Positions 1 through 64,000 of a stretch of DNA of 64,000 bases are shown here, piece after piece (within the stretch, counting starts at the first letter, position 1; the number at the start of each line of letters is the position of its first letter). The notes below the pieces were generated by a model. The model did not search any database. It was given only the letters and a program-made list of their open reading frames with translations, and had not been told where the DNA came from. This DNA comes from Candidatus Latescibacterota bacterium (GTDB taxonomy: Bacteria > Latescibacterota > UBA2968), in contig JAJEDY010000033.1 of the NCBI GenBank assembly GCA_022821275.1, positions 18,780-82,779 on the forward strand, in the 5' to 3' direction. The translations under genes and the position numbers were made by a program.

Positions 1-45
1 CGAAAAAAGGGTAACGCCTTGAGAAAATAAGTCTGGTATTTTGGC

Positions 46-74
46 TTGACAGAGGCGCAATAGGCTTTTATGTT
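46..74 (+). promoter_or_regulatory. Candidate sigma70-like promoter TTGACA-N17-TATGTT upstream of the ABC permease gene
   Basis: TTGACA at 46-51, TATGTT at 69-74, 17 nt spacer; first CDS starts at 117. Confidence 0.4.
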
Positions 75-116
75 GAGCATTGATTTGTGCAATTTCTTTT
101 GGAACTGGAGGCGTTT

Positions 117-788
117 ATGGCACAGCAGCACGAACTCAATACCCAGATATCTCTTCCGCTTTCCAAAGCGGTTGAGATCAGTTTTAATAGCGTTAAGATT
201 CGATTTGGTCGATCTTTGATTACGGTGAGTGGTATTGTGCTTGCTATCGCTTTTTTGATGTCGATTTGGGCTGGCAATTCCATTATTGACGGTTTGATGG
301 CTGCCAGCGATCCCAAGATCAACCTGATCTTGCAACAAAAGGGTGTTGAAATTGATCCCGACAGTGCCGCCGCAATGCAACAACGGTCGAAGGATGCATG
401 GCTGGTGGTGTTGTCACTGCTCGTGTGTTTGGTGGGGATTGCCAATGCTATGCTGATGTCTGTTACAGAGCGGTTCCGCGAGATTGGCACCATGAAGTGT
501 ATGGGGGCATTGGACGGGTTTATTATTAAGCTGTTTATTCTCGAATCGACGTTTATGGGTACAGCGGGCACGGTTATTGGCGTGATCATTGGGTTTTTGC
601 TGACTGCGCTGCTCAATATGTCGAGTTTTGGCACGGTGATTTTCGATCATCTTCCTATGGCTCAAATCCTTGAAGATGGTCTTAAAGCTGTTGTTATCGG
701 TTCTGTTTTGTCGCTGGTTGGCGGTATTTTGCCAGCCTATCGCGCTGCCAAGATGGAGCCCGTTGATGCGATGTCGTTGGAAGTTTAA
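117..788 (+). CDS. ABC transporter permease, FtsX-like, small periplasmic region
   Basis: C-terminal FtsX-type signature (MSVTERFREIGTMKCMGALDGFIIKLFILES...PAYRAAKMEPVDAMSLEV); immediately followed by an ABC ATPase. Confidence 0.8.
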   Translation: MAQQHELNTQISLPLSKAVEISFNSVKIRFGRSLITVSGIVLAIAFLMSIWAGNSIIDGLMAASDPKINLILQQKGVEIDPDSAAAMQQRSKDAWLVVLSLLVCLVGIANAMLMSVTERFREIGTMKCMGALDGFIIKLFILESTFMGTAGTVIGVIIGFLLTALLNMSSFGTVIFDHLPMAQILEDGLKAVVIGSVLSLVGGILPAYRAAKMEPVDAMSLEV

Positions 789-808
789 ATCCGATTGTGA
801 GGTGTTTT

Positions 809-1579
809 ATGGCTGCCGAAGAAAAAACAGAAACAAATGCAGAGGCCGAAGAAGCGACAGTTGTACGCACGCAAGATGTGAAGAAGGTGTACATAATGGG
901 CGAAGAGCAGATTCACGCGCTCAAAGGTGTGGATCTGGAAGTGACACAGGGCGAATATCTGTCCATCATGGGGCCTTCTGGTTCGGGGAAGAGTACTCTT
1001 TTCAATATGGTAGGTGGATTGGACAAGCCGACCGAGGGCAAGGTTTATATCGACGATGTAGATGTCGCCCAACTCGACGCTTATGAACTCGCGTGGTTGC
1101 GCTGCCGAAAGATCGGTTATATTTTTCAATCTTATAATTTGATTCCGGTGATGACAGCGCTTGAGAATGTGACCCTGCCGATGGTGTTTGCCGGACTGAC
1201 GAGCGACGAGGCGCGCGACAAGGGCGTAGAATTGTTGACACAGGTCGGTCTGGGCGAGCGCGTGATGCACAAGCCTTTTGAGCTTTCAGGTGGACAGCAG
1301 CAGCGCGTGGCTGTTGCGCGGGCCTTTGCCAACGATCCAGCAATTATTCTGGCTGACGAGCCGACAGGGAATCTCGATTTGAATACGGGGCGGGAGATTA
1401 TTGAGTTGTTGCGCCAGATGAACGAGGAGTCGGGCGTGACTGTGATTTCAGCGACGCACGATCACAAGATGCTGTCGGTATCCGACCGCGTGGTGTGGGT
1501 GCGCGATGGTCGCGTAGATCGCATTATTGATCGCGATGAGTTGAAGATTGAGGTGGGCACAATTGACGGTCATGAATAA
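809..1579 (+). CDS. ABC transporter ATP-binding protein, LolD/MacB type
   Basis: Walker A GPSGSGKST, signature LSGGQQQRVAVARA, Walker B IILADEPTGNLD. Confidence 0.92.
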   Translation: MAAEEKTETNAEAEEATVVRTQDVKKVYIMGEEQIHALKGVDLEVTQGEYLSIMGPSGSGKSTLFNMVGGLDKPTEGKVYIDDVDVAQLDAYELAWLRCRKIGYIFQSYNLIPVMTALENVTLPMVFAGLTSDEARDKGVELLTQVGLGERVMHKPFELSGGQQQRVAVARAFANDPAIILADEPTGNLDLNTGREIIELLRQMNEESGVTVISATHDHKMLSVSDRVVWVRDGRVDRIIDRDELKIEVGTIDGHE

Positions 1580-1587
1580 CTTCCTTC

Positions 1588-1617
1588 TTGACACTGTTTT
1601 AGAATTTGTTATCTTTG
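1588..1617 (+). promoter_or_regulatory. Promoter candidate for the aromatic operon: TTGACA-N16-TATCTT, also fitting TTG-N19-TAnnTTTG
   Basis: TTGACA 1588-1593; TATCTTTG 1610-1617; about 40 nt upstream of the leader peptide start. Confidence 0.55.
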
Positions 1618-1658
1618 GCGCGTCTAATATATAAATCTCGTTTAAGGAATTTGATGTG

Positions 1659-1763
1659 ATGAACGCTTTTGCAACCTACTTTTGGTATTTTTGGCGTCGA
1701 TTTGACGGCCGATATTATTATTATCGCCGCCCGTCCAAGAGTGTGGTTTGTCCTGCGTTTTAA
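1659..1763 (+). CDS. Leader peptide of aromatic operon attenuator, MNAFATYFWYFWRRFDGRYYYYRRPSKSVVCPAF
   Basis: 34-codon ORF with AAGGA at 1644-1648, 13/34 aromatic codons including tandem YFW-YFW (1677-1694) and YYYY (1713-1724), followed by a terminator hairpin and then trpE. Confidence 0.8.
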   Translation: MNAFATYFWYFWRRFDGRYYYYRRPSKSVVCPAF

Positions 1764-1789
1764 GTGTGATGTAAGTGAATGAAAGTACG

Positions 1790-1829
1790 AGGTCGTGGGC
1801 AAACTGCTCACGACCTTTTTTATTTTTTT
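1790..1829 (+). terminator. Rho-independent terminator/attenuator hairpin upstream of trpE
   Basis: AGGTCGTG-ggcaaactgct-CACGACCT followed by TTTTTATTTTTTT. Confidence 0.85.
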
Positions 1830-1843
1830 AAAGGATTTTTTTA

Positions 1844-3319
1844 GTGATTCAACCCGATCTAAAAACTGTCGAGAAGTTGAGCGAAGGCTGTGGTCTCGTT
1901 CCCATTTCAAGAGAAATTCTCGCGGATACAGAGACACCCGTTTCGGCTTATTTGAAAATTCGCGCAAAGTCTTCTCATGCGTTTTTGTTTGAAAGCGTGG
2001 TGGGCGGCGAGCAGATTGGGCGGTATTCGTTTTTGGGCGTGGATCCGTTTTTGGTTTTTCGTTCGCGCGGAACAAAAATTTCGATTGAACATGCGACGAC
2101 GGGTGAGTTGCGAATATTTGAGGGGGAGCCTGTTGAGGTATTGCGTGGGTTGTTAAAAAAATACCATTCGCAACATGTGGAAGGGTTTCCTCGATTTACG
2201 GGCGGTGCTGTGGGCTATGTGAGTTACGATGCCGTGCGTTTGATTGAGCGCATTCCCGAGACGGTTGAAGACGATCTCGATCTGGACGATATATTTTTTT
2301 CATTTTACGATTCGGTACTGGCGTTTGACAATGTGACGCACAAAGTGCATGTGATGGCCAATGTGCATACAGAGGGAAATTTGGGGGCAAATTACGAGGA
2401 TGCAGTCAAACGGATCGATACACTGATTGAGGCACTGGCGCGACCGGCGGATACGCCTCTAATGCCGGGAACGAGTTCGTGTGAGGTGACTTCAAATACG
2501 AGCAAAGAAGCGTATATGGATGTGGTGGCGCGTTGCAGGGAGTACATCGTGGCAGGTGATATTTTTCAGGTGGTACCTTCGCAGCGCTTTGCAATGGATG
2601 TGACGGTAGATGCGCTGGATATTTATCGGGCGTTGCGGACGGTGAATCCGTCGCCATATATGTTTCACGTCGATTTAATAGATCATCAACTCGTGGGTGC
2701 GTCGCCAGAGTTGCTCGTCAGGGTAGAGGATGGGGTGGTGCAGGTGCGACCTATTGCGGGTACGCGGTGGCGCGGCAAAACAGAGGCAGAGGACCAGGTG
2801 CTGGCACAGGAGTTGTTAGCAGATGAAAAAGAATGCGCCGAGCATATTATGCTGGTGGACCTGGGGCGCAATGATGTGGGGCGCGTCTCCAGGTTTGATA
2901 CGGTGCGCGTGACCGAGCAGATGACGATTGAACGCTATTCACATGTGATGCATATCGTTTCGAATGTGCGCGGCGAATTGCACGAGGATGTCGATGCGCT
3001 GGACGCGCTTTTTGCATGTTATCCGGCCGGTACAGTGTCGGGTGCGCCAAAAATTCGAGCAATGGAGATTATCGACGAGATGGAGCCAACGCGCCGCGGG
3101 CCTTATGCCGGTGCGGTGGGTTATATCGATTTTGCGGGCAATATGGATACGTGTATTGCCATTCGCACGCTGGTGATTAAGGATGGCAAAGCGTATGTGC
3201 AGGCGGGGGGGGGCGTGGTGTTCGATTCCGATCCGGAATACGAATATCAGGAGACCGTGAACAAAGCGCGGGCACTGTTTCGGGCGGTAGAAATGGCTGA
3301 AGGAGGAGAGTTGTTGTGA
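1844..3319 (+). CDS. trpE: Anthranilate synthase component I
   Basis: Chorismate-binding motifs (SPSPYMFHV.. [43 protein letters not shown]); GTG start. Confidence 0.95.
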
Positions 3320-3879
3320 TTCTCGTCATCGATAATTACGATTCCTTCACTTATAATCTCGTTCAATACCTCGGGGAACTGGGTGCGGATCTGGTGGTGT
3401 ATCGCAATGATCAAATCTCACTTGAAGAGATTGATGATATGGAACCTGAGAAGATCGTGATTTCTCCCGGTCCATGCACGCCAAACGAAGCGGGGATTTC
3501 CGTGGCTTTGGTGAAGCATTTTGCCGGGAAAATCCCAATTTTAGGGGTTTGTCTGGGGCACCAGTCCATTGGGCAGGCGTTTGGTGGGAGAATTGTGGGC
3601 GCGCCGACAATTATGCACGGGAAGGTATCGGAGATTCACCATAGTAGGCAGTCTATTTTTAAGGGCCTGCCCGAGCCGTTTATTGCCACGCGCTATCACT
3701 CTTTGATAGTGGAGAGAGACAGCTTTCCCGATTGTCTGGAAATTACGGCAGAGACCGATGGTGGTGTGATTATGGGCTTGCGCCATCGAGATATGGCTGT
3801 AGATGGCGTGCAGTTTCACCCCGAATCGATTTTGACGGGTGAAGGCAAGAATTTGCTGCAAAATTTTCTCGATGGGTGA
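3316..3879 (+). CDS. trpG: Anthranilate synthase component II, glutamine amidotransferase
   Basis: [47 protein letters not shown]; overlaps trpE end. Confidence 0.95.
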
Positions 3880-3917
3880 TTTGTTAGCTGAGAAGTTGTT
3901 TTAAAACCAAAAGCAAC

Positions 3918-3957
3918 CACCGATGAACACCGATGAACACCGATAAACACCGATAAA
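3918..3957. repeat. Four tandem 10-bp units CACCGATRAA
   Basis: caccgatgaa caccgatgaa caccgataaa caccgataaa between trpG and trpD. Confidence 0.9.
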
Positions 3958-4049
3958 AGGCCCCTTCACACCCCAAATAAGCAACGTGGCAGGGCACGTA
4001 ACAACAGGAAACTATAAATCCCACGAATTTTAAAACAGCTTCTGAGGAG

Positions 4050-5069
4050 ATGAGTATGAACATACAAGAGGCGATTGCAAAAGTAATTGAAGGTGCAGAT
4101 TTGAGTCGGGATGAGATGGCGGATGCGATGAATCAGATTATGTCGGGCGAGGCGACGGACGCGCAGATCGGCGCGTTTTTGATTGCGTTGCGCGTGAAGG
4201 GCGAGTGTGTTGATGAGATTGCCGGGGCCGCTTCTGTGATGCGCGAGAAGGCGACGCCGATTGTGACAAAGCACGATGTGATTGTCGATACCTGTGGCAC
4301 GGGGGGCGATCATTCGGGCACGTTTAATATTTCGACGACAGCGGCATTTGTCGCGGCTGGGACGGGTTTATGTGTGGCAAAACACGGCAATCGCGCAGCG
4401 ACGAGTCAAAGCGGTAGCGCGGATGTGCTGAGTGCATTGGGTGTGAATATTGAGGCATCGCCCGAGACGGTGAGCAGGTGTCTGGACGATGTGGGTATCG
4501 GGTTTTTATTCGCTATTTCATTGCACGGGGCGATGAAATACGCGATTGGGCCGCGTCGGGAAATTGGTGCGCGGACCATTTTCAATGCGCTGGGACCTCT
4601 GAGCAATCCGGCGGGTGCAACGCGGCAGGTGGTCGGTGTGTACAGCGCGGCATTGACCGAGACACTTGCAGGTGTTTTGGGGACTCTGGGGGCGGAACGC
4701 GCGTTTGTTGTTCACGGTTCGGATGGTTTGGATGAGATGACGTTGACGGGGCCGACGAAGGTGAGCGAATTGAGGAATGGATCGGTTTCGACGTATGACG
4801 TATCACCTGGAGACTTTGGGCTGGCGCAGGCTACGGCCGATGCGTTAAAAGGTGGAGATGCCGATTATAATGCGGAGATTACGCGGTCGATTCTGAATGG
4901 CGAAGAAGGCCCTCGGCGCGATATCGTGTTGTTGAATGCGGCGGCGGCGATTGTGGCGGGCGGTAAAGCGGGTGATCTGAACGAAGGCGTGCAGGTCGCC
5001 GCTGAAGTGATTGATTCGGGTAAGGCGTTGGAGAAGTTGGAGGGGTTGGTCGCGGCGAGTCGGGAATGA
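4050..5069 (+). CDS. trpD: Anthranilate phosphoribosyltransferase
   Basis: DTCGTGGDHSGTFNISTTAAFVAAG, KHGNRAATSQSGSADVLSALG. Confidence 0.95.
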   Translation: MSMNIQEAIAKVIEGADLSRDEMADAMNQIMSGEATDAQIGAFLIALRVKGECVDEIAGAASVMREKATPIVTKHDVIVDTCGTGGDHSGTFNISTTAAFVAAGTGLCVAKHGNRAATSQSGSADVLSALGVNIEASPETVSRCLDDVGIGFLFAISLHGAMKYAIGPRREIGARTIFNALGPLSNPAGATRQVVGVYSAALTETLAGVLGTLGAERAFVVHGSDGLDEMTLTGPTKVSELRNGSVSTYDVSPGDFGLAQATADALKGGDADYNAEITRSILNGEEGPRRDIVLLNAAAAIVAGGKAGDLNEGVQVAAEVIDSGKALEKLEGLVAASRE

Positions 5070-5084
5070 TTGGAGTGACGTAAA

Positions 5085-6149
5085 ATGTCTCTTTCGATAG
5101 GTGTTGCGGGTTTGCGATTTGGCATGTCATGGGCGCGGGTGTTTGATGCGTATGCCGAGACTGAGTTGGTAGCTATTTGTGACATCCAGCAGGAGAGACG
5201 GGACGAGGCAAAAGAGCAGTTGGGTGTCGATGCTTGTTATGCGGCTTTTGATGATCTGGTCGCTGATGAACGGATTGATGCGGTGGCTATTTTTACTCCC
5301 GCGCCGCTTCATGCAGAACATGTGATTCGAGCGATTCGGGCCGGGAAGCACGTTTTGTGTGCCGTGCCCGCTGCGCTGACAATGGATGAAGCAAAGGCAT
5401 TGGTCGAGGTCGTTTCAAATAGTGACCGCATTTATATGATGGCAGAGAATTGGGTCTATGAACCCAGTGTGGTGCGTGCGAGATCACTTTATGAAGCGCG
5501 GAAATTAGGGCGTATTTACTATGCCGAGGCCGAGTATATTCACGGTCTCAAAGCGTTGAGACGACATCCCGATGGACGATCTACCTGGCGGAATAGTTTA
5601 CAGCCTCTTCTTTATCCAACACATGGAACGTCGCCGTATTTAAATATGACGGGCGACCGTCTGGTTGAGGTCATGGCTGTTTCGGCTTCAGGGAGAGATG
5701 AATTTTTAGAGGGTTATGAAGCGGACTGGGTGCAGACGGCTTTGTTCCGAACAGAAGAAGGCGCGGTGTTCAGGTTGACCAATTCGTTTCAGAATGTGCA
5801 TGGAATGAGCCACTTTTTGAGCTTTTATGGCGATGAGGGTTCTTTTGAGACGGGGCGTTTTCGCGAAGCTCGAACGGTGTGTTATTATTCGGTGGGGAAT
5901 AAGGAGCAGGTGACGCGCGAAGAATGCCACCACCCCGAGTTATCCCAGTTTTCGGACGCACTCGGCGCAGGGCATGGCAAAACGAGTATGCTCATTGTTC
6001 TGGATTTTGTACAGGCGGTTGCGAATGGATCGCCATCGCCGATAGATTTGATGCAGGCGCTGGATATGACCCTGCCCGGTATTGCGGGGTTGCAGGCAGT
6101 GCGCGAAAATGGATGGGTGTCTGTTCCCGATCCGCGGTCGTGGCTTTAG
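5085..6149 (+). CDS. Gfo/Idh/MocA-family oxidoreductase
   Basis: Rossmann N-terminus, AVAIFTPAPLHAEHVIRAIRAGKHVLCAVPAALTMDEAKALVE pattern. Confidence 0.85.
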   Translation: MSLSIGVAGLRFGMSWARVFDAYAETELVAICDIQQERRDEAKEQLGVDACYAAFDDLVADERIDAVAIFTPAPLHAEHVIRAIRAGKHVLCAVPAALTMDEAKALVEVVSNSDRIYMMAENWVYEPSVVRARSLYEARKLGRIYYAEAEYIHGLKALRRHPDGRSTWRNSLQPLLYPTHGTSPYLNMTGDRLVEVMAVSASGRDEFLEGYEADWVQTALFRTEEGAVFRLTNSFQNVHGMSHFLSFYGDEGSFETGRFREARTVCYYSVGNKEQVTREECHHPELSQFSDALGAGHGKTSMLIVLDFVQAVANGSPSPIDLMQALDMTLPGIAGLQAVRENGWVSVPDPRSWL

Positions 6150-6174
6150 TTCTGTCTGAGGATGGTGGAACTTT

Positions 6175-6969
6175 ATGGCCAGTAATATTCTCGACAAAAT
6201 TGTGGCGTATAAACGCGAGTTTCTCGCCAGGTGTATGGCGCAGACGCCGTTTGAGGAGATGGCGCAGTTGGCAGAAGATGCGCCGGAATCGCTTTCGTTT
6301 TTTGATGGACTGATAGATGTGGATGATATTGCTGTGATCGCGGAGGTTAAAAAGGCGTCGCCGTCTAAGGGCGTGATCCGCGAGGATTTTGACGCAGTGG
6401 ATATTGCGAAAATTTATGTAAAAAATGGGGCTTCGGCGCTTTCGGTTTTGACGGATGAGAAATTTTTTCAGGGTTCGGCAGATTATTTAACCCGGATTTC
6501 AACCGTTGTCGATCGGCCCATTTTGCGAAAGGATTTCACGATTGATCCCTATCAGATTTACGAAGCGCGCGCGATTGGGGCTTCGGCTGTGTTGTTGATT
6601 GTGTCGATTTTGACGCCTGGAGAATTGTCTTCATTTATAGCGACGAGCCGGGCATTGGGGCTGGATGCACTGGTGGAGGTGCATGAGAGAGAGGAACTGA
6701 TGGTCGCGCTCGATGCGGGCGCGGAGATCGTGGGGATTAACAATCGGAATTTGAAAACTTTTGATACGTCTCTGGATACGACTTATGGGTTGATTGGTCA
6801 TATTCCCGATGACGTGTTGACGGTGAGTGAGAGCGGTATTTATACGCGCGAGGATGTTGTCGCGCTTCGAGATGCGGGCGCAGATGCCGTGCTGGTGGGC
6901 GAAAGTTTGATGCGCGAATCGGATATTGCCGCCAAGTTGCAGGAGCTGATGGGATATGGTGCGAGCTAA
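6175..6969 (+). CDS. trpC: Indole-3-glycerol-phosphate synthase
   Basis: VIAEVKKASPSKGVI, LRKDFTIDPYQIYEARAIGA, GINNRNLKTF, SESGI. Confidence 0.95.
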   Translation: MASNILDKIVAYKREFLARCMAQTPFEEMAQLAEDAPESLSFFDGLIDVDDIAVIAEVKKASPSKGVIREDFDAVDIAKIYVKNGASALSVLTDEKFFQGSADYLTRISTVVDRPILRKDFTIDPYQIYEARAIGASAVLLIVSILTPGELSSFIATSRALGLDALVEVHEREELMVALDAGAEIVGINNRNLKTFDTSLDTTYGLIGHIPDDVLTVSESGIYTREDVVALRDAGADAVLVGESLMRESDIAAKLQELMGYGAS

Positions 6970-7564
6970 AATTTGCGGTGTTACAAATCGGGATGATGCG
7001 CTGTGCGCGATTGATCATGGCGCAGATGCTCTGGGGTTTAATTTTTACGAGAAGAGTCTTCGCTATATCGCACCCGAGAAAGCCGGAGAAATTGTTTTTG
7101 ATTTGCCGCCGTTTGTGACGCCCGTAGGGATATTCGTGAATGCATCGGAGCGAGAAATTGATATTGCCGTGAAGTTGGCGGGGTTGCGGGCGATTCAATT
7201 GCACGGGGATGAGCCTCCCGAAGCATGTCTGGGGCATGCGGTTCCGGTGATCCGCGCGCTTCGCGTGGGAAGAGGTTTTGATGTGCAGGCCCTGGGATCG
7301 TATCTGGTCAATACCTTCTTACTGGATACAGAGAAAGCGGGGGCTTACGGCGGTACGGGAGAGACATTTGACTGGACAAAGGCGATGGAAGCAAAAAGGT
7401 ATGGGCGCATTATTCTTGCCGGTGGTTTAAATCCGGATAATGTTCGGGAGGCGATTGAGCAAGTTGGCCCCTATGCGGTGGATACGAGTAGTGGTGTGGA
7501 AGCCGAGCCAGGGAAGAAGGATCAAAAAAAAGTACGAGATTTTTTGGCGCGCGTAAAGGCGTAA
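6956..7564 (+). CDS. trpF: Phosphoribosylanthranilate isomerase
   Basis: AKICGVTNRDDALCAIDHGADALGFNFYEKSLRYI, QLHGDE, LAGGLNPDNVREAIEQVGPYAVDTSSGVE. Confidence 0.94.
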   Translation: MVRAKICGVTNRDDALCAIDHGADALGFNFYEKSLRYIAPEKAGEIVFDLPPFVTPVGIFVNASEREIDIAVKLAGLRAIQLHGDEPPEACLGHAVPVIRALRVGRGFDVQALGSYLVNTFLLDTEKAGAYGGTGETFDWTKAMEAKRYGRIILAGGLNPDNVREAIEQVGPYAVDTSSGVEAEPGKKDQKKVRDFLARVKA

Positions 7565-7580
7565 ATATGGAGATAAAAAC

Positions 7581-8843
7581 GTGGATGTGTTAGACGATTT
7601 GGCATTTCGTGGCTATATTTTTCAGATGACAGATGAGGATAAACTCCGCAGGCGTTTGGCAGAGGGACGGATGACATTGTATTGCGGATTTGATCCCACT
7701 GCCGATAGTCTGCATGCGGGCAGCCTGGTTCCCATTATGGGATTGCGTCGGTTTCAAGATGCGGGGCACAAGCCCATTGCACTTGTGGGCGGGGGCACGG
7801 GGTTGATTGGCGATCCGAGTGGGAAAGCAGAAGAACGACAGTTGAATTCACTGGCCGTGGTACAGGCATATACAGAGCGTCAGCGCGCGCAATTGGAAAA
7901 GTATCTGGATTTTGAGACCGGGCACAATCAGGCTCTGATGGTGAGCAATTATACCTGGCTTTCAGAGTTGCGTACGATTGAATTTTTGCGCGATGTGGGC
8001 AAACACTTTTCAATGGGGTATATGCTGGGCAAAGAGTCGGTGTCGTCGCGTCTTTCAACCGGGATTTCATTTACCGAATTTAGTTATATGGTTTTGCAGG
8101 CGTATGACTTTATGGAGTTGAACAGAAAGTATGGCTGTGAGCTTCAGATCGGGGGTAGCGATCAGTGGGGCAATATTACGGCGGGTATAGAATTGTGTCG
8201 GCGCGTGCTCAATAAGACTGTCTATGGGTTGACTTTTCCGTTGCTGGAAAAGTCTGATGGGACGAAGTTTGGCAAGACCGAGACGGGAACGTTATGGCTC
8301 GATCCCGAGAAGACTTCACCCTATCAATTTTATCAGTTTTGGGTGAATGCAGCAGATCGCGATGTGGTGAAATTTTTAAAGTTGTTCACTTTTTTGAGCC
8401 GCGAACGTATAGTGGAATTGGAACGAGAGGTGGAGGCGCGGCCCGAGAAGCGCGAGGCGCAGCGCGTGCTGGCCGAAGAGGTGACGACTTTTATCCACGG
8501 TGCAGCCGCAAAGGATCGCGCCGTGCATATTTCCGAGGCGCTGTTTTACGGCAATTTGCAGGATTTGAACGAGCAGGAGATTGCGGAGGGGTTTAGCGAT
8601 GTGCCGTCTTACGCGCTCAATGGTACCGATAAAATGGATTTGATCGATTTGCTCGTGGATGCGCAAATTTCATCGTCCAGGCGACAGGCGCGCGAAGATA
8701 TCATGAATGGAGCCATTTATATCAATGGGCAACGCTGTACAGATATGGGCCATATTTTAGAGCCTTCTGAAAGACTGGCTAGAAAATATCTGGTGATGCG
8801 CCGCGGCAAACGCCGCTACTTTCTGGTGCGGTGGTCGGTGTGA
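7581..8843 (+). CDS. tyrS: Tyrosyl-tRNA synthetase
   Basis: YCGFDPTADSLHAGSLVPI, GGSDQWGNITAGIEL, KFGKTETGTLWLD, C-terminal S4-like domain. Confidence 0.95.
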   Translation: MDVLDDLAFRGYIFQMTDEDKLRRRLAEGRMTLYCGFDPTADSLHAGSLVPIMGLRRFQDAGHKPIALVGGGTGLIGDPSGKAEERQLNSLAVVQAYTERQRAQLEKYLDFETGHNQALMVSNYTWLSELRTIEFLRDVGKHFSMGYMLGKESVSSRLSTGISFTEFSYMVLQAYDFMELNRKYGCELQIGGSDQWGNITAGIELCRRVLNKTVYGLTFPLLEKSDGTKFGKTETGTLWLDPEKTSPYQFYQFWVNAADRDVVKFLKLFTFLSRERIVELEREVEARPEKREAQRVLAEEVTTFIHGAAAKDRAVHISEALFYGNLQDLNEQEIAEGFSDVPSYALNGTDKMDLIDLLVDAQISSSRRQAREDIMNGAIYINGQRCTDMGHILEPSERLARKYLVMRRGKRRYFLVRWSV

Positions 8844-8902
8844 CTGGGCAGGCGCATGTAGATTTTTCACTAACTACTTAACCCTAAAGGAAGGATTTTT
8901 TT

Positions 8903-9880
8903 ATGAAAGCACCCTGGATTACCTACCGTCCGGAACTCAAGGTACTCGATTGTACGATCCGCGATGGTGGTTTGATGAATGACCATCATTTTGATGATGA
9001 TTTTGTAAAAGCCGTGTATGAAACATGTGTCGCGGCGGGTGTTGACTATATGGAAATTGGGTACCGAAACTCCAAGGAGATGTTTCCCAAAAGAGATTTT
9101 GGTGCGTTCCGCCACAGCGATGAGGAGGATATTCGCAAAATTACCGGGGATCACGATCCCGAAGAGACGGGGATGAAACTCGCAATTATGGCCGATGCAG
9201 GCAAGAGCGATTGGGCCGAAGATATTTTGCCAGCGAGCGAGAGCGTGGTCGATATGGTGCGCGTGGCGTGTTATGTCGAGCAGATTCCAGAGACTGTCGA
9301 AATGTTGCTCGATGCCCACGAGAAGGGGTATGAAACGAGTTGTAATATTATGGCGATTTCGACGGTGCAAGATGTCGAGATTGATCAGGCATTAGAAGTG
9401 TTGATGGAAACCCCCGTGGGCACGATTTGCGTTGTGGATAGTTTCGGTGCGCTGTATCGCGAGCAGGTCGATATGCTCGTGCGAAAATACATGGAGGTGA
9501 CCAAGGGTTCGGGCAAGGAGGTGGGTATTCACGCGCACAATAATCAGCAACTGGCATTTGCCAATACTATTGAGGCCATTATTCTGGGGGCCAATCGGGT
9601 CGATGCCACAGTGGATGGATTGGGGCGCGGTGCGGGCAATTGTCCCATGGAATTGTTGCTCGGTTTTTTGCGGAATCCCAAGTTTAAGATCCGTCCCGTC
9701 TATAAGTTGCTGGAAGAGCATTTTGTCAAGTTGCGCAGCGAAATGATGTGGGGACCTCTGGTACCCTATAACATCACGGGCCAGCACAACCAGCATCCCC
9801 GCGAGGCAATGGCATTGCTCGATGGTGATGACCGCGAGCAGTATCTGGCATTTTACGACAGCGTAGTTGGTGATATTTGA
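8903..9880 (+). CDS. HMGL-like/DRE-TIM aldolase-type protein, function unknown
   Basis: VLDCTIRDGGLMNDHHF, GIHAHNNQQLAFANTIEAI, DATVDGLGRGAGNCPMELLL. Confidence 0.8.
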   Translation: MKAPWITYRPELKVLDCTIRDGGLMNDHHFDDDFVKAVYETCVAAGVDYMEIGYRNSKEMFPKRDFGAFRHSDEEDIRKITGDHDPEETGMKLAIMADAGKSDWAEDILPASESVVDMVRVACYVEQIPETVEMLLDAHEKGYETSCNIMAISTVQDVEIDQALEVLMETPVGTICVVDSFGALYREQVDMLVRKYMEVTKGSGKEVGIHAHNNQQLAFANTIEAIILGANRVDATVDGLGRGAGNCPMELLLGFLRNPKFKIRPVYKLLEEHFVKLRSEMMWGPLVPYNITGQHNQHPREAMALLDGDDREQYLAFYDSVVGDI

Positions 9881-9893
9881 GAGGATATAAAAT

Positions 9894-11099
9894 ATGGCTA
9901 TGAACGCGATTGATTTGCCCGATGCGCGCGGGCATTTTGGGCCTTATGGCGGGCAGTATGTGCCCGAGACGCTTATGGCGCTGTTGGAAGATCTGGAGGC
10001 GGCTTATGGGAAGGCAAAGTGCGACCCAGAGTTCTGGGCTGAATTGGATCGATATTTGCGCGATTATGTCGGACGGCCCACGCCGCTTTATTTTGCCGAG
10101 CGGTTGACAGAAGAACTCGGCGGTCCTAAAATTTATCTCAAGCGCGAAGACCTCGCCCATACGGGGGCGCATAAAATCAATCATGCCATGGGACAGATTT
10201 TGCTCGCCAACCGGATGGGCAAGACGCGGATTATTGCCGAGACAGGTGCCGGACAACACGGCGTGGCAACGGCAACTGTGGCGGCGATGTTTGGTCTCAA
10301 GTGCGAAATTTACATGGGTGTTGAAGATATGGAACGGCAAGCGCTCAATGTGTTTCGCATGCGGCTTTTGGGTGCGAAAGTTACGGGTGTCCATTCGGGT
10401 AGCAAAACACTGAAGGATGCGATTAATGAGGCCATCCGCGACTGGGTGACCAATGTGGAGGATACGTTTTACATTTTTGGTTCGGTTTTGGGACCGCATC
10501 CGTATCCGATGATTGTGCGGGATTTTCAGCGGGTTATTGGCGTTGAAGCCCGTGCTCAAATTTTGGAGAGAGAGGGTCGATTGCCCGATGTGCTCGTCGC
10601 CTGTGTGGGTGGGGGAAGCAATTCTATCGGGTTGTTTCACGCTTTTTTGGATGATGCCGATGTGCAGATGATCGGTGTGGAGGCCGGTGGACACGGTATT
10701 GCGTCTGGCGAGCACGCCGCGCGGTTTAATGGCGGCGATTTGGGGGTTTTGCACGGTGCGCGCATTTATGTGTTGCAAAATGATGATGGACAGATCGCAT
10801 TGACGCATTCGGTATCGGCGGGTCTCGATTATTCGGGCGTGGGGCCAGAGCATTGTTATTTGCGAGATATGGCGCGTACGGCTTATACGTATGCGACGGA
10901 TGAGGAAGCTCTCAGTGCCTTTGAGTTGCTCAGTCATACCGAAGGGATTATTCCCGCTTTGGAGAGTTCACACGCTATTGCCCATGTTTGCAAGTTGGCA
11001 CCCGAGATGAGTCGAGATCAGATTGTGGTTGTCAATTTATCGGGACGGGGTGACAAAGATGTGCAACAGGCGGCGCGGTTTATAGAAGGAGTGAGATGA
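9894..11099 (+). CDS. trpB: Tryptophan synthase beta subunit
   Basis: [58 protein letters not shown]. Confidence 0.96.
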
Positions 11100-11899
11100 C
11101 GCGGATTGGACGGCGGTTTGATGACTTGAGAAAAGCGGGTAGGGCGGGCTTTGTCGCCTATATTGCGGCGGGTGATCCGGACTTAAATACCACGTACCAG
11201 ATGGTGTTGGAATTGGATCGGCGAGGTGTGGATGTTCTGGAATTGGGTGTGCCTTTTTCAGATCCTCTGGCCGATGGTCCCGTGATTCAGGAGGCATCAC
11301 AACGCGCTTTGGCTGCTGGTGCCACGCTCGAGGGCGTGTTGTCTATGGTTGCAGATGTGCGGACTGAGACCGAAATCCCCATTGTGCTGTTTACGTATTA
11401 CAATCCGATTCATCGCTACGGTGTGGATTGCTTTGTAAAACGCGCTGCAGATGTGGGGGTCGATGGTGTTCTGATGCTGGATTTGCCTCCGGAAGAGGGC
11501 GGTGATTATATAGCGCAAATGAATGAGCACGGGCTGGATACGATTTTTCTGGTGACGCCTACTACGCGCGATGATCGGATGAAACTGATTGCGTCCCATA
11601 CCAGGGGATTTGTCTATTATGTGTCGCGCACCGGAGTGACGGGAGAGCGCGATTCTCTGGCAGATGAGATTCAAAGCAAGGTATCTGCGATATGCCAGTA
11701 CACAGATATGCCCATTGCCGTTGGGTTTGGTATTTCAACGCCCGAGCATGTGTCGGAAATTGCGCGATATGCCGATGCGGTTGTGGTTGGCAGCGCGATT
11801 GTGCGTCGCATTGGTGAGTTCCAATGCGATGCTGATCTGGTTGCAAAGGTGGGGGCTTTTGTCGGGTCTTTGATCGGCCCTTTGAGAGAGGGTGTGTAG
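11096..11899 (+). CDS. trpA: Tryptophan synthase alpha subunit
   Basis: [41 protein letters not shown]; overlaps trpB. Confidence 0.95.
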
Positions 11900-11902
11900 G
11901 TT

Positions 11903-12184
11903 ATGGAGAAGGATCTGGATTTCTGGCGCGAGAAAATCGATGCTTTGGATGATCAGATTCTCGAGTTGCTCAATGAACGTGCCCGGTGTGCCTTGTCTGT
12001 GGGAAAAATTAAGAGCACCGAGGGTTTGCCCTTTCATGTCCCTGAACGAGAAACCCTGATTCTCAACCGCATTCGCGAATTGAATGGCGGGCCTTTGAGT
12101 CACGAAGCAGCGCAACGCATTTTTAGACAGATTATCGATGAGTCATTGCGGTTGGAAGAAGATCAAGCAGAGTCAGAGTCTTAA
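11903..12184 (+). CDS. Chorismate mutase, AroQ class
   Basis: WREKIDALDDQILELLNERARCALSVGKIK...VPERETLILNRI. Confidence 0.88.
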   Translation: MEKDLDFWREKIDALDDQILELLNERARCALSVGKIKSTEGLPFHVPERETLILNRIRELNGGPLSHEAAQRIFRQIIDESLRLEEDQAESES

Positions 12185-12197
12185 AAAAGGTGTTATT

Positions 12198-13223
12198 ATG
12201 AGTTTCAAACGGATTCAGCCCATTCCCAGTGCAGAAGAAATCCAGGATGTTTTGCCACTGCCCGATGATTTGAAGGCTAAGAAGGAAGAACGCGATGCCG
12301 AGATTCGGGCTATTTTTGAGCGCAAGAGCGATAAGTTTTTGTTGGTTATTGGTCCTTGCTCGGCTCACAATGTCGATGCGGTGTGTGAATATGTGAATCG
12401 CCTATCGCGGCTTCAAGAGCAGGTGAAGGACAAGTTGGTGCTCGTGCCGCGGATTTATACCAATAAGCCGCGCACGACTGGCGAAGGGTATAAGGGCATG
12501 GCCCATCAGCCCGATCCCGAGGGTATGCCCGATATGGTTGTAGGGATTAAGACCATTCGACAGATGCAGATTCGCGCTTTTCGCGAGTCGCATTTGACGG
12601 CTGCCGATGAGATGCTCTATCCTTCGAATTTGCCTTATGTGGAGGATTTGCTGAGTTATATTGCCGTGGGGGCGCGGTCTGTTGAAAATCAGAATCATCG
12701 CCTGACTATTAGCGGTGTCGATGTGCCTGCGGGCATGAAAAACCCGACGGGTGGCGATCTGGATGTGATGTTCAATGCCATTTATGCAGCGCAAATGCCA
12801 CATGTGTTTTTTCACAATGGATGGGAAGTCAGTACGTCGGGTAATTCGTTGACGCATGCGGTGTTGCGCGGGATGTCGTATAATGGGCGGAGCGTACCCA
12901 ATTATCACTACGAAGATTTGATGCATGTTGCCGAGCAATATCAGGCGCGCAAGTTGAGCAATCCGACGATTATTGTGGATACCAATCACAATAATTCAGA
13001 TAAAATGTTTTCCGAACAGCCGCGCATTGGTCTGGAGGTGATGCGCAGCCGCCGCCATTCCCCGCTTCTTCACAATGTGGTGCGCGGGTTGATGGTGGAG
13101 AGCTATCTGGAGGAGGGCGCGCAAAAACCCGAAGAGGGGATATTTGGGAAGTCGATTACCGATCCGTGTCTGGGATGGGAAGATACGGAAGTGTTTGTGA
13201 AGGACCTGGCAGGTCTGGTTTAG
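12198..13223 (+). CDS. 3-deoxy-7-phosphoheptulonate synthase, class I AroG/AroF type
   Basis: LLVIGPCSAHNVDA, VPRIYTNKPRTTGEGYKG, GARSVENQNHR; start at MSFKRIQP with AAAAAAGG upstream. Confidence 0.92.
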   Translation: MSFKRIQPIPSAEEIQDVLPLPDDLKAKKEERDAEIRAIFERKSDKFLLVIGPCSAHNVDAVCEYVNRLSRLQEQVKDKLVLVPRIYTNKPRTTGEGYKGMAHQPDPEGMPDMVVGIKTIRQMQIRAFRESHLTAADEMLYPSNLPYVEDLLSYIAVGARSVENQNHRLTISGVDVPAGMKNPTGGDLDVMFNAIYAAQMPHVFFHNGWEVSTSGNSLTHAVLRGMSYNGRSVPNYHYEDLMHVAEQYQARKLSNPTIIVDTNHNNSDKMFSEQPRIGLEVMRSRRHSPLLHNVVRGLMVESYLEEGAQKPEEGIFGKSITDPCLGWEDTEVFVKDLAGLV

Positions 13224-13229
13224 TATTTT

Positions 13230-14360
13230 ATGTCGTATCAGGTTATTTGTATGAACGATCCTCCATTTGCAGATGCCGCGATTGCCATTGTGGGTGTGGG
13301 GTTGATTGGTGGGTCGCTGGGGCTGGCGTTTAAGCGATTGGGTATTGGGCGCGAGATTATTGGTATTAGTCGCGCGGAGACCCTGCGAGAAGCCCGTGCG
13401 CTCGATGTGATCGATCGCGGTTATGAATACGACGCGATGGACAGTGGCGTAAAACGGTCAGATCTGGTATTTTTGTGTTCGCCCATTGTGCGTATTCTGG
13501 AGCAGTTGCCCGCGGTCGTGCAAGCGGCCTCGCCGGGTTGTGTTATTACAGATGTGGGCAGTACAAAGGGCGCGATTGTCGCATGTGCAGAACGGGTTGC
13601 GCGTGAAGGTGTGCATTTTGTGGGCGGGCACCCCATGGCGGGGTCGGAAAAGAGCGGCGTGGGGGCTGCCGATCCCTTTTTGTTTGAAAACGCGCTTTAT
13701 GTGCTTACGCCCGCAAGCGGTGTTCCCGATCAAATTGTGGATGTGCTCGCAGCACTGGTGCAATGCATTGGTGCGCGTTCTATGCGTATGGAAGCCGAGA
13801 CGCATGATCGGGTCGCTGCAACGGTGAGTCATTTGCCGCAGATGATGGCTACTACTCTCGTGGGATTGGTGGGCAGGCTCAATGAGGCCGATGGTCTTCC
13901 CCTGCAAATGGCAGCGGGAGGGTTCCGCGATTTGACGCGTATTGCCTCCAGTCCGTTTGCGATGTGGCGGGATATTTGTCAGACGAATGCCGGTCCTATT
14001 CGAGAGATGATCGATGCGTATCTCGACGCGCTTGTAGCGATACGAGATAAGGTGGATCGGGAAGCGTTATCAGAAGATTTTGACTATGCCAATCGCATTC
14101 GCGGGGAGATTCCCAGAGATTCCAAGGGTTTTTTGCATCCGCTTCACGAAATTTTGCTGGTGGTAGAAGACAAACCCGGTGTGATTGCCGATGTTGCTTC
14201 CCGGCTGTCTGCCGAAGGAATTAATATTGACGATATTGAAGTGCTGAAGGTGCGCGAAGGCGAAGGAGGGACGATTCGGATGGGGTTTGGACAGCAGGAG
14301 GAAGCCGATCGGTCTGTCGATATTTTGCGAGATGCGGGTTATCAAGTGCGGTTGCGTTAG
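13230..14360 (+). CDS. tyrA: Prephenate dehydrogenase with C-terminal ACT domain
   Basis: AIVGVGLIGGSLGLAFKRLG, GGHPMAGSEKSGVGAADPFLFENA, ACT-like tail LLVVEDKPGVIADVASRLSAEGINIDDIEV. Confidence 0.9.
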   Translation: MSYQVICMNDPPFADAAIAIVGVGLIGGSLGLAFKRLGIGREIIGISRAETLREARALDVIDRGYEYDAMDSGVKRSDLVFLCSPIVRILEQLPAVVQAASPGCVITDVGSTKGAIVACAERVAREGVHFVGGHPMAGSEKSGVGAADPFLFENALYVLTPASGVPDQIVDVLAALVQCIGARSMRMEAETHDRVAATVSHLPQMMATTLVGLVGRLNEADGLPLQMAAGGFRDLTRIASSPFAMWRDICQTNAGPIREMIDAYLDALVAIRDKVDREALSEDFDYANRIRGEIPRDSKGFLHPLHEILLVVEDKPGVIADVASRLSAEGINIDDIEVLKVREGEGGTIRMGFGQQEEADRSVDILRDAGYQVRLR

Positions 14361-14370
14361 AGGGGTAAGT

Positions 14371-15030
14371 ATGTATGAGGTAAAAGAAGCACGTGGACTT
14401 ATTGGGGAATGCGATGTACCGGGGGATCCCGAGACCACACTGTATTTGCTCGGCGCTGCGGCGATGTTATCGCAGTCGGATTTGACCCTTCACTGCGTGG
14501 GCGACGATTGGAAGACCCGACGCGCGTTGGATTTGTTGCGGCGGTTGAATGCACAATTGGATATTCAGGTGACGCGATCAAAGTCTGAGGTGACGCGTAC
14601 GGTTAAAGTTCAGGGATCTGAATTGCGGCGTACGCGCATAGGGGGTGAGCAGACGGATCTTTTTATTCGTGAAGTGCCTTTTCTCGCTGTGATGGGTACA
14701 CAGGCTGCAGGCGAGATGGTTATTCGGGATGGAGAGGGTTTGCGTCAGGGAGAGGTTGACCGCCTATCATTGACGATTCAGAATTTGCGTCAAATGGGGG
14801 CCAAGGTAGGCGAAATGCCCGATGGTCTGGTGGTGCAGGGGCCTGTGCGCCTTGAAGGTATAGAGGTCGATGCCGGCGGCGATGCCCGCACGGGGTTGAC
14901 CTTTGCACTGGCGGGATTGATAGCCGAGGGCGAAACTCAGGTGTCGAATACAGGTGATATGTGCCGCGATTTCGCCGCGTTATTCGATTGTTTATCTACT
15001 GTTGTTCAACCAAAAGAGGTGAAAGTATGA
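14371..15030 (+). CDS. Half-size EPSP synthase (AroA)-like protein, C-terminal domain only, probably not a canonical EPSPS
   Basis: VPGDPETTLYLLGAAAMLS..TLHCVGDDWKTRRALDLLRRL, RIGGEQTDLFIREVPFLAV, LRQGEVDRLSL, VDAGGDARTGLTFALAGL match the C-terminal EPSPS block; N-terminal ~200 aa absent. Confidence 0.75.
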   Translation: MYEVKEARGLIGECDVPGDPETTLYLLGAAAMLSQSDLTLHCVGDDWKTRRALDLLRRLNAQLDIQVTRSKSEVTRTVKVQGSELRRTRIGGEQTDLFIREVPFLAVMGTQAAGEMVIRDGEGLRQGEVDRLSLTIQNLRQMGAKVGEMPDGLVVQGPVRLEGIEVDAGGDARTGLTFALAGLIAEGETQVSNTGDMCRDFAALFDCLSTVVQPKEVKV

Positions 15031-15182
15031 AGATACTTTTTAAGCTCGCGTTATTTGCGATTTTGATGATTCTGGGCGGTGTGGCATTTATACGCTATAC
15101 ATACAACTGCTCGTGGAAGGAAAGTTTTGATATTGCCGATGAGTTTGTGAATGATTTGCTGGATGGCAATCGAAGGTCTTGA
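15027..15182 (+). CDS. 51 aa single-TM protein
   Basis: MKILFKLALFAILMILGGVAFIRYTYNCSWKESFDIADEFVNDLLDGNRRS; ATGA overlap with upstream gene, TGATG overlap with aroE. Confidence 0.7.
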   Translation: MKILFKLALFAILMILGGVAFIRYTYNCSWKESFDIADEFVNDLLDGNRRS

Positions 15183-16060
15183 TGAATATTCGCGCAACAA
15201 GCCAGGTGCTGGGCGTTATAGGCGACCCGGTGGCTCATTCGTTTTCTCCCGATATGCACAATGCCGCAATCGCCGCATTAGATGTAGATTATTGTTATGT
15301 GGCTTTTCACGTGTTGCCCGACCGCGTGGGCGAGGCGATGAAGGGGTTGCGCGGGCTGAATATTCGCGGGTTAAATGTGACGATTCCGCACAAGCTGGCG
15401 GTGATGGAACACATGGACCGCATTTCAGAAGAAGCACTGGCTGTGGGTGCGGTTAATACCATTTCGCGCGAAGGCGATGAGTTGGTCGGATATAATACAG
15501 ATGTCTATGGCGTCTTGACGGCATTGCGCGATATTGCGGGGATTGTGACATTTCCCGCGCATTGTGTGGTGCTCGGCGCAGGTGGGGCTGCTCGTGCTGT
15601 GACGTATGCGCTGGGAACGCAAGACGGGGTGCAGCGGGTGACGATTTTGAATCGCACGGTTGAACGCGCTGAGGATCTGGCGGTAGATATGGAAAATATA
15701 ACGGGTACCAAAATGGATGTGGGAGCACTGGATGCAGATACGCAATGCAGGGCGTTTGCCGATGCGGGCGTGGTTGTGAATACCACTTCGCTGGGGATGT
15801 ATCCAGAGGTGAATGTCTCGCCCCTTGCCGATGTGCGCGCTGTCCATCCGGATTTGGTGCTTTACGATACGGTGTTCAATCCGCTGGAAACGCAGTTGAT
15901 GCGCGCGTTTCAATCGGTTGGAGTGCCGGCTTTTGGAGGGCTGGATATGCTGGTCTTTCAAGGGGCGCGGTCTTTTGCGATCTGGACGGGTGTTGAGCCA
16001 CCGACTGATGTGATGAAAAATGTCGTTGTCAAACGGGTCGGCACAAAAAATGAGAGGTGA
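15182..16060 (+). CDS. aroE: Shikimate dehydrogenase
   Basis: LGVIGDPVAHSFSPDMHNAAI, NVTIPHKLAVMEHMD, GAVNTI, GYNTDVYG, VLGAGGAARAV. Confidence 0.95.
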   Translation: MNIRATSQVLGVIGDPVAHSFSPDMHNAAIAALDVDYCYVAFHVLPDRVGEAMKGLRGLNIRGLNVTIPHKLAVMEHMDRISEEALAVGAVNTISREGDELVGYNTDVYGVLTALRDIAGIVTFPAHCVVLGAGGAARAVTYALGTQDGVQRVTILNRTVERAEDLAVDMENITGTKMDVGALDADTQCRAFADAGVVVNTTSLGMYPEVNVSPLADVRAVHPDLVLYDTVFNPLETQLMRAFQSVGVPAFGGLDMLVFQGARSFAIWTGVEPPTDVMKNVVVKRVGTKNER

Positions 16061-16811
16061 GGACAGGCATAGCCCTAAAACGCCTGAGGGTATCGCACGC
16101 GATGTGTTGCTCGAACCAGAAGCCAAGCGCGCTTTTGTGCGGCAGATGTTTGACGGGATTGCCCGCAGATACGATTTGCTCAACCACCTGTTGAGCCTTG
16201 GCATTGATATTTTGTGGCGAAAAAAGACTGTTGATCGATTGCAACCCGAGCCGCAGTGGCGAATTTTGGACCTGGCTACGGGCACGGGCGATTTGGGATT
16301 TGAATGCGGCAAGCGCGCTGGCGATATTCAGGTGATCGGTGTCGATCCTTCAATGCCGATGTTGCGCGAGGGCGCGAAAAAAAATGCATCGCGAGCAAAT
16401 CCGGTCGCGTTTCTGTGTGGCGATGGGGAGTGTCTTCCCTTTGGTGAGGGGACATTTGACGGCGTGACAATCGGATTTGGCATTCGCAATGTGGCCGAGT
16501 TGGAAGCGGCCCTGAGCGAGATGTGCCGCGTGCTCAAGGTGGGTGGGCGCGTGGCAGTGCTGGAGTTTTCAAGGCCGCAAACCCCTGTGTTTCGCGGCCT
16601 TTACAATTTTTATTTTCAGCGTATTTTGCCTCGTATTGGACACATGGTCTCTCGGGATCCGAATGCCTACCACTATTTGTACGAATCTGTGATGCGTTTT
16701 CCCGAAGGTGCCGATTTTTGCAGGCGGTTGACCGACGCGGGGTTTGTCGATATACAAGTGGTTCGGTTGAGCTTTGGGATTGCGACCATTTATCAGGCGT
16801 CGAAATCGTAA
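16050..16811 (+). CDS. UbiE/MenG-type demethylmenaquinone/ubiquinone methyltransferase
   Basis: FDGIARRYDLLNHLLSLGID..WR, LDLATGTGDLGFE, GVTIGFGIRNV, LEFSRPQTPVFRGLYNFYFQRILPRIG. Confidence 0.92.
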   Translation: MRGEDRHSPKTPEGIARDVLLEPEAKRAFVRQMFDGIARRYDLLNHLLSLGIDILWRKKTVDRLQPEPQWRILDLATGTGDLGFECGKRAGDIQVIGVDPSMPMLREGAKKNASRANPVAFLCGDGECLPFGEGTFDGVTIGFGIRNVAELEAALSEMCRVLKVGGRVAVLEFSRPQTPVFRGLYNFYFQRILPRIGHMVSRDPNAYHYLYESVMRFPEGADFCRRLTDAGFVDIQVVRLSFGIATIYQASKS

Positions 16812-16813
16812 CC

Positions 16814-17278
16814 ATGTCTTTGACACTTATACAAATCGTGTTAATTCTCGCTCCCATTTTACTGGGCGCGTCTATTGTGGCGTATTGGCGGCTGCGGCGC
16901 CATGTGTCCAATGCACAGGAGCCTGTGGTGGTTTTTTTGCAGAAGCGATGGGATGTGTTTTTGATTGTGACGGGGGGCATTGTGCTGTTTCGGGGGGCTG
17001 CGATCTCAGATGGTGTGGGATTTGTGCCGCAATTGTTCGGTTTTTTACTTTCTCTCGAATTTTTTTATATCGCGTATGCTACCATTCGCGTAACTATGAG
17101 TGCGCGCGGATTGCTGATGGGCATGCGCTACATGCCCTGGCAGCGTTTTTCGAGATATGTGTGGCGCACAGAGCGCGATTTGGAACTTATTTCTCAACGA
17201 AAAAGCTATCGGTTTCGCGTGCCCGCGCAGGTGAAGGCCGATGTACAGAAAATTTTGGATTTGGATATTTTGAAATAG
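16814..17278 (+). CDS. Membrane protein of unknown function with 2-3 predicted TM segments
   Basis: MSLTLIQIVLILAPILLGASIVAYWRLRRH...; position between ubiE-like and argS. Confidence 0.6.
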   Translation: MSLTLIQIVLILAPILLGASIVAYWRLRRHVSNAQEPVVVFLQKRWDVFLIVTGGIVLFRGAAISDGVGFVPQLFGFLLSLEFFYIAYATIRVTMSARGLLMGMRYMPWQRFSRYVWRTERDLELISQRKSYRFRVPAQVKADVQKILDLDILK

Positions 17279-17320
17279 GGAGAGTTGGGATAGAGGTCCT
17301 TGAGATAGTGGAGGTATTTT

Positions 17321-19027
17321 GTGGTCAATCCTTTTGTCGAAGAAATTGTATTGCAGGTGTCAAAAGCAACTGATATGTCGTGTGGCGATGTGAGGGCGCT
17401 GATCGAAACGCCGCCAAAACCCGAGATGGGCGATTATGCTTTGCCGTGTTTTACGTTGGCCAAAATTTTTCGCAAAGCTCCCCATCTGATTGCCGAAGAA
17501 TTATCTGCACAAATTGTGACGGGTGAGCGAATTTCCGAGGTGCGTCCCACAGGCCCCTATCTCAATTTTTTTGTGCCAAAGACCAATTTGGTTGGCGAAA
17601 CACTCTCGGCGATTCTCGAGCAGGGTGTGGATTACGGGCGTGGAGATCGCGGTGCTGGAAAGACGGTTGTGATCGATTTTTCGCATCCCAATATTGCCAA
17701 GCCATTTGGCATTCACCATCTGCGGTCAACGGTGATAGGCAATGCCCTGCGAAATATTTATCGCGCATTGGGCTACGAAGTGGTTGGGGTAAATCACCTG
17801 GGCGACTGGGGGTCTCAGTTTGCGAAATTGATTCTGGCGTGGAATTACTGGGGTGAGGGCGAATTGACGGTGGATATTACCATTCAGAAGTTGCTGGAAC
17901 TCTATGTTCGCATTAACGAGGAGATTGAAGACAATCCCGAACTCGAACAAGAAGCCCGCGATTGGTTTCGCCGCCTCGAAGAAGGCGATGAAGAGGCCGT
18001 GCGGATGTGGCAGGTGTGCGTGGATGTAAGTTTTAAGGAGTTTGATCGCGTTTACGATATGCTGGGCATTGGGTTTGAGTCGATTGCCGGCGAGAGTTTT
18101 TATCAGGATAAGATGCCCGCGACTCTGGATCGATTGGGGTCGAAGGGGTTGCTGACCGAGAGTGAAGGCGCGACCATTGTGGATTTGGAAAAATGGGATA
18201 TGCCGCCTTTTATCGCATTGCGAAGCGACGATGCGACATTGTATGGTACGCGCGATTTGGCCGCGCTGGAGTATCGGTGGGAAACATATCGCTTTGAAAA
18301 ATTGCTCTATGTAGTGGATGTGGCGCAGTCGCTGTATTTTCGCCAGTTGTTTCAGGTGTTGGAATTGATGGAATACGACTGGCGAGAAAAATGCGCGCAT
18401 GTGCAATTCGGACGGCTGCGATTCAAAGATGGCAGTGGGGCTTCAACGCGCAGGGGCAATGTGGTTTTTTTAGAGGATGTTTTGAATCGCGCGATTGAAT
18501 TGACGCGAAAGATTATTGCCGATAAGAATCCCGATTTGCCCAATGGTGATCAGATTGCACGAGATGTGGGCATTGGCGCGATTATTTTTGCGGATCTGGA
18601 TTCCAAACGCACGCGCGATATTGTGTTTGATTGGGACGAGGTTTTAAATTTCAACGGCGAAACTGGTCCCTATCTGCAATATACGCACGCGCGATATTGC
18701 AGTGTGTTGCGGCGTTATGACGGCACTTTGCCGCCGCGGGATATCGACTTCGCGTTGTTAAATGAACCAGAAGCCATTGAGGTCGTCAAATGTCTTGCGC
18801 GATTTCCAGGGCAACTTCAAAAGGCTGCGGATGAATATGAACCCTCTATCGTGACAACGCTTATGATTGAGTTGTGTACGGTTGCCAATCGGTTTTACAA
18901 TGCCCATCAGGTTGTTTCTGAACAAGCGGATTTGACGGCTGCCCGCGTTGCGCTGGTCTATGCGATTAAGACGGTGCTGGCATCGGGCCTGATTTTGCTG
19001 GGGATGAAAGCGCCAGAACAGATGTGA
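17321..19027 (+). CDS. argS: Arginyl-tRNA synthetase
   Basis: FSHPNIAKPFGIHHLRSTVIGNALRNIYRALGYEVVGVNHLGDWGSQF, GETGPYLQYTHAR, C-terminal anticodon-binding helices. Confidence 0.95.
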   Translation: MVNPFVEEIVLQVSKATDMSCGDVRALIETPPKPEMGDYALPCFTLAKIFRKAPHLIAEELSAQIVTGERISEVRPTGPYLNFFVPKTNLVGETLSAILEQGVDYGRGDRGAGKTVVIDFSHPNIAKPFGIHHLRSTVIGNALRNIYRALGYEVVGVNHLGDWGSQFAKLILAWNYWGEGELTVDITIQKLLELYVRINEEIEDNPELEQEARDWFRRLEEGDEEAVRMWQVCVDVSFKEFDRVYDMLGIGFESIAGESFYQDKMPATLDRLGSKGLLTESEGATIVDLEKWDMPPFIALRSDDATLYGTRDLAALEYRWETYRFEKLLYVVDVAQSLYFRQLFQVLELMEYDWREKCAHVQFGRLRFKDGSGASTRRGNVVFLEDVLNRAIELTRKIIADKNPDLPNGDQIARDVGIGAIIFADLDSKRTRDIVFDWDEVLNFNGETGPYLQYTHARYCSVLRRYDGTLPPRDIDFALLNEPEAIEVVKCLARFPGQLQKAADEYEPSIVTTLMIELCTVANRFYNAHQVVSEQADLTAARVALVYAIKTVLASGLILLGMKAPEQM

Positions 19028-19049
19028 TACCGTATCGTGGAAGAACACT

Positions 19050-19598
19050 GTGTTTGATCTACCTGATAAACCCATATTTCTCACCGGTTTTATGGCTACT
19101 GGGAAGACCAGAGTTGGGCGCATTTTGGCCGGGTGGTTGAAGCGGACCTTTGTCGATACGGATGAATTGCTGGTCGATGCTGCTGGGAAAACAATTCCCG
19201 AGATTTTTGAACAAGACGGTGAAACCGCGTTTCGCCAGTTGGAACACCAGGCGGTTGTCGTGGCTTCGAAGATGGACAATGTGATCGTTTCTCTCGGCGG
19301 TGGTGCTATTACTCAGGAGCGGAATTGGGAAGTTATTCGCAAGACCGGCGTGTGTCTGTGTTTCCGCGCTTCTGTCGATACGATTTTTGAACGGGTCAGT
19401 CGCAAGCGCGATGAAAGGCCCTTGCTGGCCGGGCTGGATGATGAGGATTTGAAGAACAAAATTGAGGTGATGATGGCAGAACGAGAGCGTTTTTATGCGC
19501 GTGCAGATGCGTTTGCGACTTCGACAAATGATTGCGCGCCCGAAGATACGGCAGAGACAGCGCTGATTGAATTACAGCGCGTTCTGGATCGGGATTGA
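19050..19598 (+). CDS. aroK: Shikimate kinase
   Basis: IFLTGFMATGKTRVGRILAGWL, DTDELL, SLGGGA. Confidence 0.92.
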   Translation: MFDLPDKPIFLTGFMATGKTRVGRILAGWLKRTFVDTDELLVDAAGKTIPEIFEQDGETAFRQLEHQAVVVASKMDNVIVSLGGGAITQERNWEVIRKTGVCLCFRASVDTIFERVSRKRDERPLLAGLDDEDLKNKIEVMMAERERFYARADAFATSTNDCAPEDTAETALIELQRVLDRD

Positions 19599-19600
19599 TA

Positions 19601-20704
19601 ATGGAAACGGTGACGGTTGATTTAGGTGATCGAAGTTACGATATTTTAATCGGTCGCGATTGTTTGCGCGATTTGGGAGATCTGTATGTAGAGCGAGGGT
19701 TGGGAGAAACAGCGGCGATTGTGACCAATCCGACAGTTGCCGCGCGCTATCTCGATACGGTTCAGCAGAGTCTCGCGCGCGCTGGTGTGAAGGTTGTGGT
19801 CGTGACTGTGCCCGATGGCGAGCAATACAAGACGTTTGAGACGGCTGGGCAGATCTACGGCGATTTGATCGCGGCGGGATTGGATCGCAAATCCTGTGTT
19901 GTGACATTGGGCGGCGGTGTGGTAGGCGATATGGCTGGTTTTGTCGCTGCGACGTATTTGAGAGGTGTTGATTTTGTGCAGGTGCCCACGACGCTGGAAG
20001 CGCAGGTCGATGCCAGTGTGGGGGGCAAAACAGCTGTGGATCACGTTTTGGGAAAGAACATGATCGGTGCTTTTCACCAGCCAAAGTTGGTGTTGATCGA
20101 TACGGCTACACTCGATACCTTACCCAAACGCGAAGTGCGGGCGGGTATGGCCGAGGTGATCAAGCACGGTATTATACGCGATTCCGGTCTGGTGGTGTTT
20201 TTGGAAGATTGTATTGAGGCCGCGGCAAATTTAAGCCTGCCTGCGGATCAGATCAATTGGCTCATCGCCCAGCAGTGTCGCATCAAGGCGGAGGTTGTGG
20301 CTGCCGATGAAACCGAGAAGGGCTTGCGCGAAATTTTGAATTACGGCCATACGGTAGGACACGCGCTGGAGGTGGTGACGCATTACGATTATTACAAACA
20401 CGGCGAGGCGGTGTGTTTGGGGATGTTGGCCGCAGGGTATATCGCAGTGCAAAAGGGGATGTGGTCGCGGGATGCGTTTGAGCGGCAAAATGCACTTATT
20501 GCCCGTCTGGGCATTCCCAAAGGCGTGCCCGATTTGAAGGTCGATGAGGTGTTGGCGCGAATGGCAAGTGATAAGAAAGCGCGGGACGGTGTCATCCGCT
20601 TTGTATTGCCCGAGCGGATTGGAAAAATTGTGCCGCGAGATGATGTGACGCACGAAGAAATCGTTGCGGGAATTCAATATATGCAGAATCAGGCATTGGG
20701 ATAG
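19601..20704 (+). CDS. aroB: 3-dehydroquinate synthase
   Basis: PDGEQYKTFETAGQIY, LGGGVVGDMAGFVAATYLRGVDFVQVPTTLEAQVDASVGGKTAVDH, LNYGHTVGHALE. Confidence 0.95.
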   Translation: METVTVDLGDRSYDILIGRDCLRDLGDLYVERGLGETAAIVTNPTVAARYLDTVQQSLARAGVKVVVVTVPDGEQYKTFETAGQIYGDLIAAGLDRKSCVVTLGGGVVGDMAGFVAATYLRGVDFVQVPTTLEAQVDASVGGKTAVDHVLGKNMIGAFHQPKLVLIDTATLDTLPKREVRAGMAEVIKHGIIRDSGLVVFLEDCIEAAANLSLPADQINWLIAQQCRIKAEVVAADETEKGLREILNYGHTVGHALEVVTHYDYYKHGEAVCLGMLAAGYIAVQKGMWSRDAFERQNALIARLGIPKGVPDLKVDEVLARMASDKKARDGVIRFVLPERIGKIVPRDDVTHEEIVAGIQYMQNQALG

Positions 20705-20713
20705 GAGTTTTTT

Positions 20714-22255
20714 ATGAGCGAAGATATTGGCCACGAATGCGGCGTGGCAGCCCTCTACTGGCTCGGGGAAAACGGCGATGCCGATGATTTTGAAAATGTC
20801 GCAGCACTTATGCCGAGTATGTTGCTCGACCTCCAAAACAGGGGACAACTCGCCGCGGGGTATTGCTCCTATCACCCCAACCGCGATCACCTTTTGCGCA
20901 CGTTTAGAGACCTGGGCGGCGTTACCGAAGCCTTTCGCATGTCGCATCCCGGCAAATTCCAGTCCATTATCAACCAATATGCAGGGATAGCTGCGATTGG
21001 CCATACGCGCTATGCCACGAGTGGCGAAGATGATGTGCGCTATGCACAGCCTTTTGAACGACAGCACGGGCGTATTTGGAAATGGTTTAGCCTGGCTTTT
21101 AATGGCAATCTGGCCAATTACACGCATTTGCGCGAACGCCTGTTGTCCAAGCAGGGGTATCACTTTACCCTCAATATCGATACCGAAATCATCATGCATA
21201 CTCTGGCGTATCGGTTGAAGGGTGAAAATGCGCCCGATCTGGCCGATGTGATGCGCACGCTTTCCCGCGATTTTGACGGTGCTTATAATATCGCATTTCT
21301 CGATGCCTCGGGGCGCATGTTCGTCTCGCGCGATCCGCTCGGTTTGCATCCTATGTGCTGGGGGGTCAAGGGCCGTCTCTTTGCCGCTGCCAATGAATCA
21401 ACAGCTCTTTCCAATCTCGGTTTTAGCGATATCAAATGGCTCAAACCTGGAGAAATGGTGATTATCGAAAATGGCGATTTGCGCGTTGCGCACTATACGG
21501 AACCGAAAAAAACAGCGCGTTGCTTTTTTGAATGGGTTTATTTTTCCAATGTTGCCAGTGAAATTGACGGCCTCAGTGTTTATACTTCTCGCGCTGAGGC
21601 CGGTCGTATTTTGGCCGAGAAAGAAAACCAGAAAATCGACGGTTCATGTGTGGTTGTGCCCGTTCCCGATACGGCCAAAGCAGCAGCCGATGCCTATGCC
21701 CACCACCTGAATATGCCCTGTATGGAAGGTGTGATCCGCAATCGCTATGTGGGGCGCACTTTTATCCAGCCCAAAACCACCCGCTCACAGAGTGCCAAGA
21801 GCAAGTACACGTCATTGGCTTCTGTTTTATCTGGCAAGCGCGTTTTTCTGGTAGAAGATTCTATTGTGCGCTCCCTTACGCTTCGCACCCTTGCCCATCA
21901 GGTGCGCGACAGCGGCGCGACCGAGGTGCATGTGCGCGTGGCCTGTCCGCCTATTGTTGCGCCGTGTTTTTACGGGATTGATATGACGACCCTGGACGAA
22001 CTCTTTGCCCCCGAACACGTCCCGGTGCGATACCGCGGTTTGCCCAGCCCACAGACGCTAAAAAAAATGGCTATCGATCTCGATGTCGATAGCCTGAAAT
22101 ACCTCGATGTTCCCGATCTGGGTTCCAGCATTGGGTGTGAAACAGATACTCTGTGTCTGGGGTGTGTCACGGGCAGATATCCCACAACGTGGGGCAATCG
22201 CCTCATGCGCGAGGCTCGCAAACACCCCGAGACTGTTGGTCGCCTCTACGGGTGA
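20714..22255 (+). CDS. PurF-like amidophosphoribosyltransferase (class II glutamine amidotransferase plus PRTase domain)
   Basis: ECGVAALYWL, GHTRYATSG, FNGNLANY, FFEWVYFSNVASEIDG, PRPP-loop-like VFLVEDSIVRSLT, CLGCVTGRYP. Confidence 0.8.
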   Translation: MSEDIGHECGVAALYWLGENGDADDFENVAALMPSMLLDLQNRGQLAAGYCSYHPNRDHLLRTFRDLGGVTEAFRMSHPGKFQSIINQYAGIAAIGHTRYATSGEDDVRYAQPFERQHGRIWKWFSLAFNGNLANYTHLRERLLSKQGYHFTLNIDTEIIMHTLAYRLKGENAPDLADVMRTLSRDFDGAYNIAFLDASGRMFVSRDPLGLHPMCWGVKGRLFAAANESTALSNLGFSDIKWLKPGEMVIIENGDLRVAHYTEPKKTARCFFEWVYFSNVASEIDGLSVYTSRAEAGRILAEKENQKIDGSCVVVPVPDTAKAAADAYAHHLNMPCMEGVIRNRYVGRTFIQPKTTRSQSAKSKYTSLASVLSGKRVFLVEDSIVRSLTLRTLAHQVRDSGATEVHVRVACPPIVAPCFYGIDMTTLDELFAPEHVPVRYRGLPSPQTLKKMAIDLDVDSLKYLDVPDLGSSIGCETDTLCLGCVTGRYPTTWGNRLMREARKHPETVGRLYG

Positions 22256-24333
22256 TCGTCTATTCGTCTATATCGCGTTTCGAGGTCGCGCAATCCACTG
22301 CTGTTTCCCAAAATTGTCAATCGGTCATTTTCTCGCAGTACGGTATCGCCGCGGGGAATCACCATGCGCCCGCCGCGGCGCAACATTGCCACGAGACAGC
22401 CTTCTGGAAAATCCGTTTCGCGTAGTGCTCGGCCAATGAGGTCGGCGGTCGCGTGGTCGCGGCGCAATGTTAATAACAAAAAGGCTTCGTCGCGCAACAG
22501 GGCTTCTTTTAACTCGACTTCATCGCTGGCGGAGTGCCATTCGCGCAAGAAGTTTTCATCGTCTGCACGCCGCGCAATTTGTGCCAGAATACGCAGGTGC
22601 TGTGAGGGGTCGTGCTCTGGGCTGAATAAGAAAAAGAGCGCGGTTAGCTGCGTTTCTACCTCGTGCCCGGTCAGTGAATCTGTAAACTGGATGTGAATGC
22701 CCGGCAGTGATCGCACGAGGACCATTTCGCAGTGTTCAATTCCATCAATCCTCAGATGTGGCAATCCCACGCCGTGCGTCACAGGTGTCGCGCCAATATG
22801 CGTGCGGTCCAGCAATTGTTTTTCGATTTCATCGATGGTATGCGGCACCCGACCCGCGAGCCAGTCCGCTACCTGCCGCACGACCTCCTCGAACTCAGCG
22901 GGGCGGTCCAGATCGATGACCAGACTTCGCGCCGCGATCTCTTCAAAGGGGTCTTCATCGCGCAATCCCTTTTCCTTCAGGATGCCCCGCAGTTCGGCAT
23001 CCAGCTCGGTGTATCGATTTTGCCCCCAGCGTTCAAACATGTGGTAAATCGCACCATCGCGGGTGACTTTGTCCCTGGCAAATTTAAAGTACCAGATTGT
23101 TCCTATCAGGATCAACGCGACAGAAAATAGGGATGGCAACCAGCCCATCTGGACAATTAACACACACGAAGATACTATGCCGAATAACTGCATATAGGGG
23201 TACAGCGGCGAATGATATCCCGAGTCGTAGGAATCCAATCCGCTCTCGCGCATGACAATTACAGCCAGGCACAACAGCGCGAACATCAACAATTGAAACG
23301 CACTGGCCAATTTGGCAATTTTGGTTGGGTCGAGAAAGATGAGGATTAAAACAATTACGCCCATTGTCACCAATACCCCTTGAACGGGTGCGCCTTTTGT
23401 ATTCAAATGTTGAAAAAATCCCGGCATCATGTGGTCGCGGCTCATTGCCAAGGGGTAGCGAGAGGACGAAAGCATTCCCGCATTGGCGACCGATGTAAAG
23501 GCGAGGAGGGCTGCCAGAGAGATGATTAACGCGCCCCAATCGCCAAATACGGCTTTGGCCGCTGAGGCGGCGGGCGTTAAATCTCCCACCAGTTGATCGA
23601 GTGGCAATACACCGACCATGACGCCTGTGCCGAGGGCATAGACCAGAACTGCTGTGATCAATGATAAGATGACGCCCAGAGGCAAATTGCGCTCGGGATG
23701 TTTTATTTCTTCAGATAAACTCGCGACTTTTGTCACGCCGATATAACTGATATAGACCAGCCCTGCTGTGGATAAAATCGTCTGGACATCTGATTCGAAT
23801 ATCGCGGGCAATCGCGCGCGTTCAATAGCAGGTACGCCTCCGCCGATAAATATCCCCAGAATCATCAACAAACCCAGCACCAATGCGATCTGAAATCCAC
23901 CGCTTTTCTCTGCGCCCAATAAATTCAGTATGCCCAGTCCAATCGCAATGGCGACTGCTACGGGAGTTATTGGCAACTCGGGTACATAAAGCGCAATGTA
24001 AGCTCCCATGCCCACGAGTGCGAAAGATACTTTTAATACGAGTGCCAGCCAGGTGCCAATGCCTCCAAGCGTGCCCATCCACGGTCCGAGTGATCGGTCT
24101 AAAAAATAGTACACGCCACCCGCGCGGGGCATGGCAGTTGCCAGTTCAATAGTGCTGAACATCGCTGGTACGAGTGGAATAGCGGCGACAATATAGGCCA
24201 GCACAATGGCCGCACCGGCCTGTTCAGCAGCCAGTCCTGGCAATAAAAAGAATCCCGCGCTCAGAGTAGCACCCGTTGAGATTGCATAAACACCGAGTAA
24301 ACCGATTTCTTTTTTTAGTTTTGCGTTTGCCAT
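22246..24333 (-). CDS. APC-type amino acid permease fused to PTS EIIA-type-2-like and RCK_C/TrkA-C-like domains
   Basis: ~400 aa permease (STGATLSAGFFLLPGLAAEQAGAAIVLAYIVAAIPLVPAMF), then ATPVTHGVGLPHLRIDG (EIIA His motif), then GCLVAMLRRGGRMVIPRGDTVLRENDRLTILG (TrkA-C). Confidence 0.82.
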   Translation of the reverse strand: MANAKLKKEIGLLGVYAISTGATLSAGFFLLPGLAAEQAGAAIVLAYIVAAIPLVPAMFSTIELATAMPRAGGVYYFLDRSLGPWMGTLGGIGTWLALVLKVSFALVGMGAYIALYVPELPITPVAVAIAIGLGILNLLGAEKSGGFQIALVLGLLMILGIFIGGGVPAIERARLPAIFESDVQTILSTAGLVYISYIGVTKVASLSEEIKHPERNLPLGVILSLITAVLVYALGTGVMVGVLPLDQLVGDLTPAASAAKAVFGDWGALIISLAALLAFTSVANAGMLSSSRYPLAMSRDHMMPGFFQHLNTKGAPVQGVLVTMGVIVLILIFLDPTKIAKLASAFQLLMFALLCLAVIVMRESGLDSYDSGYHSPLYPYMQLFGIVSSCVLIVQMGWLPSLFSVALILIGTIWYFKFARDKVTRDGAIYHMFERWGQNRYTELDAELRGILKEKGLRDEDPFEEIAARSLVIDLDRPAEFEEVVRQVADWLAGRVPHTIDEIEKQLLDRTHIGATPVTHGVGLPHLRIDGIEHCEMVLVRSLPGIHIQFTDSLTGHEVETQLTALFFLFSPEHDPSQHLRILAQIARRADDENFLREWHSASDEVELKEALLRDEAFLLLTLRRDHATADLIGRALRETDFPEGCLVAMLRRGGRMVIPRGDTVLRENDRLTILGNSSGLRDLETRYRRIDDHP

Positions 24334-24346
24334 TTTTGTTTTCCCG

Positions 24347-25585
24347 TTATTCTATTTCAACTCTAACATTTTGTTCTTCAGGCGTAAAAGCTACCAGTGT
24401 TATATCGCCATCTCGATAATATGTGCCATCTCGAAAGGCCGCTTTTGTCAGCGCGGGTGTCAGGGGTTTGCCGTTTATTTTTACGCCTGCAACTGTTATT
24501 TCGCGCAATCGCAATGTGAATTCGGGCACTTGTACGGGTAGATCGAGTGTTATTATTTGTTCTTCTACTGTGACATCGGCCATTTCGCGCGCGATTGCAT
24601 AATTGGTAATTTCACTGCATTTGCGCCACTGCGATTTTTCGCCATTGGGATCGCGTTCTTTGAGCCGCCGCACAATGGTCTGAAATGCCCGAAATCCGCG
24701 GCGGTCCTCATTGTGTATTCCGTAAAATCCCTGCCAATGGCTGATCATCACGGCCGGATCGTTCGCGTCTATGACTTCGGGTAAACGCCCACCTTGAAGG
24801 TCCGACGTGATATAATAATCTACATCTACCTCGCCATATCCGGTCCACGATCCCGTGCGGTCACCCGTCGCTGCGATCACTTCACCCATTGCTTCACCCC
24901 GCTCGGGTTTGGGATACCACACCGGGCAATCTACCGGACCGCTGGACGATACGCGTTTAAATAGATACGGTGTTGGATTGCCCGTTACCCTGCGCACGGC
25001 GTTTTCCGCACATTTTGCATAAAAGTCTATTGGATTGCCAAATCCCCCTGGGCTGGTCACGCCAGCCGGTGTCAGGCCTACGTTGTGCAGTATTTCACAC
25101 GCCAGCGCGATATAATTTGTTACCCGCTCTTCTTCGTCGGTTGGCAAATTGTTCCATCCCCATTGTTCCCACAAGTTTGGATCGATGGGTTGCAATGTTT
25201 CCAGATCTACCACGAAGGTGTGTGTGATCATTTCCGGCGTGATGTCGTAATTGGGCATAATGAGTTCCCTGCACATCGCCAACCAGCTTTCCTGTTGCGC
25301 TTTGGAGAACAAGGGGAGCCCGTGATCTACTCGCCCAAGCGCGGCGGGACACGGTACCACGCTGAATTTCCCCTTTACGTCGTTTTCCAGACAGAATTCG
25401 GCAAATTCGCGCGTGAACGATTCTGGATGTACTACGGGCACATCTTCCCAGCGATAATCCGTTCCATCTACGGCCTGGCGGTCTCGCATAAAAAAATAAT
25501 TTAAATTTACCAGTACAGTCGAGTCATCAAAAATTATCGATATCGGTACGCGGTCTAAGGCGTGTTTGTTGATTTCGACTTGCAT
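24347..25585 (-). CDS. Polysaccharide-deacetylase-like (NodB superfamily-like) protein
   Basis: ISIIFDDSTVLVN, CLENDVKGKFSVVPCPA, ITHTFVVDLE, AGVTSPGGFGNPIDFYAKCAENAV. Confidence 0.5.
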   Translation of the reverse strand: MQVEINKHALDRVPISIIFDDSTVLVNLNYFFMRDRQAVDGTDYRWEDVPVVHPESFTREFAEFCLENDVKGKFSVVPCPAALGRVDHGLPLFSKAQQESWLAMCRELIMPNYDITPEMITHTFVVDLETLQPIDPNLWEQWGWNNLPTDEEERVTNYIALACEILHNVGLTPAGVTSPGGFGNPIDFYAKCAENAVRRVTGNPTPYLFKRVSSSGPVDCPVWYPKPERGEAMGEVIAATGDRTGSWTGYGEVDVDYYITSDLQGGRLPEVIDANDPAVMISHWQGFYGIHNEDRRGFRAFQTIVRRLKERDPNGEKSQWRKCSEITNYAIAREMADVTVEEQIITLDLPVQVPEFTLRLREITVAGVKINGKPLTPALTKAAFRDGTYYRDGDITLVAFTPEEQNVRVEIE

Positions 25586-25717
25586 AAAACACTCCTGTTT
25601 ATAGGGGTGGACTTGAGGAGTGAGAAGATACAATAATTTCAGACCTCTCACAATCCCCAATCATGTTGCTATCCAGAAATTCTTGCATTATCATGAAAAA
25701 TTAGGAATTAGGAAGCG

Positions 25718-25747
25718 GTGTACAACTGGTCGCAGTCCAGACCAGTT
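25718..25747. repeat. 30-bp hairpin repeat, copy 1: GGTGTACAACTGGTCGCAGTCCAGACCAGT
   Basis: 29/30 identity with 47467-47496; internal perfect inverted repeat ACTGGTC/GACCAGT. Confidence 0.9.
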
Positions 25748-25773
25748 CATTAAAAAATACAGGAGATTTAACT

Positions 25774-26814
25774 ATGGCAGCCGAAATGTATGCAGGCGTA
25801 GAATGGGATTCGGAGAACCCGCGCATGCATATTGGTACACAGCGGTTTTCCACGTCGGATGAGCATCTCGAGTTTCTCGCGCGGTGTGGTGTTACGAATA
25901 TGGCGCTCAACGATGCCAGAGAGATTACGCCAGATCCAAGTAGTGGCTGGACAGTGGAAGAGATCGTGGAAAAGAAAGAGAAAGCAGCAAAACACGGTAT
26001 TACCGTGGAAATGGTGGCATTGCCGGTGCAACACCTCAATGTCGATGGTAGTTTTGTGCCCGAGTTTATGCGCGGCAATATGAAAGACGGCGAGAAAGAA
26101 GTTGAGATTGCGTGCGATATGGTGCGCGTTGCCGCAGATGCGGGTATTCCCGCGCTGAAGTATTTTCTTTGCGAAATGGAAAATCAACGCACGGAAGGCG
26201 TTCCACTCGGGCGCGGGGGTGTGCGCTATTCCACATGGGATTTGTCTGTGGCCGATGCTGATACGCCGCGGTATGAGGAACCGGTTACAGCGGAACAGAA
26301 CTGGGAATATGTCACTTTCTTTTTAGAGCGCGTTATTCCCGTTGCCACCGAATGCAAAGTGCGTATGGCCTGTCATCCGTGCGACCCCTGGTTGCCGCCA
26401 GGTTACAAAGGTGTTGATCGCGTGTTGGGTGGATACGATGGGTTCAAGAGTTTTATCGATATTTGTCCAAGTCCTTATCACGGCCTGAATCTTTGCCTCG
26501 GTTGCATGGCGGAGAGCGTTGTGGATCCGCGCAATGAGGTGGCCGATATTATTCGCTATTTTGGGGAGAGAAAGAAAATTCACCTCATCCACTTCCGCAA
26601 TATTACGGGTGGGCGCAACAAGTTTCAGGAGGTTTATCCCGATGAGGGCGATATGAATATGTTTGTCCTTATGAAAGCGCTCAAGGAAGTGGGCTATCCG
26701 CACATGATTGTTCCCGATCACGCGCCCGGCCATACGGCGCAAGGACATTTCGAGCAGGCTTTTGCCTTCCAGTTTGGTTTTATCAAAGCCCTGCTTCAGG
26801 CAGTGGAGATATAA
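25774..26814 (+). CDS. Mannonate dehydratase (UxuA)-like/TIM-barrel sugar enzyme
   Basis: MACHPCDPWLPPGYKGVDRVLGG, LIHFRNITGGRNKFQEVYPDEGDMNMF. Confidence 0.72.
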   Translation: MAAEMYAGVEWDSENPRMHIGTQRFSTSDEHLEFLARCGVTNMALNDAREITPDPSSGWTVEEIVEKKEKAAKHGITVEMVALPVQHLNVDGSFVPEFMRGNMKDGEKEVEIACDMVRVAADAGIPALKYFLCEMENQRTEGVPLGRGGVRYSTWDLSVADADTPRYEEPVTAEQNWEYVTFFLERVIPVATECKVRMACHPCDPWLPPGYKGVDRVLGGYDGFKSFIDICPSPYHGLNLCLGCMAESVVDPRNEVADIIRYFGERKKIHLIHFRNITGGRNKFQEVYPDEGDMNMFVLMKALKEVGYPHMIVPDHAPGHTAQGHFEQAFAFQFGFIKALLQAVEI

Positions 26815-26825
26815 ACAAAAGAGGA

Positions 26826-27833
26826 GTGATATCCTTGAGTTATTCGATTCGAGAGGTTCGAGAGGCGTTGGGGACGTGCAGCCGATTGTCGCTTGCCGAT
26901 TTGCCCACGCCGTTGATGGATTGCCCGAGGTTGGCAGAGAAGTTGGGCGGACCGCGCATTCTGGTCAAGCGCGAGGATCAGACGGGGTTGGCGTTTGGGG
27001 GAAATAAGGTGCGCGAGTTTGAATATTCCGTGGCACCCGCTGTGGATGAAGGGTATGATGTGTTGCTCCACGGCGCGGCATCGCAGTCGAATCAATCGCG
27101 GTTGACAGCAGCAGTTGCGGCGAGGTTGGGTCTGAAGGCGGTGATGGTGGGGCGTAAAGATGACCATGCAGATCCCGTGAATGGCAATTTGTTGCTTACG
27201 CATCTGTTTGGCGCAGAGGTGCATTTGATTGAGAATGAGCAGGAGAAGCAAGCGGTTATTGAAAAGTTAAAGGCCGATGGACACAGGGTCTATAACACGA
27301 GTTCGGATGGGTATTATTATCGCAGCGTGTCTTATGTGGATGGGTTTTTGGAATTGTGGGAGCAGATGCAGGCAATGGATGTGATACCCGATGCCATCTA
27401 TGTGTGTGCAGGCGTGCATACGCATACCGGGCTTGTCGTTGGGGCAAAAGCACTGGGTGTTGATGTGCGGATTATTGGCATAAGTCCAAGTCCACAGGAC
27501 GATGAAAAAAAGAATGTGCAACTCGCCGAGGTTGCAAATGAGGTGTGCAAAATTCTGAATTTGGATCTGAATTTTACGGCAGATGAATTTGAGAGTTATG
27601 GCAAATACGCGGGACCGGCTTATGGCGTCCTGACGCGCGGGGCGCGAGAGGCCGTGTTGTTGGCCGCGCAAACCGAAGGATTGTTGCTCGATCCCGTTTA
27701 TGCGGGCAAAACGTATGGCGCAATGATTGAGCATATCCGAGAGGGATGGTATCGCAGGGATCAGACGGTTGTGTTTGTGCATACGGGTGGAACACCTGCG
27801 CTATTTGCTTATGGCGATGAGTTGTTGGCATAA
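26826..27833 (+). CDS. PLP-dependent D-cysteine desulfhydrase/ACC deaminase-like enzyme
   Basis: LVKREDQTGLAFGGNKVREFEY, GAASQSNQSRLTAAVAARLG, VHTGGTPALFAYGDEL. Confidence 0.88.
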   Translation: MISLSYSIREVREALGTCSRLSLADLPTPLMDCPRLAEKLGGPRILVKREDQTGLAFGGNKVREFEYSVAPAVDEGYDVLLHGAASQSNQSRLTAAVAARLGLKAVMVGRKDDHADPVNGNLLLTHLFGAEVHLIENEQEKQAVIEKLKADGHRVYNTSSDGYYYRSVSYVDGFLELWEQMQAMDVIPDAIYVCAGVHTHTGLVVGAKALGVDVRIIGISPSPQDDEKKNVQLAEVANEVCKILNLDLNFTADEFESYGKYAGPAYGVLTRGAREAVLLAAQTEGLLLDPVYAGKTYGAMIEHIREGWYRRDQTVVFVHTGGTPALFAYGDELLA

Positions 27834-27853
27834 ATATTGAAAGGATTTGAACG

Positions 27854-29626
27854 ATGCAATCTGAATCTGACCGCCGCGACCAGAGTGTGCTTTACGAACC
27901 CAATGAACGGCCTCCAAATACCATTGCTTTCGCACTCGGATTTCAGGCGGCCATGCTCTGTATTGCGGGCATTGTGATCACGCCGGTCATCGTGGTGAGG
28001 GCTGCGGGTGGGGGGGAGCCTTATCTGTCGTGGGCGGTTTTTGGTGCGCTTTTGGTCAGCGGGTTGACCACGGTGTTGCAGGCTGTGCGCGTTGGACGCA
28101 TTGGTGCTGGCTATGTTCTCCTCATGGGCACTTCTGGCGCGTTTATCGCGGTTTGTGTGACAGCACTTGCCAAGGGCGGTCCGGCGATGCTCGCAACTCT
28201 GGTCGTCATCTCGTCGTTGTTCCAATTCGCGCTCTCGACGCGGCTTTCGCTGTTGCGACGAATCATTACGCCAACTGTGGCTGGAACGGTGATCATGTTG
28301 ATCGCGGTGACCGTTATGCCGATCGTCTTTGATATGTTGGCCGATGTGCCCGAAGGTACGCCCTCGGCTGCCGCGCCCGCGTGTGCTATCGCAACCTTGT
28401 TCGTCATCGTGGTGCTCGCGTTGCGGGTTTCGGGTGTATGGCGCCTTTGGGTGCCAATCATCGGGATCGTTGTGGGATGCATTGTCGCTTCGTTTTTTGG
28501 GCTGTACGACATCCAGCGCGTTATCGAAGCTCCCTGGATTGGTTTTCCCGCAGGTGGCGGCTGGCCTGGTTTTGATCTCAGCTTTGGTCCGGTTTTCTGG
28601 TCGCTTCTTCCCGCTTTCATATTTGTGACCCTGGTCGGTGCGATCGAAACAATAGGCGATTCTATCGCCATCCAGAAAGTTTCGTGGCGCACGCCCCGCG
28701 CGCCCGATTTTCGAGCGGTGCAGGGCGCTGTCACCGCAGATGGTGTGGGCAACTTGCTTTCTGGTATTGCGGGGACAGTTCCAAACACGACCTACTCGTC
28801 AAGTGTTTCAATCACAGAACTCACCGGCGTTGCCGCGCGCGGCGTCGGTGTGTGTATTGGCATCGTATTTGTGACGGCGTCCTTTCTGCCCAAGGTGTCG
28901 GCACTACTGCTGGCGATTCCCAATCCCGTGGTCGGGGCTTATGTGACGGTGCTACTGGCACTTCTCTTTGTCGTGGGTATGCGGATCATCGTGCAGGATG
29001 GGGTAGATTATCGCAAGGCGATGATCGCGGGCATCGCATTCTGGATTGGTGTGGGATTTCAGGATCAGGCCATTTTTGCGGAATATCTCGGCGAGTGGTG
29101 GGGGGCACTGCTCGGCAATGGGATGACGGCTGGCGGCCTCACGGCGATTTTTTTGACGCTGTTTATGGAGTTGACAGCACCGCGCCGGCAGCGCGTGGAG
29201 ACCGCGCTCACTGTCGAGGCTTTACCGGAGATTATGGCTTTCCTCGAAAAATTCGCTTCGCGCAGGGGTTGGGATGCCGGGATGACGAATCGTCTCTGTC
29301 TATCTGCCGAAGAAACCCTCCTGATTCTCATTCAGCAAGGGGAGGACGAACAGGCGGAGAAACGCTTGCTTCTAATTGTGCGCAGCGATGGCGGTAATGG
29401 CGCGGAACTCGAGTTTATCGCTTCGACGGGTGAGGGGAATATTGAGGACCGCATGGCCTATCTTAGAGAACAGACAGAAGAGATGCCGATAGAGCATGAA
29501 ATCTCGCTGCGATTGCTTCAGCATTTCACGTCGTCTGTGCGCCACCAGCAATATCACGATGCGGATATTGTAACGGTTCGCGTTGAGTCTCCGGTGGGGG
29601 ATAAAAAACAAAAAGAAGACGAATAA
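27854..29626 (+). CDS. NCS2 xanthine/uracil permease with C-terminal RsbW/HATPase-like domain
   Basis: NCS2 core (ATVVRAAGGGEPYLSWAVFGALLVSGLTTVLQ-type region, GVGNLLSGIAGTVPNTTYSSSVSITELTGVAARGVG); tail LPEIMAFLEKFASRRGWDAGMTNRLCLSAEETLLILIQQGEDEQAEKRLLLIVRS. Confidence 0.83.
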   Translation: MQSESDRRDQSVLYEPNERPPNTIAFALGFQAAMLCIAGIVITPVIVVRAAGGGEPYLSWAVFGALLVSGLTTVLQAVRVGRIGAGYVLLMGTSGAFIAVCVTALAKGGPAMLATLVVISSLFQFALSTRLSLLRRIITPTVAGTVIMLIAVTVMPIVFDMLADVPEGTPSAAAPACAIATLFVIVVLALRVSGVWRLWVPIIGIVVGCIVASFFGLYDIQRVIEAPWIGFPAGGGWPGFDLSFGPVFWSLLPAFIFVTLVGAIETIGDSIAIQKVSWRTPRAPDFRAVQGAVTADGVGNLLSGIAGTVPNTTYSSSVSITELTGVAARGVGVCIGIVFVTASFLPKVSALLLAIPNPVVGAYVTVLLALLFVVGMRIIVQDGVDYRKAMIAGIAFWIGVGFQDQAIFAEYLGEWWGALLGNGMTAGGLTAIFLTLFMELTAPRRQRVETALTVEALPEIMAFLEKFASRRGWDAGMTNRLCLSAEETLLILIQQGEDEQAEKRLLLIVRSDGGNGAELEFIASTGEGNIEDRMAYLREQTEEMPIEHEISLRLLQHFTSSVRHQQYHDADIVTVRVESPVGDKKQKEDE

Positions 29627-29651
29627 TTACCTGAAAATTCAGAGGTCTAAT

Positions 29652-30140
29652 ATGGCGGATTTTAAGACAATGGCCGCAGATGTGGGTGCATTGCTAAAAG
29701 AAAAAGGGCAGACTGTGGCGGTGGCAGAGTCGTCGGCGGGTGGCATCATTTCTGCAGCACTTTTGGCTGTGCCGGGGGCTTCGGCTTATTTCAAGGGCGG
29801 TGGGGTGTGTTATACGGGTGATTCAAAGCAAATATTGATGGCTGTTTCAGATGCGGCAATGGGCGAGGCGAGGGCTGCGACAAAAACGCATGCACTGAAT
29901 CTGGCTCGCGCTGCGCGCGAACGTTTGGGGGCAGATTGGGGTATTGGCGAGACGGGCGCGGCTGGTCCGACGGGAAATCGGTACGGCGATCCGCCCGGCC
30001 ATACGTGTATCGGCGTTGTGGGACCAGATACCGAGCGTGCGATCGCGGCCGCGACGGGTAGCGAGAGCCGGGGTGAGAATATGGAGGTGTTTGCCCGCGA
30101 AGCATTGGACCTGCTGGCCGAATGTTTGCAGCGGGATTGA
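29652..30140 (+). CDS. CinA C-terminal-domain (PncC-like) protein
   Basis: VGALLKEKGQTVAVAESSAGGIISAALLAVPGASAYFKGGGVCY, GETGAAGPTG. Confidence 0.8.
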   Translation: MADFKTMAADVGALLKEKGQTVAVAESSAGGIISAALLAVPGASAYFKGGGVCYTGDSKQILMAVSDAAMGEARAATKTHALNLARAARERLGADWGIGETGAAGPTGNRYGDPPGHTCIGVVGPDTERAIAAATGSESRGENMEVFAREALDLLAECLQRD

Positions 30141-30154
30141 CCAAGGAGGAGGGT

Positions 30155-31408
30155 ATGGCAGAGTTAGCGCTGTTGGGTGGCGAGCGTGAGGTTAAAGAAA
30201 AGGATGATATTTCATGGCCGATGTACGATGCGGCCGAAAGAGATGCGCTTATTGAGGTGCTGGAGAGCCGGGCTTGGTACAATTCCTCGAAGTGCCAGGA
30301 GTTTGAAGAGACGTTTGCGGCATTTCAAGATGCGAAATACGGGATCGCGTGTACGGGCGGCACTGTGGCTCTGGAGATGATTTGTCGCGGGGCGGGTATT
30401 GGTGTAGGCGATGAGGTGATTACGAGTGCATATACGTTTATCGGTACGTGTTCGGGGATTCTAAAAGCAGGTGCTACGGTTGTTTTTTGCGATATAGATC
30501 CAGATACCAATAATCTCGATGTGGCGGAGGTCGAGAGCCTTATTACAGATCGCACGAAGGGGATTATGCCGGTGCATTTTGGCGGGTTGGCGTGTGATCT
30601 CCAGCGGTTGTTGGATATTGCCGAGCGTCACAATCTGGTGGTTTTAGAAGATGCGGCGCACGGATGGGGATCGACTTATCGGGATCGCGGGCTGGGCAGT
30701 TGGGGACTGGCTTCGGGATTTTCTTTTCAGCAGAGCAAAAATATGACGGGTGGCGATGGGGGCATTGCCCTGACCAATGACGAGGCAGTTGCCGATGCGA
30801 TTGGTTGTGCGACCAATGTCGGGCGGTCGCGGTATGGTCGTACGGAGGAATCTCGACAATGGGGGGGGAACCATCGGATGACGGAGTTTGTCGCTGCGGT
30901 CCTATTGTGCCAGTTGAAGCGCATTCCCGAGCATACGGAGATCCGCGAGCAAAATGGGGCGATGTTGACGCGCACGTTGTCGGAAGTTGAGGGTATTGAG
31001 CCGATTCACCGGTTGGAAGATGCAACCCGCGTCAACTGGCATGTGTATGGTGCGAGGTATTTATCCGAGGCGTTTGAGGGGGTTTCCCGCGATGCATTTG
31101 TCAGGGCAATGCGCGCTGAAGGGGTACCGGTGAGTACGGGATACGAGGTGCCGGTTTACAAGCATCCGGTTTTTCAAGAGGATTGGAAAGCCCGCGATTA
31201 CACGCCTTTTGCGTGGACAGATGCGGCGCAGGATTATCGCTCGTTGCATTTGCCAAAGGTCGAGCAGTATTGCCAGGAACGGCTGTCGATAAGCCAGAGG
31301 GCTTTGCTGGCTTCTGAAACGCGGATGCGGGATATGTCGCGCGCATTTGTCAAGGTGCGCGAGAACGCAGATAAGCTTCGGGATTGGGAGAGAAGTAATC
31401 ACAGATAG
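30155..31408 (+). CDS. DegT/DnrJ/EryC1/StrS family aminotransferase
   Basis: VITSAYTFIGTCSGILKAGATVVFCDID, LEDAAHGWGSTY, FSFQQSKNMTGGDGGIALTND. Confidence 0.9.
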   Translation: MAELALLGGEREVKEKDDISWPMYDAAERDALIEVLESRAWYNSSKCQEFEETFAAFQDAKYGIACTGGTVALEMICRGAGIGVGDEVITSAYTFIGTCSGILKAGATVVFCDIDPDTNNLDVAEVESLITDRTKGIMPVHFGGLACDLQRLLDIAERHNLVVLEDAAHGWGSTYRDRGLGSWGLASGFSFQQSKNMTGGDGGIALTNDEAVADAIGCATNVGRSRYGRTEESRQWGGNHRMTEFVAAVLLCQLKRIPEHTEIREQNGAMLTRTLSEVEGIEPIHRLEDATRVNWHVYGARYLSEAFEGVSRDAFVRAMRAEGVPVSTGYEVPVYKHPVFQEDWKARDYTPFAWTDAAQDYRSLHLPKVEQYCQERLSISQRALLASETRMRDMSRAFVKVRENADKLRDWERSNHR

Positions 31409-31419
31409 AGGAGAAGATC

Positions 31420-32139
31420 ATGTTTGAAAATGCAATTGGACTAAAACAGAAATACCGCAATGGTGAACGCATTCTTGGTGTGTCTATGGCACCGAATACG
31501 CCGCCGGATCGATTTGATCAGATTATGGATAAAGATGATTACGATTTCGTGTCTATTGACAGTCAGCATACGCCGTTGAGCGAAGAGCGCATTGCGGCGT
31601 TTTGCGATATGGCTGCCGAGCGAGATGTGTTTGTGCAGTTTCGAATTAAACACACGCGCAATGCCTATTTGATTGGCAATTATCTCGATTTGGGTCCGTG
31701 TGGGATCGAGATTCCGCAGACCGAGTTGGAAGAGACGGTTGATGATGCGTTGCACTATTTTTATTATCCGCCGGCTGGAGGGCGCAGTTTTGGCGGGGGA
31801 CATCGGCGAGGCGCGGAAGGTAAAGAGGCAGAGGAGTACGCGGATTGGTGGAATAGCTTTGGGGTTTTGTGGTTGCAGATTGAGTCGGTAGAGGCCGCGA
31901 CGTGCGGGCATTTGCTCGCGAAGGCGGGTGTGGATTGTTTGTCGATGGGTCCGACGGATTTGTCTATGAGCATTAAGGCACATCCGCAACACTGGTTGAA
32001 ATCTGTGGATGATACGATCGCGTATTTGTGCAGGTCTTTGGAAGGGACTGGCGTGGCGGTCTGTCATCGCAACCGCACACCGGATACGCGTGAGAAATAC
32101 GCCGATATGGGGGTGACGGTTTTTTTGGAGAGTGCTTAA
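31420..32139 (+). CDS. HpcH/HpaI-type aldolase
   Basis: DYDFVSIDSQHTPLS, CGIEIPQTELEETVDDALHYFYYPPAGGRSFGG, VDCLSMGPTDLSMS. Confidence 0.87.
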   Translation: MFENAIGLKQKYRNGERILGVSMAPNTPPDRFDQIMDKDDYDFVSIDSQHTPLSEERIAAFCDMAAERDVFVQFRIKHTRNAYLIGNYLDLGPCGIEIPQTELEETVDDALHYFYYPPAGGRSFGGGHRRGAEGKEAEEYADWWNSFGVLWLQIESVEAATCGHLLAKAGVDCLSMGPTDLSMSIKAHPQHWLKSVDDTIAYLCRSLEGTGVAVCHRNRTPDTREKYADMGVTVFLESA

Positions 32140-32140
32140 A

Positions 32141-32236
32141 GAAGTGTGAAGTAGGAAGTGTGAAGGGTGAAGAAGCATCCGCCCTGAGGTAGTTGGATGG
32201 GGCCTTCTTACTTCTCACTTCTTACTTCTTACTTTT
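32141..32236. repeat. Imperfect inverted low-complexity repeat (GAAGTGTGAAGTAGGAAGTGTGAAG ... CTTCTTACTTCTCACTTCTTACTTCTTAC)
   Basis: Purine-rich left arm 32141-32174 and near-complementary right arm 32203-32236 upstream of the beta-helix gene. Confidence 0.7.
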
Positions 32237-32251
32237 TAGGAGGGTGATGTT

Positions 32252-33484
32252 ATGCCTGCTATGCCAGCGAGAGAGATTCCATTGCCCGATGCGCCGCGAG
32301 ATGAGGTGAATGCTGCGGATTTTTTTGATCGGGAATCTATGACCTGTGGGTTGGAAGAAGCGGTTGCATCGTTGCCAGAGAGCGGTGGTAGGGTACGTGT
32401 TCCTTCGGGTACGTATCTTTTGCGCAAGACGCTTTACGTGCCCAGTCGGGTGAGTCTGATCGGCGATGGGCCAGCGACGGTGTTGCGGATTCGGCCTTTG
32501 CAGGTGGCTTATCTGTCAAAAGATATTCGCAAAGGTGGTCGGGTGCTGACCTGTAAGACTGAGCTGCCTTTTCGCGTGGGTGAGGGGATTGGGGTTTGCG
32601 ACGATAAGCACAGGGGATGGTGGGGCACGCACGGGGAGGTCGAGCGGGTTGTGGGCAATCGCGTGTGGATGAGTGTGCCGTTTAATCGCCGATTGTTGGT
32701 GCGCGACAATGCCCGGGTAGTGAATCTGTTTCCCTGTATATGGTCAGAGGGTGAGACGGATATTGAGATACGAGATTTGACGATTAAGGGTCCCGACGAT
32801 TACGAGGGTGATTGGTGGGATTTTACGTATTCGGCGGTGCATATTGTGGGCTGTGAGCGCGTGCGCGTTCTGAATTGTTCGGTGTTTGGATGGCCCAGCG
32901 ATGGGTTTGGGATTCAGCGCGGTTGCGATGCCCAGGTGGCGCATTGTCAGGCTCACGGGTGTCGCGGGCATGGGTTTCATCCCGGAACGGGGTTGGGGCG
33001 CAGTGTGTGGTCGCACAATATCGGGAAGGGAAATGGGGGCGATGGGTATTATTTTTGCGCGCGGGTGCATCATTCGGTGTGCAGCGATAGCGTGTTTTCC
33101 GAAAATGGACAACACGGGATTGGCGGTGTGGCAAATGGCGGGGATCACCACAATATTGTGAGTAATAATGTGTGTTCGTACAATGGGATGTGCGGGATAG
33201 ATGCCAATAGAGGGGATGAGCAGGTGATTACGGGGAATTTGTTGCTGAGCAATTCCCGGGCGAAAAAGGGAGAATACCCCGGTATCCGCGTGCAGGATTT
33301 GACCCATTCGATTATGCAGGGCAATCGGTGTGCAGACGATCAGGAAAAGCCGACGCAGTTGAAGGGTATTGAGGAGAGTGGTGAGAGCGACTATAATTTG
33401 ATTAGCGGTAATTTGTGTGTGGGAATGGATAAGGCTGTTGCTGTTGTGGGGAGAAATAGCCGGGCAGAGGGGAATTTGGTTTGA
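32252..33484 (+). CDS. Right-handed parallel beta-helix protein (pectate-lyase-3/NosD-like)
   Basis: VPSGTYLLRKTLYVPSRVSLIGDGPATVLRI followed by repeated N/H-rich rungs (NVCSYNGMCGIDANRGDEQVITGNLLLSNSR). Confidence 0.82.
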   Translation: MPAMPAREIPLPDAPRDEVNAADFFDRESMTCGLEEAVASLPESGGRVRVPSGTYLLRKTLYVPSRVSLIGDGPATVLRIRPLQVAYLSKDIRKGGRVLTCKTELPFRVGEGIGVCDDKHRGWWGTHGEVERVVGNRVWMSVPFNRRLLVRDNARVVNLFPCIWSEGETDIEIRDLTIKGPDDYEGDWWDFTYSAVHIVGCERVRVLNCSVFGWPSDGFGIQRGCDAQVAHCQAHGCRGHGFHPGTGLGRSVWSHNIGKGNGGDGYYFCARVHHSVCSDSVFSENGQHGIGGVANGGDHHNIVSNNVCSYNGMCGIDANRGDEQVITGNLLLSNSRAKKGEYPGIRVQDLTHSIMQGNRCADDQEKPTQLKGIEESGESDYNLISGNLCVGMDKAVAVVGRNSRAEGNLV

Positions 33485-33485
33485 T

Positions 33486-33541
33486 CCGCAGATGAACGCA
33501 GATAAACGCAGATGTGTAGGGGCGAGGCATGCCTCGCCCTG
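33486..33541. repeat. Composite repeat: 3x CGCAGATRAA-type units plus 20-bp palindrome GGGCGAGGCATGCCTCGCCC
   Basis: ccgcagatgaacgcagataaacgcagatgtgtaggggcgaggcatgcctcgccctg. Confidence 0.9.
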
Positions 33542-33586
33542 ATCTGGAGAACGTCGTGTGATGGATGTTTTTTCAGGAGATGAATC

Positions 33587-34375
33587 ATGCTAACAGAAGA
33601 GCAGGTGGCGGAGTTTCACGAAAATGGGTTTTTGAATGGGGGGCATGTGCTGGACGACGCACAGGTCGAGGTGTTGCGCGAGGAATTGTACCGGGTGATT
33701 GAGAGTAAAGACCGCGATGATGTGTCGCAGCCGGTTTTGTTGCGCAATTTGGGCGGTAATGATTCGGCGCCGGTCTGGCAGATTGTGAATATCTGGGAGG
33801 CGAGCGAGGCGTTTAAGAATTTGATGTATTCAGAGAAGATTGTAGAGGAGATGGCGCAGTTGACCGGGGCGACGGAGTTGCGTATCTGGCACGATCAGAT
33901 TCAGTACAAGCCCGCTGAAATTGGGGGGACGACCGGATGGCATCAGGACGCGCCGCTGTGGCCGATTATTCGACCGATGACAGAGGTGAGCGCGTGGGTG
34001 GCATTGGACGATGTGGATGTGGAGAATGGGTGTATGAGTATGGTGCCGGGTTCGCACAAGTGGGGCAATCAGATTGCGTTTGTGCGGGCGGTAAAGGATT
34101 TTAACGCCATGCCGCCGGAGTTTGAAGGCCAACGCATATCGGTGGTGCGCCGACCGGTGAAAAAGGGCGAGGTGCATTATCACCACGCTCTGACCTGGCA
34201 CGGTTCGCACGACAATCGCAGCAAGCGACCCCGACGCGCGATTGCGATTCACTATATGACGCAGGATACGTATTACGATGCGAGTGGCAATCACGTGATG
34301 AAGGAATTTGTAACCGTGGAAGATGGCGAGATTTTGCGGGGGGAACACTTTCCAACGGTGTGGAGGTCTGAGTAG
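33587..34375 (+). CDS. Phytanoyl-CoA dioxygenase family protein
   Basis: GWHQDAPLWPIIRPMTEVSAWVALDDVDVENGCMSMVPGSHKWG, VHYHHALTWHGSHDNRSKRPRRAIAIHYM. Confidence 0.9.
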   Translation: MLTEEQVAEFHENGFLNGGHVLDDAQVEVLREELYRVIESKDRDDVSQPVLLRNLGGNDSAPVWQIVNIWEASEAFKNLMYSEKIVEEMAQLTGATELRIWHDQIQYKPAEIGGTTGWHQDAPLWPIIRPMTEVSAWVALDDVDVENGCMSMVPGSHKWGNQIAFVRAVKDFNAMPPEFEGQRISVVRRPVKKGEVHYHHALTWHGSHDNRSKRPRRAIAIHYMTQDTYYDASGNHVMKEFVTVEDGEILRGEHFPTVWRSE

Positions 34376-34379
34376 ATAA

Positions 34380-34859
34380 CTACACTTTGCGGTCTTTCAA
34401 CGGCATTGCGTAGTGGATTTGTCGAGCGACTGCGGTAAAGCCCGAGCGCGGATAAAAGTTCTGTCCAACGGGATTCTGGTCGAGGGTTTCGATTTTTGCC
34501 ACGGCCATTTCCTGTTCTTCAAAATAGTCAAAGGCGGCTGTCATCAATGCTTTGCCGATTCCCTGGCCCTGGTATTCGGGCAAGACGGCGAGGTTGGGTA
34601 TGCCGCCTATTTTGCTTTCATGGTCGATGCGCGTGGTGATGTAGGCCGCGACTTTGCCGTTGTCTTCCCAAACGAAGATGCCATCGGCATTGGCGGCGAC
34701 GTCCGCGTCTATGTGTTTGGCTTTGCGTGCTCTCCAATCTGTGTCGGCAAATTGACCGAAGTTTTTTTCGATATTCTGGTCAATCGATACCCCATCAAAG
34801 CAGATGACGGTGATTTTTTTGAGGGCGTCGAGGTCTTCGGGGCGGTATTTTCGGATCAT
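34380..34859 (-). CDS. GNAT family N-acetyltransferase
   Basis: MIRKYRPEDLDALKKI, IGGIPNLAVLPEYQGQGIGKALMTAAFDYFEEQ. Confidence 0.88.
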   Translation of the reverse strand: MIRKYRPEDLDALKKITVICFDGVSIDQNIEKNFGQFADTDWRARKAKHIDADVAANADGIFVWEDNGKVAAYITTRIDHESKIGGIPNLAVLPEYQGQGIGKALMTAAFDYFEEQEMAVAKIETLDQNPVGQNFYPRSGFTAVARQIHYAMPLKDRKV

Positions 34860-34872
34860 TGGGATAAGTCCT

Positions 34873-34992
34873 TTATGCACCTATGCGGACGAGGGCCAGT
34901 GTGAGAAAGATAATGCCGATCACACAGATCCATGTGACGATGAAGCCTATGACTGTTTCTTTGGATGGTTTTCGAATTTCAAGGCCAAACAC
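34873..34992 (-). CDS. 39 aa single-TM protein, GTG start, between symporter and GNAT genes
   Basis: VFGLEIRKPSKETVIGFIVTWICVIGIIFLTLALVRIGA with GAGGAGG just upstream; missed by ORF track because of length. Confidence 0.6.
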   Translation of the reverse strand: MFGLEIRKPSKETVIGFIVTWICVIGIIFLTLALVRIGA

Positions 34993-35106
34993 GATAGCCT
35001 CCTCGGGAATTAGTTGGGCGATAGTTCTAAGATGCCAAAACTGTTTTTGGGAATCAAGAGATTATTGCAGGCACCAGACCATTCGCGGATCGCGACTTTT
35101 TTGTTT

Positions 35107-36648
35107 TTACTCCATAACGACTTTTATGCCCGCTTCGCGCAATTTGTGCTCTTGTCCAACGGGTGTGTGGAGCAAGGTGTAAAAGCGGTCGAGTCGCTCT
35201 TTGTCTTGCGGTTTGGTGAGTTTGCTTACGATGATGAGTGCGGCAAAGCCACCGGCGATGTAGAGCACGTAGCGATAGGGCAATTCCCAGTTGAGACCGC
35301 CAATGTAGATGCCCAGGCTTTCCAAATTGATGATTGTTTGACCAGATATGGCGAATAAGAATGCCGAGACGATCAGGCCCGCCCAGGCACCGGGCGCATT
35401 GCACCTGCGCCAGAGTATTCCCCCCCAGAATGCAATTCCGAAGAATGCCACGAGCGACCAGGAGAGGCGAATGATTGCGACGACAGAGGTGAAATAGAGC
35501 GCGATGATGATGCCGAATACGACCAGTATGAGGGCGACGATGCGACCTGTGGTGAGGTAGTGTTTGTCGTCGGCTTCGGGTTTGAAGAGGGGTTTGTAAA
35601 AGTTTTCGACAAAGAGGGCGGCGCCATCGACCATGAATGAGTCGCAGGTGGACATGACCGCGGCGATCATCGAGGCGAGCATGATGCCGACGAGACCGAT
35701 GGGCAAGAGGTCGCGCGAGGCCAGCCCAAAGGCGTGTTCGGGGTCGTCGATGTTGGGATAAAGGGCAATGCAGGCTACGCCGGTAAATGCCCAGGCCACG
35801 GTGCAGAGGCGTTTGATCATGTTGCCGTAGGTGAATCCCACGCGGGCTTCGCGTTCGGTTTTGCCCGCACCGCCAATTTCCATGTGGTGGGGTTGGGCAA
35901 TGATGCCGACGAGGGCGTTGATGACGACCATGACGATGAAGAAGGGCGTGATGCGGTCGTATCCGGGCGGGGGATCGCCGGGGGCTTCGAGGCTAAATTT
36001 TTCAATAGGCACTTGCTGGTGAAGGCCGGTGAAGCCGCCGACGCCGTCGATGACAAAGGGTACGAGGAGAAAAGAGAGGACGATGATGAAGATGCCCTGG
36101 ATAAAGTCGGTGATGATGGCTGCGGGCAGGCCGCCTAATAGACCATAGGAGAGGAAGAGGACGGTCATGACACCGATGGCGATTTCGGGAGAGATCGCGC
36201 CGCCGGTCATGGCACTGGCTGTTTTGCCCGTGCCCAGGAGCATGATGCCTATTTGTATGGCAAAGTAGAGCAGGCCATAGAGGGCGTAGAAATAACCGAG
36301 CGAGTTGCTGAATCGGTCTTCAAAGAAGTCCGCTATGGTGAGGTAGCGCAGTCTCCGCCATATTGGCGCGATGAGCCAGTAGAAGGGGGTGGCAAATAAA
36401 TAGAGCCATTGATACCATATCCCCGCCATGCCCAATTTGTAGGAGGCGCCTGCTACGGTGACGGCCTGGTCGGTGTGGGTGCCGGTGCCAAAGGCGTGCA
36501 TGATCATAAATGTTTTGCCAAAGCTGCGCCCACCCATAAAATAGTCGCCCGTATTTTTGATTTTGCGGGCGACCCATAGGCCGGCAATCATGATGCCGAT
36601 TAAATAGATGGCGAGCGTGGCAAAGTCCAGCAGGTGTAGTCCAAGCAT
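35107..36648 (-). CDS. Sodium:solute symporter (SSS) family transporter
   Basis: YFMGGRSFGKTFMIMHAFGTGTHTDQAVTVAGASYKLGMAGIWYQWLYLFATPFYWLIAPIWRRLRYLTIADFFEDRF. Confidence 0.9.
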   Translation of the reverse strand: MLGLHLLDFATLAIYLIGIMIAGLWVARKIKNTGDYFMGGRSFGKTFMIMHAFGTGTHTDQAVTVAGASYKLGMAGIWYQWLYLFATPFYWLIAPIWRRLRYLTIADFFEDRFSNSLGYFYALYGLLYFAIQIGIMLLGTGKTASAMTGGAISPEIAIGVMTVLFLSYGLLGGLPAAIITDFIQGIFIIVLSFLLVPFVIDGVGGFTGLHQQVPIEKFSLEAPGDPPPGYDRITPFFIVMVVINALVGIIAQPHHMEIGGAGKTEREARVGFTYGNMIKRLCTVAWAFTGVACIALYPNIDDPEHAFGLASRDLLPIGLVGIMLASMIAAVMSTCDSFMVDGAALFVENFYKPLFKPEADDKHYLTTGRIVALILVVFGIIIALYFTSVVAIIRLSWSLVAFFGIAFWGGILWRRCNAPGAWAGLIVSAFLFAISGQTIINLESLGIYIGGLNWELPYRYVLYIAGGFAALIIVSKLTKPQDKERLDRFYTLLHTPVGQEHKLREAGIKVVME

Positions 36649-36660
36649 AAATCTCCTTTT

Positions 36661-37905
36661 TCAGAACGTATCTTTTTGCGGTGTTGCACCGTCGGCTACG
36701 TCGCGTTTCCAGGCATCAATGGCATGGCACATTTGTTGGACGCGGTCGGGTTGTTGCGATGCGAGGTCGTTGCTTTCCGATATGTCCTGGGATAGGTCAA
36801 ATAGATGCGGCGTGTCTTTGTCGATTACGAGTTTGTAGTTGTCGTCGCGCATGGCAAGGCCATTCCAGAACAATTGCCGGGCACCGGGTTCGCCCACGCT
36901 TAGGAGGGTGGATGTGAGGCTGATGCCGTCAAAGTGATTGTCGGGCGCAGATGCTCCTGCAAGGTCGCACATGGTGGGAAAGAGGTCGAGGCTGATGGCG
37001 AGTTGGTCGGTGACGCTGTTGGGGGCAATTGTTCCGGGCCACCATGCAATGGCGGGGACGCGGTGGCCGCCTTCCCATACGGTGCCTTTGTTCCCGCGCA
37101 GAGGGGCGTTGGATTCGGGGTTTTGACGGGTGCCGCCGTTGTCGGAAAAGAAGAAGACGAGGGTGTTTTTCTCAAGGCCGAGTTCTCGCACTGTGCCCAT
37201 AATTTCGGCCAGGCTGTCGTCCATGGCTTTCATCATCTGGCAATAGGTTTCTTTCGGATCGTCGGGATGAAAGTTCGCTTTTTCCGGGCCGCGAATGGCG
37301 GGGTCATCAGGTCCCTGCAATGGGGTGTGTACGGCTTCGTGTGCAACGTAGAGGCAAAAGGGCGTGTCTTTGTGATCTTTGATGAATTGCACCGAATGCT
37401 GGGTGATGAGATGCGTGGTATAGCCTTCTTCTTCGATGTGTTCGAGGCCCTCCCACCAGTCGTACACTTCCATGCGGTCGTAGTGCGAGATGTAGTCGAT
37501 GTTGCCGCTTACATATCCGCGAAAGCGATCAAACTCGTGGTGCAGGGGATTAAATTTTTTGTCGTACCCGAGGTGCCATTTGCCAAAGATGGCAGAGGTG
37601 TAGCCGGCTTTTTTGAGCAGTTTGGGAAAGGTGATTTCAGAGGGGTACAATCCCACATAGTGGTCGGCGCTTTGGGGATTGGCACCGATTACTTTGGGCA
37701 CGCCTGCGCGCTGTTGATAGCGTCCGGTGAGGAGTCCGGCGCGCGTGGGGCTGCAAACGGCACCGCTGGAGTGGAAGTCGGTGAATTTAAGCCCTTCGCG
37801 GGCCATTTGTTCCATTGCGGGCGTGTCGATCCAGCCCCCGTACGCACTGGAATCCCCATAGCCCATGTCGTCGGCGAGTACGATGATGATGTTGGGTTTG
37901 TTCAT
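36661..37905 (-). CDS. Type I sulfatase (formylglycine-dependent)
   Basis: NIIIVLADDMGYGDSSAYGG, CSPTRAGLLTGRYQQRAG (C-x-P-x-R), IFGKWHLGYD, FFFSDNGG. Confidence 0.93.
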   Translation of the reverse strand: MNKPNIIIVLADDMGYGDSSAYGGWIDTPAMEQMAREGLKFTDFHSSGAVCSPTRAGLLTGRYQQRAGVPKVIGANPQSADHYVGLYPSEITFPKLLKKAGYTSAIFGKWHLGYDKKFNPLHHEFDRFRGYVSGNIDYISHYDRMEVYDWWEGLEHIEEEGYTTHLITQHSVQFIKDHKDTPFCLYVAHEAVHTPLQGPDDPAIRGPEKANFHPDDPKETYCQMMKAMDDSLAEIMGTVRELGLEKNTLVFFFSDNGGTRQNPESNAPLRGNKGTVWEGGHRVPAIAWWPGTIAPNSVTDQLAISLDLFPTMCDLAGASAPDNHFDGISLTSTLLSVGEPGARQLFWNGLAMRDDNYKLVIDKDTPHLFDLSQDISESNDLASQQPDRVQQMCHAIDAWKRDVADGATPQKDTF

Positions 37906-37909
37906 ACGT

Positions 37910-38710
37910 CTAATTCACTTCATTTATTCTAAAGCCGGATACAATGGTGCTGTCTTTGCGTTCCAATATGTTGTTGGGGTCGATGCGGTAGGGGTCGTCT
38001 TCTGCGCGGCCCACGGGTTGCATCTGGGTGCTGTGGTAGCCGAAGCGCACGGATTTGCGCCATTCGTCGGTGCGGTTGCAATCGGACCAGTGAATGATCT
38101 GGTAGCTAAAGAAGATGACGTCCCCGGCTTTTGCCGGGATTAAGATGGAGTCGATTTTGTCGGGGTGGTATTCGTCTGGCGGCAGATGAGGGGAGGTGTC
38201 TGGACCTAAGACGTGAACGAGCGGACCCTTTTTGTGGCTGCCGGGTACCACGCGCAAGCACCCGCTTTCTATTGGGGTGTCGTCCAGGTGGAGCAGGCAA
38301 TCGACAAAGTCGGGGCCGTCGTGCGGATAAAAGGGATAGTCCTGATGCATGGGGAAGGGCGTGCCGAGTTCTGGTGGTTTGGCATGGAGCACGGTGTGGT
38401 GCCACTGTACTGTGTCGCGGATCAGGTCTTCCACACAGCCGACGAGTCGTTCGTTGAAGATGGCGCGTCCCCAGGTTGCGGAGTAGAATTGGGGATTGTG
38501 CATAAAGACCGCTTTGGTGTTGAGGCGTTCGTCTTCGGGCAGGTATCGATCGCGCCAGGGTCCTCGCCAGCCAATGGTCTCATTGCCCCAGTTTTCGATG
38601 ATGCGCACCATTTCCGAGCCGAGTTCGGCGGTTTCTTCAGGGGTAAAGAGCGCTTCGCATTTGAGATACCCATTTTTGTGGTAGAAGTCGATTTGTTCCT
38701 GTGTCAGCAT
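37910..38710 (-). CDS. Phytanoyl-CoA dioxygenase family protein
   Basis: LTQEQIDFYHKNGYLKCEALFTPEETAEL, PMHQDYPFYPHDGPDFVDCLLHLDDTPIESGCLRVVPGSHKKGP. Confidence 0.9.
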   Translation of the reverse strand: MLTQEQIDFYHKNGYLKCEALFTPEETAELGSEMVRIIENWGNETIGWRGPWRDRYLPEDERLNTKAVFMHNPQFYSATWGRAIFNERLVGCVEDLIRDTVQWHHTVLHAKPPELGTPFPMHQDYPFYPHDGPDFVDCLLHLDDTPIESGCLRVVPGSHKKGPLVHVLGPDTSPHLPPDEYHPDKIDSILIPAKAGDVIFFSYQIIHWSDCNRTDEWRKSVRFGYHSTQMQPVGRAEDDPYRIDPNNILERKDSTIVSGFRINEVN

Positions 38711-38730
38711 GGCGTCCTCCAAATATAATA

Positions 38731-38795
38731 ACGCAAGAGAACAAGGGATTTGCAAGGATCTCCCCCAGTCCCTACGCCTCCCCGTTCTCTTGCGT
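38731..38795. repeat. 65-bp hairpin element with 12-bp perfect arms
   Basis: ACGCAAGAGAAC (38731-38742) / GTTCTCTTGCGT (38784-38795). Confidence 0.85.
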
Positions 38796-38873
38796 GATTT
38801 TTTCTTAATTGCATCGGCCCAATATAGCATGGTAGGCGCGTGAGTGAAAGTAAAATTCCGCTTTTTTTGACCT

Positions 38874-40118
38874 TTATTTTGCAGAAATTTGGATGGCTGC
38901 ATTTGGAAAAACGGCAACGCGGGCATTATCGGGCAATTTTTCGATGAGTTGGTTGAAGAGTGTGTCCCAATCGCGGAAGAGAATGCCGTCGGGATTGCGT
39001 TTGTAAAATTCGTCAATCGGAAAGTTTTCAGACCACATCAAGGTCTGGTGCGGCCCTTCGATTTTGGGTTCGGGGAGTTCTTGCTGGGGTTGTTCGACTT
39101 GCTGTTTGCAAAACCGCGCGTAGTCTATTTCGTCGTATAGTCCGTGGTGACATATGCCATCGGTGGCGGGATTGATGGCGACTTTGTAGGCATTTTTGAA
39201 TAGCCGCAGCGGCCAGAGTGCTTTGGCGGTTTGTACGGGGTCGTAGTCGAGCGGATAGGCGTTGGCTATGACGAGGTCAGGCTCTGTTTCGGGTGCCTGG
39301 GTTGCGTAGGTTTTTAGTGCGAACCGGGCGCCGGTGCGCTGCGCCTGGATGAAGTCGCCCACAAATACACCGGTGATCTGGCGTTTGCGGTTGAGTGTTA
39401 CATTGACGACGGCATCGAGGCCCAGGACTTTTGCGACGGCTTCGGCGGCGTCTCGATGGTCGGGTTCATCGCCCTGTCGTTCAATATTGGCGTGTCCTCG
39501 GCTTGCGTAAAAGGTGTGGAAGTAGAACATGGTGGCAAAGCCGGAGACGCCCGGTAAGATGAGCTTGGCACCGCCGCCAAATCCCACGTTGCCGTGGGGA
39601 TAGATGCCGCCTACGCAGAGCTTGAGGTCGGCTTCTGCGACAACTTTGTCGATGTAAATGGGGAGGCCGCTGTCCAGGCTGCCCAGTGCGCGGAGGTCGC
39701 CGCTCATGAAGTTGTGGTTCGTGACTTGATATGCGCGAGCTATATCAGCCCCTACTTTTTTGTCGATTTCCTCTGCGTCGATTGGACGGTGAGAGCCTCC
39801 ACCTACGACAATGCGGATTTGATTTTTGGGTATGCCTGCTGTGTCGAGTTCTTTGAGGACATAGGGGATGAGTTCGGCAGCGGGTGTGGGGCGGCTCAGG
39901 TCATCTACGATGATTGCGACGCTGTTTTTCCCTTTGGCGAGTTCTGATATTCGCGGTGTGCCGATGGGGTTGTCAAAGGCGGTTTGGATCTGTTCTGCGG
40001 TTACTTGAGGACATTCCTCTGGACCAAAGGTTTCGACTGTCCAGCCTTCGGGAAAGGTGAGGGTGAGGGCTTCATCACCCGCCCAGGCACGGGTGTGTAT
40101 TGTGGCGGTGTTGTTCAT
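38874..40118 (-). CDS. LarA-like (DUF2088) nickel-dependent lactate racemase family protein
   Basis: VAIIVDDLSRPTPAAELIPYVLKEL, IVVGGGSHRPI, GGIYPHGNVGFGGGAKLILPGVSG. Confidence 0.85.
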   Translation of the reverse strand: MNNTATIHTRAWAGDEALTLTFPEGWTVETFGPEECPQVTAEQIQTAFDNPIGTPRISELAKGKNSVAIIVDDLSRPTPAAELIPYVLKELDTAGIPKNQIRIVVGGGSHRPIDAEEIDKKVGADIARAYQVTNHNFMSGDLRALGSLDSGLPIYIDKVVAEADLKLCVGGIYPHGNVGFGGGAKLILPGVSGFATMFYFHTFYASRGHANIERQGDEPDHRDAAEAVAKVLGLDAVVNVTLNRKRQITGVFVGDFIQAQRTGARFALKTYATQAPETEPDLVIANAYPLDYDPVQTAKALWPLRLFKNAYKVAINPATDGICHHGLYDEIDYARFCKQQVEQPQQELPEPKIEGPHQTLMWSENFPIDEFYKRNPDGILFRDWDTLFNQLIEKLPDNARVAVFPNAAIQISAK

Positions 40119-40336
40119 CGTTTCCTCTTTTGTTTTTGTGCGGTTGGATTGGGGTCTCGTTTGATGAAGCACATTATAAAACACAGCCGTTGAGTACACA
40201 AGGACTTTGCGGTAAAAAAAGTTGGATATGCTGCCCGAGATTGGTCTGGATGTGAAGATTTTTTAGAAACCTTAGAAAAAACATTTTGTCTAAAGCTATG
40301 TTGAGGAGGCTGATTCCATTTAAAAAAGGGGAGGCC

Positions 40337-42763
40337 ATGTTAAGAAATTATCTGACAGTCGCTTTTCGCAATCTGTTTCGGCAAAAGGTGTATTCGTTTG
40401 TCAATATAGCGGGACTGGCGATTGGCATAGCGACTTGTGTCTTGATTTTGAGTTTTGTTCGCTTTGAACTCAGTTATGATACGTATCACGAAAAAGCAGA
40501 TCGGATTTACAGGGTTGCACATGACCGTATAGCTGTAGATGGACAGGTTGTGCCAACGGCGACTTCTCCACCGCCATTGGCTCCTGCCTTACGAGCCGAA
40601 TTTCCCGAGGTTGTCCAGGCCGCCAGATTCGTGCGCGGGTCATCTGTGATCTTTCATGAGAATAACCGCTTTCAAGAGTCTATCCTTTTTGGGGATGCAT
40701 CGGCTTTGGAGGTTTTTGATTTTCCCATGATTGAGGGAGACCGACATACGGCGCTTCAGGCACCCTATTCTGTCGTGCTTACCGAGAAGGCAGCACGCAA
40801 GTATTTCGGTACAAAAGATCCTTTGGGCGAGGTTCTCACATTTGTAACGCCTGTCTTGCAAAACCATTACACAGTGACGGGGATTATACGGGAAGTTCCG
40901 CGCAATTCTCATTTTAGATTCGATATTTTGGCTTCGTATGCGAGTTTACATGAGAGAGGCGCGACAAGTGCTATTCTGAAGAATTGGCTGTCAAATCCGT
41001 TACTTTATACCTATGTGGTTCTTCCGAAGGGATATTCGCCCGATGAGCTTGAGGATAAATTTCCCGCGTTTGTGAAAAAATACATGGGGGAGGCGCTGGC
41101 AGAGCGTGGAATGGGTGTGAGATTTTTCTTGCAGCCCCTTACGAGAATCCACCTCTACTCGCATTTAAGTCACGAGATCGAGCCGAATAGCGATATTGTC
41201 CACGTCTATGTCTTCACCGCTCTCGCCTGTTTTGTGCTTTTGATTGCCTGTATCAATTTTATGAATCTTTCGACGGCGCGCTCTGCTGCACGTGCGAAGG
41301 AGGTGGGTATAAGAAAGGTTGTAGGAGCTTATCGCCTGCAATTGATCCGGCAATTTGTGGGTGAATCTGCACTGCTGGCATTTATTGCGCTTTTGTTTGC
41401 GGTCTCCCTTGTCGAACTTTCACTGCCCCTTTTTAATAGTCTGATCGGTCAACAATTGGTCGTTGAATACAGCAGTATCTCTGCGATATTGGGTTTGGCT
41501 GGTGTCGCGCTTGTTACGGGTATTGTCGCGGGAAGTTATCCGGCGTTTTTTCTTTCGGCATTTCAACCTGTGACGGTGTTAAAGGGAGCGCGGCATGCAG
41601 GTTTTCAAACTTCGCGCATCAGACAATGGCTCGTGGTTGTCCAATTTGCCATTTCAATCGCGCTGATTACAGGTACGAGCGTTATTTACTCGCAAATGGC
41701 GTATGTGAAAGACAAGGATCTGGGGTTTGAAAGGGCGAACGTTATTTCTTTGCCGCTTTTCAGACAGCGGGATCTCCGCGCAAAATACGAATCAATCAAG
41801 GCAGACTTTTTACAGAGTCCCGATCTCCTGAGTTGCGCGCTTTCATCTCGTGTACCTGTGCCGACTCAATCAACGGACTTTCCACTTATCAGACGGCCGG
41901 TGCAGCCGGAAGGCGTGCAGGGTGAAATGCAAGTGCCGGGCTATGCGGTCGATCACGATTTTATAAAAACGCTTGGAATCGAGATCATTGAGGGAAGGGA
42001 TTTTTCTAAAGCTTTCACGACCGACGAATCCGAGGCTGTTATTGTAAACGAAACAGCGGTCGAGCATTTTGGCTGGGGTTCGCCCAAAGAAGCTCTTGGT
42101 AAGGAATTGGTTTTGGTATTTCGGGATAGCCGACCTCGTACTGTCATAGGCGTGGTGAAGGATTTTCACGTTCAATCTCTCTATCAGCAGATTGAACCGA
42201 TGTTTTTTCATATTTCACCGAGTGGCGGTCATTATCTTTTGGTCAGGATTCGTCCCAATCGGAGTTCGGATGCGCTGAATTTTTTGAAGGAGAAGTGGGC
42301 GTCCTATGTTCCCTATTCTCCATTTGAATACGCATTTTTGGACGATTATTTCGAACGCCAATATCGCGCAGATGAACAGCGCGGCAAGATGCTCGGCGGT
42401 CTGACAGCGCTGGCTATTTGCATCGCGTGCCTTGGTTTGTTTGGCCTGGCTTCTTATATAGCGGAACAGCGCACGAAAGAGGTCGGGATTCGGAAGGTGT
42501 TGGGGGCATCAGTCGCGAATATCGTGCTGCTGTTTACAAAGGATTTTGTAAAGCCCGTTATCCTGGCAAATCTCCTCGCCTGGCCCGTCGCCTATTACGC
42601 GATGAGTGGCTGGCTCCACAATTTCGCCTATCGCATTGACCTGAGTATCGGGTTTTTCATTTTGAGCGGGGTGCTGACGCTGATGATTGCTCTGATGACG
42701 GTGGGCTGGCAGGCTGTCAGAACTGCGGGAGCCAATCCTGTGGATTCCCTGCGGAGTGAGTAA
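40337..42763 (+). CDS. MacB/FtsX-type ABC permease with two FtsX domains (large)
   Basis: MLRNYLTVAFRNLFRQKVYSFVNIAGLAIGIATCVLIL...LSTARSAARAKEVGIRKVVGAYRLQLIRQF...EQRTKEVGIRKVLGASVANIVLLFTKDFVK. Confidence 0.9.
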   Translation: MLRNYLTVAFRNLFRQKVYSFVNIAGLAIGIATCVLILSFVRFELSYDTYHEKADRIYRVAHDRIAVDGQVVPTATSPPPLAPALRAEFPEVVQAARFVRGSSVIFHENNRFQESILFGDASALEVFDFPMIEGDRHTALQAPYSVVLTEKAARKYFGTKDPLGEVLTFVTPVLQNHYTVTGIIREVPRNSHFRFDILASYASLHERGATSAILKNWLSNPLLYTYVVLPKGYSPDELEDKFPAFVKKYMGEALAERGMGVRFFLQPLTRIHLYSHLSHEIEPNSDIVHVYVFTALACFVLLIACINFMNLSTARSAARAKEVGIRKVVGAYRLQLIRQFVGESALLAFIALLFAVSLVELSLPLFNSLIGQQLVVEYSSISAILGLAGVALVTGIVAGSYPAFFLSAFQPVTVLKGARHAGFQTSRIRQWLVVVQFAISIALITGTSVIYSQMAYVKDKDLGFERANVISLPLFRQRDLRAKYESIKADFLQSPDLLSCALSSRVPVPTQSTDFPLIRRPVQPEGVQGEMQVPGYAVDHDFIKTLGIEIIEGRDFSKAFTTDESEAVIVNETAVEHFGWGSPKEALGKELVLVFRDSRPRTVIGVVKDFHVQSLYQQIEPMFFHISPSGGHYLLVRIRPNRSSDALNFLKEKWASYVPYSPFEYAFLDDYFERQYRADEQRGKMLGGLTALAICIACLGLFGLASYIAEQRTKEVGIRKVLGASVANIVLLFTKDFVKPVILANLLAWPVAYYAMSGWLHNFAYRIDLSIGFFILSGVLTLMIALMTVGWQAVRTAGANPVDSLRSE

Positions 42764-42784
42764 AAACAGGGCGATATAAAACGT

Positions 42785-42822
42785 TTGGGACTTGATCTTT
42801 GAAGGTCAAGTCCCAATTTTTT
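42785..42822. terminator. Rho-independent terminator between convergent genes
   Basis: TTGGGACTTGA-tctttgaagg-TCAAGTCCCAA followed by TTTTTT; 11-bp perfect stem. Confidence 0.9.
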
Positions 42823-42827
42823 GCAAT

Positions 42828-44708
42828 TTACTCGGGTTTAAACATGACAGCAGCGAGGGGGGGAAGGGTGATTTGCAGGGATTGCGGGTGACCGTGACTT
42901 GCGATGGGTTCGGTATGGACGGTGCCGAGGTTGCCCATGTTGCTGCCGCCATAGCGTTCGGAGTCGCTGTTGATGAGTTCGCGATAGGTGCCGGGCGTGG
43001 GTACGCCGATGCGGTAGTTTTCTCTTGGGATGGGGGTAAAGTTGCAGGCAAAGATCAAAGGGGCATCGTGTGATCGCGCGCGGCGCAGGAAGGATAGGAC
43101 GCTGTTTGAGGCGTCGTGGAGCGAGATCCATTCAAAGCCTTCGGAATCAAAGTCCTGTTCGTAGAGTGCAGGTTCTCCCCGATAGAGGGTGTTGAGGTCT
43201 CTTACGAGGCGCTTCAGGCCCGCGTGGTCGGGTTCTGTGAGCAGGTGCCAGTGTATGCTTTCCTGTGAGTTCCATTCTTGCCACTGGCCGAGTTCGCCGC
43301 CCATAAAGAGCAACTTTTTGCCGGGATGGGCGTATTGAAAAGCATAAAAGGCGCGCAGATTCGCAAATTTTTGCCAGCGGTCCCCGGGCATTTTGTCGAT
43401 GAGGGCGCGTTTGCCGTGGACGACTTCGTCGTGGGAGAGTACGAGGATGAAGTTTTCGTGAAAGGCATAGACGAGGCCAAAGGTGAGGTTGTCGTGGTGG
43501 TATTTGCGGTGGATCGGTTCTTTGGAGATGTAGGACAGGGTGTCGTTCATCCAGCCCATGTTCCATTTGAATCCAAAGCCGAGGCCGCCCAGATAGACGG
43601 GGCGGGAGACGCCGGGCCACGAGGTGGATTCTTCGGCGATTATTAAGACGCCCGGAAATTTTTCGTGGATCAGGGTGTTGAGCTGATGCATAAAGGCGAT
43701 GGCGTCTAAATTTTCTCTGCCACCATACTGGTTGGGGATCCATTCGCCTTCTTTGCGCGAGTAATCGAGGTAGAGCATGGATGCAACCGCATCGACGCGC
43801 AAGCCATCGATGTGATATTTTTCGATCCAGAAGAGGGCATTGGCGATTAGAAAGTTGCGTACTTCATTGCGTCCGTAATTGAAAATTAGAGTGCCCCAAT
43901 CGGGGTGGGTACCTTGCTGCGGATCGGCGTGTTCGTACAGGGCAGAGCCGTCGAATTGCGCGAGTCCATGCGCGTCTGTTGGGAAGTGTGCGGGTACCCA
44001 ATCGAGGATGACGCCGATGCCGTGGATGTGGCAGTGGTTGACGAGATATTTGAAATCATCTGGCGTGCCAAATCGGCTGGTTGGCGCGTAATAGCCCGTG
44101 ACCTGATAGCCCCAGGATTCGTCTAAGGGGTGTTCCATGATGGGGAGGAGTTCGATGTGGGTGTAGCCCATTTCGAGGACGTATTCGACGAGTTCATGCG
44201 CGAGTTCGCGATAGGTAAGCGATCGGTTGTCTTCATCCGGGTTGCGCCGCCAGGATCCGAGGTGGACTTCGTATATGGCGATGGGTTCGGTGTAGGGGTC
44301 TCTTTTCTGGCGGGTTTGCAGCCAGTCAGTATCGGACCACAGGGCGTCGTCGGGCTGGTACACGACAGAGGCTGTGCGCGGGCGGTGTTCCATGCAGAAG
44401 GCGTAGGGGTCGCTTTTGGTGAAGATATCGCCGTTTTGGGTTTTGATTTCGTATTTGTAGAGGGTGCCCGGCGTCTGGTCGGGGATGAATAGTTCCCATA
44501 CACCCGTGCTGCCCCTGTTTTGCATGGGGTGCTGGCACCCGTTCCAGGCGTTGAAGTCGCCAACCACGCTTACGCGCTGGGCGTTGGGTGCCCATACGGC
44601 AAAACGCACGCCTCTTTCTGTGGGATGTGCACCGAGGCAGTCGTAGATGTGATGGTGATTGCCTTCGCTGTGCAGGTGCAGATCAAAATCGCTTAGAATA
44701 GGGGGCAT
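42828..44708 (-). CDS. glgB: 1,4-alpha-glucan branching enzyme
   Basis: [80 protein letters not shown]. Confidence 0.95.
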
Positions 44709-44723
44709 CTATCCCTCAGGGAT

Positions 44724-45707
44724 TTATTGGGCGCAGGAGAGTGGGGGGATGTCGATCATGGTGCGCAGTCCGGGCGCGGTAGAAGCGACTATTGGGATGG
44801 CATTGGCGATGACCGCACAGGTGGCGATGTCGCCGTTGATGCCGCCGGGTATGATGAGGTCATAAGCGGGCGTGCCATTGATCTGGATGCGCTCCTGGGA
44901 TTCGATTGAGTCGCCGTTGTGTATCAACTGTCCGACGGCGGCTTTGAAGATGAGGGTGAGGACTTCTCGTCCGTTGTGGTATCCCCGGCCCGTTTGTAGT
45001 ACGCCTGCACAATGTCCCGGTTCTGCGAGAACGGGTTCTATGATGTCTTCGGTGTGGTCGAGTTGCCATCCCAATCGCGCGGCGATCATGTGCATGGATT
45101 CGGTGAGGCCGACGTGGCGGATTTTTTGTTGGGCGACGAGGCTCTGGAATTCTTCAACGGTGAGGCCGGCACCTATTTTTTGCTGAAAGGGGAGACGGCG
45201 CGCGGAGGCGTCCTGGATGCGTTCTATACGAATGGATTGCACTGTGTGGCATACGCCCGTGGCCGCTGTGGGCAAGAAGTCCATGAGAAAACCGGGGTTG
45301 ATGCCGGTTCCGAGAACTGAGACTTCACGTTCTTTTGCCCAGGTGTCGATGGTTGCGGATAATTCGGGTTGTGTTGTCCAGGGATAAGACAGTTCTTCAC
45401 AGGTTGAGACGATGTTGACGCCCCGGTCGATAATTGCTTTTAATGTGGGGGCGATGCGTTGGAGTTCTGATACGGTTGTCACCACGGCGAGGTCTGCGTC
45501 GGTCAATCCCCTGTCGAGATCATCGGTGATGGCTATGCCGAGGGGTTGGTCGCATTGGCTTACTTCGCCCAGGTCACGACCTGTTTTGGATGGGTCAATG
45601 TCAACGGCACTGACGATTTCAATGCCCGATCGTTTTACCAGATAGGGGGTGAGCATCTGGCCGAGTGGACCAAGGCCGATTTGTGCGATGCGTATTGGAG
45701 CGTGCAT
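44724..45707 (-). CDS. Dihydrodipicolinate-reductase-like NAD(P)-binding dehydrogenase (DapB_N-like)
   Basis: IRIAQIGLGPLGQMLTPYLVKRSGIEIVSAVDIDPSKTGRDLGEV, GTGINPGFLMDFLPTAATGVC. Confidence 0.8.
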   Translation of the reverse strand: MHAPIRIAQIGLGPLGQMLTPYLVKRSGIEIVSAVDIDPSKTGRDLGEVSQCDQPLGIAITDDLDRGLTDADLAVVTTVSELQRIAPTLKAIIDRGVNIVSTCEELSYPWTTQPELSATIDTWAKEREVSVLGTGINPGFLMDFLPTAATGVCHTVQSIRIERIQDASARRLPFQQKIGAGLTVEEFQSLVAQQKIRHVGLTESMHMIAARLGWQLDHTEDIIEPVLAEPGHCAGVLQTGRGYHNGREVLTLIFKAAVGQLIHNGDSIESQERIQINGTPAYDLIIPGGINGDIATCAVIANAIPIVASTAPGLRTMIDIPPLSCAQ

Positions 45708-45875
45708 GATAGTTTCCAGTGAACAATGGATAGTGCGTGTGGAATGGGGATAAGATAAAGTGCAGAGTGCAAAGGGTAAAGGGTAAAGTAGCGGTGTACT
45801 CCGTATGTGTACTTGCGTCAAAAGGTATTTCGCGTTAATTTGAATGTCTTTTAAACTTCAATTGATAGGTGGATT

Positions 45876-46439
45876 ATGAGTGATGAATTGATCGATGCTT
45901 TTGTCGAAAAGTACGCGTCATTGTCCGGTGTCGCACATGTGGCTGAGAATGCTGATGCAGTTGCGCCTATTGTGGTCGATGTGCTCAGGGAGGTCGGTTG
46001 TAAGCGGGCTGTGTTTGCCGAGTTGCCCGATGGGTTGGACGATGCTATTGAACGCGCGTGTGTAGATGCGGGGATTGATGTGCATCTGCCACCCTTTGAC
46101 AGTTCCGAATTGCCCCACGCGATTGATGCTGCCGAGGTGGGGGTGTCCTGGGCGGTTTTTGCCGTGGCAGAGTCGGGAAGTCTCGTGGAGTTTGCCCTGG
46201 ATGATGCCGTGCGTCTTGTTTCGACATTGCCCCGGGTACATATCGGTATTTTTAAGGCGAGTACGTTGCTGGAGAACTTGAGGGATGCGGCTGAGCCGTT
46301 GCGCCAGTTTTATCTGGACCATCCCGAGAATGCAACGGCAACTTTTATTTCTGGGCCGAGCCGTACCGCAGATATTGAAATGCGGCTGACGCTGGGGGTA
46401 CACGGTCCCGAAGTTGCACACGCAATTGTTATTAAATAG
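45876..46439 (+). CDS. LUD-domain (LutC/YkgG-like) protein
   Basis: VGVSWAVFAVAESGSLVEFALDDAVRLVSTLPRVHIGIFKASTLLENL, FISGPSRTADIEMRLTLGVHGPEVAHAIVI. Confidence 0.88.
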   Translation: MSDELIDAFVEKYASLSGVAHVAENADAVAPIVVDVLREVGCKRAVFAELPDGLDDAIERACVDAGIDVHLPPFDSSELPHAIDAAEVGVSWAVFAVAESGSLVEFALDDAVRLVSTLPRVHIGIFKASTLLENLRDAAEPLRQFYLDHPENATATFISGPSRTADIEMRLTLGVHGPEVAHAIVIK

Positions 46440-46467
46440 GCGGTCAGCATTTAGCGGTGAAACCTTT

Positions 46468-46508
46468 GTCTGAATCAGGATTTTCAGGATGAAAGGATGA
46501 TCAAGATG
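46468..46508. repeat. Tandem-like TCAGGAT/AAGGATG dispersed repeat
   Basis: ttgtctgaatcaggattttcaggatgaaaggatgatcaagatg overlapping the start of the next CDS. Confidence 0.7.
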
Positions 46509-47063
46509 ACTCAACAAGTCTCTGGATTTAGCGGTGAAGCGGTGCGCGATGTCACCGGCGCATTAGTCTGGGGAGCGCAACCTTTGGAACAACCAGAAGT
46601 TCTACGCGAAAATACACTGGTAAATCTGCACAAAAATCTAAATAAAAGGGTGATACAGGCATTAACCGATAGCTTTCGGGAACGGTGCAATGCTCAGGCT
46701 GCTATCATTGCCACCTTTCCTGATCGGCTTTTGAAAGCCGCTAAAGATTTTCCGCCGGGCCAGGAAATGGATCCCGATGATATTGGGGTGCCTGCTCTGG
46801 AAAAAGGAGAAACATACTTCATCAATGAGAGAAAAGTGTTGCGCGATATCCGGGACATCTTGCAGCGGAGTGGTGGGGCAAAAGTACACGGCACCGAGGT
46901 TTTTTCAGAATTAAAACGCCTGGACGAGCTATTCAAATCTCTCGTTACATTTTTCCAGGAAATTCGTTGGCTCATTCTAATTAACGACGGGGCAGTCCCT
47001 CCGAGCAAGGAAGGAATATACGCGAGTGGAGCGGAATTTATGGCTTCTTTGAAAGACCGATAG
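46506..47063 (+). CDS. Hypothetical protein, putative partner of RelE-like toxin
   Basis: Long ORF with 3-nt gap to the RelE-like gene; no motif recognised. Confidence 0.65.
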   Translation: MTQQVSGFSGEAVRDVTGALVWGAQPLEQPEVLRENTLVNLHKNLNKRVIQALTDSFRERCNAQAAIIATFPDRLLKAAKDFPPGQEMDPDDIGVPALEKGETYFINERKVLRDIRDILQRSGGAKVHGTEVFSELKRLDELFKSLVTFFQEIRWLILINDGAVPPSKEGIYASGAEFMASLKDR

Positions 47064-47066
47064 GCC

Positions 47067-47372
47067 ATGCCCCCAAGACCGTTACAAATTACTGCGTTCA
47101 CAAGGCCGAATAGCAAGTTCGCCAAAATGGTCAGGCGTCTTCCCCCTCGGATGCAGAGAGAATTGGAGCGAGTGATTGACGAACTATGTGCTGGAGAGCT
47201 GGCGCCCGGGCGAAATTTGGAGCGGTTGCGGATCGGCGATAATTTTTACTCAGTGCGTTTAAATCGCAATTTTCGCTTTGTCTTCTCAATTCTGGACGAC
47301 GGCATAGGTTGGGCAATAGCTGTGGGACCTCACGACACAGCTTACGAGGCAGCGGAACGATCACAACAGTAG
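47067..47372 (+). CDS. RelE/ParE-superfamily toxin-like protein
   Basis: SKFAKMVRRLPPRMQRELERVIDEL...NLERLRIGDNFYSVRLNRNFRFVFSILDDGIGWAIAVGPHDTAYE resembles RelE fold core with terminal HDxxY. Confidence 0.72.
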   Translation: MPPRPLQITAFTRPNSKFAKMVRRLPPRMQRELERVIDELCAGELAPGRNLERLRIGDNFYSVRLNRNFRFVFSILDDGIGWAIAVGPHDTAYEAAERSQQ

Positions 47373-47448
47373 AAAACGAGATGATATGGATATTTTTTGA
47401 AGAATCCTTACGTCTCACGTCTTATATCTTACCGATTTTAAGGATTTT

Positions 47449-48678
47449 ATGATGAATATTGTGGAAGGTGTACAACTGGGCGCAGTCCAGACCAGTCATC
47501 GCATGTCGCTTTTGGGTACGGAGTCTGCTTTTGAGGTGCTGGTAAAGGCGCGCGCGCTGGAGGCGCTTGGTCACGATGTGGTGCATCTGGAGATTGGTGA
47601 GCCAGATTTTGATACGCCCTCGCATATTGTCGAGGCGGGACAACGAGCACTGGCAGATGGGTTTACGCATTACGGTCCGCCCGTGGGATTGCCCGAGTTG
47701 CGCGAGGCAATAGCGGAAGAGATTTCGACGACGCGGCAGATTGACGTGCATCCCGATCAGGTGGTGGTGACGCCCGGTGCCAAGCCGATTATGTTTTATT
47801 CCATTCTCGCATTGGCAGAGCATGGTGATGAGGTGATTTATCCGAATCCGGGTTTTCCGATTTACGAGTCGGTGATTCGCTTTGCGGGTGCCAAACCCGT
47901 GCCCGTGCCCCTGACGGAGGATCGCGGGTTTAGCCTGGATGCGGATCAATTGCGCGATCTGGTGACGGAACGCACAAAGCTGATTATTCTAAATTCGCCG
48001 CAAAATCCCACGGGCGGTGTGATTCCAGAAGGCGATTTGAAGGCGATTGCCGAGGTGGCAGTCGAGCACCGGATTCCCGTGTTGTCCGATGAGATTTATT
48101 CTCGAATGGTCTATGGCGATGCGTTTTGCAGCATTTCGGCGTGTGAGGGTATGGCCGATTTATTGATTATTCTCGATGGGTTTTCCAAGACGTATGCGAT
48201 GACGGGCTGGCGCATTGGCTATGGTGTGATGCCGATGGATCTCGTGCCGCATTTTGACCGGCTGATGGTCAATAGCAATTCATGTACGGCTGCGTTTACG
48301 CAAATGGCGGCTGTAGCGGCGTTGAAGGGTCCGCAGGATGCAGTTGCGGACATGATGGCTGCGTTTCGCAAACGGCGTGCGATTATTGTAGAGGGTTTGA
48401 ATGAGATTGAGGGGATTACATGCCCAATGCCCGAGGGGGCTTTTTACGCATTTCCAAATATTATGGGATTGGGCAAGTCGTCTGCGGAAGTCGCGGATGT
48501 GATTTTGAATGAGGGGCATGTCGCGTGTCTGGCGGGGTCGGGCTTTGGGGAATACGGCGAGGGGTATCTGCGGTTTTCTTACGCGAATTCTGTGGAAAAT
48601 ATCGAAAAGGCTCTGGCGCGCATCCGAATGTGCGCAGAAAAATTGGCGTCTTTCAGAGGCGGTTCAGGAGCGGTATGA
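47449..48678 (+). CDS. Class I/II PLP aminotransferase (AspC/AlaA-like)
   Basis: LEIGEPDFDTPSHIVEAG, LNSPQNPTGGVIP, LDGFSKTYAMTGWRIGY. Confidence 0.93.
   Translation: MMNIVEGVQLGAVQTSHRMSLLGTESAFEVLVKARALEALGHDVVHLEIGEPDFDTPSHIVEAGQRALADGFTHYGPPVGLPELREAIAEEISTTRQIDVHPDQVVVTPGAKPIMFYSILALAEHGDEVIYPNPGFPIYESVIRFAGAKPVPVPLTEDRGFSLDADQLRDLVTERTKLIILNSPQNPTGGVIPEGDLKAIAEVAVEHRIPVLSDEIYSRMVYGDAFCSISACEGMADLLIILDGFSKTYAMTGWRIGYGVMPMDLVPHFDRLMVNSNSCTAAFTQMAAVAALKGPQDAVADMMAAFRKRRAIIVEGLNEIEGITCPMPEGAFYAFPNIMGLGKSSAEVADVILNEGHVACLAGSGFGEYGEGYLRFSYANSVENIEKALARIRMCAEKLASFRGGSGAV
47467..47496. repeat. 30-bp hairpin repeat, copy 2, inside the 5' end of the aminotransferase CDS
   Basis: GGTGTACAACTGGGCGCAGTCCAGACCAGT; 1 mismatch to copy at 25718-25747. 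Confidence 0.9.
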
Positions 48679-49222
48679 TCGCGTATAGTGACGCGACCTG
48701 GAGATCGTGCGCGAGGTCGGATGCGCCACCGGTGAAGTGAATACAGCGCACGCGGGCGGCAGTACAGGCCATGAGGTCGTAGCGACTATCGCCGATGCTT
48801 ATGGCTTCGTTTGGGGAGGTGTCGAGGGCCTGGAGTGTTTTGTGGATGAGGTAGGGGCTGGGTTTTATGGGACCGTCGTCGCGGCTGAAGGCGACGTCAA
48901 AGGCGCGGTTGAGTCGGTTGATTACGCAGTGCATGGCGGCGCCGTGGTTGTTGGTGACCAGGCCGAGTTTGTAGTTGCGCGCTCGTAGTGCGTCGATGAG
49001 TTCTGTTGCACCAGCGCGAATGGCGGCGTGTTGTGCTGCCTCCCATTCTTTTTTGAGCAGGATGTCATTGGCCTGTTTGCGTTGTTTTGCGGGTAAGTTG
49101 TCGATGTGTTCGATGATGGTTTTTTCGGGCGGACAATTGATTTTTGATCGCAACTCCGGCCAGTTGATGTACGATTCTGTGAGTGTACCGTCCATGTCGA
49201 AGATGATGGCTCGAATAGTCAT
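48653..49222 (-). CDS. HAD-superfamily hydrolase, phosphoglycolate phosphatase-like
   Basis: AIIFDMDGTLTES, GLVTNNHGAAM, KPSPYLIHKTLQAL, SIGDSRYDLMACTAA. Confidence 0.9.
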   Translation of the reverse strand: MTIRAIIFDMDGTLTESYINWPELRSKINCPPEKTIIEHIDNLPAKQRKQANDILLKKEWEAAQHAAIRAGATELIDALRARNYKLGLVTNNHGAAMHCVINRLNRAFDVAFSRDDGPIKPSPYLIHKTLQALDTSPNEAISIGDSRYDLMACTAARVRCIHFTGGASDLAHDLQVASLYAIIPLLNRL

Positions 49223-49229
49223 TGTTTGC

Positions 49230-49583
49230 CTATTCGAGAAATACGGTTTGACGGTCGCCCGATGAAAAGGAGATGATGGCGCGCAGCGGTTCATCGCCGT
49301 TGTTGATCGCGTGGTGGATTACGCCAGCGGGAACCCGAATGCTATCGCCCGGTTTGAGTTGATAGCTGTCGTCGCCGTACGTGTGTTCGCAGGTTCCGGA
49401 GACGACGTAGAGGATTTCTTCACAATTGGGGTGGTAATGCGGTGGATTCTGCTGGCCGGGTTGAATGACGGCCATGCCAAAAGTCTGTTTGGCATCGGGA
49501 TCAATGGCCTGGCCCATGAGCCAGTTGAGGGTGCCCCAGGGAAATTCTTCGGCTGCGGTTTCCGATAGTCTGGTAACAGGCAT
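49230..49583 (-). CDS. Cupin-domain protein
   Basis: PPHYHPNCEEILYVVSGTCEHTYGDDSYQLKPGDSIRVPAGVIHHAIN. Confidence 0.9.
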   Translation of the reverse strand: MPVTRLSETAAEEFPWGTLNWLMGQAIDPDAKQTFGMAVIQPGQQNPPHYHPNCEEILYVVSGTCEHTYGDDSYQLKPGDSIRVPAGVIHHAINNGDEPLRAIISFSSGDRQTVFLE

Positions 49584-49729
49584 AGCGTTTCCTTTTTTGC
49601 GTATTGGTGATGGTTTTGAATGGGCACAGGATAGAGATTTTTTTCTTTGGTGTCAACAACGCATTTGAACAGATGTGATTGTCGGAATATATTGTATTGC
49701 ATCTGCGTTTATCCGCGTAATCTACGTAA

Positions 49730-50088
<359 letters not shown>

Positions 50089-50089
<1 letters not shown>

Positions 50090-50165
50090 TCCGCAGATGA
50101 ACGCAGATAAACGCAGATGAGCGTTTTACGCAGATGATTGTAGGGGCGAAAGATCTTTCGCCCGT
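50089..50165. repeat. Composite repeat: CGCAGATRAA-type units plus 20-bp palindrome GGGCGAAAGATCTTTCGCCC
   Basis: gatccgcagatgaacgcagataaacgcagatgagcgttttacgcagatgattgtaggggcgaaagatctttcgcccgtcg. Confidence 0.9.
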
Positions 50166-50182
50166 CGTATTGGATATCCATC

Positions 50183-53100
50183 ATGAACATTTTTGATTTT
50201 GACACATCCGACACACAAGACGCGCTTGTACAGGCGGGATTTCGAGATGTTGAACGCGCGTTGCACAATCTCGAAGCGTTGGCTGGTTCAGAGGCTGAGG
50301 ATCAGCTTCCCGATGATTTTTCTTCTGCGTTGATCGATGCGCCCGACCCCGATATGGCGCTGCATAATTTTGTGCGCATTGTGCAGGCAAGTCATGTGTC
50401 GTTTTTGCACACGTTCAAAACGCATCCCGAGTTGTGTCGCATGTTGTTGTGCGTTTTGGGTGGTAGCCCTTTTATGGCCGATATGATGGTGCGCGATCCC
50501 GATATTTTTGACTGGTTGACAGGTGCCCCCAACCACTTCGCGCAGTCGTGTGATAAAGAACAATTGCTGGCGTCTTTTGATCGGGCTGTCGAGGCTGTGG
50601 ATACGCGCGAAGACAAGCTCAATGCTGTTCGGCGGGTCGCGCGACGCGAGTTATTGCGTATTGGCGTGGGCGATCTGGCTGGTGGGCGCGCCATTCAATA
50701 TGTTGCGGCTGATTTGTCGATTTTGGCGGATGTGTGTTTGCAAAAGATGATTGATATTTTGCTGCCCGATCTGCAAGCGCGTTATGGCATGCCGCAAAAT
50801 GGCGATGGACAGCCCGTGGATTTTGCGATTTTTGGGCTGGGGAAGTTGGGCGGTATGGAGCTTAATTTTAGTTCGGATATCGATTTGATGTTTGTCTATA
50901 GCGCCGAGGGCAATACGGATGGTGAACGGTCTGTGACCAATCAGGAGTTTTTCTCCCGATTGTGTGAGCAAATTGTGCGTGCGGCAACAGAGGTGACGCC
51001 AGAGGGGTTTTTGTATCGCATGGATATGCGCCTGCGTCCCGATGGCGCGGCTGGCGCGCTCGTGATGCCTCTTGCCGGATATGAGGGCTACTATATGCGG
51101 CGGGGCGAATTGTGGGAGCGGCAGATGCTGATTAAAGCCCGTTGTTGTGCCGGGTCTGAACACCTGGGACAGCGTTTTTTGAAGATGGTAGAACCCTTTG
51201 TTTATCCGCGCTATTTTGATACCAGCCCGGCTATGGAGATCAACCGCATTAAGGCGCGCATTGAAGATCAGATTGGAAGTAAGGGGCAGCGCGAAACGCA
51301 TTTGAAGTTGCGCTCCGGTGGCATCCGGGATATCGAGTTTATTGTGCAGTGTTTGCAATTGCTGGTGGGGCGCATACACGAGAATGCGCGGTCAGATAAC
51401 ACGCTCGAGGCTATCCGGCAGTTGCAACGGGTATCTGCGCTGTCGGGTAAGGAGGCTGATCAGCTAAGGGATGCTTATGTATTTTTCAGGCGTTTGGAAC
51501 ACCGCTTGCAGATGATGCACAACCGCAGTGATTATTCGCTGCCCGAAGGGGAGGATGAACAGGGCGTATTGGCACGCACGATGGATATGGGATCTGCTGA
51601 GGCGTATCGCAAAATGCTGAATGCCCATTTGAAGGCTGTGCAGGAGGTGTATGCCCTGGTCTTTACTGAGGCGCGAGAAAGCGAGGGGCGTTCCATAGGC
51701 GCGCTGGTAAATATGGAAATAGGCGATGCGGAGGCCAGCGGATTGTTAGAAGATATTGGGTTTGATCGACCGGGCGAGGCACATCGCAATCTCGTTTATC
51801 TGGCTTTTGGGCATGTGCCGCGGATCCGGGGCACACGGGCGCGTCAGAGTTTTACAGAACTGGCACCGGCATTGATGCAAGCACTTCAGGAGTCCGCCGA
51901 TCCCGATCAGGGGTTGAGCAATCTGGAGAGTCTGGTGTCTGCTTATGGCGCGGGCGATATGTTTTTCCGAATTTTGGCTTCCAATCAGGGGTTTCGCCAA
52001 TTGATGTTGTCGCTGTGTGTTGGCAGCCAATTTCTGGTGCAGGTGATAAGGCGTAACCCCGGATTGCTCGATTGGCTGGTTCGCCCAGAGGTTTTGTATC
52101 TGGATCCTGAAGCAGAGGTTTTGCATCTCAGTCCGGGTATGGACGCTTTGCGTGAACAGTTTCGTGCACAGGTTGAGCGGTATGGCGATACGCCCGAATT
52201 GGCGGGAGGGATAAATGCTGTAAAAAATCGCGAGTTGCTGCGCTTTGGCACGCGCAATCTCGTGGGTTTGACCGATACGTTTGAAACATTTGAGGCGCTG
52301 ACGATGTTGGCCGATGCGGTTGTGCAGGGGGTTTATGAGGTGGTTTATGCGCGGTTGGTTGATAAGCGCGGGGTGCCGCGCAATAGCAGCGGCGAGGAGG
52401 TCGGGTTTGTGGTGCTGGGTCTGGGCAAGATGGGTGGGGGCGAATTGAGCTTTGGTTCGGATCTGGATATCGTATTTGTATATGGCGAAGATGGCGAAAC
52501 AGATGGCGCAAGGCCACAGGGGAATTTGCAATTTTTCATCGATCTGGCACAGCAGATGATCGCGATGCTGGAGCAGAATACGCCGCAGGGAAAACTCTAT
52601 CCAGTGGATCCGCGGTTGCGTCCCGAGGGGGCGAGCGGACTTTTGGCACTGTCTTTGGAATCTTATGGTCGCTATTTGGAGACGCGCGCGTCAACGTGGG
52701 AGCGCATGGCACTGTCTCGTAGCCGGGTCGTTGCTGGCGATCCCGTTTTGGGAGAAAAGCTGCTGAATTTGTTTGAGCCTTTTATTGTGGGTAGCGGGTT
52801 TTCGGATGAAGAGGTAGCTACAATGCTGGATATTCGCAAGAAGATGGAGCGCAAAGATGGGCAAAGATCCCGTAAGGTATTGAGTATCAAAACAGATGCG
52901 GGAGGGATTGTGGATATTGAGTTTATTGCACAAATTTTGCAGTTGAAGTTCGCCAAAGATCATCCAGAGTTGCGCAGTGCCAATACGCTTGAGGCACTGA
53001 GAAGATTGGTCGAAGGCGGGTTTTTGGAGGCTGAAGACGCACAACGGCTTCAGCAAGCGTATGTGTTTTTGCGTACTGTTGAAAAAGTGATCAGACGCCA

Positions 53101-53260
53101 GGACGAGCAGGCACGCACCCACTTGCCCACCGAAGACCGCGCGTTGACAGCAGTGGCCCGGGCGATGGGGTTTGATACAGCTGAGGTGTTTGAGAATGTT
53201 TTGCAGAACGATATGGCACAGACGCGGGCGATTTTTGAGCGGGTGGTAAATATCGCGTAG
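50183..53260 (+). CDS. glnE: Bifunctional glutamine synthetase adenylyltransferase/deadenylase
   Basis: Two GlnE repeats: FAIFGLGKLGGMELNFSSDIDLMFVY and FVVLGLGKMGGGELSFGSDLDIVFVY, GIRDIEFIVQ/GIVDIEFIAQ; adjacent to glnB. Confidence 0.94.
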   Translation: MNIFDFDTSDTQDALVQAGFRDVERALHNLEALAGSEAEDQLPDDFSSALIDAPDPDMALHNFVRIVQASHVSFLHTFKTHPELCRMLLCVLGGSPFMADMMVRDPDIFDWLTGAPNHFAQSCDKEQLLASFDRAVEAVDTREDKLNAVRRVARRELLRIGVGDLAGGRAIQYVAADLSILADVCLQKMIDILLPDLQARYGMPQNGDGQPVDFAIFGLGKLGGMELNFSSDIDLMFVYSAEGNTDGERSVTNQEFFSRLCEQIVRAATEVTPEGFLYRMDMRLRPDGAAGALVMPLAGYEGYYMRRGELWERQMLIKARCCAGSEHLGQRFLKMVEPFVYPRYFDTSPAMEINRIKARIEDQIGSKGQRETHLKLRSGGIRDIEFIVQCLQLLVGRIHENARSDNTLEAIRQLQRVSALSGKEADQLRDAYVFFRRLEHRLQMMHNRSDYSLPEGEDEQGVLARTMDMGSAEAYRKMLNAHLKAVQEVYALVFTEARESEGRSIGALVNMEIGDAEASGLLEDIGFDRPGEAHRNLVYLAFGHVPRIRGTRARQSFTELAPALMQALQESADPDQGLSNLESLVSAYGAGDMFFRILASNQGFRQLMLSLCVGSQFLVQVIRRNPGLLDWLVRPEVLYLDPEAEVLHLSPGMDALREQFRAQVERYGDTPELAGGINAVKNRELLRFGTRNLVGLTDTFETFEALTMLADAVVQGVYEVVYARLVDKRGVPRNSSGEEVGFVVLGLGKMGGGELSFGSDLDIVFVYGEDGETDGARPQGNLQFFIDLAQQMIAMLEQNTPQGKLYPVDPRLRPEGASGLLALSLESYGRYLETRASTWERMALSRSRVVAGDPVLGEKLLNLFEPFIVGSGFSDEEVATMLDIRKKMERKDGQRSRKVLSIKTDAGGIVDIEFIAQILQLKFAKDHPELRSANTLEALRRLVEGGFLEAEDAQRLQQAYVFLRTVEKVIRRQDEQARTHLPTEDRALTAVARAMGFDTAEVFENVLQNDMAQTRAIFERVVNIA

Positions 53261-53286
53261 ATGCAGGGCATGTTGTATCGGATAGG

Positions 53287-53323
53287 AAAGGCGGTCCAGG
53301 AAATGGGATCGCCTTTATTTTTT
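53287..53323. terminator. Rho-independent terminator between glnE and convergent kinase gene
   Basis: AAAGGCGGTCC-aggaaatg-GGATCGCCTTT then ATTTTTT. Confidence 0.85.
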
Positions 53324-54298
53324 AAAATACGCGCGGAATTTGTTTGTCAAGGGGTGGTCGGAGAGGGGCTGAGATATATGGTTTTTATGTTGTGTCAGGC
53401 GGGTTTTGGTATTTTGCCAGTGTGGCGTTGTCAGGCATATATGGGCTGCGGATATGTGATAAATGAGGTGGTGCGCATCGAGGCGGAAGAGGATGGTTTC
53501 GGCTGGAGTTGAGTACAATTTTGATGCAAAGTGGGCATAGTGTTGGGCAAGCGATGGTGTGAGGAGACCTATGATGCGGCTGCGGGGATTGTGCGCGCCG
53601 AGTGATGTGGTGTATTGTATCAGGCGACGTTCGGGCCAATCATAGCCAATTTTGGCGAGTTCGAGAACGGTTGCTGTTTCTGGGTTTGGGCAAGCGATGT
53701 TGCGGGCGTTGTAGTCGGTTGGGCCGAGTACTGGCGGTGCCTGGATAAGTTCGTTTATGAGGGTTTCCCAGGTCGATAGAAGGTCTGGGGTATTGGGATT
53801 GCGTACGAGTGTGGGAAGCGTTTCTGTGAGTGATTGGGTGGTGTTGTGCCACTGTTCTCGCAAGTCATCTGCGCTACATCCGGGCGCGACGTGTGGGATG
53901 AATTTGGATCTGTGTTTGTAAAACGCTTTTTCAAGTGTGCAAAGGGTATTGATGACGGTGTGTGCAAATGGTCTGGGATCAGCGGTCTGGCAGATGTCGT
54001 CGAGGGTGTGATTGCCGCACCATTCGTAGATGACCATGTCGTGGTCGGTTGCGATGATGCGGGGGACCGGGACGCCGCTGGCGAGAAGATAGTCTGTAAC
54101 TTTTTGTTCAACGGAGAGCAAGTGGTATGGTTTGTCGCGCGTGAGCGGCGCAAAGATGTGGTGTTTTACCGCAAATACCGAGCGGTCAGTCGTGACTTTC
54201 CAGACTGCATGCGCCCGAGTTTCGGAGAGCGATTCGATTTTTGCAATGCGCTGTTCCGGTAGCTTATTGCGGAATAAGCGGTCAATGTTTTCGGTCAT
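53315..54298 (-). CDS. Aminoglycoside phosphotransferase-like (APH family) protein
   Basis: VTDYLLASGVPVPRIIATDHDMVIYEWCGNHTLDDI, LGPTDYNARNIAC. Confidence 0.7.
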   Translation of the reverse strand: MTENIDRLFRNKLPEQRIAKIESLSETRAHAVWKVTTDRSVFAVKHHIFAPLTRDKPYHLLSVEQKVTDYLLASGVPVPRIIATDHDMVIYEWCGNHTLDDICQTADPRPFAHTVINTLCTLEKAFYKHRSKFIPHVAPGCSADDLREQWHNTTQSLTETLPTLVRNPNTPDLLSTWETLINELIQAPPVLGPTDYNARNIACPNPETATVLELAKIGYDWPERRLIQYTTSLGAHNPRSRIIGLLTPSLAQHYAHFASKLYSTPAETILFRLDAHHLIYHISAAHICLTTPHWQNTKTRLTQHKNHISQPLSDHPLTNKFRAYFKK

Positions 54299-55571
54299 GG
54301 GCGTGCAGGGTGTTTTCCCTTTTTCGGGACTGAATGAACTCGGGTGCTTCGACAATGCAGTCGCGTAAGATGCCGAGCGAATCCCATAAGGCTTGCAGAT
54401 TCGTTTTTTTGAGTTTGGTAGAGGTGTCGCCCACATCGGGAAAGCCCTGTGCGTCGGGGGTGAGGTGTTCCCAGTTGCGGAAGAGGCGACCCCAGTCGCT
54501 ATTTAGCACATCTTGCATTTTGTTTTTCGCGTGGAAAGGATACCAGAAGCTGTCGTGGTAGAGCACTGAAGCCATATAAGCCCAGGGTGCGAGGATGGTT
54601 TTGAGTGACCATTCGATGGGTTTTTTGAGGCCCCCCCAGTAGATCTTGTGCTGCATTTTAGAGGCAAAGGTCATTTTTTTGTACGGGCCGACAAAGTCCC
54701 AATTTTCTTCTGCGGCGTCCACATCACCCGCAATTTCGATTTGGGAGGGGTCTCCGCATCCCAGGCCCAGATCGTGTGCCATGCGGATGTATTTGATTGA
54801 AAGTGGATCAAAGCCCATCATTTTGGCGGCGACTGCGTCAATGGCGACCTGGTCGGCACTGGCGAGGATGACGTTTTTGGTGTGGGGGATCATACAACGC
54901 GGGCCGGGGCCATCGCCTGCAAAGGTGCCGTCCATAACTGCGAAGACACCGCGGTGGATGTTCTTTTGTATCATGAGCAGATCGACGAGGGTTTCGTGTA
55001 TGACGGGATGCGTCCAGTGGCGACGTTCGTTGAGCAGACCGCCAAAGGCATTTTTCATGGCGCCTGTGGTGGTGGTAAAGACGTGGGTTTTGACGGTGGG
55101 GAAATGGATGATGTTTTCATCGATAAAGCGTTTGGGAATGTGAAAACCTTTGGGATAGACTTCGTTCAGGCAGAGAAATTTTGTGGTGAGGTCGCCGACT
55201 GCGTCGCGTACGTTGATCCATTCTTCACCTTCGTAGAGATGTATATTTTTTAAGCCGTGCGCTTCGATGACGGGGAGGTGTTTGTTTTCTTTTTCGCCCA
55301 AACGCGCGTCGATGACCACGGTTCGGTTGTGGCAGCCGTAAATGAGGTCGGGATCGTAGCCATCCCGTTTCATGGCGCGGATAACACCATCGAGTTGCCA
55401 CGGTGTTGTGGAACATCCGGGGAAAAAAAAGTGCCATGAAATGTTGATCTTGAGCGCGGTTTCCACCTCTTTGGCAATTATATTCTGGTAATCCGCCAGA
55501 TTGAGCAGGCGGTGGTAGTCTTCAAAAACTGTACGCGGCGATGTGCGGAGGACAGCGACTTTGCTTTGCAT
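54282..55571 (-). CDS. DUF362-domain protein
   Basis: IIHFPTVKTHVFTTTTGAMKNAFGGLLNERRHWTHPVIHETLVDLLMI, DQVAIDAVAAKMMGFDP. Confidence 0.82.
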   Translation of the reverse strand: MQSKVAVLRTSPRTVFEDYHRLLNLADYQNIIAKEVETALKINISWHFFFPGCSTTPWQLDGVIRAMKRDGYDPDLIYGCHNRTVVIDARLGEKENKHLPVIEAHGLKNIHLYEGEEWINVRDAVGDLTTKFLCLNEVYPKGFHIPKRFIDENIIHFPTVKTHVFTTTTGAMKNAFGGLLNERRHWTHPVIHETLVDLLMIQKNIHRGVFAVMDGTFAGDGPGPRCMIPHTKNVILASADQVAIDAVAAKMMGFDPLSIKYIRMAHDLGLGCGDPSQIEIAGDVDAAEENWDFVGPYKKMTFASKMQHKIYWGGLKKPIEWSLKTILAPWAYMASVLYHDSFWYPFHAKNKMQDVLNSDWGRLFRNWEHLTPDAQGFPDVGDTSTKLKKTNLQALWDSLGILRDCIVEAPEFIQSRKRENTLHAHDRKH

Positions 55572-55587
55572 GGGGTCTCTCGAGTCA

Positions 55588-56559
55588 TCAGAGGTGTTTT
55601 TCAAATAATTGATACGCCTGTTCGCGCATGGTGTTGGGAAAATCGTGTTCGCAATCGGGGTGTTCGACAATCAGATTTTTTGTTGCATCGTAAAGGGCGT
55701 ACACGCGCGAGGCGGCGTTGACAACGGCATCTACACTTTGCCATTTGAAATTGCTATCGCGCAGTGGCGCGGCAATAAAACAGGGTCGGGGTGCCAGAGC
55801 CGCGATCAGGTCGTGAAAATCAAAGGGTATATCCCAGAGTCGATGGACGTAATTTTTCAATTTGGGCATGTACCGATCCTGCGTCCATCCCGCGAGATTT
55901 CCGTCTTTGTAGTCTATGTAGGAATCCAATCCACAACTCGATACCACAACGCCAATGCGCGGCTCAAAGACGGCAGTATAGACCGAATTGTGCCCGCCCA
56001 GTGAGTGCCCGATTGCCCCGACGGGTCCCCGTTTTACATACGGCAGTGTTTCCAGTAAATCAATTGCCCGGATATTGTCCCAGATCGCCTTCATGGTTCC
56101 ACTTTCATAGCCCAGGCCAAATATATCGGGCCAATATTCCGCCAGCATGGGATAGGATGGTGCGATGGTGACAAAGCCGCGCTCGGCCAATTCGCTGGCA
56201 TAAGCCCGATTGGGGCGGTCGCCCAATCCCACGACGGTTTTGTATCCCAATGTCGCATGCGTTGGGTGCGGACACAAGACGGCTGGACACGCTCGTCCTT
56301 CTAAAGCCTGTTTGGGAATTAGCAAATACGCCTGCGCGCTGTCGCCGGGTTCTGCCGCGTAAGTGATCATACGTCTCATATAAGTTCCGCAATCCACTTC
56401 CTCTACCAGATCTATAGCGAGAGGACATCGCTTTTCGTCTCCCGGCAAGAGACCCATGATTTCCTGCGCTGCGTCTATAATTTTCGCGCGCTTTTCTTCC
56501 CACTCTGTTAGTGAAGTGAGCGGAATAATTTGACCGTTTTGATCAACGAGTTGATTCAT
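55588..56559 (-). CDS. Alpha/beta hydrolase, acetyl-xylan-esterase/dienelactone-hydrolase-like
   Basis: CPAVLCPHPTHATLGYKTVVGLGDRPNRAYASELAERGFVTIAPSYPMLAE, GAIGHSLGGHNSVYTAVFEPRIGVVVSSCG. Confidence 0.82.
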   Translation of the reverse strand: MNQLVDQNGQIIPLTSLTEWEEKRAKIIDAAQEIMGLLPGDEKRCPLAIDLVEEVDCGTYMRRMITYAAEPGDSAQAYLLIPKQALEGRACPAVLCPHPTHATLGYKTVVGLGDRPNRAYASELAERGFVTIAPSYPMLAEYWPDIFGLGYESGTMKAIWDNIRAIDLLETLPYVKRGPVGAIGHSLGGHNSVYTAVFEPRIGVVVSSCGLDSYIDYKDGNLAGWTQDRYMPKLKNYVHRLWDIPFDFHDLIAALAPRPCFIAAPLRDSNFKWQSVDAVVNAASRVYALYDATKNLIVEHPDCEHDFPNTMREQAYQLFEKHL

Positions 56560-56707
56560 TTGGCTTCCCATTTTAACGAATATAGGCACAGTGTCACAGA
56601 TTGACATTCAAGATAGAGTTGTATATTTTTGGGAAAAGATATTATGCTCTGTATTTTTTGCAAAGGACAATCACTCGAGGTTCAGGCCTATCAAAAGGAT
56701 CATTTCT

Positions 56708-56959
56708 ATGGAAGCGATAAAAATTAAAGCAATGTATCGGAACGGTGTGTTGGAACCAGAAGAACCTCTTGTTTTGTCTGAAGGTGAAAACGTTACGGTG
56801 ATTATAGAATCGCGCTCTGATTTTTCAGAAGAAAAAAAAATGCGATGTTTCCAAGCTGCTGCTGGTAGTTGGAAAGAGATTACAGATAAACATCTCGAAG
56901 AAGACATCTACAAGTTGCGCCGCTTGAGAACCCGCCCAGAGATAGAATCGTGGCAATAG
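56708..56959 (+). CDS. DUF104/AF2212-type antitoxin family protein
   Basis: MEAIKIKAMYRNGVLEPEEPLVLSEGENVTVIIE, typical DUF104 N-terminus. Confidence 0.75.
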   Translation: MEAIKIKAMYRNGVLEPEEPLVLSEGENVTVIIESRSDFSEEKKMRCFQAAAGSWKEITDKHLEEDIYKLRRLRTRPEIESWQ

Positions 56960-56995
56960 CATATCTATTTGAATAGATTTTCAGTGCTAAAGTAA

Positions 56996-57038
56996 AATAG
57001 GCGGATGATCTTTGCGGTTATCCGCCTATTATTTTTTT
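56996..57038 (+). terminator. Rho-independent terminator
   Basis: AATAGGCGGAT-gatctttgcggtt-ATCCGCCTATT then ATTTTTTT; 11-bp perfect stem. Confidence 0.9.
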
Positions 57039-57182
57039 CTGAATGAACTCGGGAGCAATGTAAGTACGCGAGATTGGAAAAAAATACCAGAAATAAGACA
57101 TACACGGGTCATACAAGATATAAGTGGAATCTTTTTCAATTGCAGTGATAGAGGAACAGATGTTATCTTTCATTATGAAAAA

Positions 57183-57250
57183 GCCGCCGACAAGACTCGG
57201 TCAAGTCAACTGTCAGCGGCAGGTAAATATCTCAAGCTGGGAACTTGAGA
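57183..57250 (+). other. Two consecutive hairpins in long intergenic region
   Basis: GCCGCCGACA/TGTCAGCGGC (57183-57220, one mismatch) and TCTCAAG/CTTGAGA (57230-57250). Confidence 0.55.
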
Positions 57251-57362
57251 AGGATATCAAAAAATAACAATCCAAAGTGCGATTGTCAATGATTTAGACT
57301 GTACTATGTACTTGTGCAGACAGACAGGAGAAAATCTCGCACACACGAAGTCTAATTGGGGT

Positions 57363-58109
57363 ATGGAAAAGCAAAAAATTCTGATTATAGATCACGACCC
57401 CCGCGTTCTATCGACTCTTGCAGGATTTCTGAGCGATGAACCTTATGGCGTATTCACGGCGAGAAATGGAATAGAAGGCCTTGAAATTTTGAGACGAGAG
57501 CATATCCATCTCGTTTTTGCTGACAGAGGAGCAGATGGGCACAATGGGATAACCCTTTTGAAGGGGATGAAGGCAGAGAATATTCAGACCCCTATCCTGA
57601 TCATGGGGGAAGTTGCACCGATGGAATTAACCGAAAAAATAATCCGAGCAGGGGCGGTCAGCGTGGTCAATAAGCCCATTGAGAAGAACAGGTTTTTGGC
57701 TGAGGTCAAAACCCATATCCCGTCAGATTCGAGTTGGAAAATCGCGTTTGAAGCCTTTTTGGAGGCGCATTACAGCAATCCGGACCTCAAATTTAATGAT
57801 CTCAGAGACCATTTCAAACTTTCCAGAACGCACTTGAGTGCCTTATTCAAAAAGCATTGTGGCATGCCTTTCCGAGAAAAATTAAGAGAGATCAGAATTG
57901 CCCACGCAAAGCACTTAATAAGAGAACAATCCCTGTTGACCTATGAAGTTGCAAGTGTGTGTGGATTTCATTCCTCAAAGTATTTTTGTGAGGTTTTTAT
58001 GAAGGTAAATGATATGTCTCTTACCGCTTACCGCGCAAAAGTGAGATGCGAGAACCCTCTTCAAAAAAATTCATCGCGCGTAGATTTAGAGACTGAACGT
58101 GGCTCTTAG
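57363..58109 (+). CDS. Response regulator receiver domain with AraC-type HTH output
   Basis: KILIIDHDPRVLSTLAGFLSDEPYGVFTARNGIEGLEIL, LVFADRGADGHNGITLLKGMK; AraC HTH: FKLSRTHLSALFKKHCGMPFREKLREIRIAHAKHLIREQSLLTYEVASVCGFHSSKYFCEVF. Confidence 0.9.
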   Translation: MEKQKILIIDHDPRVLSTLAGFLSDEPYGVFTARNGIEGLEILRREHIHLVFADRGADGHNGITLLKGMKAENIQTPILIMGEVAPMELTEKIIRAGAVSVVNKPIEKNRFLAEVKTHIPSDSSWKIAFEAFLEAHYSNPDLKFNDLRDHFKLSRTHLSALFKKHCGMPFREKLREIRIAHAKHLIREQSLLTYEVASVCGFHSSKYFCEVFMKVNDMSLTAYRAKVRCENPLQKNSSRVDLETERGS

Positions 58110-58138
58110 ATCAAATTATAGGTCTTAGAAGTATCGTG

Positions 58139-59413
58139 ATGAAAAAAAAACGTATCGTTTTCTTCAGCCAACACTTTGTAGGTGTCGGTCATCACTTTAG
58201 AAACCTCCAGATCGTGCGTGCATTGGCGAAAAGCCATGACGTCTATTTTGTAGATGGTGGACGCGAAATCCACCGTATTGATATACCATCTGTTACAACC
58301 ATTCGTTTACCAGCCCTTTTTAAGGATTCAGAGTCCCAGCGTTTGGTGTGTGAAGATCCCAAATTCAGTCTGCGACAAGCTCAGGAAAAGCGCAAGCAAA
58401 TTCTCCTTGAAAAAATTGCACAGATACAGCCAGACATTTTCGTAATTGAGCTTTTTCCATTTGCCAGATCCATACTGTACAAAGAGTTAATTCCTGCTAT
58501 TCAAAGAGCGAGGACTATAAACCCAGAAGCAAAAGTGATTTGTTCCGTGCGTGAAATTATAAGAAAGACTCCTGAAAGAGAACTTTCTACAAAGAAACCA
58601 CCACATCCGGAAGCTTTGTTCTTCGTACCCAGAATGATTTGGTATGCAGTTTCTTTTTGGCGTAAGGGCGAGAGAAACAAAAGGTTGGCCCGATTGTATT
58701 ATGAGCGCGTTGTCCCTGTGTTGAATAATTATTTTGATTACGTCCTCATTCACGGCGATCCGAGATTTTTTCAATTGGAATCATTTTTTCCCTGGATAGA
58801 GAATATCGAGATTCCAATTGAATATACAGGTTATGTCTCAGAAAAATTAGAAATCTCTGATTCCGATACCCAAAAAGCGATAGACGAACAAGGGCCTTAT
58901 GTTTTGGTCAGTGTTGGTGGCGGTATCCTCGGATGGGATATGATTACAACAGCAGTGACTGCCTGGAAGATACTTTGCGAGCATGGTTACGTTCAGAATA
59001 TGAAGATGGTGATATTTGTAGGAGTTTTTATGAAGGACGATGAGTATGATGCGATAAAAGAAATGTGTACAGAAGATTCCTTTTATCTGTCGAGGTTCAC
59101 TAACAACTTTCTTCAGTGGATGCAGAGTGCGGAATTGTCTATCAGTCAGGCAGGTTATAATACGTGTATGAATGTCCTGGAGACAGGTGTGAAAGCTATT
59201 TTAGTACCGATTCCAGCAGAGAGAGACCTTGATCAAGCACCGCGAGCAAAGAAATTTTCAGAGTTAGGTATAGCGGATATGATACGCTCTGAAGGACTGA
59301 CATTAGAGCGAATGGCAAACGCGATTTTGGAGCGTTTAGAAAGCCCCCCGGTGAAACACAACATTGTGCTAAACGGAGCCGAGCGTACAGAGCAATTGTT
59401 GTCGAGCCTATAG
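58139..59413 (+). CDS. MurG/GT28-like glycosyltransferase
   Basis: FFSQHFVGVGHHFRNLQIVRALAKSHDVYFVDGG; C-terminal GGGILGWD...AELSISQAGYNTCMNVLETGVKAILVPIP. Confidence 0.82.
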   Translation: MKKKRIVFFSQHFVGVGHHFRNLQIVRALAKSHDVYFVDGGREIHRIDIPSVTTIRLPALFKDSESQRLVCEDPKFSLRQAQEKRKQILLEKIAQIQPDIFVIELFPFARSILYKELIPAIQRARTINPEAKVICSVREIIRKTPERELSTKKPPHPEALFFVPRMIWYAVSFWRKGERNKRLARLYYERVVPVLNNYFDYVLIHGDPRFFQLESFFPWIENIEIPIEYTGYVSEKLEISDSDTQKAIDEQGPYVLVSVGGGILGWDMITTAVTAWKILCEHGYVQNMKMVIFVGVFMKDDEYDAIKEMCTEDSFYLSRFTNNFLQWMQSAELSISQAGYNTCMNVLETGVKAILVPIPAERDLDQAPRAKKFSELGIADMIRSEGLTLERMANAILERLESPPVKHNIVLNGAERTEQLLSSL

Positions 59414-59472
59414 AGGCAACGCTTGGAGTGGTGTAAAACCTTGCCACTGATAAAAGAATAAAGTCTCCTGCT

Positions 59473-60666
59473 ATGCAAAACGGCCATACAACTGCTCCTA
59501 TAGATATTATAGATGATTTTAAGGGAACAGGTTTTGGATTTGTCAAACGATTTCTCCTGTTCATCTTGCTATCCGTTACTGCGTTGATTGCTGGTATCCT
59601 CTTTGTGGTGTGGAATGTCGGGATGAATGTAAATGTGGAAGGGACAGGTGTTGTGGAGCCTTCAGGCCGCTTTGAAGTGAAGACAAAGCTTTCGGAAATA
59701 ATAAGTGAAGTCTATGTCGATAGATGGGACAAAGTTGCAAAAGGAGATCGGCTCTTTAAGTTGGAAAGCAAAGATTGGAAAGCCGAATTGGAGAAAGTCA
59801 CCAAAGAGCAGGAAATTAACAGAAGCAGGATGGCAGAAATAGAAGAACAGATGAGATCAGAAAAAAAAGTTCTACAAAGTGAGATTCATCAAACGCAGTC
59901 CGAGATAGAGACCTTGCGTTTGCAACTGGAGCAAGTAGAACGGGAGTATCAACTCGGTCAAAAATACAATCTTGTGAATAGTAAGTCAGAAATTGATCAG
60001 TTGATACCTATCAGGCTGAAAAGATCCATGTTAAAACAGGCTCAAGCGAAATTACAAACAGACCGAGAAAGATTGGAAATGGTTGATCGCAGATACCAGG
60101 AAATTGAAACACTCCAAAAGATGAATCAAAAGCTGCGAGAAGACCAGCACATCTTGCTGCGTCGAATAGAAAATACAGTGGTTTACGCACCTCTATCTGG
60201 CACTGTGCTGACGGGCGATTTAGAACGGCGAGTTGGCGACCATCTCCAGATTGGAGAGACTGTGATAGAGCTTGCACGGCTGGATGATTGGCAGGCAAAA
60301 GTGATGATCAAAGAGACAGAGATTCACAAAGTAAAAGTTGGGCAACCCGTGAATCTTTTTGTAAACGCGTTTCCCCACATGGAATACAAAATTTTTGAGG
60401 GCGTCGTCACAGAAATTGCTGCACAACCCGTATCGACTAACCCCTCTCAGGAGGCGCAAGTTTATCCTACAAAAATAACGATTCAGAACCCCGAAATTTC
60501 TGTAAATCACAAGACCTACTCGCTTGCTTACGGCATGAGCGTTGAAGCGAAGATAGCCGTGGAAAAGGGAAGAATCCTCGATCTGATATGGAACCGGTTT
60601 CTTCGTACAGCGGGAAAAATTCCCGAACACGATTTCTATATTTTCGATCCCAAAAAGGCGAATTAA
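59473..60666 (+). CDS. HlyD-family membrane fusion/secretion protein
   Basis: N-terminal TM, coiled coil (ELEKVTKEQEINRSRMAEIEEQ), NTVVYAPLSGTVLTGDLERRVGDHLQIGETVIELARLDDWQAKVMIKE. Confidence 0.88.
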   Translation: MQNGHTTAPIDIIDDFKGTGFGFVKRFLLFILLSVTALIAGILFVVWNVGMNVNVEGTGVVEPSGRFEVKTKLSEIISEVYVDRWDKVAKGDRLFKLESKDWKAELEKVTKEQEINRSRMAEIEEQMRSEKKVLQSEIHQTQSEIETLRLQLEQVEREYQLGQKYNLVNSKSEIDQLIPIRLKRSMLKQAQAKLQTDRERLEMVDRRYQEIETLQKMNQKLREDQHILLRRIENTVVYAPLSGTVLTGDLERRVGDHLQIGETVIELARLDDWQAKVMIKETEIHKVKVGQPVNLFVNAFPHMEYKIFEGVVTEIAAQPVSTNPSQEAQVYPTKITIQNPEISVNHKTYSLAYGMSVEAKIAVEKGRILDLIWNRFLRTAGKIPEHDFYIFDPKKAN

Positions 60667-60834
60667 AAAAGAAAGGAGGAAATTCTGGGAGCACTTTTCT
60701 GTTGCCTCCCGCCTCGCCTTTAGGAATTGAAATAACCACAAGGAGAAGAGGAAAGACCGTCAATTTTTGAACATACTCTTTCAAAACTCAGGCAAAAAGA
60801 AAGAGCGTGTTTTTATTCTTTCAAGGAGGATATT

Positions 60835-61158
60835 ATGAAAACGCTTGTGAAACGCCTGCTGAGACCTTATCATCTGGAATTGGGATGGGTTGAAGCTTAT
60901 GGAGATGATGAAAAAACCATAGTTTATCAGACGACTGAGCCTACTACCTTCGTTAAAACTCCTGGTGATACCATTAAGGTTACGGGAACGGTCAAGCAAG
61001 GTAGAGTTGAGGCACCGGGAGATACAACTTGGTCAGAGCCAAAAAAGATTGAAATTACCGCGACCAAGGAGGATGTGAAGAAAGAAGCACCGTTCGGTAC
61101 AAAAGGTATAGTTGGTCGAATCTGGGATTGGGTAATGGATCAGATTGATGACACTTAA
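60835..61158 (+). CDS. 107 aa small protein of unknown function, possible export substrate
   Basis: Strong RBS (AAGGAGG) before ATG; lies between HlyD-like and C39-TPR genes; shares GTVxxG..DTT[WY] core with CDS 63387-63770. Confidence 0.72.
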   Translation: MKTLVKRLLRPYHLELGWVEAYGDDEKTIVYQTTEPTTFVKTPGDTIKVTGTVKQGRVEAPGDTTWSEPKKIEITATKEDVKKEAPFGTKGIVGRIWDWVMDQIDDT

Positions 61159-61222
61159 ATCGGTCTTGACCTCATTCCAATAATGCTGTCTTTTCGCTTT
61201 TTCTTGTGGCTTAAAATCCATT

Positions 61223-61279
61223 ATCGGGATCTATATTAATTTGATACCTACCCTACCTCAAATATAGGCCCCGATTTTT
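61223..61279 (+). terminator. Terminator-like hairpin after the 107 aa gene
   Basis: ATCGGG-at-CTATATT ... AATATAG-gc-CCCGAT then TTTT. Confidence 0.7.
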
Positions 61280-61296
61280 CAGTGGAGTTACAAGTG

Positions 61297-63372
61297 ATGG
61301 TTTTAAGCATGTGGAAACGAGTATCTATTCTATGCATTATCGCAGGTTTGATTCTGCTTTCTGCCTGTTCAAATAAGCTGGACAGCAAAATAGAAAGAGG
61401 CTTCGAATTATATGAGCAAGAAAATTATCCACAGGCTATTGAATTATTCCAAGAAGTTTTAAAAAATAATCCAGAAGATATTGATGTATTGGTGCTTCTG
61501 CAAGCTGCCTTTATTGGAATGGAAGACTATGATCAGTCCGTTGCATATGGAAAGGCTATATTAAGAACTAATCCTAATAATCAGACTACATACCATCAAC
61601 TGATCTATGCGTATAAAAGATTGGAGCGATATGAAGATGCGATTAGCTGTTACGAAAGTCTGCTCGCGCTCTCACCGGAGGATGTGGAAGTAAATGGACA
61701 TCTTGGCTTACTTTTGGCAGGACAAGGCCGATATGAAAAGGCAATTCAATATTTAAAAGAAACACTGCGTTTGAAAGGAGAAGATACCTTCATTCTACGG
61801 GTACTTGCGATATGTCTTATGAGATTGCAGCGATATGAGCAGGCGGTAGATGCGTTTAATCGGATTATCAAAACGGAAAAAACGCCTGAACTGTTGGCTA
61901 AAGCAAGGCTCAAGATCGGTGATGTGTATTACGCAATGGGAAAACATGGCAAAGCCATTGAGAATTATTCTATGATTGAGTTGGAACATGATCAAGCCAC
62001 TTATCAACAAGCGCAACACTACATAAGATCGCTAAATAATGTGCCTGATGATGCAAAAAGAAAAATCATCGATGGTGTTCCCTTTCCCCCTCGAGGCTAC
62101 ATCGTGCAGACACTGGGTGCGTGCGGTTCTGCAACCCTCAAAGTGGCATTAAATTTTCTCAACGATTCGGTCTCCCAGAAATCAATCGCAGAGAAAATAG
62201 GAGATGATGATGGCACTACTCCTTATGCCCTGTGGAATTTTGCTGTTGAAAGAGGATTTCAAGCCTATCTGGGCGTAGCAGACCTTCCAAAAATTAAATA
62301 TTGGGTCAATCGAGGCTACCCAGTTCTTGTACTCATTCTTGAACCCGAATACGGTTATGGGCATTTCACATTGGTTGTGGGGTATGACGAACTTAAAGAC
62401 ATCATCATTTCTTATGATGTACTTCACTGGATTTATAACCGAGAAATTCCCACTGCTGATTTTCAACATGCCTGGAATTATTATGACCGATCTTCGCTAT
62501 TCATCTTTCCCAGAGGTGTTGATTTGCCTCATAACTTCGAAACAAATATTTATGCACAAAATTGTTTGCAAACTGACAGAGGTGGATTTCTATACGACCA
62601 GGGAAATAAAGAAGATGCTTTCATGGAACTTGAGGCGGCAGTATTGAATCAGCCGCCTTTGCCAAGCACTTATGTCTTACTTGCCAAACTTTATGCAAAT
62701 GAAAATGATCCAATAAAAAATGCAAAAGCAGATCAATACCTTTCAACTGCTCTTTCAATGAGTCCCACAAATGGTGCTACTTTGTTACAAGCAGGAATAT
62801 TTTATCGCATCCGCAATGAAAACGCAAAAGCAACTTCTATATTCAAAAAGGGATTGGAACTTTATCCAAACGCTTATGAACTGCGTAAAGAATTGGCCTC
62901 GCACTATCTCAAAATACGAGATTATACCAATGCAATAATTGAGTTGGAAAAGCAAAAGACACATTGTAAACGAACAACTTACTGTCGCGATCAAAAGCAA
63001 ATCAATAACGGTCTTTTCGTAAGCAATATATTTTTAAGTGACTATGGAAAAGCCATTGAGGCAAATCAAGAGCTTATAGAACTATCATCCACATTAGAGG
63101 AAAAATTTCAAGCCCTTAAAAAACACACAGCTTTAGGCATCTTGCACAAACAGCCTGAAGTAGCAAAAGAATCTCTGCATCAAATTTTGGCTCTTTTGCC
63201 CCAAGATGATCCAAGAAGACAGGATAGTAACGACTTGCTTCAGGCTATGGATGAAGTGGGAACTGTTGTGGATGTGGAATTTGAGAAGAATTTGGAGCGT
63301 GGAGAAGCTAATTTTAGCATTCTCATCCTAAAATCCAAGGCGGTTGCAGACTCTATTGTCCACGCGAATTGA
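61297..63372 (+). CDS. TPR lipoprotein with internal C39-like cysteine peptidase domain
   Basis: Lipobox LLSAC; TPR arrays before and after; YIVQTLGACGSATLKVALNFL (Cys) and YGHFTLVVGYDELKDIIISYD (His/Asp) typical of C39-like domains. Confidence 0.82.
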   Translation: MVLSMWKRVSILCIIAGLILLSACSNKLDSKIERGFELYEQENYPQAIELFQEVLKNNPEDIDVLVLLQAAFIGMEDYDQSVAYGKAILRTNPNNQTTYHQLIYAYKRLERYEDAISCYESLLALSPEDVEVNGHLGLLLAGQGRYEKAIQYLKETLRLKGEDTFILRVLAICLMRLQRYEQAVDAFNRIIKTEKTPELLAKARLKIGDVYYAMGKHGKAIENYSMIELEHDQATYQQAQHYIRSLNNVPDDAKRKIIDGVPFPPRGYIVQTLGACGSATLKVALNFLNDSVSQKSIAEKIGDDDGTTPYALWNFAVERGFQAYLGVADLPKIKYWVNRGYPVLVLILEPEYGYGHFTLVVGYDELKDIIISYDVLHWIYNREIPTADFQHAWNYYDRSSLFIFPRGVDLPHNFETNIYAQNCLQTDRGGFLYDQGNKEDAFMELEAAVLNQPPLPSTYVLLAKLYANENDPIKNAKADQYLSTALSMSPTNGATLLQAGIFYRIRNENAKATSIFKKGLELYPNAYELRKELASHYLKIRDYTNAIIELEKQKTHCKRTTYCRDQKQINNGLFVSNIFLSDYGKAIEANQELIELSSTLEEKFQALKKHTALGILHKQPEVAKESLHQILALLPQDDPRRQDSNDLLQAMDEVGTVVDVEFEKNLERGEANFSILILKSKAVADSIVHAN

Positions 63373-63386
63373 GAGGAGATTTACAC

Positions 63387-63770
63387 ATGCGGAAACGACT
63401 ATCTATTCTATGCATGATCGCGGGTTTCGTTCTGTTTGCCAGTTGCGATGAGCCTGATTCATCGGGCGTCCTGGTGGTAAAGCTTGAGAATATGACTATA
63501 GCACATCATGTAGATTCGATCAGAGTCAGTGGCACTGTAATTCGGGGTAAAATTACAAACGATGGTCGAGATACAACCTATACAGATACCACGCTTGTTC
63601 ATAATTTGGTTATTACCCAGAGTGAAATTCAGAGTGAAATCCATAAGGAGGAAGTGGGTAAAATTTGGGAAGAGTTGCTGACATATCTCGTATGGGATAT
63701 GGCTCATAGATACATGGATACCCTTGAAACTAAGACTGAAACTGATACGAAGGATGAAAAAATTAAGTGA
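63387..63770 (+). CDS. Small lipoprotein related to the 107 aa protein
   Basis: MRKRLSILCMIAGFVLFASC lipobox; DSIRVSGTVIRGKITNDGRDTTYTD core matches DTIKVTGTVKQGRVEAPGDTTWSE. Confidence 0.72.
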   Translation: MRKRLSILCMIAGFVLFASCDEPDSSGVLVVKLENMTIAHHVDSIRVSGTVIRGKITNDGRDTTYTDTTLVHNLVITQSEIQSEIHKEEVGKIWEELLTYLVWDMAHRYMDTLETKTETDTKDEKIK

Positions 63771-63818
63771 AATTTTTCAGGTTAGGATAGAACTTTTTGG
63801 CAGTGTCTGGAGGGTATC

Positions 63819-64000
63819 TTGCAGAAGATTGCACATATCTTATCATTGCTGCGTGGACATCGAAAGATGATCATACAGACCTTGTGTGTCAGTGCCTTTC
63901 TGATTCTCTTCTCCCTTCTCCCACCCTACTTTACAAAAGTTCTCATCGATAATGTATATCACACTAAAGACGCGAATTTACTTTATGTCGTCCTTGTTTC
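63819..64000 (+). CDS. ABC exporter transmembrane domain, 5' end only (runs off window)
   Basis: TTG start with GGAGGG upstream; LQKIAHILSLLRGHRKMIIQTLCVSAFLILFSLLPPYFTKVLIDNVYHTKDANLLYVVLV matches type-1 exporter N-terminus. Confidence 0.75.
   Translation, partial: MQKIAHILSLLRGHRKMIIQTLCVSAFLILFSLLPPYFTKVLIDNVYHTKDANLLYVVLV

Follow-up and report, generated by a model that had tools for sequence, protein, structure and literature searches.

A predicted leader-dependent export cassette in a Latescibacterota bacterium, probably related to known modified-peptide (bacteriocin) systems

Introduction

The closest described counterparts of the cassette reported here are sactipeptide clusters of the CLI_3235 class (TIGR04065-TIGR04069), exemplified by SacP23 of Paenibacillus polymyxa (PMC10731318) and by a cluster in Roseburia intestinalis (PMC4573289). 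The SacP23 cassette encodes a precursor, an ABC transporter, a radical SAM enzyme, a TIGR04066 protein, an ACP-related protein, and a subtilase, and the SacP23 leader reads MRKLVKRSTNVGDTIEAFG (PMC10731318). A second relevant system is the QhpE/QhpF pair of quinohemoprotein amine dehydrogenase (QHNDH), in which a 28-residue leader is cut in the cytoplasm by QhpE before export through the ABC transporter (PMC7876137).

The locus studied here lies at the end of the window, by which we mean the whole 64,000-nucleotide stretch of Latescibacterota DNA that was analyzed. It had originally been predicted to be an undescribed system. Among titles and abstracts we found no paper on Latescibacterota cassettes, but the related Firmicutes CLI_3235/TIGR04066 cassette has been published, and to that extent the locus is not new. 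Literature searches on FlmE/OhkG, on PA2778 with C39, and on DUF1611 with RiPPs returned nothing relevant. To our knowledge, neither the TIGR04066/DUF1611 domain nor the carrier protein of these cassettes has an established role, and we know of no biochemistry for any Latescibacterota member of the group. The cassette is probably a member of a widespread group that has received little study and is akin to known modified-peptide (bacteriocin) systems.

Results

Gene content and order

The predicted order of genes, from regulator to ABC exporter, was recovered in full, with every gene present on the + strand. Two further genes, for a subtilase-TIGR04066 protein and a GT4 glycosyltransferase, were missed in the original prediction because they are located past position 64000; they are given below in L006 coordinates (L006 position = window position - 56920).

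57306..58109, + strand: receiver-AraC regulator of the chromosomal site (Response_reg 1.5e-17, HTH_18 5.5e-16)
58136..59413, + strand: GT28 (MurG-like) glycosyltransferase, candidate modifying enzyme (Glyco_tran_28_C 1.4e-14; TIGR01133 murG 1e-9, far under the cut-off)
59473..60666, + strand: HlyD-type membrane-fusion (periplasmic adaptor) protein, from profile matches
60835..61158, + strand: likely precursor protein, 107 aa, from the leader scan, likeness to the SacP23 leader, and an AF2 model
61309..63372, + strand: lipoprotein with TPR, C39-like domain, and TPR (ATG at 61309), from profile matches and triad alignment
63387..63770, + strand: small lipoprotein, candidate immunity protein, in which a lipoprotein signal precedes the precursor's core domain
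63819..64000, + strand: ABC exporter without C39, first 182 bases inside the window; the rest lies beyond it (L006:6899-8602, 567 aa)
L006:8599-10452, beyond the window: proposed leader peptidase, 617 aa, a QhpE-like S8 subtilase joined in one protein to a TIGR04066/DUF1611 domain
L006:10513-11607, beyond the window: GT4 glycosyltransferase of the site, after the subtilase gene

The exporter and the membrane-fusion protein share an operon with the substrate gene, which agrees with the proposed HlyD/ABC peptide-export cassette; secretion itself is predicted.

A CLI_3235-type leader on a long, cysteine-free core

The 107-aa gene is preceded by AAGGAGG, and its product starts with MKTLVKR...VEAYG, which resembles the MRKLVKR...IEAFG of the SacP23 leader. 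Leaders of this type have a K/R-rich start followed by [VI]EA[YF]G; in the 107-aa protein the leader spans about residues 1-23 (MKTLVKRLLRPYHLELGWVEAYG), leaving about 84 aa of core, none of them Cys. The leader pattern, which was defined after some of the sequences had been seen, gave 33 matches in 43 related loci (18 of which contained none) and a single match in the 64-kb window, at the 107-aa gene, compared with 0 of 2709 candidate starts in subtilase loci of other phyla and none of the 821 from reversed DNA. A leader search in the Tumebacillus and Clostridia relatives (L106, L109, and L112) turned up no convincing precursor, and no NCBIfam model matched the 107-aa protein itself.

In an AF2 model of this protein, residues 1-26 had pLDDT below 50 and the core mostly 70-80, which suggests that the leader is disordered and the core probably folded. 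A fold search with the model gave no usable match (best E 0.02, TM 0.27). Taken with the leader, these features make the 107-aa protein a likely precursor. The substrate had been described as lacking both a double-glycine leader and Cys residues, and it does lack both, yet it carries a different, recognizable leader.

The cassette has in common with the CLI_3235 class a precursor with an M[KR]xLVKR...[VI]EA[YF]G leader, a subtilase, and an ABC exporter, together with a domain that resembles TIGR04066 but scores below the model's cut-off and has lost its P-loop; its core is long and Cys-free rather than Cys-rich. With double-glycine C39-ABC export (PF03412) it shares a small protein that is exported, by prediction here, through HlyD and ABC components, but its leader is not of the double-glycine type and its ABC protein has no C39 domain. 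A double-glycine substrate was rejected because the leader contains no GG motif.

An exporter without its own peptidase, and an adjoining subtilase

Reading the contig past 64 kb bore out the expectation that the exporter itself lacks a C39 domain, as its full domains are ABC_membrane and ABC_tran only. The ABC gene overlaps the subtilase-TIGR04066 gene by 4 bases. In a profile search the subtilase, whose Asp/His/Ser motifs are intact, matched the QhpE model at 1.6e-39 with a score of 135.5, below the cut-off of 165, and the TIGR04066 match of the fused protein (3.3e-16) reached 59.2 bits, far below the cut-off of 200. When the protein was compared with phages and plasmids, the generic subtilase part alone matched, at about 26-33% identity among the matches listed. 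The leader peptidase is most likely this cytoplasmic subtilase, encoded directly downstream of the ABC gene.

As in the QhpE/QhpF system, a QhpE-like subtilase is paired with an ABC exporter; the window differs in having no qhp structural genes, no radical SAM QhpD, an unrelated substrate, and an extra TIGR04066 domain. A role in QHNDH maturation was ruled out because the qhp structural genes (qhpABC) are absent from the locus, as is qhpD.

A paralogous lipoprotein in an exchanged block

The proposed paralogy between the small lipoprotein and the 107-aa protein was upheld: their local alignment scored 73, a value reached by 0 of 5000 shuffles (maximum 58). In the lipoprotein, a lipoprotein signal, with Asp-Glu after the lipid Cys, is followed by the same core domain as in the precursor, and this paralogy makes it a candidate immunity protein. 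Both families occur in only 2 of 64 phylum genomes, and no homologue was found among these 64 outside G000 and G004; one further match had an E-value of 0.09.

A 9.6-kb block from the GT28 gene to the subtilase gene is about 99.8% identical in two species, with flanks at 89-94%, a pattern that points to exchange of the block between species as a unit. The regulator gene lies mostly outside the block, and regulators that are about 90% identical stand before different cassettes at the same site. In sister species the site of the island is empty or otherwise filled: it is empty in one species, holds a double-glycine C39 cassette in another (G007, with a C39-ABC of 1018 aa), and holds the subtilase cassette described here in two. 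Across the phylum, precursor, ABC, and subtilase genes recur together, with HlyD in part of the loci, so co-conservation holds for these genes but not for the TPR/C39-like protein, which was detected in four genomes of one genus only.

For the last step, in which the core would act on competitors, there is an alternative reading. The core could instead be a surface or structural protein, with the paralogous lipoprotein helping its assembly or partnering it at the membrane. Few modified peptide antibiotics would be as large as a folded, Cys-free core of some 84 aa, the cassette is flanked by glycosyltransferases, the TPR lipoprotein might serve as a scaffold, and the cassettes at the site differ between species as surface loci do. 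However, the cores of related cassettes are short, diverse, and often Cys-containing or strongly hydrophobic, which is typical of bioactive peptides, and interspecies exchange together with a paralogous lipoprotein fits a toxin-immunity logic equally well. We regard a product without antagonism as rather unlikely.

Missing modification steps

The window locus encodes no CxxxCxxC protein of 250-900 aa that could be a radical SAM maturase (TIGR04068 or similar), and no ACP-related protein (TIGR04069), both of which the CLI_3235 class has. It also differs from that class in that its subtilase and TIGR04066 domains form one protein with a degenerate P-loop, and in its additional HlyD adaptor, TPR/C39-like lipoprotein, and paralogous lipoprotein. 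Among the full TIGR04066 domains compared, replacement of the P-loop is limited to the window lineage. Among the relatives, a carrier protein and an intact P-loop are frequent and a radical SAM enzyme is rare; BLAST, which misses divergent ones, placed an ACP-related gene no more than 4 kb from the subtilase in 18 of the 44 relatives. In the window cassette, then, the carrier protein, radical SAM enzyme, and P-loop are absent or decayed, and the protease, exporter, and glycosyltransferase remain.

One Latescibacterota locus, L095, combines a radical SAM maturase, a Cys-containing precursor with the same leader, a subtilase-TIGR04066 protein, and an ACP-like gene, and we take it as a bridging case. 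Its maturase is of the FlmE/OhkG type and its precursor weakly Clo7bot-like (TIGR04333, TIGR04334, NF052473), while its subtilase and leader are of the type seen in the window; compared with the Clo7bot and FlmE-OhkG systems, the window cassette lacks both a radical SAM enzyme and Cys in the core.

Modification might also have been swapped rather than lost, with GT28 glycosylating the core in the cytoplasm before export. The GT28 gene lies inside the exchanged block, and homologues at 41-44% occur in cassettes L058, L063, and L185-L187. L058 and L063 are subtilase cassettes, and GT28 homologues also recur in cassettes of the double-glycine kind that occupy this site. Most subtilase cassettes have no GT28, however, no acceptor site can be named, and the usual targets of MurG-like enzymes are lipid-linked sugars. 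On this evidence we consider glycosylation by GT28 unlikely.

A C39-like domain on a separate lipoprotein

The C39-like domain is borne by a separate lipoprotein and not by the exporter, as predicted. Its match to PF13529 (5.3e-9) was above the cut-off, and PF03412 gave 23.7 bits against a cut-off of 22. The expected catalytic residues are complete, since C281, H361, and D379, with the oxyanion Q276, align by eye with canonical C39 domains of the same genome (numbering on the ORF starting at 61282; the lipoprotein ATG is at 61309). Its closest peptidase family in NCBIfam is the PA2778-family cysteine peptidase (NF033920; 2.7e-16, score 59.7 against a cut-off of 150), in which a TPR-containing part likewise comes after the C39-like domain; the window lipoprotein differs in its extra N-terminal TPR block and its link to an exporter cassette. 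No PDB sequence matched the C39-like region, and the AF2 model of the lipoprotein from a single sequence (mean pLDDT 47) was not used.

The suggestion that this domain stands in for the exporter's peptidase fared less well. It would then act in the periplasm on the exported precursor, and it has a complete triad and a gene between precursor and exporter, within the exchanged block. Against this, a dedicated subtilase gene adjoins the exporter, the C39-like lipoprotein is absent from most cassettes of the family, and there is no GG motif for a C39 enzyme. Moreover, the catalytic Cys has been lost in the homologues of two sister genomes (G003 and G009), one of which sits in a cassette with a regulator, HlyD, ABC, and a precursor-like gene. 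Because of this loss, the C39-like lipoprotein is probably not the leader peptidase, and processing by it seems quite improbable; its likelier role is that of a periplasmic accessory.

That the cassette is a decaying pseudo-system, as the missing carrier protein and a P-loop replaced in this lineage alone might suggest, is very improbable given that all reading frames are open, neither the ABC domains nor the catalytic residues of the subtilase and the C39-like domain have been damaged, and the block was exchanged recently, with few mismatches between two species.

Discussion

The sequence itself shows the domains and the order of the genes, the likeness of the leader, the paralogy, the loss of the P-loop, and the interspecies exchange, and we think it likely that they describe a RiPP-like cassette in which the leader is cut in the cytoplasm by the subtilase and the core is exported via ABC and HlyD, with the usual modifying enzymes absent. 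The 107-aa protein would be made with a CLI_3235-type N-terminal leader, which the QhpE-like subtilase, by homology, would remove in the cytoplasm at a predicted cleavage site; the core of about 84 aa, probably folded and Cys-free, would then leave through the ABC transporter with its HlyD adaptor. The system probably derives from cassettes whose enzymes modify the core chemically as well, and since carrier protein, radical SAM enzyme, and P-loop are absent or decayed, the core would be exported unmodified or, at most, glycosylated by GT28. The small lipoprotein would present the same domain at the periplasmic face, where we infer that it probably serves as immunity protein or decoy against a product that may act on competitors.

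More tentatively, and with some doubt, we propose that the Latescibacterota hold a large, mobile, mostly radical-SAM-free class of leader-peptide systems built on the fused subtilase-DUF1611 protein. The window lineage would have been reduced to leader-dependent export of a folded, unmodified protein, with a lipoprotein copy as immunity, which would mark out a path leading from RiPP biosynthesis to simple secretion of a protein.

At this site, two export chemistries replace one another in a single place downstream of the same regulator, and the leader pattern offers a simple route to precursors in an uncultured phylum even though their cores are very diverse. Having kept leader, subtilase, and exporter and lost the P-loop and carrier protein, the lineage is a natural experiment that parts leader removal and export from modification.

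Subtilase and cassette order

We inspected ~32 kb of the same contig around and beyond the end of the window (C20:18780-82779 of genome G000, 5.66 Mb). The cassette comprises, in order, a receiver-AraC regulator, a GT28 glycosyltransferase, an HlyD adaptor, a 107-aa protein, a TPR/C39-like lipoprotein, a small lipoprotein, an ABC exporter, a subtilase-TIGR04066 protein, and a GT4 glycosyltransferase, past which an unrelated dipeptide-type transporter operon lies on the opposite strand. Rereading and extension past the window confirmed the originally predicted gene order and bore out that the ABC exporter has no C39 domain of its own.

The subtilase gene lies past the window end and shares 4 bases with the ABC gene before it. 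Subtilase and TIGR04066 form one fused protein in Latescibacterota. In the protein of this cassette, the N-terminal half matches QhpE (1.6e-39) and the C-terminal half matches TIGR04066 (3.3e-16), although neither match reaches its curated cut-off; the subtilase Asp/His/Ser motifs are intact. TIGR04066-like domains, all matching below cut-off, occur in 35 of 64 phylum genomes (several copies in some) and in 0 of 14 control genomes. QhpE acts in the cytoplasm, where it cuts the leader off QhpC ahead of export by the ABC transporter (PMC7876137), and TIGR04066 is a marker of CLI_3235 sactipeptide cassettes. The published cassette of this kind, SacP23, combines a precursor, ABC exporter, radical SAM enzyme, TIGR04066 protein, ACP-related protein, and subtilase (PMC10731318). 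A Roseburia cluster is similar to the SacP23 set but has no obvious precursor (PMC4573289). In the best explanation, which we consider probable, the subtilase would take the leader off the precursor and the core would then be exported through HlyD/ABC.

Precursor and leader

The proposed precursor, the 107-aa protein (60835..61158, + strand), starts MKTLVKRLLRPYHLELGWVEAYG and is alike in its leader to SacP23, MRKLVKRSTNVGDTIEAFG (PMC10731318). We searched 43 fetched loci, almost all of which carry a subtilase-TIGR04066 gene, for ORFs that combine a Shine-Dalgarno-like site and the leader pattern. The 33 matches, in 25 loci and out of 1438 candidate starts, may serve as illustration and not proof, because at least one (L070:15889) is apparently accidental, locus L062 duplicates the window locus, and the pattern was built from a handful of the same sequences later scanned. 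The zero controls are nonetheless telling (0/2709 candidate starts in other-phylum subtilase loci, 0/821 in reversed DNA), and the 107-aa gene was the sole match across the 64-kb window.

Cores downstream of the leader vary widely, being Cys-containing, hydrophobic, or, as in the window, long and Cys-free. In an AF2 model of the 107-aa protein (two sequences), the leader (1-26) is disordered, whereas the core is rich in strands and has a helix at its C-terminus (pLDDT mostly 70-80); a fold search with the model returned no match. Two loci each carry four related precursor genes with the same leader type, with hydrophobic cores in L085:17275-18812 and Cys-containing cores in L092:154-11790.

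In its C-terminal domain, the small lipoprotein is a homologue of the precursor core (alignment score 73, reached by 0 of 5000 shuffles), and its signal peptide is like that of the TPR lipoprotein (48/66 bases identical); it therefore looks like the core set behind a lipoprotein signal. The simplest reading makes it a candidate immunity protein. In enterobacteria, Asp-Glu following the lipid Cys keeps a lipoprotein in the inner membrane; if that rule holds in Latescibacterota, the small lipoprotein's Asp-Glu would mean inner-membrane retention.

The C39-like lipoprotein

Alternatively, as originally predicted, the C39-like domain could be the processing enzyme. Its Cys-His-Asp triad and Gln are present: in an alignment by eye, Q276, C281, H361, and D379 line up with their counterparts in four canonical C39 domains encoded by this genome. 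However, the homologues found among 60 relatives are only those in G004, G003, and G009, and the latter two have lost the catalytic Cys; in G009, the gene belongs to a cassette with a regulator, HlyD, ABC, and a 124-aa protein that begins MVKLKKKRPMSYKFTGKIARAY. Other cassettes of the same genus (L069, L071, L073) have a TPR protein without C39. Given both these losses and these absences, processing by the C39-like domain is quite unlikely, and a TPR protein is thus a recurrent cassette part in the genus, with optional peptidase activity. We conclude that the lipoprotein is probably accessory, and favor leader removal by the subtilase.

Exchange at a chromosomal site

G000 and G004, which are listed as separate species in one genus, share a block that runs from the regulator gene end to the GT4 start (~1000 to 10600 of L006, the locus that spans the window end) and is ~99.8% identical, versus 89-94% in the flanks. 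It holds GT28, HlyD, the precursor, both lipoproteins, ABC, and subtilase, lies on two contigs in G004, and has 42% G+C, against 52% for window positions 1-56500. This GT28-to-subtilase block is an apparent unit of exchange. A hydrolase gene borders the island on one side and a gene for a dipeptide transporter on the other; these adjoin in G005, so the site is empty there, and G002 has a short insert. In G007 (L185, G007:C1:5207500-5225500), the same site has a near-identical regulator and a different cassette: a GT4-GT28 fusion, a 132-aa protein with an NVQGG motif, a 1018-aa cNMP-C39-ABC exporter, HlyD, rotamase, and UDP-GlcNAc 2-epimerase.

A third cassette type occupies this site in L189 (G003:C153:5000-11603), with HlyD, a 101-aa protein, a CAAX-protease-like protein, ABC (62% identical to the window's), and GT4; no subtilase was seen in this locus. 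Small toxin-antitoxin-like genes, recognized by eye, adjoin the cassette in both G000 and G007 (window 56591-56959; L185:16222-16879).

Lost modification parts and cassette class

In relatives, a carrier protein of ~90 aa (PP-binding, 1.5e-11) is encoded near the subtilase for 18 of the 44 proteins scanned, and a BtrH-like protein for fewer. A P-loop of the type GTSxQQGKFT, in a region that Pfam assigns to DUF1611_C in the relatives tested, occurs in the TIGR04066 part of 39 of the 44. The window protein reads STQAHCDTFR at this position, and a Pfam search of it did not recognize DUF1611_C. The other exceptions are L062 (the near-identical G004 copy), L083 (an altered P-loop), and L090 and L140, which are probably fused or shifted frames. 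In L069, L071, L073, and L063, the carrier and a ~340-aa BtrH-like protein (PF14399 at 3e-5, short of its cut-off) adjoin the subtilase, a pair that suggests acyl-transfer modification of the peptide.

One Latescibacterota locus (L095:5603-10734, G046) still unites a radical SAM maturase of the FlmE/OhkG type (NF052473, 2.2e-116), a precursor that contains Cys and shares this type of leader, a subtilase-TIGR04066 gene, and an ACP-like gene, and thereby links radical SAM cassettes with window-type cassettes. Unlike the CLI_3235/TIGR04066 class, the window cassette has neither a radical SAM enzyme nor an ACP-related protein, and its core is not Cys-rich. For these three reasons we do not count it among the members of that class; it is a variant of the kind, one that would work like the CLI_3235/TIGR04066 type minus the modification step.
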